Assembly (NCBI GenBank): GCA_905479925.1
Contig: CAJQOL010000013.1
Span: forward strand, 62,001 to 126,000
DNA length: 64,000 nt
Origin: an uncultured Kangiellaceae bacterium
GTDB lineage: Bacteria > Pseudomonadota > Gammaproteobacteria > Enterobacterales > Kangiellaceae
Direction of reading: 5' to 3'
Notes under the pieces: generated by a model
Database searches by the model: none
Seen by the model: the letters and a program-made list of their open reading frames with translations, nothing else
What the model was told of the DNA's origin: nothing
Position numbers and translations under genes: made by a program
Part shown: piece after piece, positions 1 to 64,000 of the stretch
How the letters are laid out: the number at the start of each line of letters is the position of its first letter
Position numbering within the stretch: position 1 is the first letter of the stretch

Positions 1-14
1 CTAACGCTCTCAAT

Positions 15-1448
15 TTATTCCCCGCTTGTTTCCGATACGCTTTCTTGTTTTTCTCTGGTCGCTTGTTGCTCGACGTCCATTTCTGTATCCGGCTTCTCAA
101 CCAGCAATGAATTATTTTCTTGTTTAGAATCGCCCTCAGCAACCTTACCTTCTTCGCTAGAATCAAACTCCTCTAGTAGGCTAAAAAACTGAGTCTCTAA
201 CAACTGGTGTTCATCTTTTAGCCTTTCCAGAGCTTTAGAGGAAGTCATCTCAATATCGGCATCTTCAGATATCAGCATAAACTGCTGTTCGAGCATTTCC
301 TTTTCCAAAATCAAACGATCCATTGCGGCTTCGCTTTTCTCGAGCTGTCCTCTTAACTCACTCAGTTTCTCGATTTGGTCTTGATTTTGACCCGAATTTT
401 TTATTTGAGTGGTGAGAATTTCATTACGGGTTTCTAACGTTTTATATTTACGGGCAAGTTGTCGATGATCACTGCTTAACTTAGAAATATTTCTGTGTAA
501 TTGCTGCTCGGAATTTTTATGCATTCGCATTTGTTCTTTTTGAGCTTGAAACATTTGAGCCTTTGCAATAAACGCTCTAAGCTGTGTTGATGTTTTTTCT
601 AGATCACCAGCCAAGCGGTCCTTCATTTTTGAAACTTCATCGAGCTCTTTGATGACACGGTCCATTTCTTCTTTAGTAAACTGCAAAGAGGATGGATCAA
701 AATTTGAGTAGGATTGAGCGTTTAATAGCGACTCTTCAACGTTTCCAATAATATTCTCTGCATTCTCAAGTTCCCTTAACTCATTCTCTGTTTCCTTTTC
801 GTCCTCGTCAAACAACTCAACGTCTACCACTAAACCTACCATTTCTCCTAGTGAGCTATAGCGCTCCTTAAAGCTATCAAGATCTTCGCTGGCGCTATGA
901 TTACCATTCTCGGCCAGTCGGTTCTTTAACTCTTCTAGCGCTTGCTCACCGCCAGACATGGTGTAAGCAATGGAGTTTTTAAGATCATGATACATTTCCT
1001 TATAGTTATCTTCTTCATTTTTCTCTCCTTGTTCCTGGGCGGTTTGAGAAGATTGCTGATTTTTGAGAGCCTGTAATTCTTTTTTAACTTCATCAACATG
1101 CTCTTTCATTTCTGCACGTTGTTTTACAGCAAAATTGGCAGCTTCTTGAGCAGTATCCTTTTGCTTGTTCATTTTCTTATTTTTCTTTTCGAGGGCTTCA
1201 ATGGTTGCTTGGTCGTCCTCTCTATCGGAACTCCTTTCTTTATCTATGTCCTCTATTTTTTGTTTTAACTCCTGGATTTGAACACGAAGACCCTTATTAC
1301 GACTAATAGCGTCTTTCAGTTTGAACGTTAGCTCCTCATTTTGTTCTTTGAGGGTATTGTTGATATTAAAAAGCTTGAAAAATAAGTAAGCACTAACTCC
1401 TATTAGCACTACAAATATTTCTGCAACAATTAAAACTTGATTCGACAA
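15..1448 (-). CDS. Membrane-anchored long coiled-coil protein
   Basis: 477-aa ORF; N-terminal TM segment (VLIVAEIFVVLIGVSAYLFF) followed by extended E/K/Q-rich heptad-like sequence. Confidence 0.75.
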   Translation of the reverse strand: MSNQVLIVAEIFVVLIGVSAYLFFKLFNINNTLKEQNEELTFKLKDAISRNKGLRVQIQELKQKIEDIDKERSSDREDDQATIEALEKKNKKMNKQKDTAQEAANFAVKQRAEMKEHVDEVKKELQALKNQQSSQTAQEQGEKNEEDNYKEMYHDLKNSIAYTMSGGEQALEELKNRLAENGNHSASEDLDSFKERYSSLGEMVGLVVDVELFDEDEKETENELRELENAENIIGNVEESLLNAQSYSNFDPSSLQFTKEEMDRVIKELDEVSKMKDRLAGDLEKTSTQLRAFIAKAQMFQAQKEQMRMHKNSEQQLHRNISKLSSDHRQLARKYKTLETRNEILTTQIKNSGQNQDQIEKLSELRGQLEKSEAAMDRLILEKEMLEQQFMLISEDADIEMTSSKALERLKDEHQLLETQFFSLLEEFDSSEEGKVAEGDSKQENNSLLVEKPDTEMDVEQQATREKQESVSETSGE

Positions 1449-1813
1449 AAGCTAGACCATCTATTAAATAAGTCAGGTAAGTATAGGATATTTATCAATA
1501 AATTGCTTAAACTTGCCGCACAGCCCTCTAACCTCCGAGAAGATAGAACTGAAAAACTGGCTCTTTCTATGGGTTACCAGTTATTTTAGTCCCACTTGTA
1601 ATAACCGGCTCAACTAAGCAGCTATTGGTTAACACAAAATCCGCCTTTTTAAGAACAAATAATATCAATAAAAACAGTGAGTTATATAGATACAGGATGT
1701 AAATGTATTGATTTGGTAAACCACTCTTCATTTTGTTTACATAACTGCTGCTAATAAAATTGGGGACAAATGAGTAACCTTTACTCTAGCCACTACAAGT
1801 AAAGGAAATAGAC

Positions 1814-3013
1814 ATGAAAAATTCACCAATTCGTTCCGCCATTAGAGCCATCCTCATCTCCAGCGTTTTAGTTACAACCGCTAGTTTTGCCCATAACAAC
1901 AGTCCTAGTGATGCCAAGAGGCACATTATCGCGCCTCAACCTCAGGCGGCACCAAAAATTCAACTAGCAATACTATTAGACACCAGCGGTAGTATGGACG
2001 GACTGATTGATCAAACAAGAAATCAGCTATGGCAAGTAGTTAATGAATTTTCCTCAGCTAAACGCAATGGTGTTACCCCGACATTAGAAGTTGCACTGTT
2101 TGAATATGGAAACGATGGAAACTCCCGAGATACCGGGTTCGTTAGAATGCTAAACAATTTTACCGGTGAACTAGACAAAGTATCAGAAGGGTTATTCTCC
2201 CTTACCACTAATGGTGGTAGCGAATATTGTGGATTTGCCATTAAAACCGCCGTACACAGCCTAAACTGGAGCCAATCAAATAATGACATTAAAACCATCT
2301 TTATTGCAGGCAATGAGCCGTTTACCCAGGGACCAGTCAACTACAGAGAAGCTTTGCAATTGGCTTCAAGGAATGGAATAGCTGTAAATACAATCCATGC
2401 AGGCGACCACAAGGTAGGCATTGAAACGGGCTGGCAAGCAGGCGCACAGTTAGCAGGCGGTGACTATATGTCTATCGACGCAAATCGTCGCACCGTGCAT
2501 ATTATTAGTCCACAGGACAAACGTATTAGCGAACTGAACCAACAACTCAATAAAACCTATATTCCTTACGGTATTACTGGTTCTCGTAAAGCGAGAAGGC
2601 AACTAGAGCAAGATAAACGGAGCGAGAAAATATCTTCTGCACTGTTAGCTAAGAGAGCGAGAGCCAAGTCATCTTCATATTATAGCAACGACCAGTGGGA
2701 CTTAGTGGATGCGCTTGAAAAAGGCACCATCAATGAAGAGCAGTTAGTTGAATTGAAAGAATCAGAGTTACCTGAACCAATGCGAAATATGAACGACAAA
2801 CAAAAAAAGGATTACATCGCCGAAAAAACAAAACAACGTAAAGAGCTAAAAGAAGAGATAGAATCGCTGAGTCAATCGCGAGACAAATACATTGCTGAGC
2901 AGAAAGTGCAAGCCGTTGCTGCCGCGCCAACCATAAGCGATGCGCTAACAAAATCGATTAGAAAACAGGCAAAAGAAAAGCAGTATGAATTTGAGAAGAA
3001 AAACGGAAACTAA
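1814..3013 (+). CDS. Secreted von Willebrand factor type A domain protein
   Basis: Signal peptide; MIDAS-like motif LLDTSGSMDGL; RBS aaagga upstream. Confidence 0.85.
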   Translation: MKNSPIRSAIRAILISSVLVTTASFAHNNSPSDAKRHIIAPQPQAAPKIQLAILLDTSGSMDGLIDQTRNQLWQVVNEFSSAKRNGVTPTLEVALFEYGNDGNSRDTGFVRMLNNFTGELDKVSEGLFSLTTNGGSEYCGFAIKTAVHSLNWSQSNNDIKTIFIAGNEPFTQGPVNYREALQLASRNGIAVNTIHAGDHKVGIETGWQAGAQLAGGDYMSIDANRRTVHIISPQDKRISELNQQLNKTYIPYGITGSRKARRQLEQDKRSEKISSALLAKRARAKSSSYYSNDQWDLVDALEKGTINEEQLVELKESELPEPMRNMNDKQKKDYIAEKTKQRKELKEEIESLSQSRDKYIAEQKVQAVAAAPTISDALTKSIRKQAKEKQYEFEKKNGN

Positions 3014-3025
3014 AGGTTATCAGTT

Positions 3026-3047
3026 GGAGCCTGAGTACTTAGGCTCC
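3026..3047. terminator. Convergent-gene terminator hairpin
   Basis: GGAGCCT-GAGTACTT-AGGCTCC, perfect 7-bp stem between convergent genes. Confidence 0.6.
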
Positions 3048-3058
3048 ATCGTCTTTAG

Positions 3059-3445
3059 TTAAAGCACCGTTTTCTTTCTTCGTGCCAAATAAAAAACCCC
3101 GCTATTAAGAATAAAAAACCCAAAAAGTGAAGCTATCAGACTCCCCTTCAGAGCAAGAAATACGATAAATACTAAACTAATCACTGAGCACAAGAGAGAG
3201 CTATAAATGAGCAAGTAGCGAGCCCATCGGTGTTCATTAGCGAGTAAGTTAATAAACCAAAAACAAGCTAAGAAACAGAGTATAAAAAAGAAATAGCCAT
3301 TTATGGAGCCTCTAAATCCTCCGGCTTCTGCGGATACTAGCAAGAATAAAAAAGTGCCACAAATTCCAATCCAGGTGCCAACATTTTCATTGTGTAAAGA
3401 CGGTTCAGGAACAAAACGTCGATATTTAAAACCATATAGCTTCAT
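3059..3445 (-). CDS. Small multi-TM hypothetical protein
   Basis: 128-aa ORF with about four hydrophobic segments. Confidence 0.6.
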   Translation of the reverse strand: MKLYGFKYRRFVPEPSLHNENVGTWIGICGTFLFLLVSAEAGGFRGSINGYFFFILCFLACFWFINLLANEHRWARYLLIYSSLLCSVISLVFIVFLALKGSLIASLFGFFILNSGVFYLARRKKTVL

Positions 3446-3475
3446 TAAACCTCCCTTTCTTAAACATTAGAGTTT

Positions 3476-3754
3476 TTAAGACAAATATTTACCTAATACC
3501 TCCAGTATTTTTCTCTCTATTGAATTCTTAAGCGCTCGATACATAATGCCGAGGTTCAAAGTTAACTCAAGCTGGTTTTCAGACAGGGTTATTGAACCGT
3601 TAGCTCCCCTTCTTCTAAAGCTAAACTCAGTTGATGACTCCCACTCAGACCTAAATTCGAGATCACTCGCTAATTCTGTCATTAGCTGGTCGATCTTCAG
3701 CTTTAAGTCATCACTCTGCAATTTGTGGCTACGAATAATATTAATCTGCGCCAT
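3476..3754 (-). CDS. Polyhydroxyalkanoic acid system (PHA_gran_rgn-like) family protein
   Basis: Likely start is the internal MAQINIIRSHKLQ (ATG at 3754), 1 nt after the TGA of the upstream gene; pattern I-R-H ... FRRRGANGSI ... LNLGIMYRALK..IE resembles the family. Confidence 0.65.
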   Translation of the reverse strand: MAQINIIRSHKLQSDDLKLKIDQLMTELASDLEFRSEWESSTEFSFRRRGANGSITLSENQLELTLNLGIMYRALKNSIERKILEVLGKYLS

Positions 3755-3755
3755 A

Positions 3756-6700
3756 TCATTCCTTAGTATCTTGTGAAGCGCTTTTAGCTCTAGATCGCCT
3801 TTGAGCATTGGGCTTGGTAAGCTTTTCGATTGTCTTCAACTTGTCGCTAATTTCCGTCATTTTTTCATGAGTTCCCAAATCCAAATCCAACTTGCCACCC
3901 ATTAATTTAATTAAAGGATACAGCGTTTTTTCAAGAACTTTCGCCAATTCTTTACCAACATTAACATCACCATTATCCGCTTCGGCTAGTGTTGTAGACG
4001 ATTTTATCGAGGACCCTAACTGGTTAATCGCTTCGACAATTGCTCGGCTACTTTTCTCGTCAGATTGATGCTCATTAGTGACACTGGCATTTTTATCTGC
4101 CGATTCGATTTTGCGCGCGCTATCTGCATCCTGCCGCCAACGCTCTATACCGGTTACTAGGTCATTTAACTGCAAAACGATTTTCTGTTGCGCGTCAGCG
4201 TCATCACCACCCATAGATTTATTACGGACAAAGTCACTCTTAATTTTTTCCCAACGAGTTGAATCTTGTTCATCCATTTTCTCGCGAAGTTCAGCCAGTT
4301 TCAGTAGGTTGGCTTCAGTTCCACTTGTCAGCAACTGGGACTCACCCAAATAGTGGTCATCGATAATCCTATCAATTTCTTCATCGGTCATAATTGCGGA
4401 TATCTTTTCGCACATCTTATTCATATTTCTATAGGAGCCTTGCAACTTGAAAGCAGGCTCGGTTCTATAGTTATCATCTTGAGCGCTTGCAGCGATATAG
4501 GCTTTATTTACTCTCCAAACCACTTTCTGAATAGCCTTCATTTTTTGTAGAACAGAAACGATTTCTTTTATTTCTGCGCCGCCGTATTGATGAGAAAAGT
4601 CCGTGGTTGCCACATTTTTACCATTAGCCATATCAATAAATTTATAAACATCGCTCATCTCCCGTGTAGCTAATGGGGCTAGAATTGGATTTGAGGTTAG
4701 GGAGTTTTCAATATAGCTCAACTCAAAGACGTCTTCTTTTCCGCCGAGTACGTCACCCAAGTTGTAAATGTCAGCTCGATTGGCAAGCATGTCAGGAATT
4801 TGAAACGCCTCTCCGGTTTCCGTGTAAGGATTTCCGGCCATCACTACGGCAAATTTCTTTCCTCGCATATCGTAGGTTTTAGCCTTGTTCTGCCAAACAC
4901 CTTCAATCCGTCTAGTTCCATCACAGAGAGAAATAAACTTCTGTAAGAATTCACTATTGGTATGCTGAATATCATCTAGATAGAGCATGACATTGTTGCC
5001 CATTTCTAGAGCAAGATTTAGTTTTTCAAGCTCTTGGCGAGCCGCACTATTATCAGCTTGCTCGGGATCAACCGAGGTAACATTATGACCAATTACAGGA
5101 CAATTAATTTTCATAAAAATCAAACCCAAACGGTCTGCGACATACTCCATAAGAGTCGTCTTTCCGTAACCGGGTGGTGAGATCATCAACAGAAGCCCCA
5201 TTAAATCCGTTCGCTTCTTATCGCCGACGGTTCCAATTTGTTTTGCTAGATTGTCACCAATAAACGAAAGGTAAACTTCGTTAATTAGCTTATTTCTGAC
5301 AAAGGAAGACAGTGGCTTTGCCTTAAATTCATCAAGCCTCAAAAGCTCTCTTTGGTCAACAATGGTCGAGGTCCGCAGTTCATGATAAAGCTTATACTTT
5401 GGCAACATAATTTTTTCGTGATGTAGATTTCGTTCAATAAAGTCATCGAGCTGAATCATCAATCGACGTTCTTCTATTCTCTCGTGGGTACCGAGCAGCT
5501 TATCGATAGTCATTTGAATATCGACTTGTTTATCTGTACGGTCAATTCGTTGCTCGGCATTGAGGATACCAACCGCCTCACCAACGAAATTTTTCAGCTC
5601 AGACTTGGCTTGGGATTCCACATACGCATTTAACCAAGCTTCCGTAATCTGCCAGCGCTTACCTACAACACCGGAAATGTCTTTTAATACCTTAAGATAA
5701 TCATTCCATATATTGTTAGTTTTTAGGTGAGCAATAAAATCATTGCAAAGTAGTCTCGCGTACTTACTCGTCGCAAAACTAACCCTGTCTTGGGATAATT
5801 CCTCTACAAGGTATTGACTCGTACTAGCGATAAGATGTGGCTCGAACTCTAAGCCTTGCTGGTCAATAAAATCACTCACTTGTTTTTGAATATCGTTACT
5901 TAGGAGTTTTTTTTCTGTAGCGTTAGAAAATAATTTTTGCATCGAGTCAGCGGTTTTAGCCCTTTGCGGCCAAAGCATTTGCTGTTTTCCGGTTTGGCAG
6001 TTAGCCCAATATATACAACCAAGACCTCGAGCAAGCGGTGAGTACTTGAAAACTCCAGCGGTCTCATAAACCGGGACAAGTTGGTTCAAAATACGCGCCG
6101 TATCACGGTCATGAATACCTTTCTCATATCCCTCTTTAAAACGAGGGGACGCGTATTCACTCACCAAATTTGTCAACTTATCCAGATCGGCACAGGTAGA
6201 TGATAGAACCGACCAAGTAAGTCCCTCGGCGGCGCGTTCAGCTGCAAGCAAAATATTGTAAGCAAGGTATTCCGCTCGATATAACAACTCGGTCTCAGAA
6301 GGGACTGTCATGGCCCAACAATCTGATAACTCTTCAAGCTTTTTATCGGCTAAGGGTTCGAAGTAGTCGGTTCCCGTCAGCTTAATATAAAGCTCGTTAT
6401 CTTTCGGTAATATGGTTATATCTAAATCTTGTTTGTTTACTGCAAACTTATGTCTCGGTCCAAGTTTAATAACCTGGCCACCTTCTTCATAAAGGTCATT
6501 TTTGTCCCTTAACGAGCGAATTGCTTGTTGCTTTGCCGCTTTTAATTGAGAGTCTAAATCCTCCGCTTTTACACTATCATCATAGTGATGGAGTTGTTCG
6601 ATGATTTCACGAATCTTAACGACGAGACCGTCAGCCGCAAAAAATGCATTTAACTCATCCGGCTCCGAAAATCGCTTTGTGCGACGTTGGACGCTTTGTA

Positions 6701-9044
6701 ATATTCGCTCTCCAGAAGTGGCCAAAGACTGAGCCTTTCGTTGACGTTGCTCCACCAATCCTTGTTTATGTTCCTCAAAGGTCTCAAAAATCTCTTCTCT
6801 CTTAGCGAGGATGTCAGTCACAAAATCATCAAAGTCGCTGAACTCTCCTTCTAACTCTTCAAGTTGAATAAGCAGTCTAGCCGATTGCTGGTCACATTTT
6901 TCCGGTGTACTAGATAAGTTTAAAGCGTTATGAATACTTTGGTTAAGTAACTTTAATCGAGCGCCAAACTGTGCCGTTGCTTCGGCGCTTCCCATGTTTT
7001 TTCTTAAGTGTTCGAGCTCGGCTTTTTGTTGATTGAGCTTGCCGTATAATTCAGATACTGAATCGACGATACGAGTCTGTACCGTCGCATCATCGACTTT
7101 CAGTGTCGCCATTAATTCCGAAATTAAATCTAACCCTTCTGCGAGTGCTTCGACCTTCTCTAAGTGAGGTTGAAGTTCAGCATTAGACTTTGATTTTTCG
7201 GCATCTTTTGTCGCGGTTTCTAAGGTCTTATAGTAGCTGGCTAAGGCATCCTCCGAAGACAAAAACTCAACCGTTTGTTCTGACAAAGATTGTTCAACCG
7301 ATTCAATTTCTTGATCTAACTCTTCAATAACGGCGATATCAATATAACGATATTCCTTTATCGTCATTAGATGGCCTCGATAACCCCGTATCGAACTCAG
7401 ACCGTCAACAAACTCTTGTGGACTGTGCCAGCTTTGAGGCTCAATACTGCGCACTAACTCCTTGAGTGTTGCTTCAGCATCATTAAGGGCAATATCGGAC
7501 TGCTTTCGAATACTTTCGACTTTTTCATATTCATCAATAACCGATTCGGCTGTCTCGCCAATTTGCCTGATCAAGCTCGATATACTTGCCAACTCTTCAG
7601 AATCTAGCCAGAAATAAGTATCAAAAATCTTTTCACATTGACGTCCAAGCTCATTGTAGTGAGCCGCGGAAACGTCCTCTGCAGCTATCGACTTTGCAAT
7701 CCCATAGAGATCAGAAATACCTCTAACGAGTTCCGCATTGCCAATTTTTCCATAGAAGCTTTGGGAGGTGGGTTGGTTGCTCGCAAACACATCGGAAAAG
7801 TAAGGTGTTTGCCAAATTTGAATTGGATGCACTCGATTAGGCTCATCTTCCGCGTAGAAAATGATCATTTTTCCATCTTCGTAAATACCATAGCCATGAC
7901 CAAATTGCGGATTTTGCAGGGTTCGATTAATCAGGTTGTACGCATACAGGGCAATCACATTAGTTTCAGGCTGATAGAAAACATACATCACGTCTTCACC
8001 ATTAGGCGAACGAAGTGTTCTCTTATAAACTAAACCGCTTATGTTATCGTCAAATCGTTTGTGTTCACCATTAGTTAGATAGTAACCCCCTGGAAAGATA
8101 ATACCGTGATCTTCAGGTAAAGAAATACAGGCATCACCAATCTCATCAATTCTTAAAATCGACTGACTACTCTTATTAAAAACTAGGTAACGAAAGTTTT
8201 CTTCTTGGTAGGGTTTAATCTTGAGCAATATCATTTGCCCTAAGTCGCAAAAATGGAACTCCGCATCATCTAAAGATTGATTTCCGTCTTCAACGGCTTC
8301 AGAGTAAATACCTAGCCCGCTATTTGTATTGTCTTCGACTTTTATCGTAATGTCGCCGCGCGAGCAATCGACAAATAATGTATCTAAAATGTTTATATGT
8401 GGATTTCTACCATCGACAACATCGTCTCTGCTACAGGTAGTCCATACAAAATCCTGACTTGCCGGTAATTGAATATCCCTTTCGCCACGATTATCGATAT
8501 AATCAAGCTGCTTGCCATCACTCGATATCTGCCACCGGAAAACTCGAATGTCAGATAGTTTTTGTCCAATACTAAATGCCGCTAACAAACGTCCGTTTTT
8601 GACCACCAACTGAGATAGAGATGCATCCTTATAATAGGTATAAAGCTCGTTGAACTCCTCTTGAAAACGGGAATCCGCTAGAAATGAATTATCGATAGGA
8701 ATTCGTTTTAGATCATACTGTCCATCGTTATCTGAAAGCTGATACAGTGACAAAACATCTTCGATTTTTGTCTCTTTTTTTAGCCCGATAAATACATTAT
8801 AACCAAACAGAACTTTGTCATTAACAATGACCAAATCTTTCGCTTGGCAGTTATTTTCAGTTCGAAGCCGCATTCGACCAAGAACCTTCATTTCGGTCGT
8901 ACCAAACTCGCTCTGACGTTCGCTATTTATCTTACTAATGAGTCCATCGATGTTTCGCCCTTGCTCAGAAAGACGTTGACGAATGACGTCATAGGCTCCG
9001 CCTTCAGTAACGGCCTGTTCAACAATTGAAGTCTTCTCAACCAC
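3756..9044 (-). CDS. Giant (1762 aa) 'DNA repair ATPase'-type protein (DUF3686-like N-terminus, C-terminal AAA ATPase)
   Basis: Walker A PPGYGKTTL, Walker B NVMLYLDDIQ, MAGNPYTETGEAF sensor-like segment; long beta-rich N-terminus and central coiled coils. Confidence 0.85.
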   Translation of the reverse strand: MVEKTSIVEQAVTEGGAYDVIRQRLSEQGRNIDGLISKINSERQSEFGTTEMKVLGRMRLRTENNCQAKDLVIVNDKVLFGYNVFIGLKKETKIEDVLSLYQLSDNDGQYDLKRIPIDNSFLADSRFQEEFNELYTYYKDASLSQLVVKNGRLLAAFSIGQKLSDIRVFRWQISSDGKQLDYIDNRGERDIQLPASQDFVWTTCSRDDVVDGRNPHINILDTLFVDCSRGDITIKVEDNTNSGLGIYSEAVEDGNQSLDDAEFHFCDLGQMILLKIKPYQEENFRYLVFNKSSQSILRIDEIGDACISLPEDHGIIFPGGYYLTNGEHKRFDDNISGLVYKRTLRSPNGEDVMYVFYQPETNVIALYAYNLINRTLQNPQFGHGYGIYEDGKMIIFYAEDEPNRVHPIQIWQTPYFSDVFASNQPTSQSFYGKIGNAELVRGISDLYGIAKSIAAEDVSAAHYNELGRQCEKIFDTYFWLDSEELASISSLIRQIGETAESVIDEYEKVESIRKQSDIALNDAEATLKELVRSIEPQSWHSPQEFVDGLSSIRGYRGHLMTIKEYRYIDIAVIEELDQEIESVEQSLSEQTVEFLSSEDALASYYKTLETATKDAEKSKSNAELQPHLEKVEALAEGLDLISELMATLKVDDATVQTRIVDSVSELYGKLNQQKAELEHLRKNMGSAEATAQFGARLKLLNQSIHNALNLSSTPEKCDQQSARLLIQLEELEGEFSDFDDFVTDILAKREEIFETFEEHKQGLVEQRQRKAQSLATSGERILQSVQRRTKRFSEPDELNAFFAADGLVVKIREIIEQLHHYDDSVKAEDLDSQLKAAKQQAIRSLRDKNDLYEEGGQVIKLGPRHKFAVNKQDLDITILPKDNELYIKLTGTDYFEPLADKKLEELSDCWAMTVPSETELLYRAEYLAYNILLAAERAAEGLTWSVLSSTCADLDKLTNLVSEYASPRFKEGYEKGIHDRDTARILNQLVPVYETAGVFKYSPLARGLGCIYWANCQTGKQQMLWPQRAKTADSMQKLFSNATEKKLLSNDIQKQVSDFIDQQGLEFEPHLIASTSQYLVEELSQDRVSFATSKYARLLCNDFIAHLKTNNIWNDYLKVLKDISGVVGKRWQITEAWLNAYVESQAKSELKNFVGEAVGILNAEQRIDRTDKQVDIQMTIDKLLGTHERIEERRLMIQLDDFIERNLHHEKIMLPKYKLYHELRTSTIVDQRELLRLDEFKAKPLSSFVRNKLINEVYLSFIGDNLAKQIGTVGDKKRTDLMGLLLMISPPGYGKTTLMEYVADRLGLIFMKINCPVIGHNVTSVDPEQADNSAARQELEKLNLALEMGNNVMLYLDDIQHTNSEFLQKFISLCDGTRRIEGVWQNKAKTYDMRGKKFAVVMAGNPYTETGEAFQIPDMLANRADIYNLGDVLGGKEDVFELSYIENSLTSNPILAPLATREMSDVYKFIDMANGKNVATTDFSHQYGGAEIKEIVSVLQKMKAIQKVVWRVNKAYIAASAQDDNYRTEPAFKLQGSYRNMNKMCEKISAIMTDEEIDRIIDDHYLGESQLLTSGTEANLLKLAELREKMDEQDSTRWEKIKSDFVRNKSMGGDDADAQQKIVLQLNDLVTGIERWRQDADSARKIESADKNASVTNEHQSDEKSSRAIVEAINQLGSSIKSSTTLAEADNGDVNVGKELAKVLEKTLYPLIKLMGGKLDLDLGTHEKMTEISDKLKTIEKLTKPNAQRRSRAKSASQDTKE

Positions 9045-9189
9045 TTTGAATTCCCTGTTTTAAGTCAGACAGTAGGGCATTAGTAACCCTATGCTGGTGA
9101 TATTCTCTCGACCGTTCTATTTCATATGCTGAATGCTCTTAGCAAGGGCAAAGAAATGATTCGAGGTCGTCGCACTTAACCAACACCAA

Positions 9190-9209
9190 GGGGCGGAACG
9201 CTCCGTCCC
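9190..9209 (-). terminator. Intercistronic hairpin between flotillin and giant ATPase genes
   Basis: GGGGCGGA-ACGC-TCCGTCCC, 8-bp stem with one wobble; no clear U-tract on the minus strand. Confidence 0.4.
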
Positions 9210-9226
9210 TAGGCTTGGCTTGTTAC

Positions 9227-11215
9227 TTAACTATCAAGAGAGTTTTCGTTTTTGACGCTTTTAGAGGATTGATCCAGCTGAGGGACGTTTGCACCACCAA
9301 GTAGCTTTTCCATTAACGCTTGGATGATTGGGCTCTTTTCAATAAATCCATTAACCGCATTTCCGGCGCCCATTCCTTTAGCTAACTTATCAAAGTAGTC
9401 GCCCTGACCACCAACAATATCGATATTTGCGTTCTTAAGCGCTGATGCAAGAACGGATGCTTGGTCGCTAGAAATCTCTTTGTTAGCGTCAATCGAAGCT
9501 AATACTTCTTTCAATTGGTACTCAAGATTCAGTCTAAACTCTTCAAACTCTCTTGAAGCGGTATCCATGTTGTTCATCGCAGCAAATTTCTCTACCAACG
9601 CGTCAGCTTCAGCTTTACCTTTTTCTCGAACAACATCCGCCGAACTGATACCAATTTCCTTAGTTGCAACCGCTTCGGCTTTACCAAGTTCCTCGTTTCC
9701 TCGCGCTTCAGCTGTTAGCTTTTCTTCCAACACATTCGCTTCTGCAACACCTTCTTTCTGTAACGAAGCAGCCTTGGCTTCTTGAACTCTAGCTTGTGCA
9801 AAACCTTCTTTCTCAAAGGCATCAGCTTTCGCTTCCATAACATGCGCTTCAGCCAAACCACTAGCAGCCTGAGTTGCCTGATTTCCTTCGGCCAGTTTCT
9901 TGTCTGATTCTGCACGTTTAGCAGACGCTTCTAATTCAGCTTGCGCAATCAAATTGATTTCACGAGATTTATGAACCGCTTTTTGTTCTTCCGCTTCCGC
10001 CTGCTTAACCATTTGAACAAGGCTTTCCTGTGCAGTTGCTTCCGCCGCCAGAATTTTCACTTGCTTCGAACGATCGGCTTCTGAAACTTCCTGAACTTCT
10101 TTAATACGCTCTTCTTCTTCAGCGACTTTTTTCTCGACCGCAATCCTTTCACTAATAGTCTGAGAAATTATTTTCTTTTGCTCCTCAAGCGCCTTGTCTT
10201 TATCGATAACGGAAAGCTCTACTTCTCTTTCACGATTAACCGATTCCATTTGTTGAGCTCTAATAACTCGCTCTTTCTCAATGACAACAGCCTTTTCTCT
10301 GTTTTGCTCAGCAACTTCAATCTGACGCATCTTGACTTGCTCTCTGATCGCTAGCTGCTCATTAGTTTCAATTGCGGCTTGCTCGGCCTTGAGCCTTTCT
10401 TCCTCTTGCACTTTCTGTGTCTCTGCTTGCTCCCTTGCTCTTACTGTTTCAACTTCACGTTTTTGTTTTGACTCTGCATCGATTTGTTGACGTTCAAGGG
10501 CAAGCATCGATTCGCGCGTTTCTACATTCTTTTTGGTAATAGCCAGCTCTTCGTCTTTTTCTAATCGATTTGTTTCAACATTTTGGGTAGCGGTAATTTC
10601 AGTGATTTTCTTGATGCCTTGAGAGTCAAGTATATTGGTAGGATCAAGTTTAGCTTTTGGTGTTTGTTCTAAATAATCAATCGCTACATCTTCAAGAACG
10701 TAACCATTCATATCGTCGCCAATAACTTCGATTATTTTTTCGCGGAATTGAATTCTATTTTCAAATAAGTCCAAGAACATCATGTTCTTACCTACTGTTT
10801 TTAATGCTTCTGAGAATTTAGCATTAAAGAGTTCATTAACGGCTTCTTTATCTGAGGCACGATCTACGCCTATCGATTTTGCAACCCTAAGGACATCGTC
10901 TCTTGTTTCATTTACTCTGAGATAAAATGCAACGGTAATATCCGCTCTAAGGTTATCCTTACAGATCAATCCGTCATTCGCGCGACGGTCGATTTCTAAG
11001 GTTATCAGCGATATCTTCATAACCTCCATTTTATGAATAACCGGTAGCACCATACCACCGGTAAAATGAACCTTCGGTTTGGACGACATATCGTTTACGA
11101 TTAACGCATAACCTTGAGGTACTTTTTTATAAAATGCGCTGAACATAAAGGCTAGCGCAAATATTCCCATGAGAATAAATCCGCCGTAGGTTAAGATTGG
11201 CATTAAAGTTTCCAT
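9227..11215 (-). CDS. Flotillin / YqiK-type SPFH-domain protein
   Basis: N-terminal TM, SPFH-like region (KVPQGYALIVNDMSSKPKVHFTGGMVLPVIHKMEVM), long A/E/K/Q-rich flotillin coiled coil. Confidence 0.9.
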   Translation of the reverse strand: METLMPILTYGGFILMGIFALAFMFSAFYKKVPQGYALIVNDMSSKPKVHFTGGMVLPVIHKMEVMKISLITLEIDRRANDGLICKDNLRADITVAFYLRVNETRDDVLRVAKSIGVDRASDKEAVNELFNAKFSEALKTVGKNMMFLDLFENRIQFREKIIEVIGDDMNGYVLEDVAIDYLEQTPKAKLDPTNILDSQGIKKITEITATQNVETNRLEKDEELAITKKNVETRESMLALERQQIDAESKQKREVETVRAREQAETQKVQEEERLKAEQAAIETNEQLAIREQVKMRQIEVAEQNREKAVVIEKERVIRAQQMESVNREREVELSVIDKDKALEEQKKIISQTISERIAVEKKVAEEEERIKEVQEVSEADRSKQVKILAAEATAQESLVQMVKQAEAEEQKAVHKSREINLIAQAELEASAKRAESDKKLAEGNQATQAASGLAEAHVMEAKADAFEKEGFAQARVQEAKAASLQKEGVAEANVLEEKLTAEARGNEELGKAEAVATKEIGISSADVVREKGKAEADALVEKFAAMNNMDTASREFEEFRLNLEYQLKEVLASIDANKEISSDQASVLASALKNANIDIVGGQGDYFDKLAKGMGAGNAVNGFIEKSPIIQALMEKLLGGANVPQLDQSSKSVKNENSLDS

Positions 11216-11313
11216 TTTTTTGCTCTCCGAAAGTAAATTTTTATTGTCTAAATTTTATGTTGTTCTTGTCTTTGAATACTTTTGTATCAGAATATTACGA
11301 AATACAATGAATT

Positions 11314-11976
11314 TTATTCGCTTTTATTTTGCCTACGAAACTCTTCTTCAGTTACAACTAAGTAACTATCGTCGCTTTCATTGTGTTCTATAATAAATGC
11401 ATTATCGCCCTTGCTTAAGGTCAAATCGCCATGTGTCCGTACCTTGATAATTAGACTTGCGCCGTAATGGCTGCAGTCGGCCTCACCGAAACCACTATCT
11501 GCTCTGCTGGTTCTAATTCGGCAACCGGTACCCAACAATGAACGCCGTAACGGCTCTTGATGAATTCTTTTAAAAAGCCCCTTTAATGGCCGTATCATAG
11601 TTGCTGTTATAGGTATTGCCGCTAGCAAGCTACATACTGCGATTGCGACGTTTATGGCGAACTGCAGTATAGAAATAATGTCGGGAAAGGTTGGCATATA
11701 AATAGTCGCAAAGTAACAAACAAACCAACTATTTAACACGATAAGACTGATCACCACTGATATCGGTACACCAGTAAGCCCAAGCGTCGTTAACAGACCT
11801 GCTATGCCTCCTACTTGCGAGACATCAACATCAATTTCCAGGTCGACTCCAATGTCAAATGCATCGATGTCGAAAAGGCCAATAAGAGTAAGGAGCCAAA
11901 AACCTGAAACTACTACCAAGCCCGTAGAAAAAATGGCGGTAGGAAAAGAGCTTACATTGAGTAAGAATGCGTCCAT
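11314..11976 (-). CDS. YqiJ/NfeD-like OB-fold membrane protein
   Basis: Three or more TM segments, C-terminal beta-rich domain (LLGTGCRIRTSRADSGFGEADC); next to flotillin as in yqiJ-yqiK. Confidence 0.75.
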   Translation of the reverse strand: MDAFLLNVSSFPTAIFSTGLVVVSGFWLLTLIGLFDIDAFDIGVDLEIDVDVSQVGGIAGLLTTLGLTGVPISVVISLIVLNSWFVCYFATIYMPTFPDIISILQFAINVAIAVCSLLAAIPITATMIRPLKGLFKRIHQEPLRRSLLGTGCRIRTSRADSGFGEADCSHYGASLIIKVRTHGDLTLSKGDNAFIIEHNESDDSYLVVTEEEFRRQNKSE

Positions 11977-12142
11977 AACTGCTTCCTTTGTTTAATTATT
12001 AGTATTTGGTTAACAAATGGAGTCAAACTTATAACTCCTACACCATTCCCTGATAATGACATTTTGGACAAATAGTCGATTAAAATAGCGAAGATAGCGA
12101 GGTAAATCAATAACGATTGTCACATCAGTGAATATTTATACA

Positions 12143-12478
12143 CTATTCTTCTTTGTTCATGACAAAATCGATGATTTCCTTTGCCGCTTTTTCTTTTATA
12201 GATAATTTGTCGACAACATCTAGCTCGTAGTGCTTAGCAAGAATCTGATAGTCGTCTTCTGTCAGCGAAATGGTCAATCGCGGCCTCACTGGCTTTTTGC
12301 TCGGCAGGCCCAAAATCTTTCTCATTTGGTCTGATGGTGACAAATCGTTTTGGATAGCTGTCATCTTCAAACGTTTTTGGGCTTCGGTCGAAATATCAAA
12401 AGCAACTTGGGTAGCCCTAATCGCCTTTTTTTCGTTTTGCCAACGTTGTGGCTGTTTTGCTTTCATGGAAGAACTCAA
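12143..12478 (-). CDS. Small protein with two candidate ribbon-helix-helix-like repeats
   Basis: VAFDISTEAQKRLKMTAIQNDLSPSDQMRKIL and LTISLTEDDYQILAKHYELDVVDKLSIKEKAAKEII both read as beta-helix-helix. Confidence 0.55.
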   Translation of the reverse strand: MSSSMKAKQPQRWQNEKKAIRATQVAFDISTEAQKRLKMTAIQNDLSPSDQMRKILGLPSKKPVRPRLTISLTEDDYQILAKHYELDVVDKLSIKEKAAKEIIDFVMNKEE

Positions 12479-12554
12479 TGATTTAATTCACAAAATGCTG
12501 GTAACTGACAAAGCTCTTTTTGAGGCGCTAATGATACTAGCGCCTCAGAAAAAC

Positions 12555-13238
12555 CTATTTTTTCTTCAATCTAGCTAATACGCTTTCAGCGGAGTGTTTG
12601 TCCTTAATAATTCCAGAAGCTTTAAGCTTCCCATCAAGATCATCGCCTTCAAGTTCCTTTTTAAGTTCCATACCAGCTTCCAGTCGATCTTGCTCACTTT
12701 GCTGTTTTTGTTTAATCCTTTCAAGGGATTCACGCGCTGATCCAATTGCTGAGTCGTTATTGGTGACCGTTTGTGTCACCGACTTAGTCGCCTGTTGAAC
12801 CGATTCTCGAGTTTTGACCATAGCCAACTCTCTTTCGTGCTCGGCAATAATTTTTTCAGCTTCTTGAATTTGTGACTTTAGAATCTCAACATTTTTCTCG
12901 TAGTTGGCTAACTCCTCAGCCTGCGACTCGGCTTTAGCTTCCAGCTTAGCAATTTTCTCCGCCACTTCTAGCGCTAAGCTTTCATTGTCTTGTCCTAACG
13001 CTTCAACCGCATACCCCTCATTTTCAGATATTTCTGATTTGACTGAATCTAGACGCCTCTCTGCAGCCATCTTTTTAGCAACGATTTCAGTCAAACCGCT
13101 TTTAGCTTCCGCCAAATTTTCTTTAGATTCATGGATTTCCTGTTCAAAAATACGTAACGACTGTGTATCAACCACTGCCTCACCTATTTCCCTTGCGCTG
13201 CCTCTAATTGCGGTTAATAATTTAGTGATAATATTCAT
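12555..13238 (-). CDS. PspA/IM30 family protein
   Basis: Long alpha-helical protein, IITKLLTAIRGSAREIGEAVVDTQSLRIFEQEIHESKENL... Confidence 0.85.
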   Translation of the reverse strand: MNIITKLLTAIRGSAREIGEAVVDTQSLRIFEQEIHESKENLAEAKSGLTEIVAKKMAAERRLDSVKSEISENEGYAVEALGQDNESLALEVAEKIAKLEAKAESQAEELANYEKNVEILKSQIQEAEKIIAEHERELAMVKTRESVQQATKSVTQTVTNNDSAIGSARESLERIKQKQQSEQDRLEAGMELKKELEGDDLDGKLKASGIIKDKHSAESVLARLKKK

Positions 13239-13284
13239 TCATGCTCTCCTTTTGATTATCCATTTTGCCTTATATAAGGCCTTT

Positions 13285-13692
13285 CTATTTAATAAACTCT
13301 TCTAATGCCTGTAAGCTATCAATTGAATTCTGTGCCAGGGTCACTAGTTCATCGGAAATACTTTCTAACGTCGAACCTCGGGATAGAGCGCCAAAAATAA
13401 CGTAATAATCCTCTATAACAGCAAAAGCGCTTAACGGCATTGGCACATTTAGTTCCAAAAGATACTGATTCATTTGATTCTCTTTATCGGTATGAATTTC
13501 ATCTTTACGAAATAGATAAGATATACAGAGTATTTGAGTATCTGTAACAGTTATGAATATCGGCATTTCTTCCAATTGCGAAACTTCTACTCTTAGAACA
13601 TCTTGCTCGCCTTGAATCCTCAAACAGCTAAAGGTATGTCCTTTAAACTGAAAGCCAGTAATTTGATTAGTAAGTTGTTGAATTGATGTCAC
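13285..13692 (-). CDS. DUF2170 / YjfI-like protein
   Basis: Start re-assigned to GTG at 13692 with SD GGAGAGG; the ORF-track ATG at 13761 lies upstream of the predicted -10 element. Confidence 0.7.
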   Translation of the reverse strand: MTSIQQLTNQITGFQFKGHTFSCLRIQGEQDVLRVEVSQLEEMPIFITVTDTQILCISYLFRKDEIHTDKENQMNQYLLELNVPMPLSAFAVIEDYYVIFGALSRGSTLESISDELVTLAQNSIDSLQALEEFIK

Positions 13693-13730
13693 TGAAAATC
13701 CTCTCCGTTGGATGAATAACTTGCCGTTTA

Positions 13731-13743
13731 GACATAATATGTC
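13731..13743. promoter_or_regulatory. Operator-like site 2, GACATAATATGTC
   Basis: Near-palindrome; exact reverse complement of site 13762-13774; lies around the predicted transcription start. Confidence 0.65.
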
Positions 13744-13747
13744 ATAC

Positions 13748-13776
13748 AGAATATCAATCACGACATATTATGTCAA
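13748..13776 (-). promoter_or_regulatory. Sigma70-type promoter of the YjfI-PspA-flotillin-ATPase operon
   Basis: TTGACA (13776-13771) - 17 nt - TATTCT (13753-13748). Confidence 0.75.
13762..13774. promoter_or_regulatory. Operator-like site 1, GACATATTATGTC
   Basis: Overlaps the -35 hexamer; inverted copy of 13731-13743. Confidence 0.65.
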
Positions 13777-13929
13777 GGTTATTTTCTAAGCCTCTATTTT
13801 AAAATTGGAGCCACCAATCAGATATAGCAGAAGCCCCACATAGTGGCATTGAGTTCAAAGGCCTTCAATGATACGGTTGAAGTTGGAGCAAATACGAATC
13901 AGCAAAATAAACAAATTGGAGAAGCGGAC

Positions 13930-14838
13930 ATGAAAACAATCAAACAGCTCGGTATTTTATTATCGTGCTTAAGTCTATCTTTATTAGCTACGGCGGAGGA
14001 GGCTAAAAAGCCTGAATTAGGTTTCGCAACGACCGAGGTTGCCCCTGGTATCTATATGCTCTCTGGCGTAGGTGGTTTCACAGGCGGTAACATAGGTTTG
14101 TCAATTGGTGATGACGGCGTTGTTATGATTGACGACTCTATGCCACCACTCTTGGACAAAATGAAAGCCGCGGTCAAAAGCATAACAAATAAGCCGGTTG
14201 ATTTTCTCATTAATACTCACGTACATGGTGACCATACGGGTAACAATAAGAGCATGGGCGAAGATGGCACACGCATTGTTGCCCATGATAACTTACGTAT
14301 CAATATGTTAGTAAAAGGACTACAAACGGCGGAAGGCAAAAAGCCAATGCCCAAAGCAGCTCTTCCGGTTATTACCTTTTCTCATGCGATGAGTTTTCAC
14401 CTTAATGGTGAAGATGCTCGTATTTTTCATGTTGCTAACGCGCATACCGATGGCGATGCGGTAATCCATTATAAAAATGCCAACGTTATTCATACTGGAG
14501 ATACTTTTTTCAATGGTATGTTTCCCTACATCGACATTAATAACGGCGGAAACGTAGATGGTTATATAGCGGCTCAAGCTAAAATGATTAGTGTCGCAAA
14601 TGCTGATACGAAAATTATTCCGGGACACGGACCACTATCAAACGTTGCTGAACTTAAAACCTCGCTGGCTATGTTAAAAGATAGCAGAGCGATAATTGCT
14701 AAACTTATTAAACAAGGCAAAACAGAGCAGCAAGTTATCGATGAAAACCCTTTGCAGAAATATCATAAAGATTGGAATTGGGGATTTATTACCACTGAAA
14801 AAATGACCCGGCAAGTCTACAAAAGCCTTAAGCAGTAA
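13930..14838 (+). CDS. Secreted metallo-beta-lactamase-fold hydrolase
   Basis: ATG at 13930 with ggagaag upstream and a signal peptide; HVHGDHTGNN, HTGDTFF, IPGHGP motifs. Confidence 0.88.
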   Translation: MKTIKQLGILLSCLSLSLLATAEEAKKPELGFATTEVAPGIYMLSGVGGFTGGNIGLSIGDDGVVMIDDSMPPLLDKMKAAVKSITNKPVDFLINTHVHGDHTGNNKSMGEDGTRIVAHDNLRINMLVKGLQTAEGKKPMPKAALPVITFSHAMSFHLNGEDARIFHVANAHTDGDAVIHYKNANVIHTGDTFFNGMFPYIDINNGGNVDGYIAAQAKMISVANADTKIIPGHGPLSNVAELKTSLAMLKDSRAIIAKLIKQGKTEQQVIDENPLQKYHKDWNWGFITTEKMTRQVYKSLKQ

Positions 14839-14853
14839 TTCGGCAGGTCTAAA

Positions 14854-14887
14854 AAAGCACCGCTAACATGAAAGATAGTGGTGCTTT
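14854..14887. terminator. Convergent terminator
   Basis: AAAGCACCGCT-N12-AGTGGTGCTTT, 11-bp stem with one wobble. Confidence 0.7.
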
Positions 14888-14937
14888 AAACTGATGATTA
14901 TTCAGCAACTTACGTTGCTACTGTTTTGGCTGCTCAG

Positions 14938-15873
14938 TTAAACTTGAACAGCCATCACATCACAATTAATGTCATCCAAAATTTTCTCAATAGTGCTTCC
15001 TATAAGACCCGAATGGTAACTAGTTCCCATAACCAATAGGTCAATATCATTCGCTTCTACTAAGCTCGGAAGTACTTGCTCAGGATAGCCTTCTTCCAGA
15101 TGCAAATTCTCTTTGGGAAAATTAACTGAGTCAATGGAATCATTAAAGTGCTTCTCATTATCCGCCTTAAGCTGATCGATATAACGGTCATAATTATCCT
15201 GCCCCATTGTAAAGTCCGCTGGCCCCATTCCAGTGCCCATGCCTACCCCAATATCAGTCCATAATTGATACGCGATTGGGTCATAACAATGAGCAACATG
15301 AGTTTTTGCATCAACTCCCGCCGCAACTTCTCGTGAAACCCTTAAAATTTTTGGATCAAGTTCTAAAGAGTGATCATGGCGATTACTAGGATCAATAGCC
15401 GCCATAACATTCGTATATTCAGAACTGGTGTCTGCTTTCGTTAATATAATTGGAACCTTACTAGTTTTTAGCAGTTGCCAATCATTAGGTGTAAAGAGAA
15501 TCTTATTAATCGTTGGGTGTTTATGAGTCGATTTAATAACTAAATCGTAATTACCATCATTGGCTTGCTTGTTTATAGCCTCATAAATAGGTTTAGCCCA
15601 AACAATTTTCATATCGCTACTAACACCGCTGTCTTCTGCAACTTGTAAATAGCTCTTTAGCCAGCGCTTTTTGGTATTAACAAAACCTTTCTTAGCAGCA
15701 TCTAACTGTTCGGAGTCAAAGAATAAACTAGTAACCAACCCACGATTATAAACCGCTAAGAATAGTGTCAGTGACGCATCATATTTCTTTGCCAGGTATA
15801 TGCCCCTTTCCAAGGCAGGTTGCTTGTCTTTGGTTGGATCAAGATCGACAAGGATTTTTTTTATTGAAGTCAT
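14938..15873 (-). CDS. Tandem-domain universal stress protein (UspE-like)
   Basis: Two Usp-like repeats; C-terminal DLLVMGTSYHSGLIGSTIEKIL. Confidence 0.85.
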   Translation of the reverse strand: MTSIKKILVDLDPTKDKQPALERGIYLAKKYDASLTLFLAVYNRGLVTSLFFDSEQLDAAKKGFVNTKKRWLKSYLQVAEDSGVSSDMKIVWAKPIYEAINKQANDGNYDLVIKSTHKHPTINKILFTPNDWQLLKTSKVPIILTKADTSSEYTNVMAAIDPSNRHDHSLELDPKILRVSREVAAGVDAKTHVAHCYDPIAYQLWTDIGVGMGTGMGPADFTMGQDNYDRYIDQLKADNEKHFNDSIDSVNFPKENLHLEEGYPEQVLPSLVEANDIDLLVMGTSYHSGLIGSTIEKILDDINCDVMAVQV

Positions 15874-15975
15874 ATCAGTATCTCCTAAAAGTGTAAACTA
15901 ATCGTGAGTAGTTTTTCCGTTGCAACAGAAATCAATACTAAATATTATTTCATGGAAAATCATCACCTATTCCCT

Positions 15976-15981
15976 ATTGTA
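15976..15981 (-). promoter_or_regulatory. -10 element TACAAT of the Usp promoter
   Basis: Centre is 32 bp downstream of the FNR-box centre, the class-II spacing. Confidence 0.55.
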
Positions 15982-16003
15982 ACTAATTGATTGTTACCTA
16001 AGG

Positions 16004-16017
16004 TTGACATAAATCAA
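16004..16017. promoter_or_regulatory. FNR/Anr-type box TTGACATAAATCAA
   Basis: 9/10 match to TTGAT-N4-ATCAA. Confidence 0.65.
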
Positions 16018-16110
16018 AGATTTTACCTTGTACTATAATATATTCTGGCCCTGAAGAACTCAAACAAAACAAATACTAAAACTCCATATGATTTGCAGAG
16101 AAAAAATCTC

Positions 16111-16659
16111 CTACAGCGATTTCGGCTGTTTATTCTCCTTGTTATCATTCTCGGGAAAAACTAATTCCCCGCTAGAGAATGAAGAACCAAAGGTTAATGC
16201 GGCTGTTGATACTTGTCTGATTGCGGATTGGATTTCATCAGTACTTAAAGGCGAAAGTGGGTGAATAAACACCGAGTAGAGGATTTCATCACCAATAGCA
16301 TAGCGCGCGTCTAAAGCTGTATGATAATTCGCTTTAAGGGCCAATAGTATCAGCTCATCAGTTAGTTTAGAGGCCTCAGCTATTGGGGTAACCATTCTCA
16401 TCCTGTCAGCATTAACATCCCAAATGCAATACACATTAACTGACTGATAAGTGAAACTAATCACGTTATTTTTTACGCTAACATTCTCAGCGTACTGTTG
16501 AATCACCTGATAAAGTGATTCAGGATTCATTACCTCTGAAGCTTTAGCGGCGCTTTCCGCTTTAAGGTTAGTCGATGATAAAAAAAATATAGCGGAGATA
16601 AGTAAAGCAGCGCTTTTCCAAAGACAAACAAGATTAGATATTTTTCTGTTTCCGTACAT
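16111..16659 (-). CDS. Exported hypothetical protein, possibly YbjN/CesT-like fold
   Basis: Signal peptide; SVNVYCIWDVNADRMRMVTPI...LLALKANYHTALDARYAIGDEILY pattern. Confidence 0.5.
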   Translation of the reverse strand: MYGNRKISNLVCLWKSAALLISAIFFLSSTNLKAESAAKASEVMNPESLYQVIQQYAENVSVKNNVISFTYQSVNVYCIWDVNADRMRMVTPIAEASKLTDELILLALKANYHTALDARYAIGDEILYSVFIHPLSPLSTDEIQSAIRQVSTAALTFGSSFSSGELVFPENDNKENKQPKSL

Positions 16660-16840
16660 AATTAGATTCCTTTTAAAGATAGCATTTTAGACTTATTTTT
16701 ATAAATGCTTCGGACAAATAAACGGATAAGTGTGTACTCTTAAAGCTTTATTTAGCCGAAAAATTTGAAAGCATTCTAGTCACAATACCTAGTTGTAAAA
16801 CAAAAAGAAAGTAATCTGAGCATTTATTGAAGGGAGGTTT

Positions 16841-17551
16841 CTAGCGATTAATGTATTCTAGTGCGGTAATTGGGTGATAGATGACATTGTGATAGCTGAG
16901 TTTTACAGGGGAAGGATCAACCACTTCTATGGGAATCTCTCTAGAAATAGCGATATCGAGAGCCATCTGAGTGATATTGACGCTAAATGATGTCCCCATA
17001 AATATAATTTTTTCAGCCTCCTCCATCCTTTGTTGCGCTTCGCTAATTTGGTAGAGTTCGGTATAAAATTCATCGAAAAGTAAAACAAAAGGTTTATAAG
17101 AGTAATCTATTTGCGGCTCATTATTAATTCGAAAAATATGCATAAGCGATTGCTCAAGATTAGAAGAATCTACATCACTCCAAGGCGCTATAATCTTGTC
17201 AACCAGCGGCCCTTGTTCATGAAATAGCGTCATTTGGTCGAGCCTGCCATGAATTGCGATATAATTTTTATTACCGGCCTTACCATCAAGCCCATCGATA
17301 TTTTGAGTAATTAAGCTCTTATCAGCCAGCCAATAGTGAACATCATTTGGACCATGGTTTCTATAGGTGACAAAACGATGATAATACCACTTTAAAAACT
17401 CCCGAGGGTTTTCTAGGTACATCCGGCGTGTCGCCATTTGTTGTGGAGTATAATTGACACTTCCTACCGTCCAATAGCCATCACTTCCTCTAAAGGTTGG
17501 AATTCCACTCTCCGCACTAACGCCTGCGCCGGTAATATAAAGCGTGCTCAT
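16841..17551 (-). CDS. Sir2-family (sirtuin-like) protein lacking the Zn-Cys module
   Basis: GAGVSAESGIPTFRG, TQNIDGL, IHG motifs; no Cys residue; likely start ATG 17551 in ATGA overlap with the EAL gene. Confidence 0.85.
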   Translation of the reverse strand: MSTLYITGAGVSAESGIPTFRGSDGYWTVGSVNYTPQQMATRRMYLENPREFLKWYYHRFVTYRNHGPNDVHYWLADKSLITQNIDGLDGKAGNKNYIAIHGRLDQMTLFHEQGPLVDKIIAPWSDVDSSNLEQSLMHIFRINNEPQIDYSYKPFVLLFDEFYTELYQISEAQQRMEEAEKIIFMGTSFSVNITQMALDIAISREIPIEVVDPSPVKLSYHNVIYHPITALEYINR

Positions 17552-18822
17552 TGATTGTGCAGCATCCATTTCAAGAACTCTTCTAATGGTAATGGCTTTG
17601 CGAAGTAATAACCTTGAGCAAAATCACACCTAAGTTGAACCAAACTATCAAGCGCTAGTTTACTTTCAACTCCTTCAGCAACCACCTGCAAATCAAACTG
17701 CTTGGCTAAGAAAATGATTAAAGACACGACCTTTTTGTCATTTGACTCAACCAGCAAACTATCGATAAATGATTTATCAATTTTTAGCTCTGTTGCCGGT
17801 ATTTGCTTAAAATAAGATAGGGATGAATACCCTGTGCCAAAATCGTCAATTGATACACCAAAACCTACCTCTCTGAGTCTGGTTAGTTTATTTATCGATG
17901 CGTCAATGTCACCCATAAGAGTGGTTTCAGTAACTTCAATAATTAGATTTCTTGCTGACACATTCCAAATAGAAATGGAATCTTCAAGCAAAAGCATAAG
18001 ATCAGGTGAGCTCAAATTGCTGGCTGTCATATTTATAGATAATTTAAAATCTGGACACTTTTTGGTGATCACTGAAAGATGTTGGCAGGCAGATTTAATT
18101 ACCCATTCTGTGATTGCATGTATCTGCCCCGATTGTTCGGCAATCGGAATAAAATCATCGGGTCTTATTAATCCATACTCTGGATGGTTCCAACGTATTA
18201 AAGCTTCGGCACCATCCACAGCCATCTGCCTAAGAGCAATTTTGGGCTGAAAATACAATTCGAACTGATTATCATGAATAGCTAGATCAATATCTTTTTT
18301 TAGATCCCACACCTTCTTCATATGCGCTTTAAACTGAGAGTCATAAATCACATTGTTTCGGTTCGATATACGACCATTCTCCATTGCAAGCAAGGCATTT
18401 TTATAAAACTGCTGACCGCTATTATCACTATCAAAACTACAAGCAATACCTATCGAGGGTTCAAGTTCGATAGTTTCTTGCTCTATTCTTATGGCCGTTC
18501 TAATTTCCCGTGAAAGCCTTTCCGCAACGATCTTTAAGTGCCCTTGATTTAACACGCTAGGAATAACTACTAGAAACCCATCAATTGCGGTTTGAATGAC
18601 ATCTTCATGGTGAGGCGTACAGGCCAAAAGGCGGCTTTGTATTCTTTTGGAAACTAACTCAAGTGCTGAAAATCCAATATTGATTTCCATGTGGTTTAAT
18701 TCAAAGATCTTAATCAAAACAATCGCAATATTACGATTTTCCGTTGCAGCATCATCGAGTCGAGTTTGTAAATAGCCATACAGTTGACTTCTTAACGCAT
18801 TAGTTTCGATTAACAGATTCAA
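17548..18822 (-). CDS. EAL-domain c-di-GMP phosphodiesterase with degenerate GGDEF
   Basis: GAEALIRWNHPEYG (EAL), VTETTLM, DDFGTGYSSL; GGDEF site degenerate (AIDGFLVVIP). Confidence 0.9.
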   Translation of the reverse strand: MNLLIETNALRSQLYGYLQTRLDDAATENRNIAIVLIKIFELNHMEINIGFSALELVSKRIQSRLLACTPHHEDVIQTAIDGFLVVIPSVLNQGHLKIVAERLSREIRTAIRIEQETIELEPSIGIACSFDSDNSGQQFYKNALLAMENGRISNRNNVIYDSQFKAHMKKVWDLKKDIDLAIHDNQFELYFQPKIALRQMAVDGAEALIRWNHPEYGLIRPDDFIPIAEQSGQIHAITEWVIKSACQHLSVITKKCPDFKLSINMTASNLSSPDLMLLLEDSISIWNVSARNLIIEVTETTLMGDIDASINKLTRLREVGFGVSIDDFGTGYSSLSYFKQIPATELKIDKSFIDSLLVESNDKKVVSLIIFLAKQFDLQVVAEGVESKLALDSLVQLRCDFAQGYYFAKPLPLEEFLKWMLHNQ

Positions 18823-18828
18823 CCTTAT

Positions 18829-20064
18829 TTAACCTAATAACAGAGCACTAGGGTCAATGCCATAAGAACCTGGCTCAAGACTCTGGCTTATATTAATATT
18901 TCTGCCATCTTCAGTCATTTCCGTTTCGTAAAGGTCAATGGTCGGAAACTCATCATAAAGGTGCTTATTTTGATCCAAAATAAGCATGATAGTTGGTCTT
19001 AAACGCCTAGTACGATACTCTGACATCACCACACCAACTTCGCCCGTAGATAACTCTACTAAGGACCCTGCGGGATAAATCCCAAGTGCTTGAATAAAAA
19101 CTTCTACTAACGCCGGGTGAAAATCAACGTTACGCCACTCATAAAGTTTTCTAACCGCATCAGCTGGTGACATGGCAGGCGCGTACGCGCGTGTGGTTGA
19201 AATAGCATCGTAACAATCAACAATTGCAGCAATTCTGCCAAATAGTGGTATATCGTTACCCTTTAGTTTCTCGGGATAACCTTTTCCGTTCATGCGCTCA
19301 TGGTGACTTGCTACCATATCAATCACTTCTTTAGAATCTTTGCCGCTTTCCTTGATCATTTCAATACTCATTCGCACATGATCCCTAACTAGTTCAAATT
19401 CAGACTCGCTAAGTTTCCCAGGTTTATTAAGCAGGCTTTTAGGAAGTTGCAGTTTACCGATATCTAATAACGCGGCGCCAACGGCCAAATTATTGAGTTG
19501 ACGTTTAGTGAGCCCAAGTTGGCGGCCGAATGCCACAGCCAATACCGAACACCTTAAAGAGTGCTGATACATATAATCGTCACTCTTCTTAAGCCTAACA
19601 AGCCACAATACAGCGTCTGGGTTACGCACAACACTTTCCACCATTTGCTTGGTGGACTCTCTAAACTTACTCAGATCAAGCTTCTGTCCTTTCTTTAAGT
19701 TCCTAACCAAAGCTTCTGTGTTTAACGAAAAGTCTTCAAACTGAGCCTTAACTGCTTTCAGCTCTTTTTTCATCGGCGCAGAGTCGGTATATTTCACCTT
19801 ATGAACATGATGTTTATCCGAATCAGAAAAGGTATATTCTTGATGCTGACTAAAAGATGGTATCTCACTTTCAATCTCTTGATTAATATCGATATAGACA
19901 AATTCGCATAAATTCATCAAATCTTGGATTTCGTCTTCTGACTGAAGAATAAAACCTTGCAGAGGGTAAGGCGTTTCTAGCCATGGCCTATCGAGATCAC
20001 AAACGTACATGCCAACTTTTAGTTGGCCTACTCTAATTTTCTCGCGGATGATATTTTGAGACAT
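18829..20064 (-). CDS. HD-GYP domain phosphodiesterase with DUF3391-like N-terminus
   Basis: LLDIGKLQLP..., HHERMNGKGYP; likely start MSQNIIREKIRVGQLKVGMYVCDLDRPW. Confidence 0.9.
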   Translation of the reverse strand: MSQNIIREKIRVGQLKVGMYVCDLDRPWLETPYPLQGFILQSEDEIQDLMNLCEFVYIDINQEIESEIPSFSQHQEYTFSDSDKHHVHKVKYTDSAPMKKELKAVKAQFEDFSLNTEALVRNLKKGQKLDLSKFRESTKQMVESVVRNPDAVLWLVRLKKSDDYMYQHSLRCSVLAVAFGRQLGLTKRQLNNLAVGAALLDIGKLQLPKSLLNKPGKLSESEFELVRDHVRMSIEMIKESGKDSKEVIDMVASHHERMNGKGYPEKLKGNDIPLFGRIAAIVDCYDAISTTRAYAPAMSPADAVRKLYEWRNVDFHPALVEVFIQALGIYPAGSLVELSTGEVGVVMSEYRTRRLRPTIMLILDQNKHLYDEFPTIDLYETEMTEDGRNINISQSLEPGSYGIDPSALLLG

Positions 20065-20226
20065 TAACCGACTTGCTCGCTCCACTGAATGGTCAAAATA
20101 GTCTGGAATTTTGAAATCTAACTCAAGACCCTTTTCAGTATAGCAACGATTTTTAAAAATAGTCGCTAAATGCGGCGAAAAACCGCATAAAATGACCACT
20201 TGTGAGTCTAAAATTGTAACAGGGGT

Positions 20227-21726
20227 TTATTTTGCTGAAAGTACGATGATTTTTTTCCTTAATTCTTCATCATCTTGTTTACCGTAACGAACAATCACTT
20301 CACTCTTTTCATCATTATTTAAATCCGCAGAAGAGAGCATTGAACCATCTTGAGGTAGCACTAAACGGTGGGTTTTGGTACGGGATTTAAACATATCTTC
20401 GCTGTCATCACCGGTATGAATTGAAAGTCGTTTCTCACTTGCCGATAGCATGATTTCCTTAAAACCGTCACCGTTAAAATCGGCCGCAAGAATAACGGGC
20501 TGGCCAGCGCGGCCTGAAGACAGGCTAAAATTAAGGTCAACCTCTTCTTCAAACAAGGGCTCTTCTTGATAGTTATCGTCACTATCCAAACTAAACAAAT
20601 ATACATCCTGGTCAATACTTCCTGACATTAGCGCGCCAATAATTTGCGAAACGCCAATATCAAACGAAGAAACTAAGATTTCCTGACGGCCGTCTTTATT
20701 GCTATCTATCACCTGCAAACCCGATAAAGTGCCTTCTGCGCTAATTTGGGTATTCATCTCTTTCGGAAAGCTAAGTAACCCGTTTTCGTTCTGTCCGTAA
20801 AATATTTCATACCTATTCTCTCTGTCGAGAACACCGTTGCTCTGTGTATTAAGAACCATCAAGTCAGTTATGTTGTCACCATTAAAATCTTGAATTTTTT
20901 CAACCTTTTTGTGCTTCAAATCACTTTGGTCACGAGACTCTCCGTCCGCTCCCTTTAGCATCCACCATGGCATTCCGGAAACATTTTCGGGTAATAGGAT
21001 AGCATTACGTAACTCGCTAAATTTGCCATCTTTAAGCTGCTCGTAAACCATCATTTTTCCATCTTCGATAACTATCATGTCGGTTAACTGATCAAAATTA
21101 GTATCTGCTAAATAAAACTGCTCCTCACTGAAAGAAATTTCATTACGCTCCATGTCCACACGCGCACCGACTGGCAAATCATTTGCTAAAAATTCACCAT
21201 TACTCTGTTGAACTAATACCTTTAGTTTCTTAAAGTCGGTGACATGAATATCGTCCAAACCATCATCATTAAGATCTTTCACTAACCTCTTGCGCGTTAC
21301 AAATTGTGGCTCATCGACCAGATAAATAGAATCTAATTCAGCCAATGATGTAACCATGGTTGTTTCAAAATTTACCAGCGAAAGCTCAGAATTACTTAAA
21401 AGCAGTGCGCGCGTATTCCCTTTTTGATTAGCTAACAAGTCAAATGCGATCGTTGAACTTGGAATTTCAACCTGAGTAATTAAGTCGAACTTGGCGGTTT
21501 CGCTGTTTAAACCATAGATTTCCATCACTTTTTCAGCCTTCTCGTTTAGACCTATAAGCAATATTTCTTGCTGTTGATCGCCGACAAAGTTGGCAGTCAT
21601 AATTGGGTGAGTTATCTCTATAGCCGTTTCAAACTCTGTTTGCTTAAAGTATTGTGGCTTTTTCTTCGCGTAAGCATTAGCGCTTAACGCCAAAATTAAT
21701 ATACCTTGAATTATCCTAGCTAGCAT
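20227..21726 (-). CDS. Exported FG-GAP/VCBS-repeat protein
   Basis: Signal peptide; repeats such as VKDLNDDGLDDIHV, IQDFNGDNITDLMV, AADFNGDGFKEIML, SADLNNDEKSEVIV. Confidence 0.8.
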   Translation of the reverse strand: MLARIIQGILILALSANAYAKKKPQYFKQTEFETAIEITHPIMTANFVGDQQQEILLIGLNEKAEKVMEIYGLNSETAKFDLITQVEIPSSTIAFDLLANQKGNTRALLLSNSELSLVNFETTMVTSLAELDSIYLVDEPQFVTRKRLVKDLNDDGLDDIHVTDFKKLKVLVQQSNGEFLANDLPVGARVDMERNEISFSEEQFYLADTNFDQLTDMIVIEDGKMMVYEQLKDGKFSELRNAILLPENVSGMPWWMLKGADGESRDQSDLKHKKVEKIQDFNGDNITDLMVLNTQSNGVLDRENRYEIFYGQNENGLLSFPKEMNTQISAEGTLSGLQVIDSNKDGRQEILVSSFDIGVSQIIGALMSGSIDQDVYLFSLDSDDNYQEEPLFEEEVDLNFSLSSGRAGQPVILAADFNGDGFKEIMLSASEKRLSIHTGDDSEDMFKSRTKTHRLVLPQDGSMLSSADLNNDEKSEVIVRYGKQDDEELRKKIIVLSAK

Positions 21727-21970
21727 TGTTAAACCTTTCCTTAACTATTCAATATAAAGGAGACATTATCCACGCCCCACCTGAACCTATACTTAATCGC
21801 CGACGACATTCAAAGATTCGACAATGCTTAATAGACGCCCTCGATGAAGTAAAGTTCATCTGGGTATTTTTTATCAGAACCTCAACAACTCTCGACTTAA
21901 TCCAAAGGCTAGAAGGCTGAATTTCCGCTAATCCATCACTAGAGCTAAGTTAATAGCCAGTGCATATAAT

Positions 21971-22732
21971 TTAACTGGTAATCGCTAGCGGTGAAAACGA
22001 CTGACAAGTTGGCATCAATTCAAGGCGGTTTATATTCACGTGTTTAGGCTGGCTAGCGCACCAATAAACACTCTCAGCGATATCCTCAGCAACCAGAGGT
22101 TCAACTTGCTCATAGATAGAAGCTGCTTTTTCCTTGTCTCCATGAAACCTAACCTCAGAAAATTCGGTTTGAGCTAAACCAGGTTCAATATTAGTAACTC
22201 TAACACCTGTGCCAGCCAAATCAGCTCGAAGATTTAAACTAAACTGCTCAACAAACGCCTTAGTCGCGCCATATACGTTGGCTCCAGGATAAGGATAAGT
22301 ACCTGCTATAGACCCGATATTAATAATATGACCTCTTTGCTGCTCGACCATCATGGGCAATATTGCCCGGGTCATTTTGGCAAGACCGATTACATTGGTT
22401 TCAATCATTGTTTGCCAGTCGTTTAAGTCAGCCTGGTGCGCCGGAGAAAGCCCTAAAGCTAAGCCTGCATTATTTAGCAGTAAGTCGATCTCTACTTGCA
22501 TCCCTGAAATAAAGCCGACTAGATCACTAATAGATTCATCGTTAGTTACATCAAGTCTTTTTATATAACAGTTTTCCGCTCCTAACTCCTTTTGTAACTC
22601 CTCTAAACGAGACTCTCTTCTTGCCGTTGCCAAAACTAGCCAACCTTGCTCAACGAATTTTTTGGCGCTTGCCATTCCAAATCCAGAGCTTGCGCCGGTG
22701 ATAACAACTAGTTTACGATCAGATGACGGCAT
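21971..22732 (-). CDS. Short-chain dehydrogenase/reductase
   Basis: TGASSGFG, NNAG, YGATKAFVEQF. Confidence 0.92.
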   Translation of the reverse strand: MPSSDRKLVVITGASSGFGMASAKKFVEQGWLVLATARRESRLEELQKELGAENCYIKRLDVTNDESISDLVGFISGMQVEIDLLLNNAGLALGLSPAHQADLNDWQTMIETNVIGLAKMTRAILPMMVEQQRGHIINIGSIAGTYPYPGANVYGATKAFVEQFSLNLRADLAGTGVRVTNIEPGLAQTEFSEVRFHGDKEKAASIYEQVEPLVAEDIAESVYWCASQPKHVNINRLELMPTCQSFSPLAITS

Positions 22733-22767
22733 GAGCGACCTCGTTTATTTAGGTGGAGACTAATACT

Positions 22768-23574
22768 ATGGCAACCTTTGCCATTGGTGATATTCAAGGA
22801 TGTTACCAGAGTTTTAAAAAGCTACTCAAGAAAATTAAATTTAATCCTAATCGAGACCAATTGCTATTAGCTGGCGACCTGATAAACCGAGGCCCACAAT
22901 CCTTGGAAACCATGCGGTTTATTATCCAACACCAAGATTCAATTCAGTGCGTTCTTGGCAATCACGATTTACATTATCTAGCGGTTGCTAACCATTGCCA
23001 GCCTATTGGCAGATCTGACACATTTCAAGATATATTAAACTCAAACGACAATGACGCTATTTGTTGTTGGCTTTCTCGCCAACCGCTCGCTTTATATAAT
23101 AGTGATTTCGATGCGCTAATGGTACACGCAGGTTTACCAGCTTTCTGGTCCCTTGACGAGGCTATTGGCTACTCCAAAGAGGTTTCAAAGGTACTGCAAT
23201 CCCCTACTCGATATCAATATTATGTCTCCATGTATGGCAACCAACCAGACCGATGGTGCGATTCTTTGCTAGGTATGGACCGTTTACGATATATCACCAA
23301 TGCGTTAACCAGAATGCGTTACTGTCGCCAAGATGGACGATTACAATTGACCAATAAGAGCCCACTTAATCAAAAACCATCGCAATTAGTCGCTTGGTTT
23401 CAGTTGAACAATAGTCGATATAACGGCCATATATTATTTGGTCACTGGGCCGCACTAAACGGCCAATGCGATAGACCAAAGCACTTTGCCCTCGACACAG
23501 GCTGTGTTTGGGGAGGCGAGCTAACCGCGCTTAGGCTGGATGACTTGAAAAAGTTTGCCGTAAGCGCTCAATAA
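22768..23574 (+). CDS. apaH: Symmetrical bis(5'-nucleosyl)-tetraphosphatase
   Basis: GDIQGCYQSF, GDLINRGPQSLET, LGNHDLH motifs; likely ATG 22768. Confidence 0.93.
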   Translation: MATFAIGDIQGCYQSFKKLLKKIKFNPNRDQLLLAGDLINRGPQSLETMRFIIQHQDSIQCVLGNHDLHYLAVANHCQPIGRSDTFQDILNSNDNDAICCWLSRQPLALYNSDFDALMVHAGLPAFWSLDEAIGYSKEVSKVLQSPTRYQYYVSMYGNQPDRWCDSLLGMDRLRYITNALTRMRYCRQDGRLQLTNKSPLNQKPSQLVAWFQLNNSRYNGHILFGHWAALNGQCDRPKHFALDTGCVWGGELTALRLDDLKKFAVSAQ

Positions 23575-23730
23575 TCCCGTATTAACTAGTATTTGACCAG
23601 GAATGAGCCACTTTTGTGTCCGCGGCTGAGTTAATCATCACAATTAACGAGTAATTATCATGACAAATTCAAACATCACGACTAGAATATAGTGTTATCT
23701 AATAAATTTAGTAGAACCAAAGGGATAGAC

Positions 23731-24513
23731 ATGATATTTCAACTAAATCCTAAGAAATATTTGCTGGTTTTGAGTTGTCTTTTTTGTAGCTCGTTAGGGG
23801 CTCAAGACTATTTCAAGAAGAAACCAGTGACGTTTGAAAACGAATTTCGATTTTTTATTGAAGGTGCACTTCATAAGGGCTCCGATACAACTGAAAACAT
23901 CCCCTTCTATAGTCGACAATTCGACGTGTTTTATAGCGGCCGTGAAGTAGCCGTAGTTGGCAATTATAATGGCAGTGCTGCTGGCGAGTTTTACCGAGAT
24001 GAAATTCAGGCGGGCGGTTATTTTAGAGGGTCTTTTGGCGCTGAATTTCCAGTCGCAGAAAATATCGCCTTTTCTGCATCCGTCGGATTCCTATATGACC
24101 AAATCACCGGTGACCTAAATGATGGTTCCGGTGGTCAAGGTTATGCGACTTTTAAAACAACCGTTGTCGATTTTCTTGGGTTTTACATGCTAGACAGGCA
24201 TCGTTTTGGGATAGGCGGATCATTTCACTACGAACCAAAATTTGACTACAAAGAACAAGGGGCTGGCTTTTTAGCTCACAGCGTTTACCGGTTCTCTAGT
24301 GCACTAGGCGCATCAATCCAATATGACTATCTAGTCAGCAAGAATACAACCTTAGGTATCCGTTATACTGATATTAGCTACGATTTTAACGACGTAACAG
24401 TTGGTGACTATGTTGGTGGTGTGGGTACTCAGTTTAATGTGGACTGCGCAACTAACTGCGATGAGTTAATAGATGCCAGTAGTTTTAGTGGTCATTTAAC
24501 CTATCGATTCTAG
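23731..24513 (+). CDS. Outer-membrane beta-barrel-type protein
   Basis: Signal peptide, alternating beta pattern, C-terminal aromatic (LTYRF). Confidence 0.7.
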   Translation: MIFQLNPKKYLLVLSCLFCSSLGAQDYFKKKPVTFENEFRFFIEGALHKGSDTTENIPFYSRQFDVFYSGREVAVVGNYNGSAAGEFYRDEIQAGGYFRGSFGAEFPVAENIAFSASVGFLYDQITGDLNDGSGGQGYATFKTTVVDFLGFYMLDRHRFGIGGSFHYEPKFDYKEQGAGFLAHSVYRFSSALGASIQYDYLVSKNTTLGIRYTDISYDFNDVTVGDYVGGVGTQFNVDCATNCDELIDASSFSGHLTYRF

Positions 24514-24556
24514 CTATAAAGAAACAGCTAACTATATGGCGCAATAAAAACAAATT

Positions 24557-25636
24557 ATGACTTCTTCAATTTCGGTTTATGCCGGTAAAACGGCGATGGC
24601 CGAAATCAAATCTAATGGCCTTTCTAGCCAACAAGTCAAAGTCATGGCCGGCGCCTCTGGTGGCCCTAAATGGTTTACTTTATTTGGTTTAGACAAGTAT
24701 ATATTCGGCGAATTTTTTAAAAACAGACAACAAACCTTGCACACTATCGGCTCTTCCGCCGGTTCTTGGCGTCTCTCGTGCTTAGCGCAAAAAGATCCGG
24801 TTTCCGCAATTAAACGGTTAGCCGAGCTGTACTCAAATGAACGATATACCGATAAGCCAACCGTTCATGAAATCAGTGATAAAGCAGACGACCTACTAAA
24901 GAAAGTCTTAGCGGATAATGGCGCTAAAGAAATCGCGGAAAATCCAATAATTCAAAGCCATTTTATTGTCGCAAGAGCAAAAGGTTTAGCCACATCAGAA
25001 AATCGGGTATTACAAATGCTAGGACTTATTGGGGCCGCTAGCAGTAATGCGTTGTCGCGTCGATTACTCGATTGGTCATTTCAGCGATTCATTTTTTGCA
25101 GCCGTTTAAATAACGATGCCAATAGTTATTTTGACTACGCCGACAAAGCAACTCAATATCGGGCGTTGACCAAAGATAATGTTCACCAAGTGCTAATGGC
25201 TTCCGGCGCAATTCCAATGGTTTTAAGGGGAGTAAAGGATATTCCAGAAGGCGACCAAGGAATATATCGGGACGGAGGAATCATCGACTACCACTTGGAT
25301 ATTAACTTTGGCGATCAAGGACTAATTCTTTACCCTCATTTCTTTCCCACCATCAAACCCGGTTGGTTTGATAAAAGTTTAAGTTATCGACGGGCAAATC
25401 CAATGAATTTTGACCGAGCAGTGGTTATTACTCCTTCTCACCAGCATGTATCACAACTGCCTTTTGCAAAAATATCCGATAGAAATGACTTTAGTCAGTT
25501 AGAAACCGAACAACGAATAGAGTATTGGCAGACTGTTTTGAAGGAAAGTGAAAAGATGGCCGATGATTTCTCGTTACTGGTTGAAAAAGGCATAGGGATT
25601 GAAAATATAGAACCTATTGAAAACGCGATAGGCTAA
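24557..25636 (+). CDS. Patatin-like phospholipase
   Basis: GASGGPKW, GSSAGSW, YRDGGIIDYH. Confidence 0.75.
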   Translation: MTSSISVYAGKTAMAEIKSNGLSSQQVKVMAGASGGPKWFTLFGLDKYIFGEFFKNRQQTLHTIGSSAGSWRLSCLAQKDPVSAIKRLAELYSNERYTDKPTVHEISDKADDLLKKVLADNGAKEIAENPIIQSHFIVARAKGLATSENRVLQMLGLIGAASSNALSRRLLDWSFQRFIFCSRLNNDANSYFDYADKATQYRALTKDNVHQVLMASGAIPMVLRGVKDIPEGDQGIYRDGGIIDYHLDINFGDQGLILYPHFFPTIKPGWFDKSLSYRRANPMNFDRAVVITPSHQHVSQLPFAKISDRNDFSQLETEQRIEYWQTVLKESEKMADDFSLLVEKGIGIENIEPIENAIG

Positions 25637-25790
25637 TTAGCTAGTCGCGAACGGATAAATTTTATACCTTGTACCCATATTCTTATCCTCTGAAAAACTG
25701 ATTCTGCCTGTCATTTTTGTTGTCTATCGCTAAATAATGTACTCTAGGTAAGCTAACACCAATTCCCTAGCAATAAGAGTGAGTTTGATC

Positions 25791-27749
25791 ATGAACATAC
25801 GTCAGTATCATATCGTTATTTGGCTAGCCTTTTCCTTGTTATTGTTTTGTACTCCCTCATTGTCACAAAATGAATCCGCCGATATCGACCAAACCAATGA
25901 TAATTCCGAAACAGCGGCACTAGAAGAAAACCAAACAGCAGCCGAAGAGACTGAAAAAACGCCCGAAAATATCGACCAACTAAAACGCCGAATTGCTGAC
26001 ATTATAAAGAAGCGGAACGTACCTGCCGTTGGAATAGCTATGATTGATGCTACTGGTCCAGTATGGATTGGCGCGCTTGGTTTAGCTAATTTAGAGAATC
26101 AAACTAAGGCGAATGAAAACAGTCTATTTCGCATTGGTTCCACATCAAAAATGTTCGTTTCATTGTCAATATTAAAGCTAGTGGAACAAGGTAAATTGTC
26201 TCTAGAGGACCGCATTATCGACTTGATTCCTGAGATTAAGTTTGAAAACCAGTGGCGGGATTCCGACCCTGTCAGAGTCGTTCATCTATTGGAACACACC
26301 ACAGGATGGGACGATATCCATTTAGCCGAATATGCACACAACGACCCGACACCCGCAACTTTAAGACAAGGCCTAGACTATCACCCAGACTCGCGAGTAT
26401 CACGATGGATACCCGGTTCACGGATGTCTTATTGTAACTCCGGTCCGCCGGTCGCGGCTTTTATCGTTGAAAAGATCACCGGTAAAAGCTTTGAAGACTA
26501 CGTCCAAGAGAATTTTTTCGACCCAATGGGCATGCAAACCGCTAGCTATTTTCTATCTGAAGATGTCGTTAAACATGGAGTCACTCTTTATGACCCTGCC
26601 AATAAACCTCAAGACTATTGGCATATCATTATGCGGCCGTCCGGCTCAATTAACGCCTCCGCTGTTGATATGTCTAAGTTTCTTCAGTTTTACATAAATC
26701 GAGGTGCTGTTAATAATAATCAACTAGTTTCCCAGCAGTCTCTTGAGCGAATGGAAATTGCTAAATCCACAAATGCCGCAAAGGTTGGTCAACAATATGG
26801 GTATGGCCTTAGTAATTATTCATCGCCGCACAAGAGCTGGGTTTATCGCGAACACAATGGCGGGGTTAATGGCGGTTTAACGGAACTGGCTTACCTGCCT
26901 TCGGAAAATCTTGGGCATGTAATAATGACTAATTCAGGTAACTCCGCTGCTTTTGGCGAAATATCTGATCTTATTAGGGACTACGAAACACGCCTATTAG
27001 AAGAAAAACAGATCGAAAGTAACAGCGAAATAAATGAACAACATAAAGAATTGGAAGGACTCTATTTTCCAATAAATCCACGACAGAATTTAACCGCATT
27101 TCTCGATAGAATTACAGGCATTCAAAAAGTAGAATTTAGTGAAAATAGGATGGTACGACAGGGATTGTTAGGTGGCTCACCAATTAGATATATACCCTTG
27201 TCCAACAACCTCTACCAATCAGAGAAAACAGGCTTAGTCTCTCTTTCGGTTGCTAATGATCCTTTAGTGGGCCAAGTCATTCACGCAAACAACCTCGTTT
27301 TGCAACCGACCTCAGCGCTTATCGTTTTTGTTCAGCTTGCTATCCTATCTATTTGGATCATTAGTATCATTAGCTCACTAATCTATCTATTTGTTTGGGC
27401 AATAAGAAAACTCGATGGTAAGGTTCCGGGCGGGGCGACCATCAGAATTAGATTGTGGCCATTGTTATCAGCCATTTCAATAATATTCTTTATCGTCTTC
27501 TTTATTCAAGGCTCAAGCGACCCGTTTGAGTCATTAGGCGTGCCATCATTTGTTTCCGTTGGTATTATGTTATCCACTCTTTTCTTTGCATTATTTGCTT
27601 TGCTCGGAGTCTATACCGCAGTCAAAGAAAGAAACACAGCTATGAATAGAGTTAATTACTGGTACTCCAGCATCTCCTCAATTACCCATTTAATTGTGGT
27701 CTTATATTTTTGGTCATTTGGAATTATAGGTTTAATGACATGGGGCTGA
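25791..27749 (+). CDS. Beta-lactamase-fold serine hydrolase with C-terminal TM domain
   Basis: STSKMF (SxxK), YCN (YxN), HNGGVNG (HxG); about five C-terminal TM segments. Confidence 0.85.
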   Translation: MNIRQYHIVIWLAFSLLLFCTPSLSQNESADIDQTNDNSETAALEENQTAAEETEKTPENIDQLKRRIADIIKKRNVPAVGIAMIDATGPVWIGALGLANLENQTKANENSLFRIGSTSKMFVSLSILKLVEQGKLSLEDRIIDLIPEIKFENQWRDSDPVRVVHLLEHTTGWDDIHLAEYAHNDPTPATLRQGLDYHPDSRVSRWIPGSRMSYCNSGPPVAAFIVEKITGKSFEDYVQENFFDPMGMQTASYFLSEDVVKHGVTLYDPANKPQDYWHIIMRPSGSINASAVDMSKFLQFYINRGAVNNNQLVSQQSLERMEIAKSTNAAKVGQQYGYGLSNYSSPHKSWVYREHNGGVNGGLTELAYLPSENLGHVIMTNSGNSAAFGEISDLIRDYETRLLEEKQIESNSEINEQHKELEGLYFPINPRQNLTAFLDRITGIQKVEFSENRMVRQGLLGGSPIRYIPLSNNLYQSEKTGLVSLSVANDPLVGQVIHANNLVLQPTSALIVFVQLAILSIWIISIISSLIYLFVWAIRKLDGKVPGGATIRIRLWPLLSAISIIFFIVFFIQGSSDPFESLGVPSFVSVGIMLSTLFFALFALLGVYTAVKERNTAMNRVNYWYSSISSITHLIVVLYFWSFGIIGLMTWG

Positions 27750-27799
27750 TGTAAAAAACTTGATGTAAAACTTGATGCAAAAAGCTTGAAGCAGAGACT
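27747..27799 (+). repeat. Degenerate 12-14 bp tandem repeat starting at the stop codon
   Basis: tgatgtaaaaaact / tgatgtaaaact / tgatgcaaaaagct / tgaagcagagact. Confidence 0.65.
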
Positions 27800-27938
27800 T
27801 TAATGCGACGAACTGAATAAGACGAACTTAGTAATAAAAAATTAACAAACCGTTTTCAATAAGCTTTGTCTAAAAACACAATATTGAGGAGAATGGATAT
27901 AGACCTCTGGTATTTTGGGGGACAAAAGTTAATCCTGT

Positions 27939-28577
27939 CTACAACCATCCATTTTGATGCGCAATTCGCGCAGCTTCGATTCGATTCTTGGCATCTAACT
28001 TACTACAGGCAGAAGAAAGGTAGTTGCGGACGGTACCCGCCGACAAATTTAGGCTTGCAGCGATCTCTTCGGTGCTGGCACCTGTTTTAGCTAACTGCAA
28101 TGCTTTTCTCTCATTGGTTGTTAAAGGATCGGTCTCCATCCACGCATCTTGCAATAATTCTGGAGCAATCACCTTTCCGCCATTCGCTATTTTTCTAATC
28201 GCAGATATCAACTCATCTGAAGGAGAGTCTTTCAGAAGATAGCCTTTTACCCCTGCATCCATTGCACGTCTTAAATAACCGGAGCGAGAAAAAGTGGTAA
28301 GAATTATTGATTTAATCGATGATTTTTTTGACTGTATATTTTGAATCAATTCTATGCCCGTCATTCTAGGCATTTCGATATCTGTAATGACAATATCTAT
28401 CGGACCATTATCGGAGTTAGATATAAATTCTAGCGCGTCTTGGCCATCACCCGATTGATGAACGACATTGATATCCTCCTCTAGCTCCAAAATTGTTGCT
28501 AAGGTAGTCAATAACATCGCCTGATCTTCTGCTATTAATAAATTAATCATACAATCTGTATTCTTATCCTTACTCAA
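27939..28577 (-). CDS. NarL/LuxR-family response regulator (DesR-like)
   Basis: REC (DIVITDIEMPRMTG) plus LuxR HTH (TNERKALQLAKTGASTEEIAASLNLSAGTVRNYLS). Confidence 0.92.
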   Translation of the reverse strand: MSKDKNTDCMINLLIAEDQAMLLTTLATILELEEDINVVHQSGDGQDALEFISNSDNGPIDIVITDIEMPRMTGIELIQNIQSKKSSIKSIILTTFSRSGYLRRAMDAGVKGYLLKDSPSDELISAIRKIANGGKVIAPELLQDAWMETDPLTTNERKALQLAKTGASTEEIAASLNLSAGTVRNYLSSACSKLDAKNRIEAARIAHQNGWL

Positions 28578-29683
28578 GGTCTGTTTGGAATTTCGATTTG
28601 GATCTGAGTTCCATCATTTGATTGAATTGATAACTTTCCTTTTAGATTAGCGACACGCTCTGAAATTCCTTTAAGTCCAAATCCATTTGGTTGCCCCTGC
28701 TTAAAACCCACTCCGTCATCACTAACGCTCAGGTAAGTTGAACCAGACTTTTGGTAAACGGACGCGTCTACACGGCTAGATTCTGAGTGTTTTAAGATAT
28801 TGGTAACCAACTCCTTTAAAATGATGGCTAGTTCTTTGTTAGTAGACTCTTCAAGATCAAGCTCACCATAATCATAATTGAAACTGATATCATTACTCTC
28901 CAGGACGTATTTAGCATGTGCTAGTTCCGTATTTAAATCACTCGTTCGATATCCCGTGACAACTTCCCTAACCTGCGAAAGAGCGGATCTGGACAATTCC
29001 TCTAGAGAAGAAATCTCCGCCTTTGCTCGGTCGATATCTTTATCAATTAACTTTTTAGCCAGCTCTGCTTTTAATGTAATTACCGAAAAAGTATGCCCTA
29101 TCAGATCATGTAGGTCCCTAGCGATTCGTTCTCTTTCTGAGGTACGAGCTAAATCTCTAACCTCTTGTTGAGACAAGATTAGCTCTTTTCGTTTGAGCCC
29201 AATATCATGCTGATAAATATTGACGCCACCTATCATAAAAGTAAACAAGACTGCCGGTAAATAGAAAAATGCGTTATAGCTTAGTAACCAAGACAATAGC
29301 GAAATCCATCCAACAATAAATAACAATCCTAAGAAAGCTTTCTTAGCGTTACCTAAAATACAACAAAAAGCACCTGCATATACAAAGAAAACACTAGCTC
29401 CCGAGCTCAGAAAACTCATAAAAGAACCAATAATCAAGATTGCCAAAATATTCCACTTTATGCGTCTTGCGCTTGACCAGTAGCCATTAAAATAGAAGAA
29501 CAGGAACAACAATGTACCTATGGTTGCGTAAACATAAGAATACTCAACCGGGTGATACAGGGCTAAACTAACAAAGAAAATAAACAGATACACAAGCCAA
29601 ATGTACGGCGCAATTTGTTGCTCCATATCCTGCGGTAAAAGCTTTCTATGTATTGTGAGAAAAAACTCTTTCATTAATTTCAC
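28574..29683 (-). CDS. DesK-type sensor histidine kinase
   Basis: Multi-TM; ERERIARDLHDLIGHTFSVITLKAELA; ATPase SDDGVGF...GFGLKGISERV. Confidence 0.92.
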   Translation of the reverse strand: MKLMKEFFLTIHRKLLPQDMEQQIAPYIWLVYLFIFFVSLALYHPVEYSYVYATIGTLLFLFFYFNGYWSSARRIKWNILAILIIGSFMSFLSSGASVFFVYAGAFCCILGNAKKAFLGLLFIVGWISLLSWLLSYNAFFYLPAVLFTFMIGGVNIYQHDIGLKRKELILSQQEVRDLARTSERERIARDLHDLIGHTFSVITLKAELAKKLIDKDIDRAKAEISSLEELSRSALSQVREVVTGYRTSDLNTELAHAKYVLESNDISFNYDYGELDLEESTNKELAIILKELVTNILKHSESSRVDASVYQKSGSTYLSVSDDGVGFKQGQPNGFGLKGISERVANLKGKLSIQSNDGTQIQIEIPNRP

Positions 29684-29770
29684 ATTTTTATTTGTTTATA
29701 TTAGCTATCCGCCGAGTTTTGGTAGATAGCTTGTATTTTTGTCGATGTAATAATGCTTCTAACATGCACA

Positions 29771-29865
29771 TTCAAATTTCACATTATCAGTCAAATTTCA
29801 AATTATCATTCACGCTTACATCCATCATTCAAAATTAAAGCTATTACTCAAACTTCAAGCTATCA
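29771..29865 (-). repeat. Five tandem 19-bp degenerate units overlapping the 3' end of the amidohydrolase gene
   Basis: 29771-29789, 29790-29808, 29809-29827, 29828-29846, 29847-29865; the last unit encodes DSLKFE. Confidence 0.75.
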
Positions 29866-31706
29866 ATCATAAACTCGAACTTACCAAGCTGCTGCGCTCT
29901 AACGATTGAAATATTGGTGAGATTTTTGCGATCTAAATTGCTGATTTCATCTAAATCAATTCGGTAGTTTTTCCATTGGGAAGATATCTTCACATCAACT
30001 TGAATTGGGCTAAGACTACCAGCTTGAAATAATAGTACAGATATTTGTTCTGTTTGAGAACCACCTTTAGCATCTAAAACCAAGTACTTCACATCCGTTA
30101 GTTCAACGCCTTGTTGCATACTTTCACCAAGCATATAGGCAACTCCCGACCAAGGAAACATGAATCCTGAACGTAATTCCCCAGAAATATGAAGATAGTG
30201 ATTTGTTGCAGCCTGCCCCGAACCAATCTTATCTTTCAAAGAAATGGCTACGGTGGACTTTCCTCCGGCAAATTGATCGGTGGTTTCCGCTAAACCTTTT
30301 CCTATTTTTACTCGATTAAAAACACTACCCTCTTGCTGGTCAAAATCCGTAATTAGTCCATTTTCAATTTTCTGCAAAGGGTTTACAGCATCGTCATAGG
30401 TTTTACGAACGTAGGCTACTCCATTTTTCCATATCTGCAAGATATCTTTAGTTGCTTCAATATTTTGGAATGGGTTGCCATTAACTAAGACCATAGTCGC
30501 TAAGTCGCCGCTCTCAATTCTGCCACGGCGGCCAACCGGAAAGACTTTACTGACCGCCCCTGTAGCACTGTGAATGACTTGTTCATTGGTGAGACCAGCA
30601 AGAGATAAAAGAGCTAGCTCGCCGTGCAAACTTAATCCGTGAGTCGTTCCTGGATTAGGAGCGTCGCTACCGGCTAAAACGACCACCTTGGCTTTTGCCA
30701 AGCGACTAACGCTTTCAAGCGCGTTGTTAAAGCCTTGGGCAGGAATACCAAAGTTTGGAAAACTTGCGGTTAGTTGGCTTCTTTGCTGTCGCGTAAGGTA
30801 GTCCGTATTAGCAAGCGATGACAATAGTTTTGTACCGTTAGTCAAACCGGCAACGGAGGCTTGTACTGATAGAGTAGGAATAATAAAGGCCTTTCTACTA
30901 ACCATCAATTCAACAAACGACTGATCTGCAACTTTATCCATAAAACTATGAATGATTCCGTCGGCCCCAAGTTCAATGGCCTCTGTTGCAGATACCAAAT
31001 CATCGACATGAACCACTAACATTCGGTCCCTTCGATGAGAAGATTCAATCAACGCTGCTAGAATTTCTCTACTAATTGACGGTGAGTATTTTATTTTACT
31101 TTTATCCGAGCTATAAACAGCCTTAATATAATCAGCCCCTTGTTCGACTCTTTGATCGACAAAATCCGAAACTTGTTCAACCGTACTTAATACGGGAATA
31201 TCAAAACCATACTCAGTTCCGTGGCCACCTGGCGCTGTTGCGAGAATAGTGGCCGAAAATAGGTCAGCACTTTGAGTATTGCTTCTTCTGTCTCGTAAAG
31301 CTTGCTGATCATTGGCAAATTCTGGCATGGTAAACATGTCTAACTCTGTGGTCACACCAAAGTTTATTGCCTCCTCTAAGGCGCTCTGAAAGGCATGAGT
31401 ATGAGAGTCAATTAAACCTGGTAACAACGTTTTTCCCGCACCATCAATTTCGGCAAATTCTTTTTGCGCTGGTAGCTGATTAGAAATTTCTGCAACCTTG
31501 AAGTCTACAATTGAAACATCTACCTCATTAAACAATCTGTTTCCATCATAGAAACGGACGTTTCGAATAATAAAGTTCTGACTAGGTCCGTTTTTCTGTA
31601 GCTCCGTCGAACCACTTTTTGTCTTTGTTTTCTCTAGCGTTGGTTCCGGTAAGAACATAAAGAATAAAACAATACAAATTATGATTGCTAGTATCTTAAT
31701 TTTCAT
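29844..31706 (-). CDS. Exported amidohydrolase with C-terminal CIA30/CBM11-like domain
   Basis: LPGLIDSHTHAF, HVDD, GSDAPNPG; C-terminal galactose-binding-like module (YLVLDAKGG...YRIDLDEISNLDRKNLTNISI...FEFMIDSLKFE). Confidence 0.8.
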   Translation of the reverse strand: MKIKILAIIICIVLFFMFLPEPTLEKTKTKSGSTELQKNGPSQNFIIRNVRFYDGNRLFNEVDVSIVDFKVAEISNQLPAQKEFAEIDGAGKTLLPGLIDSHTHAFQSALEEAINFGVTTELDMFTMPEFANDQQALRDRRSNTQSADLFSATILATAPGGHGTEYGFDIPVLSTVEQVSDFVDQRVEQGADYIKAVYSSDKSKIKYSPSISREILAALIESSHRRDRMLVVHVDDLVSATEAIELGADGIIHSFMDKVADQSFVELMVSRKAFIIPTLSVQASVAGLTNGTKLLSSLANTDYLTRQQRSQLTASFPNFGIPAQGFNNALESVSRLAKAKVVVLAGSDAPNPGTTHGLSLHGELALLSLAGLTNEQVIHSATGAVSKVFPVGRRGRIESGDLATMVLVNGNPFQNIEATKDILQIWKNGVAYVRKTYDDAVNPLQKIENGLITDFDQQEGSVFNRVKIGKGLAETTDQFAGGKSTVAISLKDKIGSGQAATNHYLHISGELRSGFMFPWSGVAYMLGESMQQGVELTDVKYLVLDAKGGSQTEQISVLLFQAGSLSPIQVDVKISSQWKNYRIDLDEISNLDRKNLTNISIVRAQQLGKFEFMIDSLKFE

Positions 31707-32473
31707 TATTGTTTGTCCTTCTTATGGTAGGCCTTAGTCGCTAGGAACATAAATAGCAGCGTATAGGCCGCTAATACCGATACATGCAGGGCAACAGGAA
31801 ACCCTAAGTCCATATCGGTAATTTTAAGAGCCAATTGGGCTAAATGGTATGGCGGAAGTAGATTAGCAAATTGTTGCATGATCTCCGGTAGAAAATTTAT
31901 TGGCAGCCAAAGTCCTGACAAAAATCCCATAGGCAAATAAATTAAATTAACGGTTGCCGGGGCACTATTTGATTTTAGATATAACCCCAATGTCATGCCG
32001 ATGGCGCAAAATGGCAAAGAACCCAGTACAAAGATTAGTGCCAAGGCAATCCACTGCCAGCGCATCAAACGAACGTCACCAAACATTGCTCCTATGGCAA
32101 ATAATAATAGGATAATTAGAGACGCAAAAATAAAGGTCAAACTAACTCGAGATACGATATACGCAGAAGCAGGCATTGGCGAGACCTCCTTTAAATCGAA
32201 CCACCCTTGCCCTCGTTCAATCGCAATGCCTACGCCGAACGAAAATAATGCCGGGCCAATGACACCAAATACCGCATACGTAATCATTAGATAGGTAGGC
32301 ATGGTCGCTGGATTCATTGAGAATACAATTCCGAAAAATGTATAAAACATGATAGGAAAAAGTAACGTTGGAATGCTAAACCCTGGAGTTCTAAACAAAC
32401 GAAGCGTTTCGGTCTTAGCTTCCAAATAAAAGATATTGAACAAGTTTGGTTTATCGTTAACTAGTGATTTCAT
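31706..32473 (-). CDS. ABC-2 type transporter permease
   Basis: Six TM-like segments; downstream of an ABC ATPase gene. Confidence 0.88.
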   Translation of the reverse strand: MKSLVNDKPNLFNIFYLEAKTETLRLFRTPGFSIPTLLFPIMFYTFFGIVFSMNPATMPTYLMITYAVFGVIGPALFSFGVGIAIERGQGWFDLKEVSPMPASAYIVSRVSLTFIFASLIILLLFAIGAMFGDVRLMRWQWIALALIFVLGSLPFCAIGMTLGLYLKSNSAPATVNLIYLPMGFLSGLWLPINFLPEIMQQFANLLPPYHLAQLALKITDMDLGFPVALHVSVLAAYTLLFMFLATKAYHKKDKQ

Positions 32474-32476
32474 AAT

Positions 32477-33427
32477 TTACTCGCTTAATCTGTTATGTTG
32501 TAGGCTATCTTCGTTATTTATTAGCTCAAAGGCATCTTCAAGCGCTGCACCGATTATGGTTAAGTCTCTTAGTTTGAGCTGTTTATCAAATATCTCCGCC
32601 ATCGTTTTCTCAGCACAAGCTGATTCCAACTCAAAATAACAAGAACCATCTTCATTGGGGTTATTTCTAGCTACCTGACTAACTTTAGCTACGGTTTCTA
32701 ATTGCGAAAATGCAGCGATTGTTTCGGTCGAGTTAAATCGTATTTTCTTCGTATTAATTTGAGACTTAATTTGTTCGGGAGAACCTTCTCGAACAATATT
32801 TCCTCGGTTAAGCATGATTACTCGGTCAGATAGTTGGTCCGCTTCTTCCAAATAGTGTGTGGTCAAAAGAATGCTGGTACCTTGTGATTTCAATTTCTCT
32901 ATAGCTTCCCATAAAGACTTTCTGGCGGTTATATCCATACCGACCGTCGGCTCATCTAGAAATAGCAACTTAGGATTTCCACAAATGGCTAAAGCGAATA
33001 GTAACCGTTGCTTCTGACCACCGGACAGAGTCTTGCTATATTGATTTTCAATATCCTTTAGTCCGGAAAAAGCCATCACCAGGTCATAGTCCATTGGGTT
33101 GACGTAATAGCTCTGGAATAGTGTGATGTGCTCTTTGATTGTGGACATATCCGGTAACCCTGATACTTGCAGCATGGCACCGCACTGTCGCTTTACTTCG
33201 AGCGCTCCGGGCCTATTACCGAACAAGCTAATATCACCACTATCTAAGCTCAGTCGGCCTAACATTGTGCTAATTAGAGTGGTTTTGCCCGCTCCATTAG
33301 GTCCTAACACCGAAAGGACTTCCCCTTCAAAAAGGTCAAGATCAACATTATTCAATACGAGCTTGTCATCGAAGCGTTTGGTCACCCCGCGGATAGAGGC
33401 TATTGGTTCATTTTGACTGGTTTTCAT
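32477..33427 (-). CDS. ABC transporter ATP-binding protein
   Basis: GPNGAGKTT, LSGGQKQRL, LLFLDEPTVGMD. Confidence 0.95.
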   Translation of the reverse strand: MKTSQNEPIASIRGVTKRFDDKLVLNNVDLDLFEGEVLSVLGPNGAGKTTLISTMLGRLSLDSGDISLFGNRPGALEVKRQCGAMLQVSGLPDMSTIKEHITLFQSYYVNPMDYDLVMAFSGLKDIENQYSKTLSGGQKQRLLFALAICGNPKLLFLDEPTVGMDITARKSLWEAIEKLKSQGTSILLTTHYLEEADQLSDRVIMLNRGNIVREGSPEQIKSQINTKKIRFNSTETIAAFSQLETVAKVSQVARNNPNEDGSCYFELESACAEKTMAEIFDKQLKLRDLTIIGAALEDAFELINNEDSLQHNRLSE

Positions 33428-33454
33428 AATTTTCCTTAGGTTTGAACGACATTA

Positions 33455-33475
33455 AGCTAGTCAACGTGACTAGCT
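33455..33475. promoter_or_regulatory. 21-bp perfect dyad upstream of the ABC/DesKR operon
   Basis: AGCTAGTCA-ACG-TGACTAGCT. Confidence 0.55.
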
Positions 33476-33629
33476 GACCTTGAAAATATTATGACTAATG
33501 GAGAAAGAGAAAATAATAGAGGATTGTCACCAATCACCGATGACATTTGTCATAACAGGGCGTTTATCGACCCTAAAGCGAGGTAAATCTAAAAATACAT
33601 TAACAATATCAACTTAGAATTTTAAAGAT

Positions 33630-33793
33630 AGGTAAGCCTGTGCAGCGCCGAAAGTGGAAATTTAGGCTGGATAGCAACTTTCTTGCAGCGAGGGATAATC
33701 TGAAACTAACCGGGACCCTAAAGACGGGGATTTGAGTTGATAGACCACTATCGAAGGAAAGCAGAGTAGGGGGCAAAAACAATCACCCCCTTT
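33630..33793 (+). ncRNA. Tentative GGA-rich intergenic RNA with terminal hairpin
   Basis: Six GGA motifs, one in a GCT-GGAT-AGC hairpin loop; ends with AGGGGG-N12-CCCCCTTT. Confidence 0.22.
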
Positions 33794-33819
33794 AGTAACT
33801 TCAGAACGACATTTACGCG

Positions 33820-34335
33820 TTACTCATCATCACCGTCAAAAGTTCGATGTTTTCTGTGCTCAGCCTTCATTTCTGCTAGTTCTTGGCGTTGCTCTTCGGT
33901 TAACAGCTCCCCAATCTCACGCTTTTTTGCAATATGCATAATCATTAAATCACTCTTTACGTCCGCGATCTGAGCGGATAACGTCTTTATTGCTGAAGCA
34001 TCAACGGTTTCCGCTTTAGCCAGTTCTCGCAATTGGTCCTTAAGCGGTGCGATACTATCTCTTTTTGCTTGAGCCGCTTGCATTCCGTCTTTAATTGCCG
34101 CTTTAATATCTATCTTTTGCTGCTCTGATAAATCGAGGTGGGATAGATGATGCATGGCTCGTTTCATGTTAATACGACGCATTCCACGCTTTCTAAACTC
34201 GCCACCGCCATGCCCTTCGCCGTGCATTCGGTGTTCGCCCTGGTGTTTGTGTTTAGGCCCTGCAATACTTGTTTGACTGACTCCAGCTACTGCTAAACCT
34301 AAAATTGCACCGGTAATGATTGCTAATTTTTTCAT
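33820..34335 (-). CDS. Spy/CpxP-family periplasmic protein
   Basis: Signal peptide; LTxxQ-like motifs (LDLSEQQKIDIKAAI, LLTEEQRQELAEM). Confidence 0.85.
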   Translation of the reverse strand: MKKLAIITGAILGLAVAGVSQTSIAGPKHKHQGEHRMHGEGHGGGEFRKRGMRRINMKRAMHHLSHLDLSEQQKIDIKAAIKDGMQAAQAKRDSIAPLKDQLRELAKAETVDASAIKTLSAQIADVKSDLMIMHIAKKREIGELLTEEQRQELAEMKAEHRKHRTFDGDDE

Positions 34336-34448
34336 GGTATTTCCTCATCGTTTAATTTCAACCACCGGATTAAGCACCGGCGCTATTTAAGATGGTTTGT
34401 TTCCGCTAGAAACACGACCCGTCTTCCACGATAAACAGTTTACAGGGT

Positions 34449-34500
34449 GTAAAGTAAAGTAGGCTTTTGCTTTTGTAAAGGTTGTGTAAAGAGCCGTAAA
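34449..34500. promoter_or_regulatory. CpxR-box cluster (GTAAA repeats)
   Basis: Five GTAAA motifs in 52 bp; 34486-34500 is exactly GTAAA-N5-GTAAA. Confidence 0.65.
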
Positions 34501-34540
34501 TACAGATTTAGCCCCCCGTAAGCTATGCTAAACTTACCCC

Positions 34541-35239
34541 ATGAACTTACTACTTGTCGACGACGATATTGAACTCTGCCAGCTCCTTAAGGAATACTTG
34601 GAGCAAGAAGCAATGCATGTCAGTATTTGCCATAACGGTGCAGACGCTATAGAAGCGATTAAAAAGAATACCTTCGATTTAATGGTGTTAGATGTGATGA
34701 TGCCGGTAAAGAATGGCTTTGATACCTTATCTGAAATTCGTCGTAACAACGACCTTCCGGTTATTATGCTAACCGCTAAGGGCGACAAAATTGATAGAAT
34801 CGTGGGGTTAGAAATGGGAGCCGATGACTATGTCCCGAAACCTTGCGATCCACGAGAACTAGTCGCTAGAATTCGCGCTATTGCAAGACGAACCAACCAA
34901 CAACAAAATGGCCATAGCAATAATCTAACAAACGGACACGATAAAATTGAGCAGGACGATGTACTGCTCAACAAAAGTAACCGCCAGGTACTTGTAAATC
35001 AAAGACCCGTTGAGCTAACTGCCACAGAGTTTGATTTTCTTGAGTTATTACTTCGTCATAGTGGTGAGTTGGTTAGTCGTGAAACAATCAGTCAGGAAGT
35101 TTTAGGTAAACGGTTACAGAGTTTTGACCGCAGCATAGATATGCACGTTAGCAATCTTAGAAAAAAATTAGGACTTAGAACCGATGGCCTTGAACGTATC
35201 AAAACCCTCCGCGGTAATGGCTACCAGTATCTAGCGTGA
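34541..35239 (+). CDS. OmpR/PhoB-family response regulator (CpxR-like)
   Basis: REC (LMVLDVMMPVKNG) plus winged helix (VSNLRKKLG...IKTLRGNGYQYL). Confidence 0.92.
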   Translation: MNLLLVDDDIELCQLLKEYLEQEAMHVSICHNGADAIEAIKKNTFDLMVLDVMMPVKNGFDTLSEIRRNNDLPVIMLTAKGDKIDRIVGLEMGADDYVPKPCDPRELVARIRAIARRTNQQQNGHSNNLTNGHDKIEQDDVLLNKSNRQVLVNQRPVELTATEFDFLELLLRHSGELVSRETISQEVLGKRLQSFDRSIDMHVSNLRKKLGLRTDGLERIKTLRGNGYQYLA

Positions 35240-35246
35240 GGCGTTT

Positions 35247-36626
35247 ATGAAGAGACCAAAACTAAAAATCACCTTGTTCTGGAAGATACTCCTTTGGTTT
35301 TGGTTGATATTAGTCATTGTTTTTTCTTTGAATCTTTTTCTAACCCAAATAAGTAATGAAAATACCCGCTATAGAAAGCTACCCCCTCATTTGCATCAAC
35401 AACTGCTCAATACCCGTCATAAGTTATACCCATTACTAGAGCGCCAACTTATTCAAAAACGAAAACGTCATCGTACCAAGTTTATGCGTAATGCGTTCGT
35501 AATCGATGGGCAAGGAAATGATGTTTTTGGCAGGGATACCCCTGAAATGCTGCAACTACTTGATCAACGGGTCAAAAAAACGAAAGAGCCTGCCAGTGCT
35601 TTTAAAAAGAAGTTTCTTTATTACGGCGGCATCGAAATGCGGATTGATAATAAAGACTATCGATTATATCTTTCACAAAACCTATCTATTTTAAGCCGAG
35701 GATATTTCAGTATTTTCGTTCGAGAATTTGCTCATAATCTTTTGGTCTCGATCTTTTTTGTCAGTTTTCCCTTAAGCTTCCTACTCGCTTGGTTTTTTAC
35801 CCGCCCAATCAAAAAGCTTCAACAAGCCATTGCCGACATTACTGAGGATTTGGGTAACCGAAACAGTCTTAACCGGCTATCAAAACGAACCGATGAATTC
35901 GGAGACTTGGCTAATGATTTTGCGATAATGGCAACCCATATTGAGTCCGCAATAAGTTCAAAAGACCAACTACTTAGCGATGTATCCCATGAGCTAAAGT
36001 CACCGCTAGCGAGACTACAGATATCCTTAGGTCTCGCCTACAAAAAGCAATCTAGCGAGCAATCCTCGGAATTAGACCGAATCAAGCTCGAGGCGGATCG
36101 AATGAACTCTATGATTACCAGCCTGCTTGAATACTCAAAACTCGAACACAGCAATTTTCAAAATGAGTTAACAACAATTGAGCTAGATAGTTTTCTTAAA
36201 TCTATAGCCGATGACGCTACTTTCGAAGGTCAAGCAAAGGGAGTTATCGTAAATGCAGAGCTCGATTGTAATATTTCACTCGCTGTGAAGCCTTCGATGC
36301 TTATGAGCTGTTTCGAAAATGTTCTAAGAAATGCCATTCGATATGCGGACAATAAGGTTATCATGCGAAGCTTTCTCGATACTCATAACAATCGCGCTCT
36401 TATAGAGATTATTGATGATGGTTGTGGTGTCGAAGAGCAACAACTCGAGAGAATATTTGATGCCTTTTATAGACCCGAAAGTGACCGCTCTCGACAATCG
36501 GGTGGTGTCGGCTTAGGGCTATCTATCGCTAAGAAAGTTATAGATGCTCACGACGGGAGTATATCCGCTGAAAATATAGAACCTACCGGACTGGCAATTC
36601 GCATTGCGCTACCAATTCATAGTTAA
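35247..36626 (+). CDS. Sensor histidine kinase (CpxA-like)
   Basis: Two TM, HAMP, LSDVSHELKSPLARLQ, DDGCGV, GGVGLGLSIAKKV. Confidence 0.92.
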   Translation: MKRPKLKITLFWKILLWFWLILVIVFSLNLFLTQISNENTRYRKLPPHLHQQLLNTRHKLYPLLERQLIQKRKRHRTKFMRNAFVIDGQGNDVFGRDTPEMLQLLDQRVKKTKEPASAFKKKFLYYGGIEMRIDNKDYRLYLSQNLSILSRGYFSIFVREFAHNLLVSIFFVSFPLSFLLAWFFTRPIKKLQQAIADITEDLGNRNSLNRLSKRTDEFGDLANDFAIMATHIESAISSKDQLLSDVSHELKSPLARLQISLGLAYKKQSSEQSSELDRIKLEADRMNSMITSLLEYSKLEHSNFQNELTTIELDSFLKSIADDATFEGQAKGVIVNAELDCNISLAVKPSMLMSCFENVLRNAIRYADNKVIMRSFLDTHNNRALIEIIDDGCGVEEQQLERIFDAFYRPESDRSRQSGGVGLGLSIAKKVIDAHDGSISAENIEPTGLAIRIALPIHS

Positions 36627-36640
36627 GAATTCACGGTTCG

Positions 36641-36706
36641 TTTTTCTCGACAGTTTTTTTTCGACAGTTTTTTTCGACAGTCTTGTTCTACAATCTTGTT
36701 CTACAG
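36641..36706 (+). repeat. Approx. 13-bp imperfect tandem repeat
   Basis: tttttctcgacag / ttttttttcgacag / tttttttcgacag / tcttgttctacaa / tcttgttctacag. Confidence 0.65.
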
Positions 36707-36830
36707 TCTTGAACGGCTTCCCTGAGCTGTTATTTTAACCGGTTGAACTTGTATCTGGCAGCAAGCGTAATTTATGACAATTCAGGATTTCTTCAAACTG
36801 AAATTTTAAATTGAATATAGGTTAGTCGAA

Positions 36831-37313
36831 CTAAATCGATTTTTGCCAGAACAAAGCTCTGCCCATTTCAGGGTCTAATTGGTAATCGCTGTATCCGAAT
36901 TTAATATAGGCATTTTGCGCCACCTTGTTACCCTCAAGCACTTCTAAAGTAACTTTACAACAACCTTTCTCCTTAGCCCGCTCTTCAACTCTAGCCAACA
37001 TCAGTTGACTAATTCCTAACCCTCTAAATTCCTTCTTGACCACAACATCATGAATATTGATCAAAGGTTTGCATTTGAAAGTTGAGAACGCTTCAAAACA
37101 GTTAGTAAGACCAGCGGCTTTTCCATCAACATAACAAATAACACTGAATGCCGATGGTACTTTTGATAACTCAGTTGACAAGTTTTGTTTAACATCTTCG
37201 GCTAGCGCTTCTCCACCGCCCATAGGGTCTTCAGCATATTCATTGAGAAGGTCGCCAATATCCAATGAATGCTTTTGATCTAAGTAGTCCGCTATTAATA
37301 CCTTTATTTTCAT
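36831..37313 (-). CDS. GNAT-family N-acetyltransferase
   Basis: INIHDVVVKKEFRGLGISQLMLARVEERAKEKGCCKVTLEV. Confidence 0.88.
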   Translation of the reverse strand: MKIKVLIADYLDQKHSLDIGDLLNEYAEDPMGGGEALAEDVKQNLSTELSKVPSAFSVICYVDGKAAGLTNCFEAFSTFKCKPLINIHDVVVKKEFRGLGISQLMLARVEERAKEKGCCKVTLEVLEGNKVAQNAYIKFGYSDYQLDPEMGRALFWQKSI

Positions 37314-37530
37314 TAGTTTTCCTATTTACCTAGTTACTCAACCGTAAAATCCAGTGCCCTGATTTATTTTTGCCTATTCAACAAACCATCTAAATTTTCT
37401 AAATATTACAACAGTCAGATAAAAAATACCCGAACCGTCCAGAAAAATCTAACCGGTTCGGGCCAAAACGCACACAAACTTAGGAGGATAGCTCTAAGTT
37501 CTACCACTGTGGTTGTGGCGTGCTGACTAA

Positions 37531-38508
37531 CTAACTCTTTAACGTTGTAATCGCATCTGACGGGCAACGATCTGGACTAATGCTTAACTTAGTTACTCTA
37601 AATCGACTAGTTACGATCAACCCTAAGCGGCGTAGATTCTTGAGTGGAATAAGCATCAATAAGTTACCCGTTGCGACTAGACAAAAGCCGTAAATGGTAA
37701 AAGTAGTCCATTCAAATCCTTCGTACGCGCTGCTAATAACCACCGCAACCACTGGAAACATAACGATCGAATAACTAGCCTTTTCTGGCCCGATACTTTT
37801 CAGTAGGTAAAAATAGCTATAAAAAGCGATTACCGTTCCAAATATTGCAAGGTAAGCAAGGGACAATAGATAGTCAGACTCAAAACTGATAGTAAATTGG
37901 GCACCGTTATACCAAGCGATCATTGCCAAAAATACCGTTCCATAAAGCATTCCCCAGCCACTTGTTTGGAAAACGGGGTAATTCTCTTTGGAGTTTCTGA
38001 CGCTGATCATATTACCCAGCGAAGCAAAAATAACACCCAGCATTACTAGCGCTAAACCGTACACGGAACTCGCGCTATTTTGATAGTTCACAAGTTCAGG
38101 CCAGAACAATACGATGATTCCGGATACCCCTAACGCCGCTCCCAAATAGGTTTTGGTTGTGATTTTTTTACCGAAAAATAGACGAGTATTAATGATATTA
38201 ACCAGCAGAAGCATTGAAAAACCAATCGATGTCATCGCTGAAGTTAGATAGTTTTGGGCTTCATATAACACAAAATAGTTTAAGCAGAAATTCAACAGGC
38301 CAAGCAACGCAATGTAAACATGCTGACCAATGGTAAAGCTTAAGTTAAGTCCGCGTAGCTTGCTGATTGCCAATATAAGAATTGCGGCCAGCCCGAATCG
38401 ATAGATCAAAGATACTTCTACCGCCACATGACCCAGCTGGAATTCAATGGCAAACCAAGTACTACCCCAAATGAGAACCGTTGTAATGTATAAGAATGTA
38501 TTTTTCAT
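37531..38508 (-). CDS. EamA/DMT-family transporter
   Basis: Ten TM-like segments; WGSTWFAIEF start motif. Confidence 0.88.
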   Translation of the reverse strand: MKNTFLYITTVLIWGSTWFAIEFQLGHVAVEVSLIYRFGLAAILILAISKLRGLNLSFTIGQHVYIALLGLLNFCLNYFVLYEAQNYLTSAMTSIGFSMLLLVNIINTRLFFGKKITTKTYLGAALGVSGIIVLFWPELVNYQNSASSVYGLALVMLGVIFASLGNMISVRNSKENYPVFQTSGWGMLYGTVFLAMIAWYNGAQFTISFESDYLLSLAYLAIFGTVIAFYSYFYLLKSIGPEKASYSIVMFPVVAVVISSAYEGFEWTTFTIYGFCLVATGNLLMLIPLKNLRRLGLIVTSRFRVTKLSISPDRCPSDAITTLKS

Positions 38509-38703
38509 AACTAATGACCAGTAAATTTGAGTTGTTGCAGCTTTTTTAGAAGCCTCAATAACACTATTGACTAAACAGGGTTACAAATATACGCCTAAGC
38601 TGTATACTTAACATATACTGAAAACTGTAAATGCGACCTATACAGATAAAAGTTATAAGAACGCTTTCGCTAGTGCTTTAAATAAAAAATATGGATGGTA
38701 TAG

Positions 38704-38757
38704 GTACTAAGAACACTATGAGTACTAAGAATACTATGAGTACTACGGGAACTATGA
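38704..38757 (+). repeat. Three tandem 18-bp repeats in the MocR leader/intergenic region
   Basis: gtactaagaacactatga / gtactaagaatactatga / gtactacgggaactatga. Confidence 0.75.
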
Positions 38758-38833
38758 GCGGTCTGGGTAGTTAGAAAAATTACTTGATAGCTAGAAAGCT
38801 AGAAAGCTAAAATTGAGATAAAAGAATAAAAGG

Positions 38834-40300
38834 TTGAAGAGCACTATGTCAACAATGATTAATAAAAGTAGCCAAGATTTTTTGTACCAGCAAGTCGTTG
38901 ATTTGATTCAAACCATGCAATCTTCGGGTTCCTTAAATAGTGGCGATAAATTACCGTCACTCAGAAAACTCAGTCGCCAGTTAAAGATTAGCATTCCCAC
39001 GGTCAAACAGGCATACGTTGAACTCGAGCGGCTGGGTAAAGTTGAAGCCAGGCCTAAGTCGGGGTATTTCTTAAAGGCTATTGAGAGCTCATTTAACAGC
39101 CCGAAAAGAGCTAGCTTTGTAAGACGCCCTGTGGAAGTAAGATGTCAGTCGCTTGTGGAACAATGCTATCAAGCCGTTCATGCCCCCAATAACGTTCAAC
39201 TAGGCACTTCTCACCCAGTAATGGCGAGCCCGCCAGATAAGACCCTTGCTCGAATTATGAGAAGAGTGTTGGCTCAACAGGGACCGAAAGCAATGTTGTA
39301 TGGTCCAATGGACGGATACCTTCCATTAAAGCAACAACTAGCTCAAAGATATTTGCAGCAGGGGATAGACGCTCGCTCGGACGACATTATTATTACCAAT
39401 GGTGCACAGGAAGCTCTGGCGATCGCGTTGCAATGTGTCGCTGCACCCGGCGATATTATCGCGGTAGAATCTCCCACTTACTTTGGCATTTTAGAGCTGA
39501 TTGAAAATTTGGGAATGATGGCACTAGAAATTCCAACCTGCTCTGAATCCGGAATTTGTCTAGACGACTTACAACAATCCCTTGATAGTTGTGATGTTAA
39601 AGTTTGTATTTTTTCATCCCTAATCAATAACCCAACCGGCTCGCTAATGTCGTCGGACAAACGGCGTCAAATTGTTCAAATAACAGAATCAAGAAATATC
39701 CCTCTGATTGAAGATGCCGTTTATGGAGAGCTGCATTTTAATCAGAGCGACGAGCTCCCGATGCAAGCCTATTCAACAAAAGGGCTAGTTATCACCTGTA
39801 GTTCTTTTTCAAAAACAGCCGCGCCTAGCTATAGAGTCGGTTGGTTACTTTCAAACAAATATGAAGAAAAAGCAAAAGGGTTAAAACGAGCCTTATCCTA
39901 CTCTACCTCATTGCTAAATCAAATGGTGATCTATGAGTTTGTTCGTAGCGGCGATTACGATCGTCATCTAAAACGGTTAGTCCAATGTCTTCGGGTCAAT
40001 AAGGAAAGAATGTTAGCGTCATTAGCGAAACACTTTCCAGAAAAAACTTGCTTCTCAAACCCACAAGGGGGTGGCGTCATTTGGCTAGAATTACCTCCAG
40101 GATGTGATGCTATTGAACTTTTTCAAAAATCAGTAGAGGTGGGCACAAGCATTACGCCAGGCATGTTATTCTCAGCCACAGGAAAATACAAACGATGCGC
40201 TAGAGTTAGTTATGGACTTCCTTGGGGTGATGACGTTGAAGCAGCAATTGAGCAGCTAGGAGCGTTTGCGAAAGAAATAGTGAACAACACTGAAAGTTGA
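38834..40300 (+). CDS. MocR-type regulator (GntR HTH plus class-I aminotransferase)
   Basis: GDKLPSLRKLSRQLKISIPTVKQAYVELERLG; PLP-lysine region SSFSKTAAPSYRVGW. Start may be TTG 38834 or ATG 38846. Confidence 0.92.
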   Translation: MKSTMSTMINKSSQDFLYQQVVDLIQTMQSSGSLNSGDKLPSLRKLSRQLKISIPTVKQAYVELERLGKVEARPKSGYFLKAIESSFNSPKRASFVRRPVEVRCQSLVEQCYQAVHAPNNVQLGTSHPVMASPPDKTLARIMRRVLAQQGPKAMLYGPMDGYLPLKQQLAQRYLQQGIDARSDDIIITNGAQEALAIALQCVAAPGDIIAVESPTYFGILELIENLGMMALEIPTCSESGICLDDLQQSLDSCDVKVCIFSSLINNPTGSLMSSDKRRQIVQITESRNIPLIEDAVYGELHFNQSDELPMQAYSTKGLVITCSSFSKTAAPSYRVGWLLSNKYEEKAKGLKRALSYSTSLLNQMVIYEFVRSGDYDRHLKRLVQCLRVNKERMLASLAKHFPEKTCFSNPQGGGVIWLELPPGCDAIELFQKSVEVGTSITPGMLFSATGKYKRCARVSYGLPWGDDVEAAIEQLGAFAKEIVNNTES

Positions 40301-40323
40301 ATTTAGTTTAAGGATTTCCTAAC

Positions 40324-40449
40324 CCCTAACTCCTAACTCCTAGCTCCTAGCTCCTAGCTCCTAGCTCCTAGCTCTTAGCTCTTAGCTCTTAGCTCTTAGC
40401 TCTTAGCTCTTAGCTCTTAGCTCTTAGCTCCTAGTTCCTAGTTCCTAGG
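40324..40449 (+). repeat. 18-copy heptanucleotide tandem repeat (TCYTAGC)
   Basis: CCCTAAC, TCCTAAC, 5x TCCTAGC, 8x TCTTAGC, 2x TCCTAGT, TCCTAGG; 126 bp. Confidence 0.97.
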
Positions 40450-40463
40450 AGCTAAAATCAATC

Positions 40464-42896
40464 CTACTCATAACGCAATGCCTTAACGGGATTGGTCGTA
40501 GCTACCTTAATCGCATGAACCGCTATAATTAGACAAGCCAGAGCAATCGCAATTATTCCGGACAGAATAATAATGGGTACTTGGAAGCTAATTCGCTCTG
40601 CAAAAAACTGTAGATAGAGGTTTGCTGCAAAATAGGCCATAGGGAGTGCAAACAATACAGCCCACATTACTGGCTTAGAAAATTGCCATAACAGTAGTCG
40701 AATTATTTGCTGAACCGACGCCCCTAAAACAATTCTAACACCTATTTCTTTGGTTCTAGAGCGAGCCATAAATGCGGCCAAACCAAACAATCCAATCAAT
40801 GCTAGCAATAGAGCTAGTGCCGCAAATCCAGCTAGTACGCCATTCATTATTTTATAAATTGCATAGATATCATTGAATAGACCATCTAAAAAATCGTGTT
40901 CGATGGGGTAGTCGGGTATCACCCGCTTCCATACTTCTTCGACCTCGGAAATAACCGATGCAGACGCACCTTGACGGATTCGCACTGCGCCATAACGATG
41001 AGGCTCTGGACTATTTACAAAGATCCAAGGCTTTATCTTGTTGTGCAGTCCTAACAGGTTTTGATCCTCCATTACGCCTACAATCCTGTATTCTAGCGCA
41101 GATTCATCTTCACCTCTATCTGACCAAAACACCGTTCCTACTGCCTCATTAACATCGCTGTATCCCAAGTTTTTAACAAGCAACTGATTGACGATAACAT
41201 TAGCACTTTCGGCGTCAGTCGCTGGCATAGCATCAGCGCTAATCTCTCTGGAGAAATCACGGCCAGCTAGCAGTGGTACATCAAATGTTTTGATAAAGTC
41301 GTGATCAACTAAGTTCAAGTTTGTTGAAAACTCGTTATCCTTGTCACCTTTCGCTAGGCTCACCGAACGATGATTGTTACTTTGCTCGAATGGTGTTTGT
41401 GCGGTAAAAGTGACATGGGTAACATCGCTTAATTGCAGCAACTCATTTCTTAAAGTGTCTTCTCTTTCCCTTATAGATTCGACTGCCGTTCTTTTAAGAA
41501 CCAGCACTTCATCCTTCGGAAATATTTCGCTAGATTCTCTGACCTTAGCATTCTGGAAATAAACGATGAGTACGACTGCTAACATAAAAATGGCCAGTAA
41601 AAATTGTGTTCCAATCATAATCGAACGGAATAGGTTTCCTTTGCCAGTTTTGGTCTTCAAATTAGTTAACGCTTCTATTGGTGTCGTCCGGGTAATCAGA
41701 AAACTCGGATACGCCCCAGCTACAAGCCCCACTACGAAAGTCGTACTAAATAGCCAAGGCACTATACCAAGGTAATCAAGAGATACAGATTTACTTGTGG
41801 CTTCGTTGAATGATGGAATAACTAGTTCCAAGAACACCAATGCCAATATCATCGCGACAAACGCAATGGTCAAACTCTCCGTTAAAAACTGAGCGATGAG
41901 TTGTTTTCTACTTGCCCCTAAGGTTTTACGAAGACCCACTTCACGAGTACGACCTAAGCTTTGAGCCGTCGCCAAATTGGTATAGTTTACGATTGCAACA
42001 ATCAAAACTAAAATCCCTAAGATTTGAATACTTTCCAAAACCGGCATTCCAACCATATCCCAAAATGATGAATGAGTACTTTTTAGTGGTACCGCCCTTA
42101 TTGAGCTCATAAATTCATCTTTCATTTCTGGGTCAACATGATTGTCATAGATGGTATTTATTTTTTGGTTCAAATCGTCCAATACCATTGGTTGCTTTGT
42201 CATAATATAGACGTGATTTCCGCTACTAATATTCGTCCAGTTACCTTCGAGATTCCAGCCGTCTATTCGATTAAGTGCCACTAGCGGTACTAATATTTCA
42301 ACGGGTTCACTGATCAAGGAAGAATTGAAATGACTATTATTGGGTAGGTCTTCAATAACAGCCGTAATACGAAGATCATGATCATGATTAAGGAAAACAG
42401 TCTCACCTACGATATCGAGACTCCCAAATATTTTCATTGCTATTGTTCGCGTTACTACAAAACCTTTTGGGTCGGTTAAGGCACTAGAATCACCGTGGAT
42501 ATACTCAAAGTTAAAGATATCCAATAACTCCTTGTCGGCAAACCTAATCTGTTGGTGAAAATGTTTGTCTCCCGAAGTCACTAAATAACCACGACGAATG
42601 GTTCTAGCAAAGGCATCAATTTCCTCTAAACCAGCGCCAATAAGTGGCCCCATCGCGGAGTAAGTATTATCTAGAGATTTAACGCCAATGCCCGCTTTTG
42701 GAGAAAGATTTGATGCTATGGTATATGTGCGTTCGTGATTAGTGAACATAATGTCATGCTCTCGTTCGTAATCGGCAATTATGCCGCCGAACAAATAAAC
42801 TGTTAGCCCTATGGCTAATCCAAAAACATTAATGAAAGCAAATACCCGGTTCTTTACCAACGTTCTAAGTGCTATTTTTATATAATTTTGAAACAT
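40464..42896 (-). CDS. MacB/FtsX-type ABC permease
   Basis: ALRTLVKNRVFAFINVFGLAIGLT; TREVGLRKTLGASRKQLI; TKEIGVRIVLGASVQQII. Confidence 0.92.
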   Translation of the reverse strand: MFQNYIKIALRTLVKNRVFAFINVFGLAIGLTVYLFGGIIADYEREHDIMFTNHERTYTIASNLSPKAGIGVKSLDNTYSAMGPLIGAGLEEIDAFARTIRRGYLVTSGDKHFHQQIRFADKELLDIFNFEYIHGDSSALTDPKGFVVTRTIAMKIFGSLDIVGETVFLNHDHDLRITAVIEDLPNNSHFNSSLISEPVEILVPLVALNRIDGWNLEGNWTNISSGNHVYIMTKQPMVLDDLNQKINTIYDNHVDPEMKDEFMSSIRAVPLKSTHSSFWDMVGMPVLESIQILGILVLIVAIVNYTNLATAQSLGRTREVGLRKTLGASRKQLIAQFLTESLTIAFVAMILALVFLELVIPSFNEATSKSVSLDYLGIVPWLFSTTFVVGLVAGAYPSFLITRTTPIEALTNLKTKTGKGNLFRSIMIGTQFLLAIFMLAVVLIVYFQNAKVRESSEIFPKDEVLVLKRTAVESIREREDTLRNELLQLSDVTHVTFTAQTPFEQSNNHRSVSLAKGDKDNEFSTNLNLVDHDFIKTFDVPLLAGRDFSREISADAMPATDAESANVIVNQLLVKNLGYSDVNEAVGTVFWSDRGEDESALEYRIVGVMEDQNLLGLHNKIKPWIFVNSPEPHRYGAVRIRQGASASVISEVEEVWKRVIPDYPIEHDFLDGLFNDIYAIYKIMNGVLAGFAALALLLALIGLFGLAAFMARSRTKEIGVRIVLGASVQQIIRLLLWQFSKPVMWAVLFALPMAYFAANLYLQFFAERISFQVPIIILSGIIAIALACLIIAVHAIKVATTNPVKALRYE

Positions 42897-42944
42897 AGCG
42901 TTTCCCTTGTTGAGTTTTAGGAAAATTCAAATCTACCGCGTTTA

Positions 42945-43625
42945 TTAAGCGGCTCTGACGTTTTCGGTAACGACCTGACCATCAAAGAGGTTTATCGTTC
43001 GCTTTGCGTAATCTGCATGTGCCGGACTATGGGTTACCATCACAATGGTGGTGCCTTCATCATTTAAGGTTTGCAACATTTCCATCACTTCCTGGCCGTG
43101 TGCACTATCTAGATTTCCGGTCGGCTCATCGGCAAGGATCATTTTTTGATCGCCAACTATCGCTCTAGCAACCGCAACACGTTGTTGCTGGCCACCTGAT
43201 AATTGGCTAGGCATATGTTTAGCTCGATGCGCTATACCAACTTTATCCATCACCTCTGCAACACGTTTCTTGCGCTCGGACGCTGGAACGTTGTGGTAGA
43301 GCAATGCAAGTTCAATATTTTCTTCAACGGAAAGTTCATCAATTAAATTAAAACTTTGGAAGATAAATCCAATATTGTGCTTTCTGATCTGCGCTAGTTT
43401 AGTTTCTGGGTACCATGAAATTTCCTCATCCAAGAACAAATACTTTCCTTCAGACGGGTTATCTAACATGCCAATGATATTTAGTAAGGTAGATTTCCCA
43501 CAGCCAGATGGTCCCATGATGGCAACAAACTCGCCCTGTTCAATTTCGATATTTACCGAGTTTAGGGCAATAGTTTCAACATCATCAGTTTGATAAATTC
43601 TAGAAAGGTCATGTAATTTTAGCAT
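42945..43625 (-). CDS. MacB/LolD-type ABC ATPase
   Basis: GPSGCGKST, LSGGQQQRVAVARA, ILADEPTGNLD. Confidence 0.95.
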   Translation of the reverse strand: MLKLHDLSRIYQTDDVETIALNSVNIEIEQGEFVAIMGPSGCGKSTLLNIIGMLDNPSEGKYLFLDEEISWYPETKLAQIRKHNIGFIFQSFNLIDELSVEENIELALLYHNVPASERKKRVAEVMDKVGIAHRAKHMPSQLSGGQQQRVAVARAIVGDQKMILADEPTGNLDSAHGQEVMEMLQTLNDEGTTIVMVTHSPAHADYAKRTINLFDGQVVTENVRAA

Positions 43626-43694
43626 TTTATTTTCCTGTTTAGTTTTATTAAAATTCTATTCGTCTATAGATTTATTTAGGCTTCTCGTAATTCT

Positions 43695-45029
43695 CTAGTT
43701 GTTGAGATTCAAAACCTGCATATCTTGGTATCCGTTGTAGGGACTTGTTACAACCCGTTCTCCCTCAGCTAACCCATCAAGCACTTCAATGTATCGACTA
43801 TTGCGCCGACCTAGTTTTACGGGTCGTTTAGTTGCTTGGCTGCTGTCATCGTTAACAACAAAAATCCAATTTCCACCGGTATCTTGATAAAACGATCCGT
43901 TAGGTATTAACAACGCTTTAGTTGCATCACCAAGGGTTAGCTTTGTTTGAACCGTTTGCCCCCGGCGAATGTTACTAGGCTGTTCACCCTGAAAAGTAAA
44001 ATCGATCTTAAATTGACCGTTTTGAACATTTGGATAAACCTTAGATATTTTCAATTGGTAACTATCAAAAGTAGCCTTCTGTCCAATATCCACTCGCGAC
44101 AGGTAAAACTCATCAATGGTTGCGGTTAGCTTGAAGTCATTAGGTGTATCGATTTGACCTAGTCTTTCACCGCGACCGATGCTCTGACCCACTTCAATAT
44201 CAAACCCTGATAACTTGCCGTTAACCGGGGCTTTCACATTCATATTGTCTAAATTCTGTCGAGAGATCGCTAAGTTACTTTCCAGTCGAGCACTTGTTTC
44301 GGTTAAGAACTTGAGCTGCTCCGCCTGCATTTTTTGGTCAGATGCCTGACTTTCCAAGGTTATCGCGAGCCTATTTTGATACCACTCCAATGTGTCCTTT
44401 GTTTCGTCCAGCTGGGTTTGCGAAACAGCGCCAGTTGTAATTAAATTTGATTCTCTTTTTAGTTGACGAGAAAGGGTTTTAATTTGGTAGCGGATATCAA
44501 TCAGGTTGCGCTTATGTTGTAACCGGTTCTGCTCAAGGCTTAACTCGATTGAGCGCATGTTGTTTAGTTGCTCTGCAACGCGTGCTTCATTACCTAACAC
44601 ACTCAATTGAAGCGATGCGTTAGAAAGCTCAACAATCAAATCACCGCTTTTTAAGCTAGCGCCATCTTCAACTAAGATTCTTTCGACCCGACCGCCTTCA
44701 ATGGCATCCAGATATAAGGTTTTTGCTGGTGTTACACGCCCACGAACGGGAATGAAATCTTCAAACGTCCCACTGGTTACGCTAGAAATCTGAATCTTCC
44801 CTTGATCGACCGTTAGCTTTCTACCGGACGAATTAAGCATGCTATAAAGCATGTAACCAACGACAAACAAAACGATACTCGGCAACCCAACCTTCTTAAG
44901 CCAATTAGTCTTTCGAGTAATTTTTCTGTCCATACCGGCACCAGATACTGCTTTCGACTTGCGCGGATTTTGCTCAGTCGCGGTATTTCTGTTTTTGCGT
45001 GAGTCTTCCATTGAGGATATTTTTGGCAT
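43695..45029 (-). CDS. HlyD/MacA-type periplasmic adaptor protein
   Basis: N-terminal TM, lipoyl/barrel-sandwich regions and coiled coil. Confidence 0.9.
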   Translation of the reverse strand: MPKISSMEDSRKNRNTATEQNPRKSKAVSGAGMDRKITRKTNWLKKVGLPSIVLFVVGYMLYSMLNSSGRKLTVDQGKIQISSVTSGTFEDFIPVRGRVTPAKTLYLDAIEGGRVERILVEDGASLKSGDLIVELSNASLQLSVLGNEARVAEQLNNMRSIELSLEQNRLQHKRNLIDIRYQIKTLSRQLKRESNLITTGAVSQTQLDETKDTLEWYQNRLAITLESQASDQKMQAEQLKFLTETSARLESNLAISRQNLDNMNVKAPVNGKLSGFDIEVGQSIGRGERLGQIDTPNDFKLTATIDEFYLSRVDIGQKATFDSYQLKISKVYPNVQNGQFKIDFTFQGEQPSNIRRGQTVQTKLTLGDATKALLIPNGSFYQDTGGNWIFVVNDDSSQATKRPVKLGRRNSRYIEVLDGLAEGERVVTSPYNGYQDMQVLNLNN

Positions 45030-45081
45030 TTTGTCAGTTGACCTTTGTCATTTAACATCAATTTTCATTAATTTCTAAAAT

Positions 45082-45097
45082 AGCAAAGGTTGTGCCA
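45082..45097 (-). promoter_or_regulatory. Sigma54 (-24/-12) promoter of the MacA/B-like operon
   Basis: Minus strand TGGCACAACCTTTGCT = TGGCAC-N5-TTGCT. Confidence 0.85.
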
Positions 45098-45133
45098 AAG
45101 TCTTTATGATTGATTTTAAAGGATATTTTATCA

Positions 45134-45153
45134 AGTGTTCATAATTGAACAGT
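45134..45153. promoter_or_regulatory. Enhancer-like site 1 (UAS)
   Basis: AGTGTTC-ATAATT-GAACAGT; core TGTTCA-N4-TGAACA. Confidence 0.7.
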
Positions 45154-45177
45154 CGAGGTGTACGCCAGCGTTCAGTT

Positions 45178-45197
45178 AGTGTACGATATTGAACACT
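45178..45197. promoter_or_regulatory. Enhancer-like site 2 (UAS)
   Basis: AGTGTAC-GATATT-GAACACT. Confidence 0.7.
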
Positions 45198-45305
45198 TAA
45201 TATGCGGCCTAATAGCGGTCATCCAAACTCCGATTTTTAGGTTACAGAGACTACGACTCTTGTCGCTCACCCATGTTAAGTGTTCAATTTTCTTAAGGAA
45301 GCACA

Positions 45306-46754
45306 ATGAAACAAGATGGCGTGATATTAATTGTCGATGACGACCAAGACATACTAACGGCAGGAAAATTACTGTTAAAGCGATACTTTTCAAGCGTAAT
45401 CACGTGCCACCAGCCGGAACAAATACCGTTACTTTTTAGTCGAAATAAATTCGATGCGGTTCTCTTAGATATGAACTTCGGCCCCGGAGAAAGTAGTGGT
45501 AAACAAGGCTATTCCTGGTTAGAAAAAATTCTAGAAATAGATCCGAAAGCAGTGGTTATCATGATAACCGCTCACGGTGGAGTCGACGTAGCAGTTGAGG
45601 CTATGAAACTTGGAGCAACCGACTTTATTGCTAAACCTTGGCAAAATGCAAAAATGGTGGCTACTTTGTCATCGGCGGTCCAGCTGGGTAAAAGCCGGTT
45701 AGAGGTTGACGAACTAAAGCACACCAATAAATTACTCGCCGAGGTGAGTGGTCAAGCCTCTCAACAAAAGCTGATAGGCAATTCCAATGCTATGAAACAA
45801 ATGATGTCGCTCGTTGAGCGAACTGCTCCTACGGATGCAAATGTTTTGATATTAGGGGAGAACGGCACCGGTAAAGAACTAATTGCCCGAGAAGTCCACG
45901 CTCAAAGCCACCGTTCCGATAAAGTGTTTATGTCGGTTGACCTAGGAGCTGTCTCAGAATCACTGTTTGAAAGTGAGTTATTTGGCCACAAGAAAGGCGC
46001 ATTCACTGGCGCACGTGAAGACCGCATTGGACGACTTAAAGCGGCGAATGGTGGGACTCTTTTCCTGGACGAGATTGGAAACTTACCGCTCAATTTGCAG
46101 GCAAAACTTTTAACCGTACTAGAGCAAAGAGTAGTTACACCGATAGGCTCAAATACCTCGACACCCTTTGACGTACGAATCATAACCGCAACGAATGTGA
46201 GTAAAGCCAATCTGAGCTCTGAACGGAATTTCAGACAGGATTTATTGTTTCGTTTAAATACCGTAGAAATAGACCTACCGCCGCTCCGGGAAAGAACCGA
46301 TGATATTGAACCCATCGCACTGCATTATGTAATGCACTATAGTCAAAAATACGCGAAGCCCGTTAAGTCAATTAGCGAGCAAGCACTCATTAACATGCAA
46401 GCTTATCCTTGGCCTGGAAATATTCGAGCACTGCGACATGCGATTGAGCGAGCAATCATTCTTTCGACCAGCGAACAATTGCAGAGCTCAGATTTTCAGT
46501 TAGATCTTCCCCCTAATCAAGCGGGCAATTTATCAACCAATGACTCAATCCCAAACCGTAGAGCCTCTGACTCAGAAGCTATTTCTGAACAGCCTGTAGC
46601 TACCGATAACGAAGAGTTGAATCTAGATAGAGTTGAAAAACAAACCATAACAAAAGCGCTACAGAAACATCGTTATAACATTAGTCACGCAGCAAAAGAA
46701 CTTGGCTTAACTCGGGCAACACTTTATAGAAGGATGGAAAAACATGGGCTTTAA
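45306..46754 (+). CDS. NtrC-family sigma54-dependent response regulator
   Basis: REC; ESELFGHKKGAFTGAR; GENGTGKE; C-terminal Fis-type HTH. Confidence 0.95.
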   Translation: MKQDGVILIVDDDQDILTAGKLLLKRYFSSVITCHQPEQIPLLFSRNKFDAVLLDMNFGPGESSGKQGYSWLEKILEIDPKAVVIMITAHGGVDVAVEAMKLGATDFIAKPWQNAKMVATLSSAVQLGKSRLEVDELKHTNKLLAEVSGQASQQKLIGNSNAMKQMMSLVERTAPTDANVLILGENGTGKELIAREVHAQSHRSDKVFMSVDLGAVSESLFESELFGHKKGAFTGAREDRIGRLKAANGGTLFLDEIGNLPLNLQAKLLTVLEQRVVTPIGSNTSTPFDVRIITATNVSKANLSSERNFRQDLLFRLNTVEIDLPPLRERTDDIEPIALHYVMHYSQKYAKPVKSISEQALINMQAYPWPGNIRALRHAIERAIILSTSEQLQSSDFQLDLPPNQAGNLSTNDSIPNRRASDSEAISEQPVATDNEELNLDRVEKQTITKALQKHRYNISHAAKELGLTRATLYRRMEKHGL

Positions 46755-48096
46755 ACGTTTTTCACTAATGATAGCGGCTCGAACCATTTTCATAATGTTG
46801 ACCTTGGTTATGCTCGCTTTTCTTTTTAACTTGAAAGGCTACCTCATATCAACGTTTGTGGTAGCTATGTTACTCGTCGTACAGTCGTTTCTTTTATATC
46901 GATTCGTGAACAAAACCAATAACGAACTAACACGTTTTTTTGAAGCAGCTCGATATGCAGACTACTCTCAGCGATTTGAATTTACCGAGATTGGCGCCGG
47001 ATTTGGTGACCTTGGAAGAACCTTTACCGATATTCTTAAAAAATTTCAACAAAGCCGGACAGTCCAAGAGGAAGAATATCGGCATTTAAAAGCGCTCATT
47101 GAACACGTTCCTGTACCGCTTGTTAGTCTGCACGCGGATGGTAAGGTTAGTCTATGGAACAATAGTGCAAGACGATTAATTGGTGCGAACTCAGTTACCC
47201 AGTTCGATGACTTTAAACAGTTTGGCGAGAGTTTTTCTGAGGAGCTACAGACATTGGTCAGTGGTGAACGTCGATTGCTTAAGTTTGAAGTTGATGGCAT
47301 GGAGCAACAGCTAGTCGTTCAGGCAACCGATATAATCGTATCCAGTCGCCAAGAAAAACTATTAAGTTTACAGGATATTCAGTCGGAGCTTGATGGCGTT
47401 CAATTGCAGTCTTGGCAGGATCTAGTCAGGGTTTTAACCCATGAAATTATGAACAGCATTACACCGGTCGCTTCGCTAGCAAAAACGGCGGCCGATCTTC
47501 TCGAAGATGCAAAATCAAAAAAGGATAACCTAGCATTAGCCTTTGAAGACTTGGAAGATGCTTCCGATGCAGTACACACCGTAGCGAGACGAAGTGATGG
47601 CTTAATGAACTTTGTCGGAAGTTATCGTCGTCTTACCCGGCTTCCCGATCCCAATAAACAATCCATTCGGGTCGACAAGTTAATCAGTGACGTTGCCGCT
47701 ATCGTTACTCCAAGCTGGAAACAAAGTGGTATTAACTTTGAGGTAAGAATCACTCCCCCTGGATTGTCTGTGCTTATTGATAAAGATATGATCGACCAAT
47801 TACTAATTAACTTGCTTAAAAATGCGGAACAAGCTCTCTCGAAATTTGATAAAGCGATTGTCCGTGTAGATGCTTACTTGAATAAACGCGGACACGTAGT
47901 AATAGATGTTAGTGATAACGGCTCGGGCATACCTGAAGAATTAGCAAAGAAGATATTTGTTCCATTCTTCACGACCAAAAGAGACGGTTCTGGTGTAGGT
48001 TTAGCTCTTTCTCGCCAAGTTATGATTGCCCATGGTGGCAGCGTAAAGCTAACTCAGGCCTCTTTGGGCGGCGCTAACTTTAGGTTGACGTTCTGA
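46744..48096 (+). CDS. Sensor histidine kinase partnered with the NtrC-type regulator
   Basis: Two TM, PAS-like, LTHEIMNSITPVASL, DNGSGIPEE, GSGVGLALSRQV. Confidence 0.92.
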   Translation: MGFKRFSLMIAARTIFIMLTLVMLAFLFNLKGYLISTFVVAMLLVVQSFLLYRFVNKTNNELTRFFEAARYADYSQRFEFTEIGAGFGDLGRTFTDILKKFQQSRTVQEEEYRHLKALIEHVPVPLVSLHADGKVSLWNNSARRLIGANSVTQFDDFKQFGESFSEELQTLVSGERRLLKFEVDGMEQQLVVQATDIIVSSRQEKLLSLQDIQSELDGVQLQSWQDLVRVLTHEIMNSITPVASLAKTAADLLEDAKSKKDNLALAFEDLEDASDAVHTVARRSDGLMNFVGSYRRLTRLPDPNKQSIRVDKLISDVAAIVTPSWKQSGINFEVRITPPGLSVLIDKDMIDQLLINLLKNAEQALSKFDKAIVRVDAYLNKRGHVVIDVSDNGSGIPEELAKKIFVPFFTTKRDGSGVGLALSRQVMIAHGGSVKLTQASLGGANFRLTF

Positions 48097-48340
48097 TGGT
48101 TCGTGCTGAGAATAATTCCCCCTTTATCCGATGATTTTTTAGAAGATCATTTACAATAAATTTTTTACTAGCCTATTTCATCGATAGAAATAAAAGAGTC
48201 TTATTATTAATAAGGTAAGCTGAAATATATCAATATTCTTATTTTGTTACTTTTTATACCGGTTCGAAACACCTGATTTATATATATTAAAAGGAAGCTG
48301 ATGCAAAATTACGGGCTCAATCGATTGCTCGGACTCCACA

Positions 48341-51300
48341 ATGAATTTTACGCGCTCATCCATAAAGAATCCTGCAGCAATTATCGTTATTAGCGTATTA
48401 GTTTTGCTATTCGGCGTTATTAGTCTAACCAAACTTCCCATTCAATTAACACCCGATATCCAACAGCCCCAGATCAGTATAGGTACAGGTTGGCGCGCGG
48501 CGGCGCCTGAAGAAATAGAGTCAGTAATAATTGAACCAATCGAAAATGCAGTCAAAAACACACCTGGAGTGGTTGACGTTTCAACCAATATTCAACGAGG
48601 ATTCGGCAGCATTAGCTTAACATTTGATGTCGGCGCAGATATGCAGCAAGCAATGTTAAATGTGCTTAATAACCTTAATCAAGCCCCACCACTTCCTCTT
48701 GACGCTACGGAACCCGTAGTTTCCGCATCCGGAACCGGACGCAACGCTCCAAATGCTGCTTCACTGCTAATTCGTCCGATAGAAGGTTCCGATATCGATG
48801 ATATTACGGTTTTTCAGAAACTAATCGATGACGTCGTTGAACCCCGTTTTAGTATGATAAATGGGGTAGGTAACATAAATTTGGGTAGTGAGCGGCAACG
48901 CGAGCTACGCATTACTTTCGACCCATATCAAACTGCATCTCTTGGACTTCAGGTCCAACAAATAGCTTCAACCATTAGTCGTGCTAGCGATGTTTCTGGG
49001 GGATTTACAGAGGTCGGTAGACGAAACTATACCGTGAGGTTTGCGGGCCAATATGAAATAGATAATTTGTCTGAAATGATCGTAGGCTATAGCAATAATA
49101 GACCCATCTATCTAAAAGATGTAGCAACCGTTGAAGAGAAATTACAAGATCGCTTTTCTTTCAGTTTGCGAAGTGGATTACCAGCCTATTATATAACCAT
49201 TCAACGAGCTAATGGCAGTAATACCGTAGCTGTGCTAGATGAAATCAATAAGGCGATTAATGAGCTAAATAATAACGAACTAAGAGACGCTGGTCTTTTT
49301 ATCGAGCTGAGTTTCGATGCTTCGGTTCATATTCGAAACGCGCTAAATTTAGTAAAAAGTAACTTAGGGTTAGGCGTACTTTTAGCGCTAGGTATTTTGT
49401 GGTTATTCTTACGAGGGTTAAGGCCAACTCTAATTATTGCTGCGACAATCCCTATTTCTTTGGCGGTTGCATTTCTAGCTTTGAGTATTTTTGACCGAAG
49501 TCTAAATGTTATATCTTTAGCCGGTTTAGCATTCTCCGTTGGCTTGGTATTAGATGCCGCAATTATTGTACAAGAAAATATCGTTCGACTAAGAAGTGAA
49601 GGTTTTTCTGACCGAAAAGCTGTAATTAAAGGAACCATGCAGGTCACAGGGGCGCTTTTCGCTTCAACAGCAACAAGTGTCGCGATTTTCTTACCTATAT
49701 TGTTTATGCAAGGTATAGAGGGGCAATTATTTTCGGATCTGGCACTAACTCTATCTATCGCGGTAATAGCGTCGTTGATCACCGCAATCACTGTGGTCCC
49801 TGTGCTTAGTGAGTATTTCCTAAAAAACTTATCGATTGACGATCCTTTTGCTCATTACTGGGAGAAAATTACGCATATTGTCATGGGGTTAACAAACACT
49901 AATATTAAACGCTGGTTTTGGGTAGTCGGGTTATTAGGTGGCTCAGTCGCTACATCGTTTATATTTATGCCCCGCACAGATTTTATGCCACGCGCACCAA
50001 TTGATGGGTTCTTTTTCAATTTTAGTATGCCTGCCGGTGGTAACTTAGATTTCGTTGAGCAAGAGATAGCTTCAAGGGTTAAAACAAGATTAGCCCCCTA
50101 CTATTCAGGTGAAAAGCTACCAAAGATAAAGAGCTATAATTTTTCATCGTTTGGCGGTAATTTTACCGGCGGCTTTATTTATGCAGATGATCCCACAAGG
50201 GTCGAAGAACTAATGACCGTGATACGTACACAAGTACTTCACGATCTTCCCGATACTCAAGTTTTCCTTTTTCGCGGTTCGATGATCAATGTGAGTGGTG
50301 GTGGCAACGCTCGTTCAGTAAGTTTGGATTTACAGGGTTCAGATATAGAATCGCTCATGGATGCCGCTCGCAATGGAATCACTGCAATCAGCGAAAACAT
50401 GCCAGGTACTAACGCTCGACCCATTCCAGGTTTAGCGTTAGCGGAACCCGAGCTACTTTTAGTACCTAACGATAGACGAATTAGTCAAGCAGGCCTCGAC
50501 CGTCAAACGCTAGCAAATAGTATACGAGCCTATACCGGCGGCTTATTTGTCAGTGAGTATTTTGATGGAAACGATCGAATGAATGTCATTCTAAAAGGCA
50601 AGAAATGGCATAACCCTGACGAATTAGCAGCACTGCCTATCTATACGCCACTGGCTGGCATTCAGACGATTGGCGAGTTGACCAACGTTACCCGTACAGT
50701 TGGTCCGACTCAACTACGTCGTGTGGATGGAAAAAGAACCATAAGCTTGATCGTATCTCCACCTTCAAACGTTTCACTCGAAGAGACCATTAAAGAACTA
50801 AACGAAAAAGTACTTCCCGTTATTCAAGATAGTTTACCTGAAAATGCAAGCATTCAAATCAGCGGCAATGCCAACCGAATGAAACAGGCCATTGACGATA
50901 TGCTGGCTAACTTCACATTAGCTATTTTTATCCTGTTTTTGTTGATGACGGCCTTATTTAAGTCGGCAAGAGACAGTTTGTTGGTCATTTTGGTAATGCC
51001 TCTTGCGGTTGCTGGTGGTGTGATAGGGCTGACTTTTTTGAACCTCGTAACCTTTCAGTCACTGGATCTACTAACCATGATCGGTTTTATTATTTTACTG
51101 GGGCTGGTTGTTAATAACGCCATTTTATTAGTCGACCAAACTAGGCAAGCGGAGTCAACTGGACTCAATAGAGTAGATGCGGTAACACAGGCGGTAAGAA
51201 TTAGAGCAAGGCCCGTATATATGAGCACTTTGACCAGCGTATTTGGAATGTTACCGCTAATGGCTATTCCAGGTGTCGGCTCAGAAATTTATCGAGGCCT

Positions 51301-51439
51301 AGCCACCGTTATTGTCGGTGGTATGGGAATTAGTGCAATGTTTACTCTGGTCCTCATGCCGAGTTTATTACAACTAAGTTTCCGAAAAGCTACGAGTTCA
51401 CTGTTAAGTTCGAATAAAGCAGTATCAAGCATCGGATAG
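48341..51439 (+). CDS. RND-family efflux transporter permease
   Basis: 1032 aa with AcrB-type topology; PTLIIAATIPISLAVAF..., GLVLDAAIIVQENI, GLVVNNAILLVDQ. Confidence 0.95.
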   Translation: MNFTRSSIKNPAAIIVISVLVLLFGVISLTKLPIQLTPDIQQPQISIGTGWRAAAPEEIESVIIEPIENAVKNTPGVVDVSTNIQRGFGSISLTFDVGADMQQAMLNVLNNLNQAPPLPLDATEPVVSASGTGRNAPNAASLLIRPIEGSDIDDITVFQKLIDDVVEPRFSMINGVGNINLGSERQRELRITFDPYQTASLGLQVQQIASTISRASDVSGGFTEVGRRNYTVRFAGQYEIDNLSEMIVGYSNNRPIYLKDVATVEEKLQDRFSFSLRSGLPAYYITIQRANGSNTVAVLDEINKAINELNNNELRDAGLFIELSFDASVHIRNALNLVKSNLGLGVLLALGILWLFLRGLRPTLIIAATIPISLAVAFLALSIFDRSLNVISLAGLAFSVGLVLDAAIIVQENIVRLRSEGFSDRKAVIKGTMQVTGALFASTATSVAIFLPILFMQGIEGQLFSDLALTLSIAVIASLITAITVVPVLSEYFLKNLSIDDPFAHYWEKITHIVMGLTNTNIKRWFWVVGLLGGSVATSFIFMPRTDFMPRAPIDGFFFNFSMPAGGNLDFVEQEIASRVKTRLAPYYSGEKLPKIKSYNFSSFGGNFTGGFIYADDPTRVEELMTVIRTQVLHDLPDTQVFLFRGSMINVSGGGNARSVSLDLQGSDIESLMDAARNGITAISENMPGTNARPIPGLALAEPELLLVPNDRRISQAGLDRQTLANSIRAYTGGLFVSEYFDGNDRMNVILKGKKWHNPDELAALPIYTPLAGIQTIGELTNVTRTVGPTQLRRVDGKRTISLIVSPPSNVSLEETIKELNEKVLPVIQDSLPENASIQISGNANRMKQAIDDMLANFTLAIFILFLLMTALFKSARDSLLVILVMPLAVAGGVIGLTFLNLVTFQSLDLLTMIGFIILLGLVVNNAILLVDQTRQAESTGLNRVDAVTQAVRIRARPVYMSTLTSVFGMLPLMAIPGVGSEIYRGLATVIVGGMGISAMFTLVLMPSLLQLSFRKATSSLLSSNKAVSSIG

Positions 51440-51457
51440 AAAGAAGAGAGAATATTT

Positions 51458-52573
51458 ATGAATAGTCAAATGAAACAAAAAAGCAGGTATTCAACAGCTG
51501 TCATGCTAATGACCTGTATGTTGGGAATTACCAGTTACCAGACAACCGCGCAAGAATCACCGGCAGTTCCAGTGAGAGTGACGGAGGTTATGGAATCTAA
51601 CGACGCGCCGACCGCCGATATTTTAGGAACGGTTTACAGTACCAACCAAGTACAACTAACTGCTGGAGTCACAGGGAAGCTAGAGTGGGTAGCAGAGCCT
51701 GGAACCTACTTAAGAAAAGGCGATTTAGTTGCTCAAATTGAATTGCTCCCATTACAACTAAGGCAAGCAGAACAAGCGGCGCAATTAAAACGTGCTAAGA
51801 TTAATTTGCGTTTTTTGGAAACAGAGTTAAAACGACAAAAAGAACTAAATAGTAAAAAGAGTGCTTCACAATATCAACTAGAACAAACCCAATCTCAATT
51901 TGACCTTGCTCAGTCTGATTTGGAAATTTCTGAATTACAACTGAAACAAATCAATCAAACTTTAGCCCGAGCAACGATCCTTTCTCCGTTTGATGGGGTA
52001 GTCACTGAGCGTGTTCGCAGGGCAGGTTTCGACGTTGGACGCAGTGATATTCTAGTACATATGTTAGACACCGAAAGTTTAGAAGTAAGGCTGTTTGTTC
52101 CCATTAAGTATCTAGCCTACTCTAAGCCTGGTAGCCGAGTCATGCTCTCTGGAATCAACTCGATAAGCGATCACTCAGGAAGTAATGAAGTTAAGATCAT
52201 TACGGAATCAACCACGATTATTCCCGCTGCAGACCCGCGCTCGCAAACTTTTGAAATGCGAGTAGCCGTTCCCGCAGAAGGAAAGAATTACTGGGCTACG
52301 GGTCAACTTGTCAAAGTGAGCTTACCAATAGAAGAAAAACGCGTATCTCTAACGGTCCATCGTGATGCATTAATTTTGAGACGTGATGGCACTTATGTCG
52401 TAAAAATTGATCAAGACAACAAAGCCCATCGACTAAAAGTAAAAGTTGGCAAGGGCCAAGGTGACTGGGTAAGTATTAAAGGTGATTTAGCTCAAGGGGA
52501 CAAAGTTGCCATTCGCGGTGCAGAGAGATTGAGAGAGGGCCAAAGTGTTGTAATTCAATCAAATGGCGCTTGA
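51458..52573 (+). CDS. RND efflux periplasmic adaptor
   Basis: HlyD-type architecture; ILSPFDGVVTERVRRAG. Confidence 0.93.
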   Translation: MNSQMKQKSRYSTAVMLMTCMLGITSYQTTAQESPAVPVRVTEVMESNDAPTADILGTVYSTNQVQLTAGVTGKLEWVAEPGTYLRKGDLVAQIELLPLQLRQAEQAAQLKRAKINLRFLETELKRQKELNSKKSASQYQLEQTQSQFDLAQSDLEISELQLKQINQTLARATILSPFDGVVTERVRRAGFDVGRSDILVHMLDTESLEVRLFVPIKYLAYSKPGSRVMLSGINSISDHSGSNEVKIITESTTIIPAADPRSQTFEMRVAVPAEGKNYWATGQLVKVSLPIEEKRVSLTVHRDALILRRDGTYVVKIDQDNKAHRLKVKVGKGQGDWVSIKGDLAQGDKVAIRGAERLREGQSVVIQSNGA

Positions 52574-52676
52574 TTTTTATCAGTTCGATAAACATTCATG
52601 TAAGCCTTAAATTTTAAGGACGCTTTTGGCGGGAAGTTCGTCCGCAATTGAGCTAGCACTAGTTGTTTTATACCAA

Positions 52677-53114
52677 TCAAGCAGACTGCTTCTCATATTT
52701 GCTAATGAGCTTTTCGCGACGGTAACTTTCATCAAAAAATGCGGAACTAATCATCGTATCGAAACCAATTTTTCCTTCAAGCCCTCCACCACCGTGCCAT
52801 TTTTCTGTGAAAGTTTCAAAACAAATTGTTAAAGTCGGTCCGTTGGTTGTTACTTCGATTTGATTCGGAAGTTCTCCTCCAAAAACCTTTTCAAAAAACT
52901 CACACAACAACCGGACTTGTTGCTCATCTACAATTAACACCTGCACATTGTCGTACTCAGTCGGAGCGGAATCTAAATTCGCTAAACTGGGGGCGAGGCA
53001 GACCCCAAAGCCTTTATGTTCAACCTTCTGTTTATCGATAATATCGATTACTGAAATCTGATAATTATCAAAAGAATGTGTACTTTTTCTATTTAGCAGT
53101 TTGTATTTATACAT
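52677..53114 (-). CDS. Hypothetical protein
   Basis: 145-aa ORF whose ATG directly follows the protease stop codon (TAAATG). Confidence 0.55.
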   Translation of the reverse strand: MYKYKLLNRKSTHSFDNYQISVIDIIDKQKVEHKGFGVCLAPSLANLDSAPTEYDNVQVLIVDEQQVRLLCEFFEKVFGGELPNQIEVTTNGPTLTICFETFTEKWHGGGGLEGKIGFDTMISSAFFDESYRREKLISKYEKQSA

Positions 53115-54125
53115 TTACACATTATCGACACTATCAATTGGCTTAATTATGCGAATTAAAGCTCCTTTTCTTTTCCTAAGAAAACTTCCAATAAAGAGCA
53201 GTGCAATTAAACCAAGATTAGCACTTCCACCTCCCGAGGAGGGAGCATCACGAGCGACGGGCATGATAGGTGTGATTGTTTCACTATAAAGTGGCCCACT
53301 GTACTCACCAGGAAAATCATCTCCCATCACCTCCTTAATCCAATTCATATGAACTGACACTCGCTCGTATACGGATGTAGAACCATATAAGTAGGGTTCA
53401 TTACCAACCCCAACAAACGCCGTTGACCCAACTCCGGCAACATAACGAACGCCAGCTATCGTCAACATCACCCCTCCACCACTATCCCCATTACCAATAT
53501 GAGCCTCAAACTCTGTTGCGTTTCCGCTATCGGGAGATTTAAAATTGAGAAATAACTCATGGCTAGTAATATTTGAAACTCGACTGGTTCCGCGCCGAAG
53601 TTCCTGATTACATGGCTCGCTACCACAGGGCATTATTTGACCATCCACTCCATTTCCGCTATGTCCGAAGCCCCAGATTTCAATGACCTGATTAAGCTCA
53701 TCCTCCCCTTCATAGAGTTTAATAGGTGTCACCGAAGTAACGGGATTTTGTAATTTAACCAGTGCAATATCATTGTGTCTTTCGTCGTATTGCTCCGTAC
53801 GAATCGACACATAGCCCGGATGAAATATAGGCTCACCTTCCACTAAATAGGTAGTATCCAGAATTTCTACTGAGTCGTTAGTTGAGATTCCACTGCCATC
53901 ATACCCAGCAATACAATGTGCGGCGGTTAGCAACCATTGTTCATGAATGAGGGTAGCGGAACACCCCCAATAAACATTGAATGCATACTCGTTTTGATCC
54001 ATTAGATAGAGCGAGTCATCTAGGTCGTGTCTTCTAATTACAGCATCGGCATTAAAGATGTTAGAGCCAAGAAATATAGCAAAGAGCGAAACTAAACCAA
54101 CTTTGTGGTATGTCATTTTTATCAA
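53115..54125 (-). CDS. Trypsin-like serine protease with GlyGly-CTERM-like C-terminus
   Basis: LTAAHC, NDIALV, GDSGGG; C-terminal SSGGGSANLGLIALLFIGSFLRKRK. Confidence 0.85.
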   Translation of the reverse strand: MIKMTYHKVGLVSLFAIFLGSNIFNADAVIRRHDLDDSLYLMDQNEYAFNVYWGCSATLIHEQWLLTAAHCIAGYDGSGISTNDSVEILDTTYLVEGEPIFHPGYVSIRTEQYDERHNDIALVKLQNPVTSVTPIKLYEGEDELNQVIEIWGFGHSGNGVDGQIMPCGSEPCNQELRRGTSRVSNITSHELFLNFKSPDSGNATEFEAHIGNGDSGGGVMLTIAGVRYVAGVGSTAFVGVGNEPYLYGSTSVYERVSVHMNWIKEVMGDDFPGEYSGPLYSETITPIMPVARDAPSSGGGSANLGLIALLFIGSFLRKRKGALIRIIKPIDSVDNV

Positions 54126-54321
54126 ATCCTTTTTAAGTCATTCTTTCAGATCTGAAATTTAACTGACTACTCAGTCAAGCGTCTCTACAACGCTACCCGC
54201 TATGACCATTCGACCGAGCTGCAAATTTACGTTAGACTCGACCCTTCATCTTATTGCAGAAACTTTCGAAATAGGTGGTCAATTAACGACTAACCGACAT
54301 CTCGAGCGAAGAGGTCATGTT

Positions 54322-55467
54322 ATGAAAACCATTCCAAAGAAATCTTGGTTCACTTTATCGATTCTAATTTTTACTAGTTCCATTCTAAATACAGTGAACG
54401 CCGAAAGCAAACCAGCTAAAAACAACGTTACTGACACAACGCAAATGGTCCAAGCACTTCAGCTAAGATTGTCAAAAGAGCCTTCTTCAAAAATGAAAAA
54501 CTGGCGATCTATTGAGAAAGCGGTTATTTGGGGCAATAATCAAACGGCTGAACGATTTAGAGCCGCGTTTCCCAAAATCGAATTTGTTTTTGGCAATGAT
54601 CTTATATCCGTTAAGAGAGCACTTGAAGATGCCGATGCATTCATTGGCTATTGTATTCCTCAACTACTCAACGATGAATTAAATTTGGCCTGGTTGCATT
54701 CGATGGGAGTCGGTGTCGAAAACTGTATTAATTCTCAGCCCATTCAAAAACTAGCCCCTATTGTTACTAACGCACAAAGACTCTCGGGACCAGAAATTGC
54801 CGAGCACGCTATTGGATTAATGTTTTCATTGGTAAGACGGCTTGACGAATATGGTATTGCTCAGCAAAAGAAAGAGTGGGCCCGCGGCTTAGCCCCCGGG
54901 AATGATAAAGTATGGGAAATAGCCGGAAAAACAATGCTAGTCGTGGGACTTGGCGGTATTGGAACAGAAACCGCAAAACGCGCAAATGGCCTAGGAATGA
55001 GAGTCATCGCTACGCGTAATAGTAGCCGAAACGGTCCTAGTTATGTTGACTATGTAGGCTTGTCGGACGAGCTTCTAAAGCTAGCCGAGCAAGCGGATGT
55101 CATTGTAAATACTGTCCCGCTAACCGCTAAAACTACCGGTCTTTTTGACGCCAAATTTTTTGACGCAATGAAGGAAAAAGCCTATTTTATAAATATTGCT
55201 AGAGGTCGAAGCGTGGTTACCGCTGACTTATTAGCAGCTCTTAAAGCCGGCGAACTAGCGGGCGCAGGACTGGATGTGACCGATCCTGAACCACTTCCTG
55301 AAGATCACCCGTTATGGACGCAACCGAGAGTCATTATTACGCCACATGTTGCTTACCGTTCGGAACAGTTGAGAGAACGCAACATTTTACTCGCTCTGGA
55401 AAACTTAAAACGTTTTGTCGCCGGAGAACCAATCTATTCTGTGGTAAATATAAAACGGGGATATTAA
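54322..55467 (+). CDS. D-2-hydroxyacid dehydrogenase with predicted signal peptide
   Basis: VVGLGGIGTETAKRANGLGMRVIATR, INIARGRSVV, DVTDPEPLPEDHPLW; N-terminus MKTIPKKSWFTLSILIFTSSILNTVNAES. Confidence 0.88.
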   Translation: MKTIPKKSWFTLSILIFTSSILNTVNAESKPAKNNVTDTTQMVQALQLRLSKEPSSKMKNWRSIEKAVIWGNNQTAERFRAAFPKIEFVFGNDLISVKRALEDADAFIGYCIPQLLNDELNLAWLHSMGVGVENCINSQPIQKLAPIVTNAQRLSGPEIAEHAIGLMFSLVRRLDEYGIAQQKKEWARGLAPGNDKVWEIAGKTMLVVGLGGIGTETAKRANGLGMRVIATRNSSRNGPSYVDYVGLSDELLKLAEQADVIVNTVPLTAKTTGLFDAKFFDAMKEKAYFINIARGRSVVTADLLAALKAGELAGAGLDVTDPEPLPEDHPLWTQPRVIITPHVAYRSEQLRERNILLALENLKRFVAGEPIYSVVNIKRGY

Positions 55468-55522
55468 ATACCTGCACTATTACAACCATCAAAGAGATAA
55501 TATTCGCAGGTCTTTATGCCCA

Positions 55523-55840
55523 CTAGAATGGCATCTTAATGAGTTCCGACACTTCAAGCTTTCCGTCCATATCTAAAAATGGACAGGACTGAGCGACTAA
55601 TAGGGCAGACTCTAAGTTCTCAGATTCGATAATGGTAAATCCAGACATTGAACTGCCACCGCCTTCAGTTACTGAACCATCGGAGTTGACGGTTTGCGTA
55701 TTTTTTAGCGGGTTAGCCGGGCTAACAGCATTCTCTCCAAGAGATGCTAACCACTCTTTGTATTTAGCAAAATGTTTTGCGCCCTCTTGCGGCGAATCGG
55801 GCTGTCTGCCACCTATGTAAGTAAGTATAAACTGGGTCAT
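55523..55840 (-). CDS. YCII-related domain protein
   Basis: 105 aa; GFTIIESENLESALLVAQSCPFLDMDGKLEVSEL. Confidence 0.8.
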   Translation of the reverse strand: MTQFILTYIGGRQPDSPQEGAKHFAKYKEWLASLGENAVSPANPLKNTQTVNSDGSVTEGGGSSMSGFTIIESENLESALLVAQSCPFLDMDGKLEVSELIKMPF

Positions 55841-55883
55841 TCTTCGTTCCTCATAAAATATTGATAACCTTGAAAAGCTTGAT

Positions 55884-56342
55884 TCAGAGCCTTTTTGTCA
55901 TGAAAAGGCTGTGCGGGTCTTTTGTATAATCGGCAAACGGTTCGCAAATATTAAAACCAAAAGATTGATAAAGTTTATGCGCTGGAGCGAAAGCTTCCAT
56001 ACTCCCAGTTTCTAAACTAACTCGATTAATACCTTTTTGCTGAGCCTGAAGCAAAAGATGCTCAAGCAGCAGTCGTGCAACCCCTTTTCTCAGAAAACAC
56101 GTTGCCGTTCTCATTGATTTTATTTCCGCATGAGTCGCCGACAAATCCTTAATGGCAACGCAGCCCGCAAGCTCATCGCCAAACCAAAGAGTCCAAAAAG
56201 AAACCGAATCCTGTGACAAACCTGAAAGATCTAATGCGTGAATACTCTCTGGCGGCGAATATTGTTTCATGGCTTGGTGGTGTTGTTCTAATAACGATAA
56301 AACTGCTGGGTGATCTAACAATCCTTGCTTCAATTTCATCAA
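55884..56342 (-). CDS. GNAT-family N-acetyltransferase
   Basis: IKSMRTATCFLRKGVARLLLEHLLLQAQQKGINRVSLETGSMEAFAPAHKLYQSFGF. Confidence 0.9.
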   Translation of the reverse strand: MMKLKQGLLDHPAVLSLLEQHHQAMKQYSPPESIHALDLSGLSQDSVSFWTLWFGDELAGCVAIKDLSATHAEIKSMRTATCFLRKGVARLLLEHLLLQAQQKGINRVSLETGSMEAFAPAHKLYQSFGFNICEPFADYTKDPHSLFMTKRL

Positions 56343-56511
56343 ATTTTCCTATCGCTTCATCAATGTCGCCCTAAGTTTGAGTCGTTATTTTAGTTTGAAC
56401 ACCCCGCAATTGTCACTATTCAACGTCGTCTAGTTCCAAGGTTAATGTGAAACTACCACTTGAAAAATTGCCAAATAACGACCTAAAAATAACAACAAGC
56501 CGAACTAATAA

Positions 56512-56527
56512 CGATAATAAATTATCG
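56512..56527. promoter_or_regulatory. Dyad CGATAAT-AA-ATTATCG upstream of the DUF2975/XRE pair
   Basis: Perfect 7-bp arms; an additional CGATAA half site at 56533; TTGCTA-N16-TATAAT promoter at 56546-56573. Confidence 0.5.
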
Positions 56528-56600
56528 ATAAACGATAAAAATAGATTGCTAAACAGTAAAATATCGCTATAATTATTTACAAATCAACGAAATTGGAAAA

Positions 56601-57323
56601 ATGATGAATCAATCAGAACATGATAATGAAGAAGCAATGGACATTTTAAGCGAGCGCGAAAATGGTTTGGGCCGACCAAATAAGTTAGCTAATTGGGTTA
56701 AGCGAATTCTAGATATCGCCTGGTTTGTTTCAATTGGTTCTCTGATTATTTGGCCAATTGCGGTGTTCATTATTGGTTATAGTATTCCGGAAGATCCCAA
56801 TGAGCGACACACCGACATTAACTTCTATTTAAACTTTGCGGTTTACCCTGATAAGAACTTTATTGAGCTACCGTCTGGTAAGGCAACGGATTTGTCTAAG
56901 GTTAGCGAATTGGTTAAAGGGAAAGGACAGATAAAACTCAATAACACTAAAGCAGTATCCGCTTGGTATATTGCTGGTGCGATTACTGAAATAACCGGAT
57001 TAATCAGTCTTTTTGGCTTGTGGTACCTACGAAAGGTTTTTGCACTGCTAGCGATTGGCGATTCCTTCAATGAGCAGACACCGCTTTACCTAAAAAAGGT
57101 CGGATACATCGCTATTGCATCTAATATTGCTTGGTCAATCTTGCAGTACTTAGGTGGAGCAGCAATCATTAATGACGTTGGGCAGCACGCATCCTTTATT
57201 CATTTATCTCCGGCCATTGAGCCAAACCTTGGCGGAATATTTATTGGACTGGCAATACTGGTGTTGGCAGGTATTTTAGAGGAGGCAGCGCAAATACAAG
57301 AAGAACAAGCGTTGACGATTTAG
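56601..57323 (+). CDS. DUF2975-like multi-TM membrane protein
   Basis: Four TM-like segments; followed directly by a small XRE gene. Confidence 0.7.
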   Translation: MMNQSEHDNEEAMDILSERENGLGRPNKLANWVKRILDIAWFVSIGSLIIWPIAVFIIGYSIPEDPNERHTDINFYLNFAVYPDKNFIELPSGKATDLSKVSELVKGKGQIKLNNTKAVSAWYIAGAITEITGLISLFGLWYLRKVFALLAIGDSFNEQTPLYLKKVGYIAIASNIAWSILQYLGGAAIINDVGQHASFIHLSPAIEPNLGGIFIGLAILVLAGILEEAAQIQEEQALTI

Positions 57324-57324
57324 C

Positions 57325-57552
57325 ATGGCAAAAGCAATAAAAGTAAATTTAGACTTGTTACTTGTTCAGAAGAAAAAGAAGCTCAAAGATCTATCTGAAG
57401 AAGTTGGTATAACCATGGCAAACCTATCGACACTTAAACGAGGTAAAGGCAAGGCGATACGCTTTTCGACACTACTAGCTCTTTGTGAAGCACTAGACTG
57501 TACACCAGGAGACCTACTAGAACTTGAAGAGTTAACCCAACAGAGCAACTGA
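57325..57552 (+). CDS. Small XRE-family (YozG-like) transcriptional regulator
   Basis: KKLKDLSEEVGITMANLSTLKRGKGKAIRFSTLLALCEALDCTPGDLLE. Confidence 0.88.
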   Translation: MAKAIKVNLDLLLVQKKKKLKDLSEEVGITMANLSTLKRGKGKAIRFSTLLALCEALDCTPGDLLELEELTQQSN

Positions 57553-57564
57553 TATTTACTGAAT

Positions 57565-57585
57565 CAGCCGCCGTAAGGCGCGCTG
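57565..57585 (+). terminator. Hairpin downstream of the XRE gene
   Basis: CAGCCGCC-GTAA-GGCGCGCTG, one bulge; weak U-tract. Confidence 0.4.
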
Positions 57586-57710
57586 ACCTACTTCAATTCT
57601 ACCCCTGAGTATTTCCAGTAAATCAATAAAAACCAGTCTATAAAGTTACTCAATTCAAGTTTATTCAACTATATTTAATACTGCCTAGATAAAACCAGCG
57701 GCTAGATTAT

Positions 57711-58766
57711 ATGTCGGGTCAATACTACAAAAGTATATTACTGAGTATCTTTTTAATTTTAGGAATTAATTTTGCCTATTACTCAATGTCTCGGCCTGAG
57801 ATTAAGAAAGTAGCAAGTCGAATTACCTTTGAAACCACTCAAGTAAAAGTTGAAGGGCCTCTTCAGCCACTACCCACAATCGTGTCTATTGACCAAAACT
57901 GGCGCGCCCTTGGTAAAGCACTGTTCCACTCCCCGTTACTTTCGCAGGATAACAGCATATCTTGTGCGTCCTGCCACGATATAAAACAAGGTGGTGATGA
58001 TAACTTTCCCGTTTCAATCGGCATTAATAGTCAAATAGGAACAAGAAACTCACCGACGGTTCTAAATGCCGCACTGAATTTCAGACAATTTTGGGACGGC
58101 CGCGAAAGTAGTTTAACGGAACAAATTCACGGCCCAATTCATAACCCCATTGAAATGGGTAGCAATTTTAGCGATATAATTAACAAGCTTTCCTCTGACC
58201 CCACTTTTAATTCGGCATTTTTGGCCCTCGATGCTAACGGAATAACCGAAGAAAATATCATCTATGCCATTATCACCTATCAAAATTCCTTAATTACTAA
58301 CAACTCGCCCATCGACCGTTTTCTTCTGGGTGATAAAAATGCTCTAAATGAGCAACAATTAAGGGGGCTAGAAAAATTTCAACGGTTCGGTTGTGTTACC
58401 TGTCACCAAGGTAGGAACATCGGTGGCAATATTTATCAAAAGCTTGGTCGAATAGACTTGGCCCCTAAAAGCCTTTTGCTGGACAAAGGTCGTTTTAATG
58501 TCACTAATGAACCCAATGACTTACATGTTTATAAGGTTCCCTCCCTTAGAAATGTTGCTCTAACTGCCCCTTATTTTCATGATGGCTCTATCAGCACACT
58601 TGAAGACGCCGTTAGAATAATGGCACAACTGCAACTCGGTATGGAAATGGCGGATGAGGATGTAAATGACATCGTCGCGCTTTTAAATTCCTTTACGGGA
58701 AAACTGCCGGAACAGGAAAACAACCAGCCTAAAACAGAGTTTTCAGGGCAGGGCGTCAATCAATGA
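57711..58766 (+). CDS. Di-heme cytochrome c peroxidase / MauG family
   Basis: CASCH and CVTCH heme motifs, TRNSPTVLNAALNFRQFWDGR, PSLRNVALTAPYFHDGS. Confidence 0.93.
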   Translation: MSGQYYKSILLSIFLILGINFAYYSMSRPEIKKVASRITFETTQVKVEGPLQPLPTIVSIDQNWRALGKALFHSPLLSQDNSISCASCHDIKQGGDDNFPVSIGINSQIGTRNSPTVLNAALNFRQFWDGRESSLTEQIHGPIHNPIEMGSNFSDIINKLSSDPTFNSAFLALDANGITEENIIYAIITYQNSLITNNSPIDRFLLGDKNALNEQQLRGLEKFQRFGCVTCHQGRNIGGNIYQKLGRIDLAPKSLLLDKGRFNVTNEPNDLHVYKVPSLRNVALTAPYFHDGSISTLEDAVRIMAQLQLGMEMADEDVNDIVALLNSFTGKLPEQENNQPKTEFSGQGVNQ

Positions 58767-61573
58767 AGTATTGGCCTGAAGTAGTCTGTTTATTAGTTCT
58801 GTTATTCGGCGGCTTGCTTACGATAAACAGCAATAATCATTCGCAAGTACTAAACAACCAAGTCGACGTAAAAGAAGACCTTCATCTTTCCATTATACAA
58901 TACTCAATCGAAACCGTAGCTATTGGATACAAAAACGAAAATCACTATGATCAACATGCTCAGCGCACTCTAAAAGTTGACCAACTACTCGAACGGCTTG
59001 GCAGCGCTGATAGCAAACTAAAGTCAGAAGTTCAACAATTCGAAAATAGAGCGTCTAACTATATTCAGTTAGTCACTATGTTAAAAACGTCCAAGAAATT
59101 GATTGCATCGTTGCCTACAAAAGTTAGTCATGCGCCCAAAAATATAAAACATGCCATTAACCAAGTTATTGCTACTCTAAATGAAATTGATGTCAACAAC
59201 CTTCTATCCATAAGAAATAGACTGAAGCGACAAATAGAGGAACAAGCAAATCTATTTCAAGAATTAGACAAATATGAACTTCAGTGGCAAATGATCCAAT
59301 TGCACATTGATTTTATTTTAGCAAACAGTGAGTTTACTGCGAGCGAAGTCGATATCATCAAAAATAGTCAAATCAGTGAACTCATTAAAGCATCCATAGA
59401 CCAAACAGCTGCGAATGCAGCATTCACTCGCTACAAGATCACCGCGTTGATTATTATTTGCCTCATCAGCCTTTTTATTCTATTGATCATTTTGCTACGC
59501 CGCCAGGCAATAAAACTAAAATTAACTTTAGCCGAGGCCCAAGAGGCTAGTACCGTAAAAAGCGAATTTCTGGCCAGCATGAGTCATGAAATCCGAACGC
59601 CGATGAATGGTATTCTCGGTATGCTTAACTTGTTGACCAAAGAGCCGCTTAGTACAAAACAATTTCGATATTCTCAACTAGCAAAATCGAGTGCAAATTC
59701 CCTATTAGTCATAATCAATGATATTTTGGATGTCTCAAAAATCGAAGCGGGAAAACTAGATATTGAAGTTATTGACTTTGACTTACATGGTCTTTTTCGA
59801 GACTTTGCAAGCTCTATGGCACTTCGTGTTCATGAACTTGGACTCGAATTTATTTTGGACATCGGCAATGTTAAACAAAAGATGGTCAAAGGAGATCCCG
59901 GACGCATTCGTCAAATACTAATCAACTTAGTCGGCAATTCGATAAAGTTTACCAAACAAGGAGAAGTAGTTGTTCGTGCTAGTTTAAGAGAGAAGGCAGA
60001 GGATGAGTCTTACTACCAGTTAGATTGCAGCATTATAGACACCGGCATTGGTATTGCACCGGACAACATCGATAAATTATTTGACGTTTTTACCCAAGCC
60101 GACTCTTCAACAACTAGAGAATTTGGCGGCACAGGATTAGGTTTGTCAATAGTTAAGCAACTGTGTGAGCTTATGGGTGGAAGCGTCAGCGCAACCAGTC
60201 AGTTAGGCAAGGGAAGTCAATTTGATTTCTCTGTAAAACTTGAAAGCAGCACAAAAATGATTCAATCAATTCCAACTATTGAAATGACCGATCTACCAAT
60301 CCTGATCGTCGATGATAACCAAACGAATATAGAAGTCCTAAGCGGTTTGCTTGAACTCAAAAATATACAAGTTACCGCATGCTTGAGTGGCAAGGAATGT
60401 ATTACATTATTGAATTCTAAAACAGATGAGCTTGGATACTGTCCATATAAAATTGCCATTCTTGATATGCAAATGCCAGAGATGGATGGTGCCGAGTTAG
60501 CCAAACATATTCGTAACAATTCTAAATTTGATAAAATGAGTTTGGTTATGATGACATCTATGGGAGAGCATGGTGAGGTCGACAGCTATCTTAAAGCTGG
60601 GTTTGCCGCTTATTTCCACAAGCCAACAATTGCCCAGGACTTGTATGATGCAATATCCCTTATTATTGGCGACAACCAAACGCCAAACAGTCGACCAATT
60701 TTAACCCATGATAATATTTCTGCTCTGCGGGCGACCGATAGCAATAGAGAAGATACATTTGCTAGCTCTGAAAAATATCGACTACTACTCGCAGATGACA
60801 GTGAAATCAACCACATTGTCGCGTTGGGGATCCTAGAAGAAATCGGCTTTAATGTTGATGTTGCATTTGATGGCGAGCAAGCCATTGAATCACTTAGAAA
60901 GCAACCTGAAGATAATGCTTACGACCTAATATTAATGGATTGTCAGATGCCAAACATGGATGGATACGAGGCTACTCGAAATATAAGGCGAGGCGCTGCG
61001 GGAGAAAACTACAAGGATATTACCATCGTAGCGATGACAGCTAATGCCATGCAAGGTGATAGGGAGAAGTGCCTCAACGCAGGTATGAATGATTACCTCA
61101 CTAAGCCAATTGATGAAGATCCGTTAATGGATTGTTTAAGTCAGTGGTTGAAAATGGATAAGCGGCCGCTAGACGAAAAGAATCCCCATACCGATAGCGA
61201 TTTACAAAATAGAAGCACCGAAGATGAAAATTCTATTGACATATGGGATTATGCTGGCCTGCTCGCTCGCATGAAAAACAAGGAAAAGCGTGTAAGTAAA
61301 ATTCTAAAGTTATTTTTAATGGATACACCGGAAAGAATCGAGAATATTGAGAAATATATTCTGTCACAGGATAACCAATCATTGGTGACTGAAGCTCATA
61401 CTTTAAAAGGCGTCTTTGCTAATATTAACGCAACAACGCTTCAATCCTTATCCGCTGAGTTAGAGCAGATGGCTAAAGAAAGTGATAATAAACAATTGGC
61501 AAAGATCTTACCTATTTTTAAGAACAATTATGAGAAGTTATTGGTTGAATTAGAGCGTGTAAACCATGAGTAA
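58763..61573 (+). CDS. Hybrid histidine kinase (periplasmic helical sensor-HisKA-HATPase-REC-REC-HPt)
   Basis: SMSHEIRTPMNGILGML, two REC domains (LDMQMPEMDG, LMDCQMPNMDG), HPt AHTLKG; ATGA overlap with the upstream gene. Confidence 0.93.
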   Translation: MKYWPEVVCLLVLLFGGLLTINSNNHSQVLNNQVDVKEDLHLSIIQYSIETVAIGYKNENHYDQHAQRTLKVDQLLERLGSADSKLKSEVQQFENRASNYIQLVTMLKTSKKLIASLPTKVSHAPKNIKHAINQVIATLNEIDVNNLLSIRNRLKRQIEEQANLFQELDKYELQWQMIQLHIDFILANSEFTASEVDIIKNSQISELIKASIDQTAANAAFTRYKITALIIICLISLFILLIILLRRQAIKLKLTLAEAQEASTVKSEFLASMSHEIRTPMNGILGMLNLLTKEPLSTKQFRYSQLAKSSANSLLVIINDILDVSKIEAGKLDIEVIDFDLHGLFRDFASSMALRVHELGLEFILDIGNVKQKMVKGDPGRIRQILINLVGNSIKFTKQGEVVVRASLREKAEDESYYQLDCSIIDTGIGIAPDNIDKLFDVFTQADSSTTREFGGTGLGLSIVKQLCELMGGSVSATSQLGKGSQFDFSVKLESSTKMIQSIPTIEMTDLPILIVDDNQTNIEVLSGLLELKNIQVTACLSGKECITLLNSKTDELGYCPYKIAILDMQMPEMDGAELAKHIRNNSKFDKMSLVMMTSMGEHGEVDSYLKAGFAAYFHKPTIAQDLYDAISLIIGDNQTPNSRPILTHDNISALRATDSNREDTFASSEKYRLLLADDSEINHIVALGILEEIGFNVDVAFDGEQAIESLRKQPEDNAYDLILMDCQMPNMDGYEATRNIRRGAAGENYKDITIVAMTANAMQGDREKCLNAGMNDYLTKPIDEDPLMDCLSQWLKMDKRPLDEKNPHTDSDLQNRSTEDENSIDIWDYAGLLARMKNKEKRVSKILKLFLMDTPERIENIEKYILSQDNQSLVTEAHTLKGVFANINATTLQSLSAELEQMAKESDNKQLAKILPIFKNNYEKLLVELERVNHE

Positions 61574-61616
61574 ATCTCAAGAGCTTATGATGCTTGAACA
61601 AAATAATGTTTACTCT

Positions 61617-62216
61617 TTAGAATAAATCATTACTTAACCACTTTATAATTTTATCGTTTGCTCTCAACGCCCAACCTTTTATTCCGGGAATATTATCCGC
61701 ATAACTACGACTAGTGCTCGCTTGACTAACAGTTATATCTGAGATGTCTTTTGCTACAACTTCAGAATCTTTAATAGAATCTTGTTGTTCAACATTTGAT
61801 TGATACTTTGAAATGACAATACCACAATGACGACAATGGTCGCTCAGCTTTTGTCGGGTTTGGCATTTTGGACAAGTTATTTTATTTCTTTCATCCCGAG
61901 CATGATTAATAGAGTTCCACTCTTTGTCATCCAGCCAAACGCCGTCGCACTGTTTGCAGCCATCTATCAGTACTAAGGTGCCGGGATAACAGAACTCATA
62001 AAGGAAATCGTTACAACTAGAACATTTCGAGTTAGGAATCTTAGTGGCGTAACTTGGCACAGTAATTTTTTTACTCGGTTGTCCGCCTAGAAAAGCTGAT
62101 AACTCTGCATTCTCAAACCACATCCCTTTACACGTTGAACATTGATCCAATGCTATATCTTTAAGGACAACTTTTTCACACTCTAAGTCTGAATTTTTAC
62201 ACTTTGGACATCGCAT
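61617..62216 (-). CDS. zf-TFIIB-like multi-zinc-ribbon protein
   Basis: CPKC..CSTC, CSSC..CKQC and CPKC..CRHC pairs; likely start MRCPKCKNSD. Confidence 0.85.
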   Translation of the reverse strand: MRCPKCKNSDLECEKVVLKDIALDQCSTCKGMWFENAELSAFLGGQPSKKITVPSYATKIPNSKCSSCNDFLYEFCYPGTLVLIDGCKQCDGVWLDDKEWNSINHARDERNKITCPKCQTRQKLSDHCRHCGIVISKYQSNVEQQDSIKDSEVVAKDISDITVSQASTSRSYADNIPGIKGWALRANDKIIKWLSNDLF

Positions 62217-62218
62217 AA

Positions 62219-63004
62219 TCACCAACTCCCGGTAGCACCGCCTCCACCACTAGAACCGCCACCAAAACCACCCGAACCGCCGGCGCTGCCACCGCGTGAA
62301 GAATTTGAGTGCCTAAGCACTTCACGTAAAAAATAGAGTGCGAGCAAAAATAATATAATTGCTATACCAACAAACACATACCCCCAACCGCGTCGGCCAC
62401 TTTTAAAGCAGCTGAGACCGATCAAAAGACATAAAAGAGCAGCAACGGCGAGACCAACAATGTGCCAAGGAAAAGTGACTCGCATTCCAGAAAATTCGTT
62501 AATTAACGCTTCAGTCCCTTTGGTGATCCCAGCACCATAATCATTACGCTTAAATTCTGGAATGATGACGTTTTGCATAATGTCCATTGCGTCATCATTG
62601 CGGGAATATCCGTAATATTTTCCTAACTCTATACGTGCCTTGCGATCGTATCTTGAAACCAACAAAAGCAAGCCGTCATTTTTTGGCATATTGCCAATAC
62701 CATAAGCATTGAACAAACCTGTAGCAAATGATTCGACGGTACGTTTGTTAGTTTTTTGATAAGTTGAAAGGGATTCTATAGTGACAATAATAATTTCAAC
62801 ATTGGACTTTTCTTCAACCTGCAGTAACCAACGCTCTAATCGAAGCTCTTCCGCATCAGTTAACAAATTTGCATGGTCGCTAACATAACCCGCGTCCGGT
62901 TGAGGGTAAGGTGAATAGTCTTTGTCGGCAGCAATCGCATGTTGAAACAAAAGAGTCATTGTACATAAGATTAGGCTACTCCAACTAAACAAAGATAATC
63001 GCAT
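62219..63004 (-). CDS. TPM-domain (YgcG-like) protein with Gly-rich tail
   Basis: YVSDHANLLTDAEELRLERWLLQVEEKSNVEIIIVTI; GGSGGFGGGSSGGGGATGSW; likely start ATG 63004. Confidence 0.88.
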   Translation of the reverse strand: MRLSLFSWSSLILCTMTLLFQHAIAADKDYSPYPQPDAGYVSDHANLLTDAEELRLERWLLQVEEKSNVEIIIVTIESLSTYQKTNKRTVESFATGLFNAYGIGNMPKNDGLLLLVSRYDRKARIELGKYYGYSRNDDAMDIMQNVIIPEFKRNDYGAGITKGTEALINEFSGMRVTFPWHIVGLAVAALLCLLIGLSCFKSGRRGWGYVFVGIAIILFLLALYFLREVLRHSNSSRGGSAGGSGGFGGGSSGGGGATGSW

Positions 63005-63410
63005 TACTAACCTCGTTATGATTACTTTCATCAGTAGGAAAACGTTCGACCAAGTTACTAGCAATCAAATCTAGTCCGGTTGATAAGCCAACATAATAAG
63101 ACTCGCTTTTGAAATCAGATAGAATAGCATCTGTAATGACTGACCAGTGCTCGGTGGAAGATTTTTCGTTAATTCCTACATCGCCAAAAATCGCTATTTC
63201 TCTGTCTTCTTCTACAACAAGCAACAAGACACTATTTCGATCTTTGGTTTTGTCTAATTGGTATTTTTTAAATAGCTGACCCGCTTTATGTTTAACGCCA
63301 AGCCAGGCGTGCTTGCAGAATATTATTTTAAACTCCGCCGACGTCATTGTTTCTAAGGTTTTAATTTTCAATTCGAGTTTTGCAATTTCCGATTGCTTTA
63401 GTAACGACAT
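62985..63410 (-). CDS. Second TPM-domain-like protein (no Gly tail)
   Basis: TSAEFKIIFCKHAWLG...NSVLLLVVEEDREIAIFGDVGINEK. Confidence 0.75.
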   Translation of the reverse strand: MSLLKQSEIAKLELKIKTLETMTSAEFKIIFCKHAWLGVKHKAGQLFKKYQLDKTKDRNSVLLLVVEEDREIAIFGDVGINEKSSTEHWSVITDAILSDFKSESYYVGLSTGLDLIASNLVERFPTDESNHNEVSNAIIFV

Positions 63411-63461
63411 ATCGAATCCTTCTAGTGATTGGAAAAGCTGATCGCGCTAAGTTAACGATTA

Positions 63462-64000
63462 CTAATTGGCTGAAACTGTTCTCTCTTTGGCCCAATCCCT
63501 TAATGCTTGAACTTTTTCAGCCATTACCACCGATATCGGTCTTGTCTGTTTAATCGTTTCTACAACTGAAACCGTATTCATAGGACTGCCGCCACCGTAA
63601 GCACGATAAAGCGCAGAAACAACCGCTTGCTCAATTTCTGACCCCGTAAAGCCGTCGCTGGCTTTTGCCAGTTGAGATAGATCAAACTTGTTTGCGTCCT
63701 GATTACGGCGCTCCAGGTGGATAGCAAAAATGTCTTCTCGCGAAGGCTCATCCGGTAAATCGACAAAAAAGATTTCATCGAGCCGGCCCTTTCGCATTAA
63801 CTCCGGTGGTAGTTTGCTAATGTCATTGGCGGTTGCAACTATAAACACTTGATGGGTATTTTCCGCCATCCAAGTTAGCAGAGTCGCCAATAAACGTTGT
63901 GACGTACCTCCATCACTTTCACCACTTGAAAGGCCTTTTTCAACCTCATCAAGCCATAGAACGCAAGGTGACATAAGTTCAGCCATTTTTAGTGATTCGC
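63462..64000 (-). CDS. AAA ATPase, N-terminally truncated by the window edge
   Basis: Frame remains open to the window edge ([23 protein letters not shown]); Walker B and second-region-of-homology-like segment. Confidence 0.88.

Follow-up and report, generated by a model that had tools for sequence, protein, structure and literature searches.

Operon Layout and Gene Content

What is the role of an operon that joins a PspA-type protein and a flotillin to a giant ATPase, and how is such an operon controlled? In the window (the whole stretch of 64,000 nucleotides of Kangiellaceae DNA analyzed here) ORF calls and Pfam searches confirmed all seven of the consecutive minus-strand ORFs that an earlier note had placed at 3476–13692(-); these encode, in sequence, YjfI, PspA, a tandem ribbon-helix-helix (dRHH) protein, a YqiJ-like protein, flotillin, a AAA+ ATPase with a DUF3686 domain and a PHA_gran_rgn-family protein (Table 1), and their order was kept across 109 related loci. 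These 109 loci were made up of the 80 best matches, i.e., those most similar to the window, and 29 further loci, from a scan that found at least 575; a few represent the same organism twice (L020/L113 and L021/L116).

The window YjfI aligned as a short form with no N-terminal extension. Neither the flotillin nor the YqiJ protein of the window has a Pfam match of its own, a Band_7 match was present in 2 of 18 flotillin homologs, and in profile comparisons with E. coli YqiJ and YqiK the YqiJ-like protein was identified less firmly than the flotillin (Table 1). The hairpin that follows pspA has no U-run on the minus strand and is possibly an mRNA-stabilizing or processing element. The PHA_gran gene begins 1 nt past the ATPase stop, and the possible eighth gene downstream of it had no homolog in any of the 109 loci.

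Table 1. Features of the operon and its promoter region (positions in the window)
Feature	Position	Strand	Basis
Sigma-70 promoter TTGACA-17-TATTCT, extended TG	13776-13748	(-)	consensus match; -35 within conserved operator
Operator O1, GACATAATATGTC on minus strand, overlaps -35 hexamer (TTGACATAATATGTC)	13762..13774	(-)	
Operator O2, GACATATTATGTC on minus strand, just downstream of -10, 31 bp from O1	13731..13743	(-)	
yjfI-like gene (DUF2170, CesT/Tir-like fold)	13285..13692	(-)	Pfam PF09938 1.5e-36; alignment; likely GTG start at 13692
pspA/yjfJ-type gene, ESCRT-III-like membrane remodeling protein	12555..13238	(-)	Pfam PF04012 (PspA_IM30) 1.3e-35
Strong hairpin directly 3' of pspA stop	12517..12551	(-)	RNA fold -23.9 kcal/mol, z -4.45
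Tandem ribbon-helix-helix (dRHH), proposed operon repressor, 107 aa	12143..12466	(-)	alignment; AlphaFold; tracks GACATAnTATGTC operators; likely ATG start at 12466
YqiJ/YuaF-like membrane protein	11314..11976	(-)	hhalign vs E. coli YqiJ 84%, E 8e-6 (7.6e-6)
Flotillin/YqiK-family SPFH scaffold, long coiled coil, 662 aa	9227..11215	(-)	hhalign vs E. coli YqiK 99.9%, E 9e-34
ATPase, 1762 aa: DUF3686, DUF7902, AAA+ core	3756..9044	(-)	Pfam
PHA_gran_rgn-family protein, 92 aa	3476..3754	(-)	PF09650 1e-18; TIGR02610 match; likely ATG start at 3754
Possible eighth gene, 128-aa membrane ORF	3059..3445	(-)	same strand, 30 bp downstream of PHA_gran gene

Relation to Known Systems

The core of this operon is already known. 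The main text of Ravi et al. 2024 (PMC11237479) describes operons that combine YjfI-PspA, flotillin, a propeller/coiled-coil AAA+ and YqiJ; PLD is mentioned there as a partner, and the suggested roles lie in the assembly of membrane-linked complexes. As set out there, the type comprises a YjfI (CesT-like)-PspA dyad, an SPFH/flotillin protein, a YqiJ-like protein and a large AAA+ in one operon, all of which are found in the window, and the window operon is thus a member of their CesT/Tir-PspA-flotillin-AAA-YqiJ type. Because that main text describes the operon type, with a similar function proposed, the earlier note went too far in calling the system under-described. In that type the AAA+ has an N-terminal beta-propeller and coiled coil; in the N-terminus of the window ATPase Pfam finds DUF3686 and DUF7902. 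There are differences, however: an RHH regulator appears in that text among PspA-linked operons solely as the last gene of the spermine-synthase group, and we found in it neither an operator or regulon nor a rhomboid or PHA_gran_rgn member.

Other counterparts share smaller parts of the locus. The Bac operon of Pseudomonas aeruginosa (BacA is a YjfI and BacB a PspA; PMC10948618) has the YjfI-PspA pair in common with the window; however, a sigma-54 site was proposed for it by its authors, whereas the loci surveyed here, a set that P. aeruginosa bac lies outside, carry paired palindromes at yjfI. Canonical Psp (PspF-PspABC) shares the effector PspA but uses a sigma-54 activator, whereas the window operon is apparently RHH-controlled instead (a prediction developed below), and there are no PspF, PspB or PspC genes within window positions 3059–13692. 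In E. coli the homologous pairs yqiJ-yqiK and yjfI-yjfJ occupy two separate loci, with neither the AAA+ nor dRHH, and neither of the two operator types described below was found at E. coli yjfI.

The Giant ATPase and Its Partners

The earlier note had called for a neighborhood survey of the giant ATPase family. In the 98 loci that extend 4.5 kb or more upstream of the ATPase, its partners were flotillin (97), YqiJ (95), PspA (66), YjfI (60), dRHH (21) and PHA_gran (7). The ATPase, flotillin and YqiJ are thus a fixed unit, to which PspA and YjfI are frequently linked; about a third of the ATPase loci have neither PspA nor YjfI close by. As the linkage of the ATPase is strong, the neighborhood with PspA/SPFH genes that the earlier note had expected is indeed conserved. 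The family itself has a patchy distribution (10 of 369 genomes of the class, 18 of 61 near relatives).

Pfam identified DUF3686 at ATPase residues 36–478 (9.6e-188), together with DUF7902 and AAA_5. Its Walker A (PPGYGKTT) and Walker B (LYLDD) motifs, near residues 1285–1430, were invariant in 10 divergent homologs, and a medium-quality model of the AAA core (pLDDT 73) gave weak NorQ/CbbQ/dynein-like fold matches by Foldseek, none below E 0.001. Pfam recognized no peptidase domain in the protein. The Pfam label "ATPase involved in DNA repair" that goes with DUF3686 receives no support from the gene neighborhood.

Several accessory genes recur across the loci, i.e., genes for phospholipase D, a TFIIB-type zinc ribbon, EF-hand-like small proteins and, in 32 of the 109 loci, a rhomboid protease (PF01694, 1.6e-17) in which the catalytic HxxxN, GAS and H are invariant. 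In 31 of these 32 loci the rhomboid gene shares the strand of the operon and lies either within it or no more than about 100 bp away, and the operonic rhomboid occupies two different positions across the loci. The window operon has no rhomboid protease; a very weak similarity in its dRHH-yqiJ gap was considered as a rhomboid remnant, which we do not claim. Among same-genus relatives, one locus (L105) has a truncated rhomboid and another (L104) an intact one.

A possible, although less probable, reading of these linkages is that the locus encodes a bacterial SPFH-rhomboid-AAA proteolytic hub, like mitochondrial SLP2-PARL-YME1L, whose main task would be membrane-protein quality control with PspA as an accessory. 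The constancy of flotillin and YqiJ against the presence of PspA/YjfI in about two thirds of the loci is consistent with this, as are the operonic rhomboids with their intact catalytic residues, although rhomboid is missing from the window and from most loci; a precedent is provided by the SPY hub (PMC5438985), and htpX falls within the operator regulon described below, but the lack of a recognized peptidase domain in the ATPase argues against a proteolytic role. With HflKC-FtsH, prohibitin-m-AAA and SLP2-PARL-YME1L the operon has in common an SPFH scaffold and a AAA+, and in some loci also a rhomboid, whereas the window AAA+ is a very large protein with a weak MoxR/dynein-like resemblance and no recognized protease domain, and its association with the scaffold is one of gene linkage alone.

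Operators at the yjfI Promoter and a Candidate Repressor

The single strong promoter that the earlier note had seen ahead of the operon is present as TTGACA-17-TATTCT, although its consensus score by itself was not significant (20 matches versus 36 expected in shuffles). It coincides with two copies of the 13-bp palindrome GACATAnTATGTC, whose only two exact matches in the 4.49-Mb genome are those at the yjfI promoter (control 0). TTGACA is fused to the operator in 14 of the 21 dRHH loci. Our search of the literature, which took in few subscription journals, found nothing relevant to the operator sequence.

The dRHH protein matched Pfam RHH_10 weakly (E 0.05). Its AlphaFold model (pTM 0.52) has helices at residues 27–39, 44–51, 70–79 and 87–105, which pair up into two helix-helix units; ahead of each lies a would-be RHH strand segment, although DSSP assigned no strand in the monomer; a Foldseek search with the model returned many RHH proteins among its matches, none below E 0.001. 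Profiles of the ATPase, dRHH and PHA_gran proteins found no relatives among PDB sequences.

The operators track dRHH. In raw counts, which here and below include related genomes and are not phylogeny-corrected, an operator with at most one mismatch was present in 19 of 19 loci with dRHH versus 9 of 79 without (in the 98 loci with core genes that begin away from a contig edge), with 45 sites versus 2 in the shuffle. Six of the nine dRHH-less loci with an operator (L017, L107, L109, L111, L113, L118) are from genomes that encode dRHH elsewhere; the remaining three are L085, L096 and L020, the last of which apparently comes from the L113 organism. Among 32 hand-picked genomes, 15 of the 16 with dRHH had an exact operator (the sixteenth had one-mismatch copies instead) versus 0 of the 16 without. 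In an unbiased survey of 369 genomes sampled evenly across the class, exact sites were found in 9 of 13 genomes with dRHH versus 9 of 356 without, and two or more sites in 7 of 13 versus 0 of 356. The four misses of this survey were inspected: two (G075/G203) carry the variant CCCATAnTATGTC as a pair in the corresponding position, and the other two (G233 and G284) encode dRHH away from any yjfI, and a search of them for an operator found none.

On this pattern dRHH is best read as the operon's own putative repressor. Another factor could read the operators, with dRHH being, e.g., a partner-binding RHH protein that has no regulatory role here; we infer dRHH-operator binding from co-occurrence alone, and two dRHH genomes have no recognizable operator. 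However, the tracking spans many families and holds even when dRHH and the operator sit in different genome regions, and the variant of G075/G203 is common within that dRHH lineage, so that we regard this alternative as improbable.

A Predicted Envelope-Stress Regulon

Four genomes with 3–10 operator sites each allowed a regulon to be read. The genes adjoining operators include canonical pspA-pspC, a solo pspA, nhaA, fxsA and flotillin operons; also beside operators are an NfeD gene with an SPFH gene (in two genomes), htpX (in two genomes) and another SPFH gene. In G139 it is the canonical pspA-pspC genes that bear the same operator, and in G789 several operators lie ahead of hydrolases and other genes whose role in membrane stress is not clear. 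In these multi-site genomes the dRHH operators thus define a predicted envelope-stress regulon, and no other independent evidence speaks as strongly as its content for a system that answers membrane stress.

The same operators bear on the idea of an anti-phage defense operon, which is suggested by the very large ATPase and by the phospholipase D-type accessory protein, itself with distant DrmC-like matches. We consider a defense role very unlikely, as the common operator ties the operon to membrane-stress genes and there was no convincing PADLOC match among the window proteins.

A Possible Alternative Circuit with a Long-Form YjfI

Loci that lack dRHH differ at yjfI itself. A basic N-terminal extension was present in 37 of the 39 YjfI proteins from dRHH-less loci versus 0 of 21 from dRHH loci. 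Among the yjfI promoters of the 37 long-form loci, 34 carry a different palindrome, TYACATGTRA, in one copy or more and 27 carry it twice, and none was found in dRHH loci. Of 6 long-form genomes, 5 had a single paired TYACATGTRA, at coordinates that match the yjfI promoter, versus 0 of 26 others. These patterns suggest that in the dRHH-less long-form loci YjfI itself may have become a DNA-binding repressor. When P. aeruginosa loses its YjfI, BacA, the levels of the other Bac proteins go up (PMC10948618), an effect that fits YjfI as a repressor or negative autoregulation. A MazE-like identity for the YjfI extension was considered from a single weak match (E 0.045) and rejected.

The PHA_gran_rgn Gene

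The earlier note had read the last gene as PHA-granule-type. The PHA_gran_rgn gene of the operon is the only one in the window genome (G000), and no PHA synthase (PhaC_N) was detected in that genome at 95% completeness. Genes of this family lie behind the ATPase in seven genomes (G000, G751, G754, G758, G761, G764 and G770), of which G764 alone has PhaC. The ATPase-adjacent position was seen at 7 loci, all in the window's own family (two of these loci, L020 and L113, apparently represent a single organism); the arrangement is thus a trait confined to that family, whereas the operon is widespread. With PhaC absent we reject the PHA-granule function and, for all its PF09650 and TIGR02610 matches and given its narrow distribution, find a polyhydroxyalkanoate (PHA) granule-related system scarcely credible. 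The broader proposal of a membrane-remodeling or lipid-stress machine keeps its membrane-stress part, through the dRHH regulon in relatives (pspA-pspC, SPFH/NfeD, htpX, nhaA), and loses its PHA part.

Proposed Mechanism and Implications

We consider it probable that the locus is a self-regulated envelope-stress operon, repressed by dRHH, that makes a PspA/flotillin/YqiJ/AAA+ membrane machine. The dRHH protein, taken as a repressor and not an activator, would bind the two GACATAnTATGTC operators, over the -35 and beside the -10, and so shut down the yjfI promoter, and membrane damage would relieve this repression; the CesT-like YjfI, encoded beside PspA, would be the likely sensor that links the state of PspA to the repressor. 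Once derepressed, PspA would coat and reseal the inner membrane while the flotillin/YqiJ scaffold gathers the damaged patch. The biochemistry of the giant MoxR/dynein-like AAA+ (for which a propeller and coiled coil are reported) would consist of spending ATP on stripping or remodeling proteins at the scaffold, its substrates perhaps being PspA filaments or misfolded membrane proteins, and relatives would add a rhomboid protease or phospholipase D to this machinery. Action of the AAA protein on flotillin or PspA assemblies, as put forward in the earlier note, thus stays a proposal.

To our knowledge, the control of PspA-type systems without PspF is largely unknown. What this analysis adds to the known core operon is the candidate dRHH repressor with its operators and predicted regulon, the possible alternative YjfI circuit, the operonic rhomboid, and the recognition that the PHA label is misleading. 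More tentatively, we speculate that many Proteobacteria may have a PspF-independent circuit in which dRHH, or a DNA-binding YjfI N-terminus, senses PspA engagement via YjfI and turns on a flotillin and giant AAA+ machine, in many lineages with a rhomboid, in parallel to the mitochondrial SPFH-rhomboid-AAA hub. PspF-less control of PspA becomes directly testable with a candidate repressor and its 13-bp operator, along with the predicted regulon and an exchangeable second pair of repressor and operator, and the repeated linkage of flotillin, giant AAA+ and rhomboid offers a bacterial handle on SPFH-AAA-protease hubs.

Gene content and operators of the yjfI-pspA operon

The rhomboid protease gene has apparently been lost, since it is intact in one same-genus relative and truncated in another (table) and absent from the window. 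The hairpin following pspA has no U-run on the operon strand. At locus L019 two ORFs lie directly behind the ATPase gene (4655-5865), one of them PAAR-protein-like by eye only.

Features in and around the operon and in related loci
Feature	Location	Strand	Remarks
VWA-domain protein gene	window 1814-3013	+	convergent with operon end
Hairpin terminator	window 3025-3048		with VWA-domain protein gene
Strong hairpin	window 12517-12551		immediately 3' of pspA; z -4.45
Metallo-beta-lactamase-fold gene	window 13843-14838	+	divergent, facing yjfI promoter
Rhomboid gene, intact	L104 1782-2348		same-genus relative
Rhomboid gene, truncated	L105 13408-13689		another same-genus relative

In the neighbourhood survey, metallo-beta-lactamase-fold homologues were close to the operon in seven loci, chiefly of the window's family, and the operators might be common to the yjfI operon and this divergent gene. 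The window's genome encodes a second, more distant paralogue (L144, G000:C9:377-634) of dRHH, the proposed repressor, as do G764 and G770. The operator variant CCCATAnTATGTC is common to L175 and L176, from two genomes of the same genus, which suggests that repressor and operator have coevolved.

Follow-up and report, generated by a model that had tools for sequence, protein, structure and literature searches.

Paired palindromes at a sigma70-type promoter as probable operators of a ribbon-helix-helix repressor encoded in a yjfI-pspA operon

The two palindromes that flank the promoter of a yjfI-pspA operon in an uncultured Kangiellaceae bacterium are, judging from comparative sequence data, very probably bound by a small repressor of ribbon-helix-helix (RHH) type that is encoded in the same operon. 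The window referred to throughout is the whole 64,000-nucleotide stretch of DNA that was analysed.

The promoter, its palindromes and the operon behind it

On the minus strand, direct reading gives TTGACA (13776-13771), a spacer of 17 nucleotides and TATTCT (13753-13748), the consensus promoter that the sequence-only reading had reported, and this arrangement is the top promoter match (10/12) in a scan of 3.0-14.2 kb of the window. On the plus strand, GACATAATATGTC lies at 13731-13743 and GACATATTATGTC at 13762-13774, so that, as had also been described, one 13-bp site falls over the -35 and the other around the inferred +1, with centres 31 bp apart. Both share the pattern GACATA-N-TATGTC (GACATANTATGTC) on the minus strand. 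The two sites had been called mutually inverted, and they are indeed reverse complements of each other, but this adds nothing because each 13-mer alone already forms a perfect, odd-centred palindrome. An exact GACATANTATGTC is expected by chance 0.0026 times per 64 kb, the promoter pair is the sole identical 6-1-6 palindrome pair separated by 80 bp or less in the window, and such a pair was found in none of 300 simulated windows. A scan of the 4.49-Mb genome, which the earlier reading had proposed as a check, returned two exact copies of the 13-mer, both at the yjfI promoter, and no copy of a reversed control pattern. The features concerned, all on the minus strand, are as follows.

13771-13776, minus strand: -35 hexamer TTGACA, inside the conserved TTGACATNNNATGTC
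13762-13774, minus strand: predicted operator 1, GACATA-A-TATGTC, overlapping the -35; conserved in orthologous upstream regions
13748-13753, minus strand: -10 hexamer TATTCT, spacer 17; relatives keep a TA-NNN-T at spacer 16-18
13731-13743, minus strand: predicted operator 2, GACATA-T-TATGTC, spanning the inferred +1 at about 13741; a second copy is conserved in relatives
13285-13692, minus strand: yjfI, DUF2170 (CesT/Tir-like), operon gene 1 (Pfam PF09938, E=1.5e-36; start codon inferred)
12555-13238, minus strand: pspA, PspA_IM30, of YjfJ/BacB type (Pfam PF04012, E=1.3e-35)
12143-12466, minus strand: proposed repressor, a tandem RHH protein of 107-111 aa (AlphaFold fold and co-occurrence with the operator)
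11314-11976, minus strand: YqiJ-like membrane protein (synteny with yqiJ of relatives; named after Ravi et al. 2024)
9227-11215, minus strand: YqiK/flotillin-like protein (tblastn conservation of 47-67% in related operons; position and Ravi et al. 2024)
3756-9044, minus strand: AAA+ ATPase, DUF3686 (Pfam PF12458, E=9.6e-188)

The gene order is thus yjfI (DUF2170), pspA, the gene of a 111-aa protein, yqiJ, yqiK and the AAA ATPase gene. The listed start of the yjfI reading frame, GTG at 13761, would overlap an operator, and the GTG at 13692 behind GGAGAGG is the likelier start. Scored against the classical PspA equivalog model TIGR02977, the operon's PspA reaches 15.2 bits at a cut-off of 242.95 and is not a classical equivalog, and a Pfam search of the YqiJ-like and YqiK/flotillin-like proteins gave no match for either. 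Between pspA and the RHH gene lies a strong hairpin of 14 pairs (12517-12551), with no T run following the stem on the coding (minus) strand, which may serve in processing or attenuation and not as a terminator. The divergent gene (13933-14838) encodes a metallo-beta-lactamase-fold hydrolase nearest to the quinoprotein-relay zinc metallohydrolases, with scores below the family cut-offs.

The site and the RHH gene across genomes

Conservation upstream of yjfI was followed in the genomes of the order and in 80 named loci of a second collection, which covers Kangiellaceae, Thalassotalea, Colwellia, Shewanella and Oceanimonas together with Betaproteobacteria that include Massilia, Denitromonas and Chitinimonas. 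The yjfI upstream regions of the order's RHH-positive genomes carry the palindrome, mostly paired, and among the 80 named loci at least one exact copy of GACATNNNATGTC lies in the scanned stretch of 72 of the 76 that bear yjfI. With one mismatch or none, GACATNNNATGTC is found upstream of yjfI in every RHH-positive locus examined that has upstream DNA present, in Gamma- and Betaproteobacteria alike. Over both sets, four loci lack even a one-mismatch site, two of them contig-edge cases and two being copies of one genome in which the site lies just beyond the scanned stretch. This phylogenetic footprinting, likewise proposed beforehand, therefore finds the motif conserved wherever the operon also has the RHH gene. 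The promoter is retained with it: the operator contains a TTGACA -35 in 112 of 118 distinct upstream regions, and a -10 of the form TA-NNN-T mostly follows 16-18 nt beyond it, with a sharp peak at spacers 16 and 17 (48 each). The spacing of about three helical turns to which the sequence-only reading had drawn attention does not hold up among relatives, in most of which the operators stand 28-39 bp apart (mode 36), and in six loci, most of them from Betaproteobacteria, 15 bp apart; this variability rules out helical phasing of the two operators. Where yqiK and yjfI operons are divergent (L192, L193, L195 and L241), their common intergenic region holds two operator pairs, one per promoter.

The distribution of the site follows that of the RHH gene. 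In a survey of 198 genomes of the order, the RHH gene is present in 65, all of which have yjfI, and the exact operator pair occurs in 43 of these 65 vs 1 of the 133 genomes that lack the gene (p=7e-26, with shared ancestry ignored). The split persists when only genomes with yjfI are compared (43/65 vs 1/23; p=2e-7, shared ancestry again ignored), and so the site goes with the RHH gene rather than with yjfI. The lone RHH-negative genome with an exact pair (G111) is a draft, 88% complete and in 600 contigs; with it set aside, exact single sites number 250 in the 65 RHH-positive genomes (3.85 per genome) vs 12 in the remaining 132 (0.09 per genome), where they are isolated and occur one or two at a time in 11 genomes. 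The site or a variant confined to one family is present in all 65 RHH-positive genomes. Exact sites are missing from 11 of these, every one a member of that family (f11, e.g. L070 and L086), where the variant GACATTWAATGTC stands at the yjfI promoter in 12/12 genomes; 11 of the 12 have a single copy and one has two, with one copy at yjfI. Inspection by eye of an alignment of the RHH proteins offered no matching change in DNA-contact residues, with nothing obvious in the predicted contact strands. In other orders the pair was found in three of six RHH-positive genomes and in none of 221 RHH-negative ones (p=1e-5, shared ancestry ignored). In one genome (G023) the RHH gene is unlinked, standing beside a potassium-channel-like gene, and the pair lies directly before pspA on another contig (L062/L117), an arrangement that would represent action of the RHH protein on the site in trans.

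A 13-bp palindrome is the usual target of many dimeric factors, and the sites could in principle serve a different, unlinked factor, perhaps from another helix-turn-helix family, with the RHH protein a mere passenger of the operon. We regard this as improbable, although more plausible than the other alternatives considered below, in that the site tracks the RHH gene within and beyond the order, also where that gene and pspA are not linked, and an unlinked factor would need to have the same distribution.

In many relatives, such as Shewanella and Thalassotalea-type and Colwellia-like bacteria, the site looks as if it defines a membrane-integrity regulon, as far as can be read from the genes behind it, whose names come in part from selected Pfam/NCBIfam scans, the rest having been read off the sequences. 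RHH-positive genomes of families f6, f7, f12 and f16 mostly have 4-10 exact sites. All six Shewanella-group genomes examined have extra sites before htpX and before nfeD-SPFH, five of the six have one in the operon lipoprotein/glnE-like intergenic region, and further sites precede AIM24 and genes for small membrane proteins. In f7, sites lie before a second pspA whose product passes the TIGR02977 cut-off (four genomes), and also before nfeD-SPFH, a single SPFH gene, yqiJ and nhaA; this second pspA is also retained by five f7 genomes that lack the RHH gene, and the exact site is nowhere in them. Sites near htpX recur in f12, f15 and f25. A coherent regulon fits these data because yqiJ and SPFH genes, unlinked in some lineages, belong to one operon in the window. 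For the window's own genome such a regulon was rejected, since there is no exact site beyond the promoter pair; six one-mismatch sites occur, of which the three examined do not resemble regulon promoters, and two-mismatch matches (121 vs 99 for the control) show little excess.

The candidate regulator and a proposed mechanism

The 111-aa protein encoded by the third gene is predicted to be a tandem RHH protein. An AlphaFold model built on a 60-sequence alignment (mean pLDDT 77) has two strand-helix-helix units in one chain, the first with a strand at 19-21 and helices at 27-39 and 44-52, the second with a strand at 66-68 and helices at 70-80 and 87-103. The model contains no strands besides these two short ones, which for this reason presumably pair with each other. 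The RHH_10 Pfam match is sub-threshold (14.3 bits, cut-off 27), a PDB sequence search returned no relative, and Foldseek gave no match at E<0.001; its top matches, all with E>0.1, include F-plasmid relaxosome chains, which we take to be TraY, a permuted single-chain Arc and AvtR. The predicted strand-helix-helix resembles that of Arc/MetJ/TraY-type regulators, with tandem units as in TraY and single-chain Arc, but the operator and targets differ, and no solved member matches it significantly in sequence or structure. In RHH transcription factors it is the strand of this unit that enters the DNA major groove, and proteins of this fold typically repress their own genes from palindromic operators. 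The window's own genome also encodes a diverged RHH-like paralog of 39% identity (L091; G000:C9, match at 380-634 of the contig), with no operator within the 10 kb examined around it. In some genomes (L061, L062) a potassium-channel-like gene adjoins the RHH gene, which recalls the channel in one of the pspA operon classes that appear in the excerpts of Ravi et al. (2024) used here.

The model that we consider highly probable, on the strength of these sequence patterns, is that the palindromes are operators of the RHH protein, which would act as autorepressor of the sigma70 promoter and, in relatives, as the hub of a membrane-integrity regulon. The RHH protein made from gene 3 would bind both 13-bp palindromes at the promoter of its own operon, covering the -35 via operator 1 and the start site via operator 2, and this occlusion would repress the whole yjfI-pspA-RHH-yqiJ-yqiK-AAA operon, the RHH gene included, until a membrane-stress signal releases the repressor and the operon is turned on. 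Direct binding, repression, autoregulation and the stress signal are what we infer, and the simplest account is autoregulation by occlusion of the -35 and the start site. The repressor control that the sequence-only reading had suspected is strongly supported, for a sigma70 promoter, the motif being conserved together with the RHH gene, with TTGACA inside the operator and a -10 following. That reading had put no name to the regulator, and had missed both the palindromy of each site and the several operons that the site would join in relatives. The orthologous RHH protein of Shewanella, Thalassotalea-type, Colwellia-like and related genomes would use the same site at further promoters, and the proposed regulon would comprise the yjfI-pspA operon, nfeD-SPFH, htpX, the second, classical-type pspA, yqiJ, nhaA, AIM24 and the lipoprotein gene. 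A bolder and rather doubtful extension, argued by analogy, is that the RHH protein is a dedicated master repressor of a so far undescribed membrane-repair regulon joining ESCRT-III-like PspA, SPFH/flotillin-NfeD, HtpX, AIM24 and ion homeostasis, and that PspA or YjfI of the same operon would report membrane damage to this repressor by sequestering or releasing it, in parallel with PspA and PspF in the classical system.

Several regulon promoters have one site only, and this leaves some room for an RHH protein that binds but activates, or that both activates and represses. Such a role seems unlikely, since a protein bound to the yjfI operators, on the -35 and the inferred +1, would exclude RNA polymerase, and since a promoter with a consensus -35 and a 10/12 match needs no activator. 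That YjfI or PspA is itself the DNA-binding regulator is very unlikely: the excerpts of PMC10948618 used here consider a regulatory role for the DUF2170 protein BacA, and YjfJ was formerly presumed to be a transcription factor (PMC12492005), but in the 23 genomes with yjfI and no RHH gene the pair is absent save from one incomplete draft, which disfavours regulation by YjfI. Finally, a near-consensus sigma70 promoter alone would drive the operon, but palindromes placed over it by chance and devoid of a regulatory role can be discounted in view of the 0.0026 sites expected per window, the conservation in dozens of gamma- and betaproteobacterial loci and the recurrence of the regulon.

Relation to known psp-type systems and significance

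Both the operon type and the occurrence of an RHH gene in some of its representatives are already known. The excerpts of Ravi et al. (2024; PMC11237479) used here describe yjfI(CesT/Tir)-pspA operons in which a DUF2170-PspA core is joined by band-7/flotillin, YqiJ and AAA+ ATPase genes, and the window's operon matches the gene content of this flotillin/AAA type, with flotillin and YqiJ assigned by synteny. The same excerpts name an RHH transcription factor gene as the last gene of some spermidine-synthase-type operons, not of the flotillin/AAA type seen in the window, and in them no operator, promoter architecture or regulon is described. The P. aeruginosa bac operon (bacA, DUF2170; bacB, PspA-like) is homologous in its first two genes, but the excerpts of PMC10948618 propose for it a sigma54 site at -12/-24 and report no RHH operator. 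A literature search for the 13-mer returned one unrelated plant paper only, and the literature searched yielded no description of the operator, of how it is fused to the promoter and inherited together with the RHH gene, or of the regulon. A Shewanella regulon reconstruction reports 23 cluster regulons (PMC3223726), and searches of its main text turned up no pspA, PspF or htpX; a prior prediction in its supplements is possible.

The classical E. coli pspF/pspABC system resembles the present proposal in pairing a PspA-family membrane-stress protein with stress-type control, but it relies on sigma54 and the activator PspF, whereas the window's operon has a sigma70-type promoter and proposed RHH repressor operators. 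This contrast, also drawn by the sequence-only reading, holds at the yjfI operon, but the genome as a whole also keeps a separate classical pspF-pspA pair. No pspF adjoins the yjfI operon on its contig (C13), and the sole above-cut-off PspF match in the genome is on contig C18; two further PspA proteins exceed the TIGR02977 cut-off (G000:C18:8808-11125 and C36:35263-35919), the one on C18 beside pspF. Because this classical pair is also present, the yjfI operon would constitute a second, parallel psp-type circuit.

With the site standing before a whole set of membrane-protection genes in many related marine bacteria, the system has the look of a membrane-stress control circuit that has not been described before. 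If true, it adds a repressor-controlled, sigma70-dependent circuit to the several known that control PspA-family proteins, one that would be conserved across Gamma- and Betaproteobacteria and would coexist with PspF in the window's genome. The regulon would link the membrane proteins PspA/ESCRT-III-like, SPFH/NfeD, HtpX and AIM24, bearing on how these act together, and it offers a specific site and gene that can be tested in genetically tractable Shewanella.
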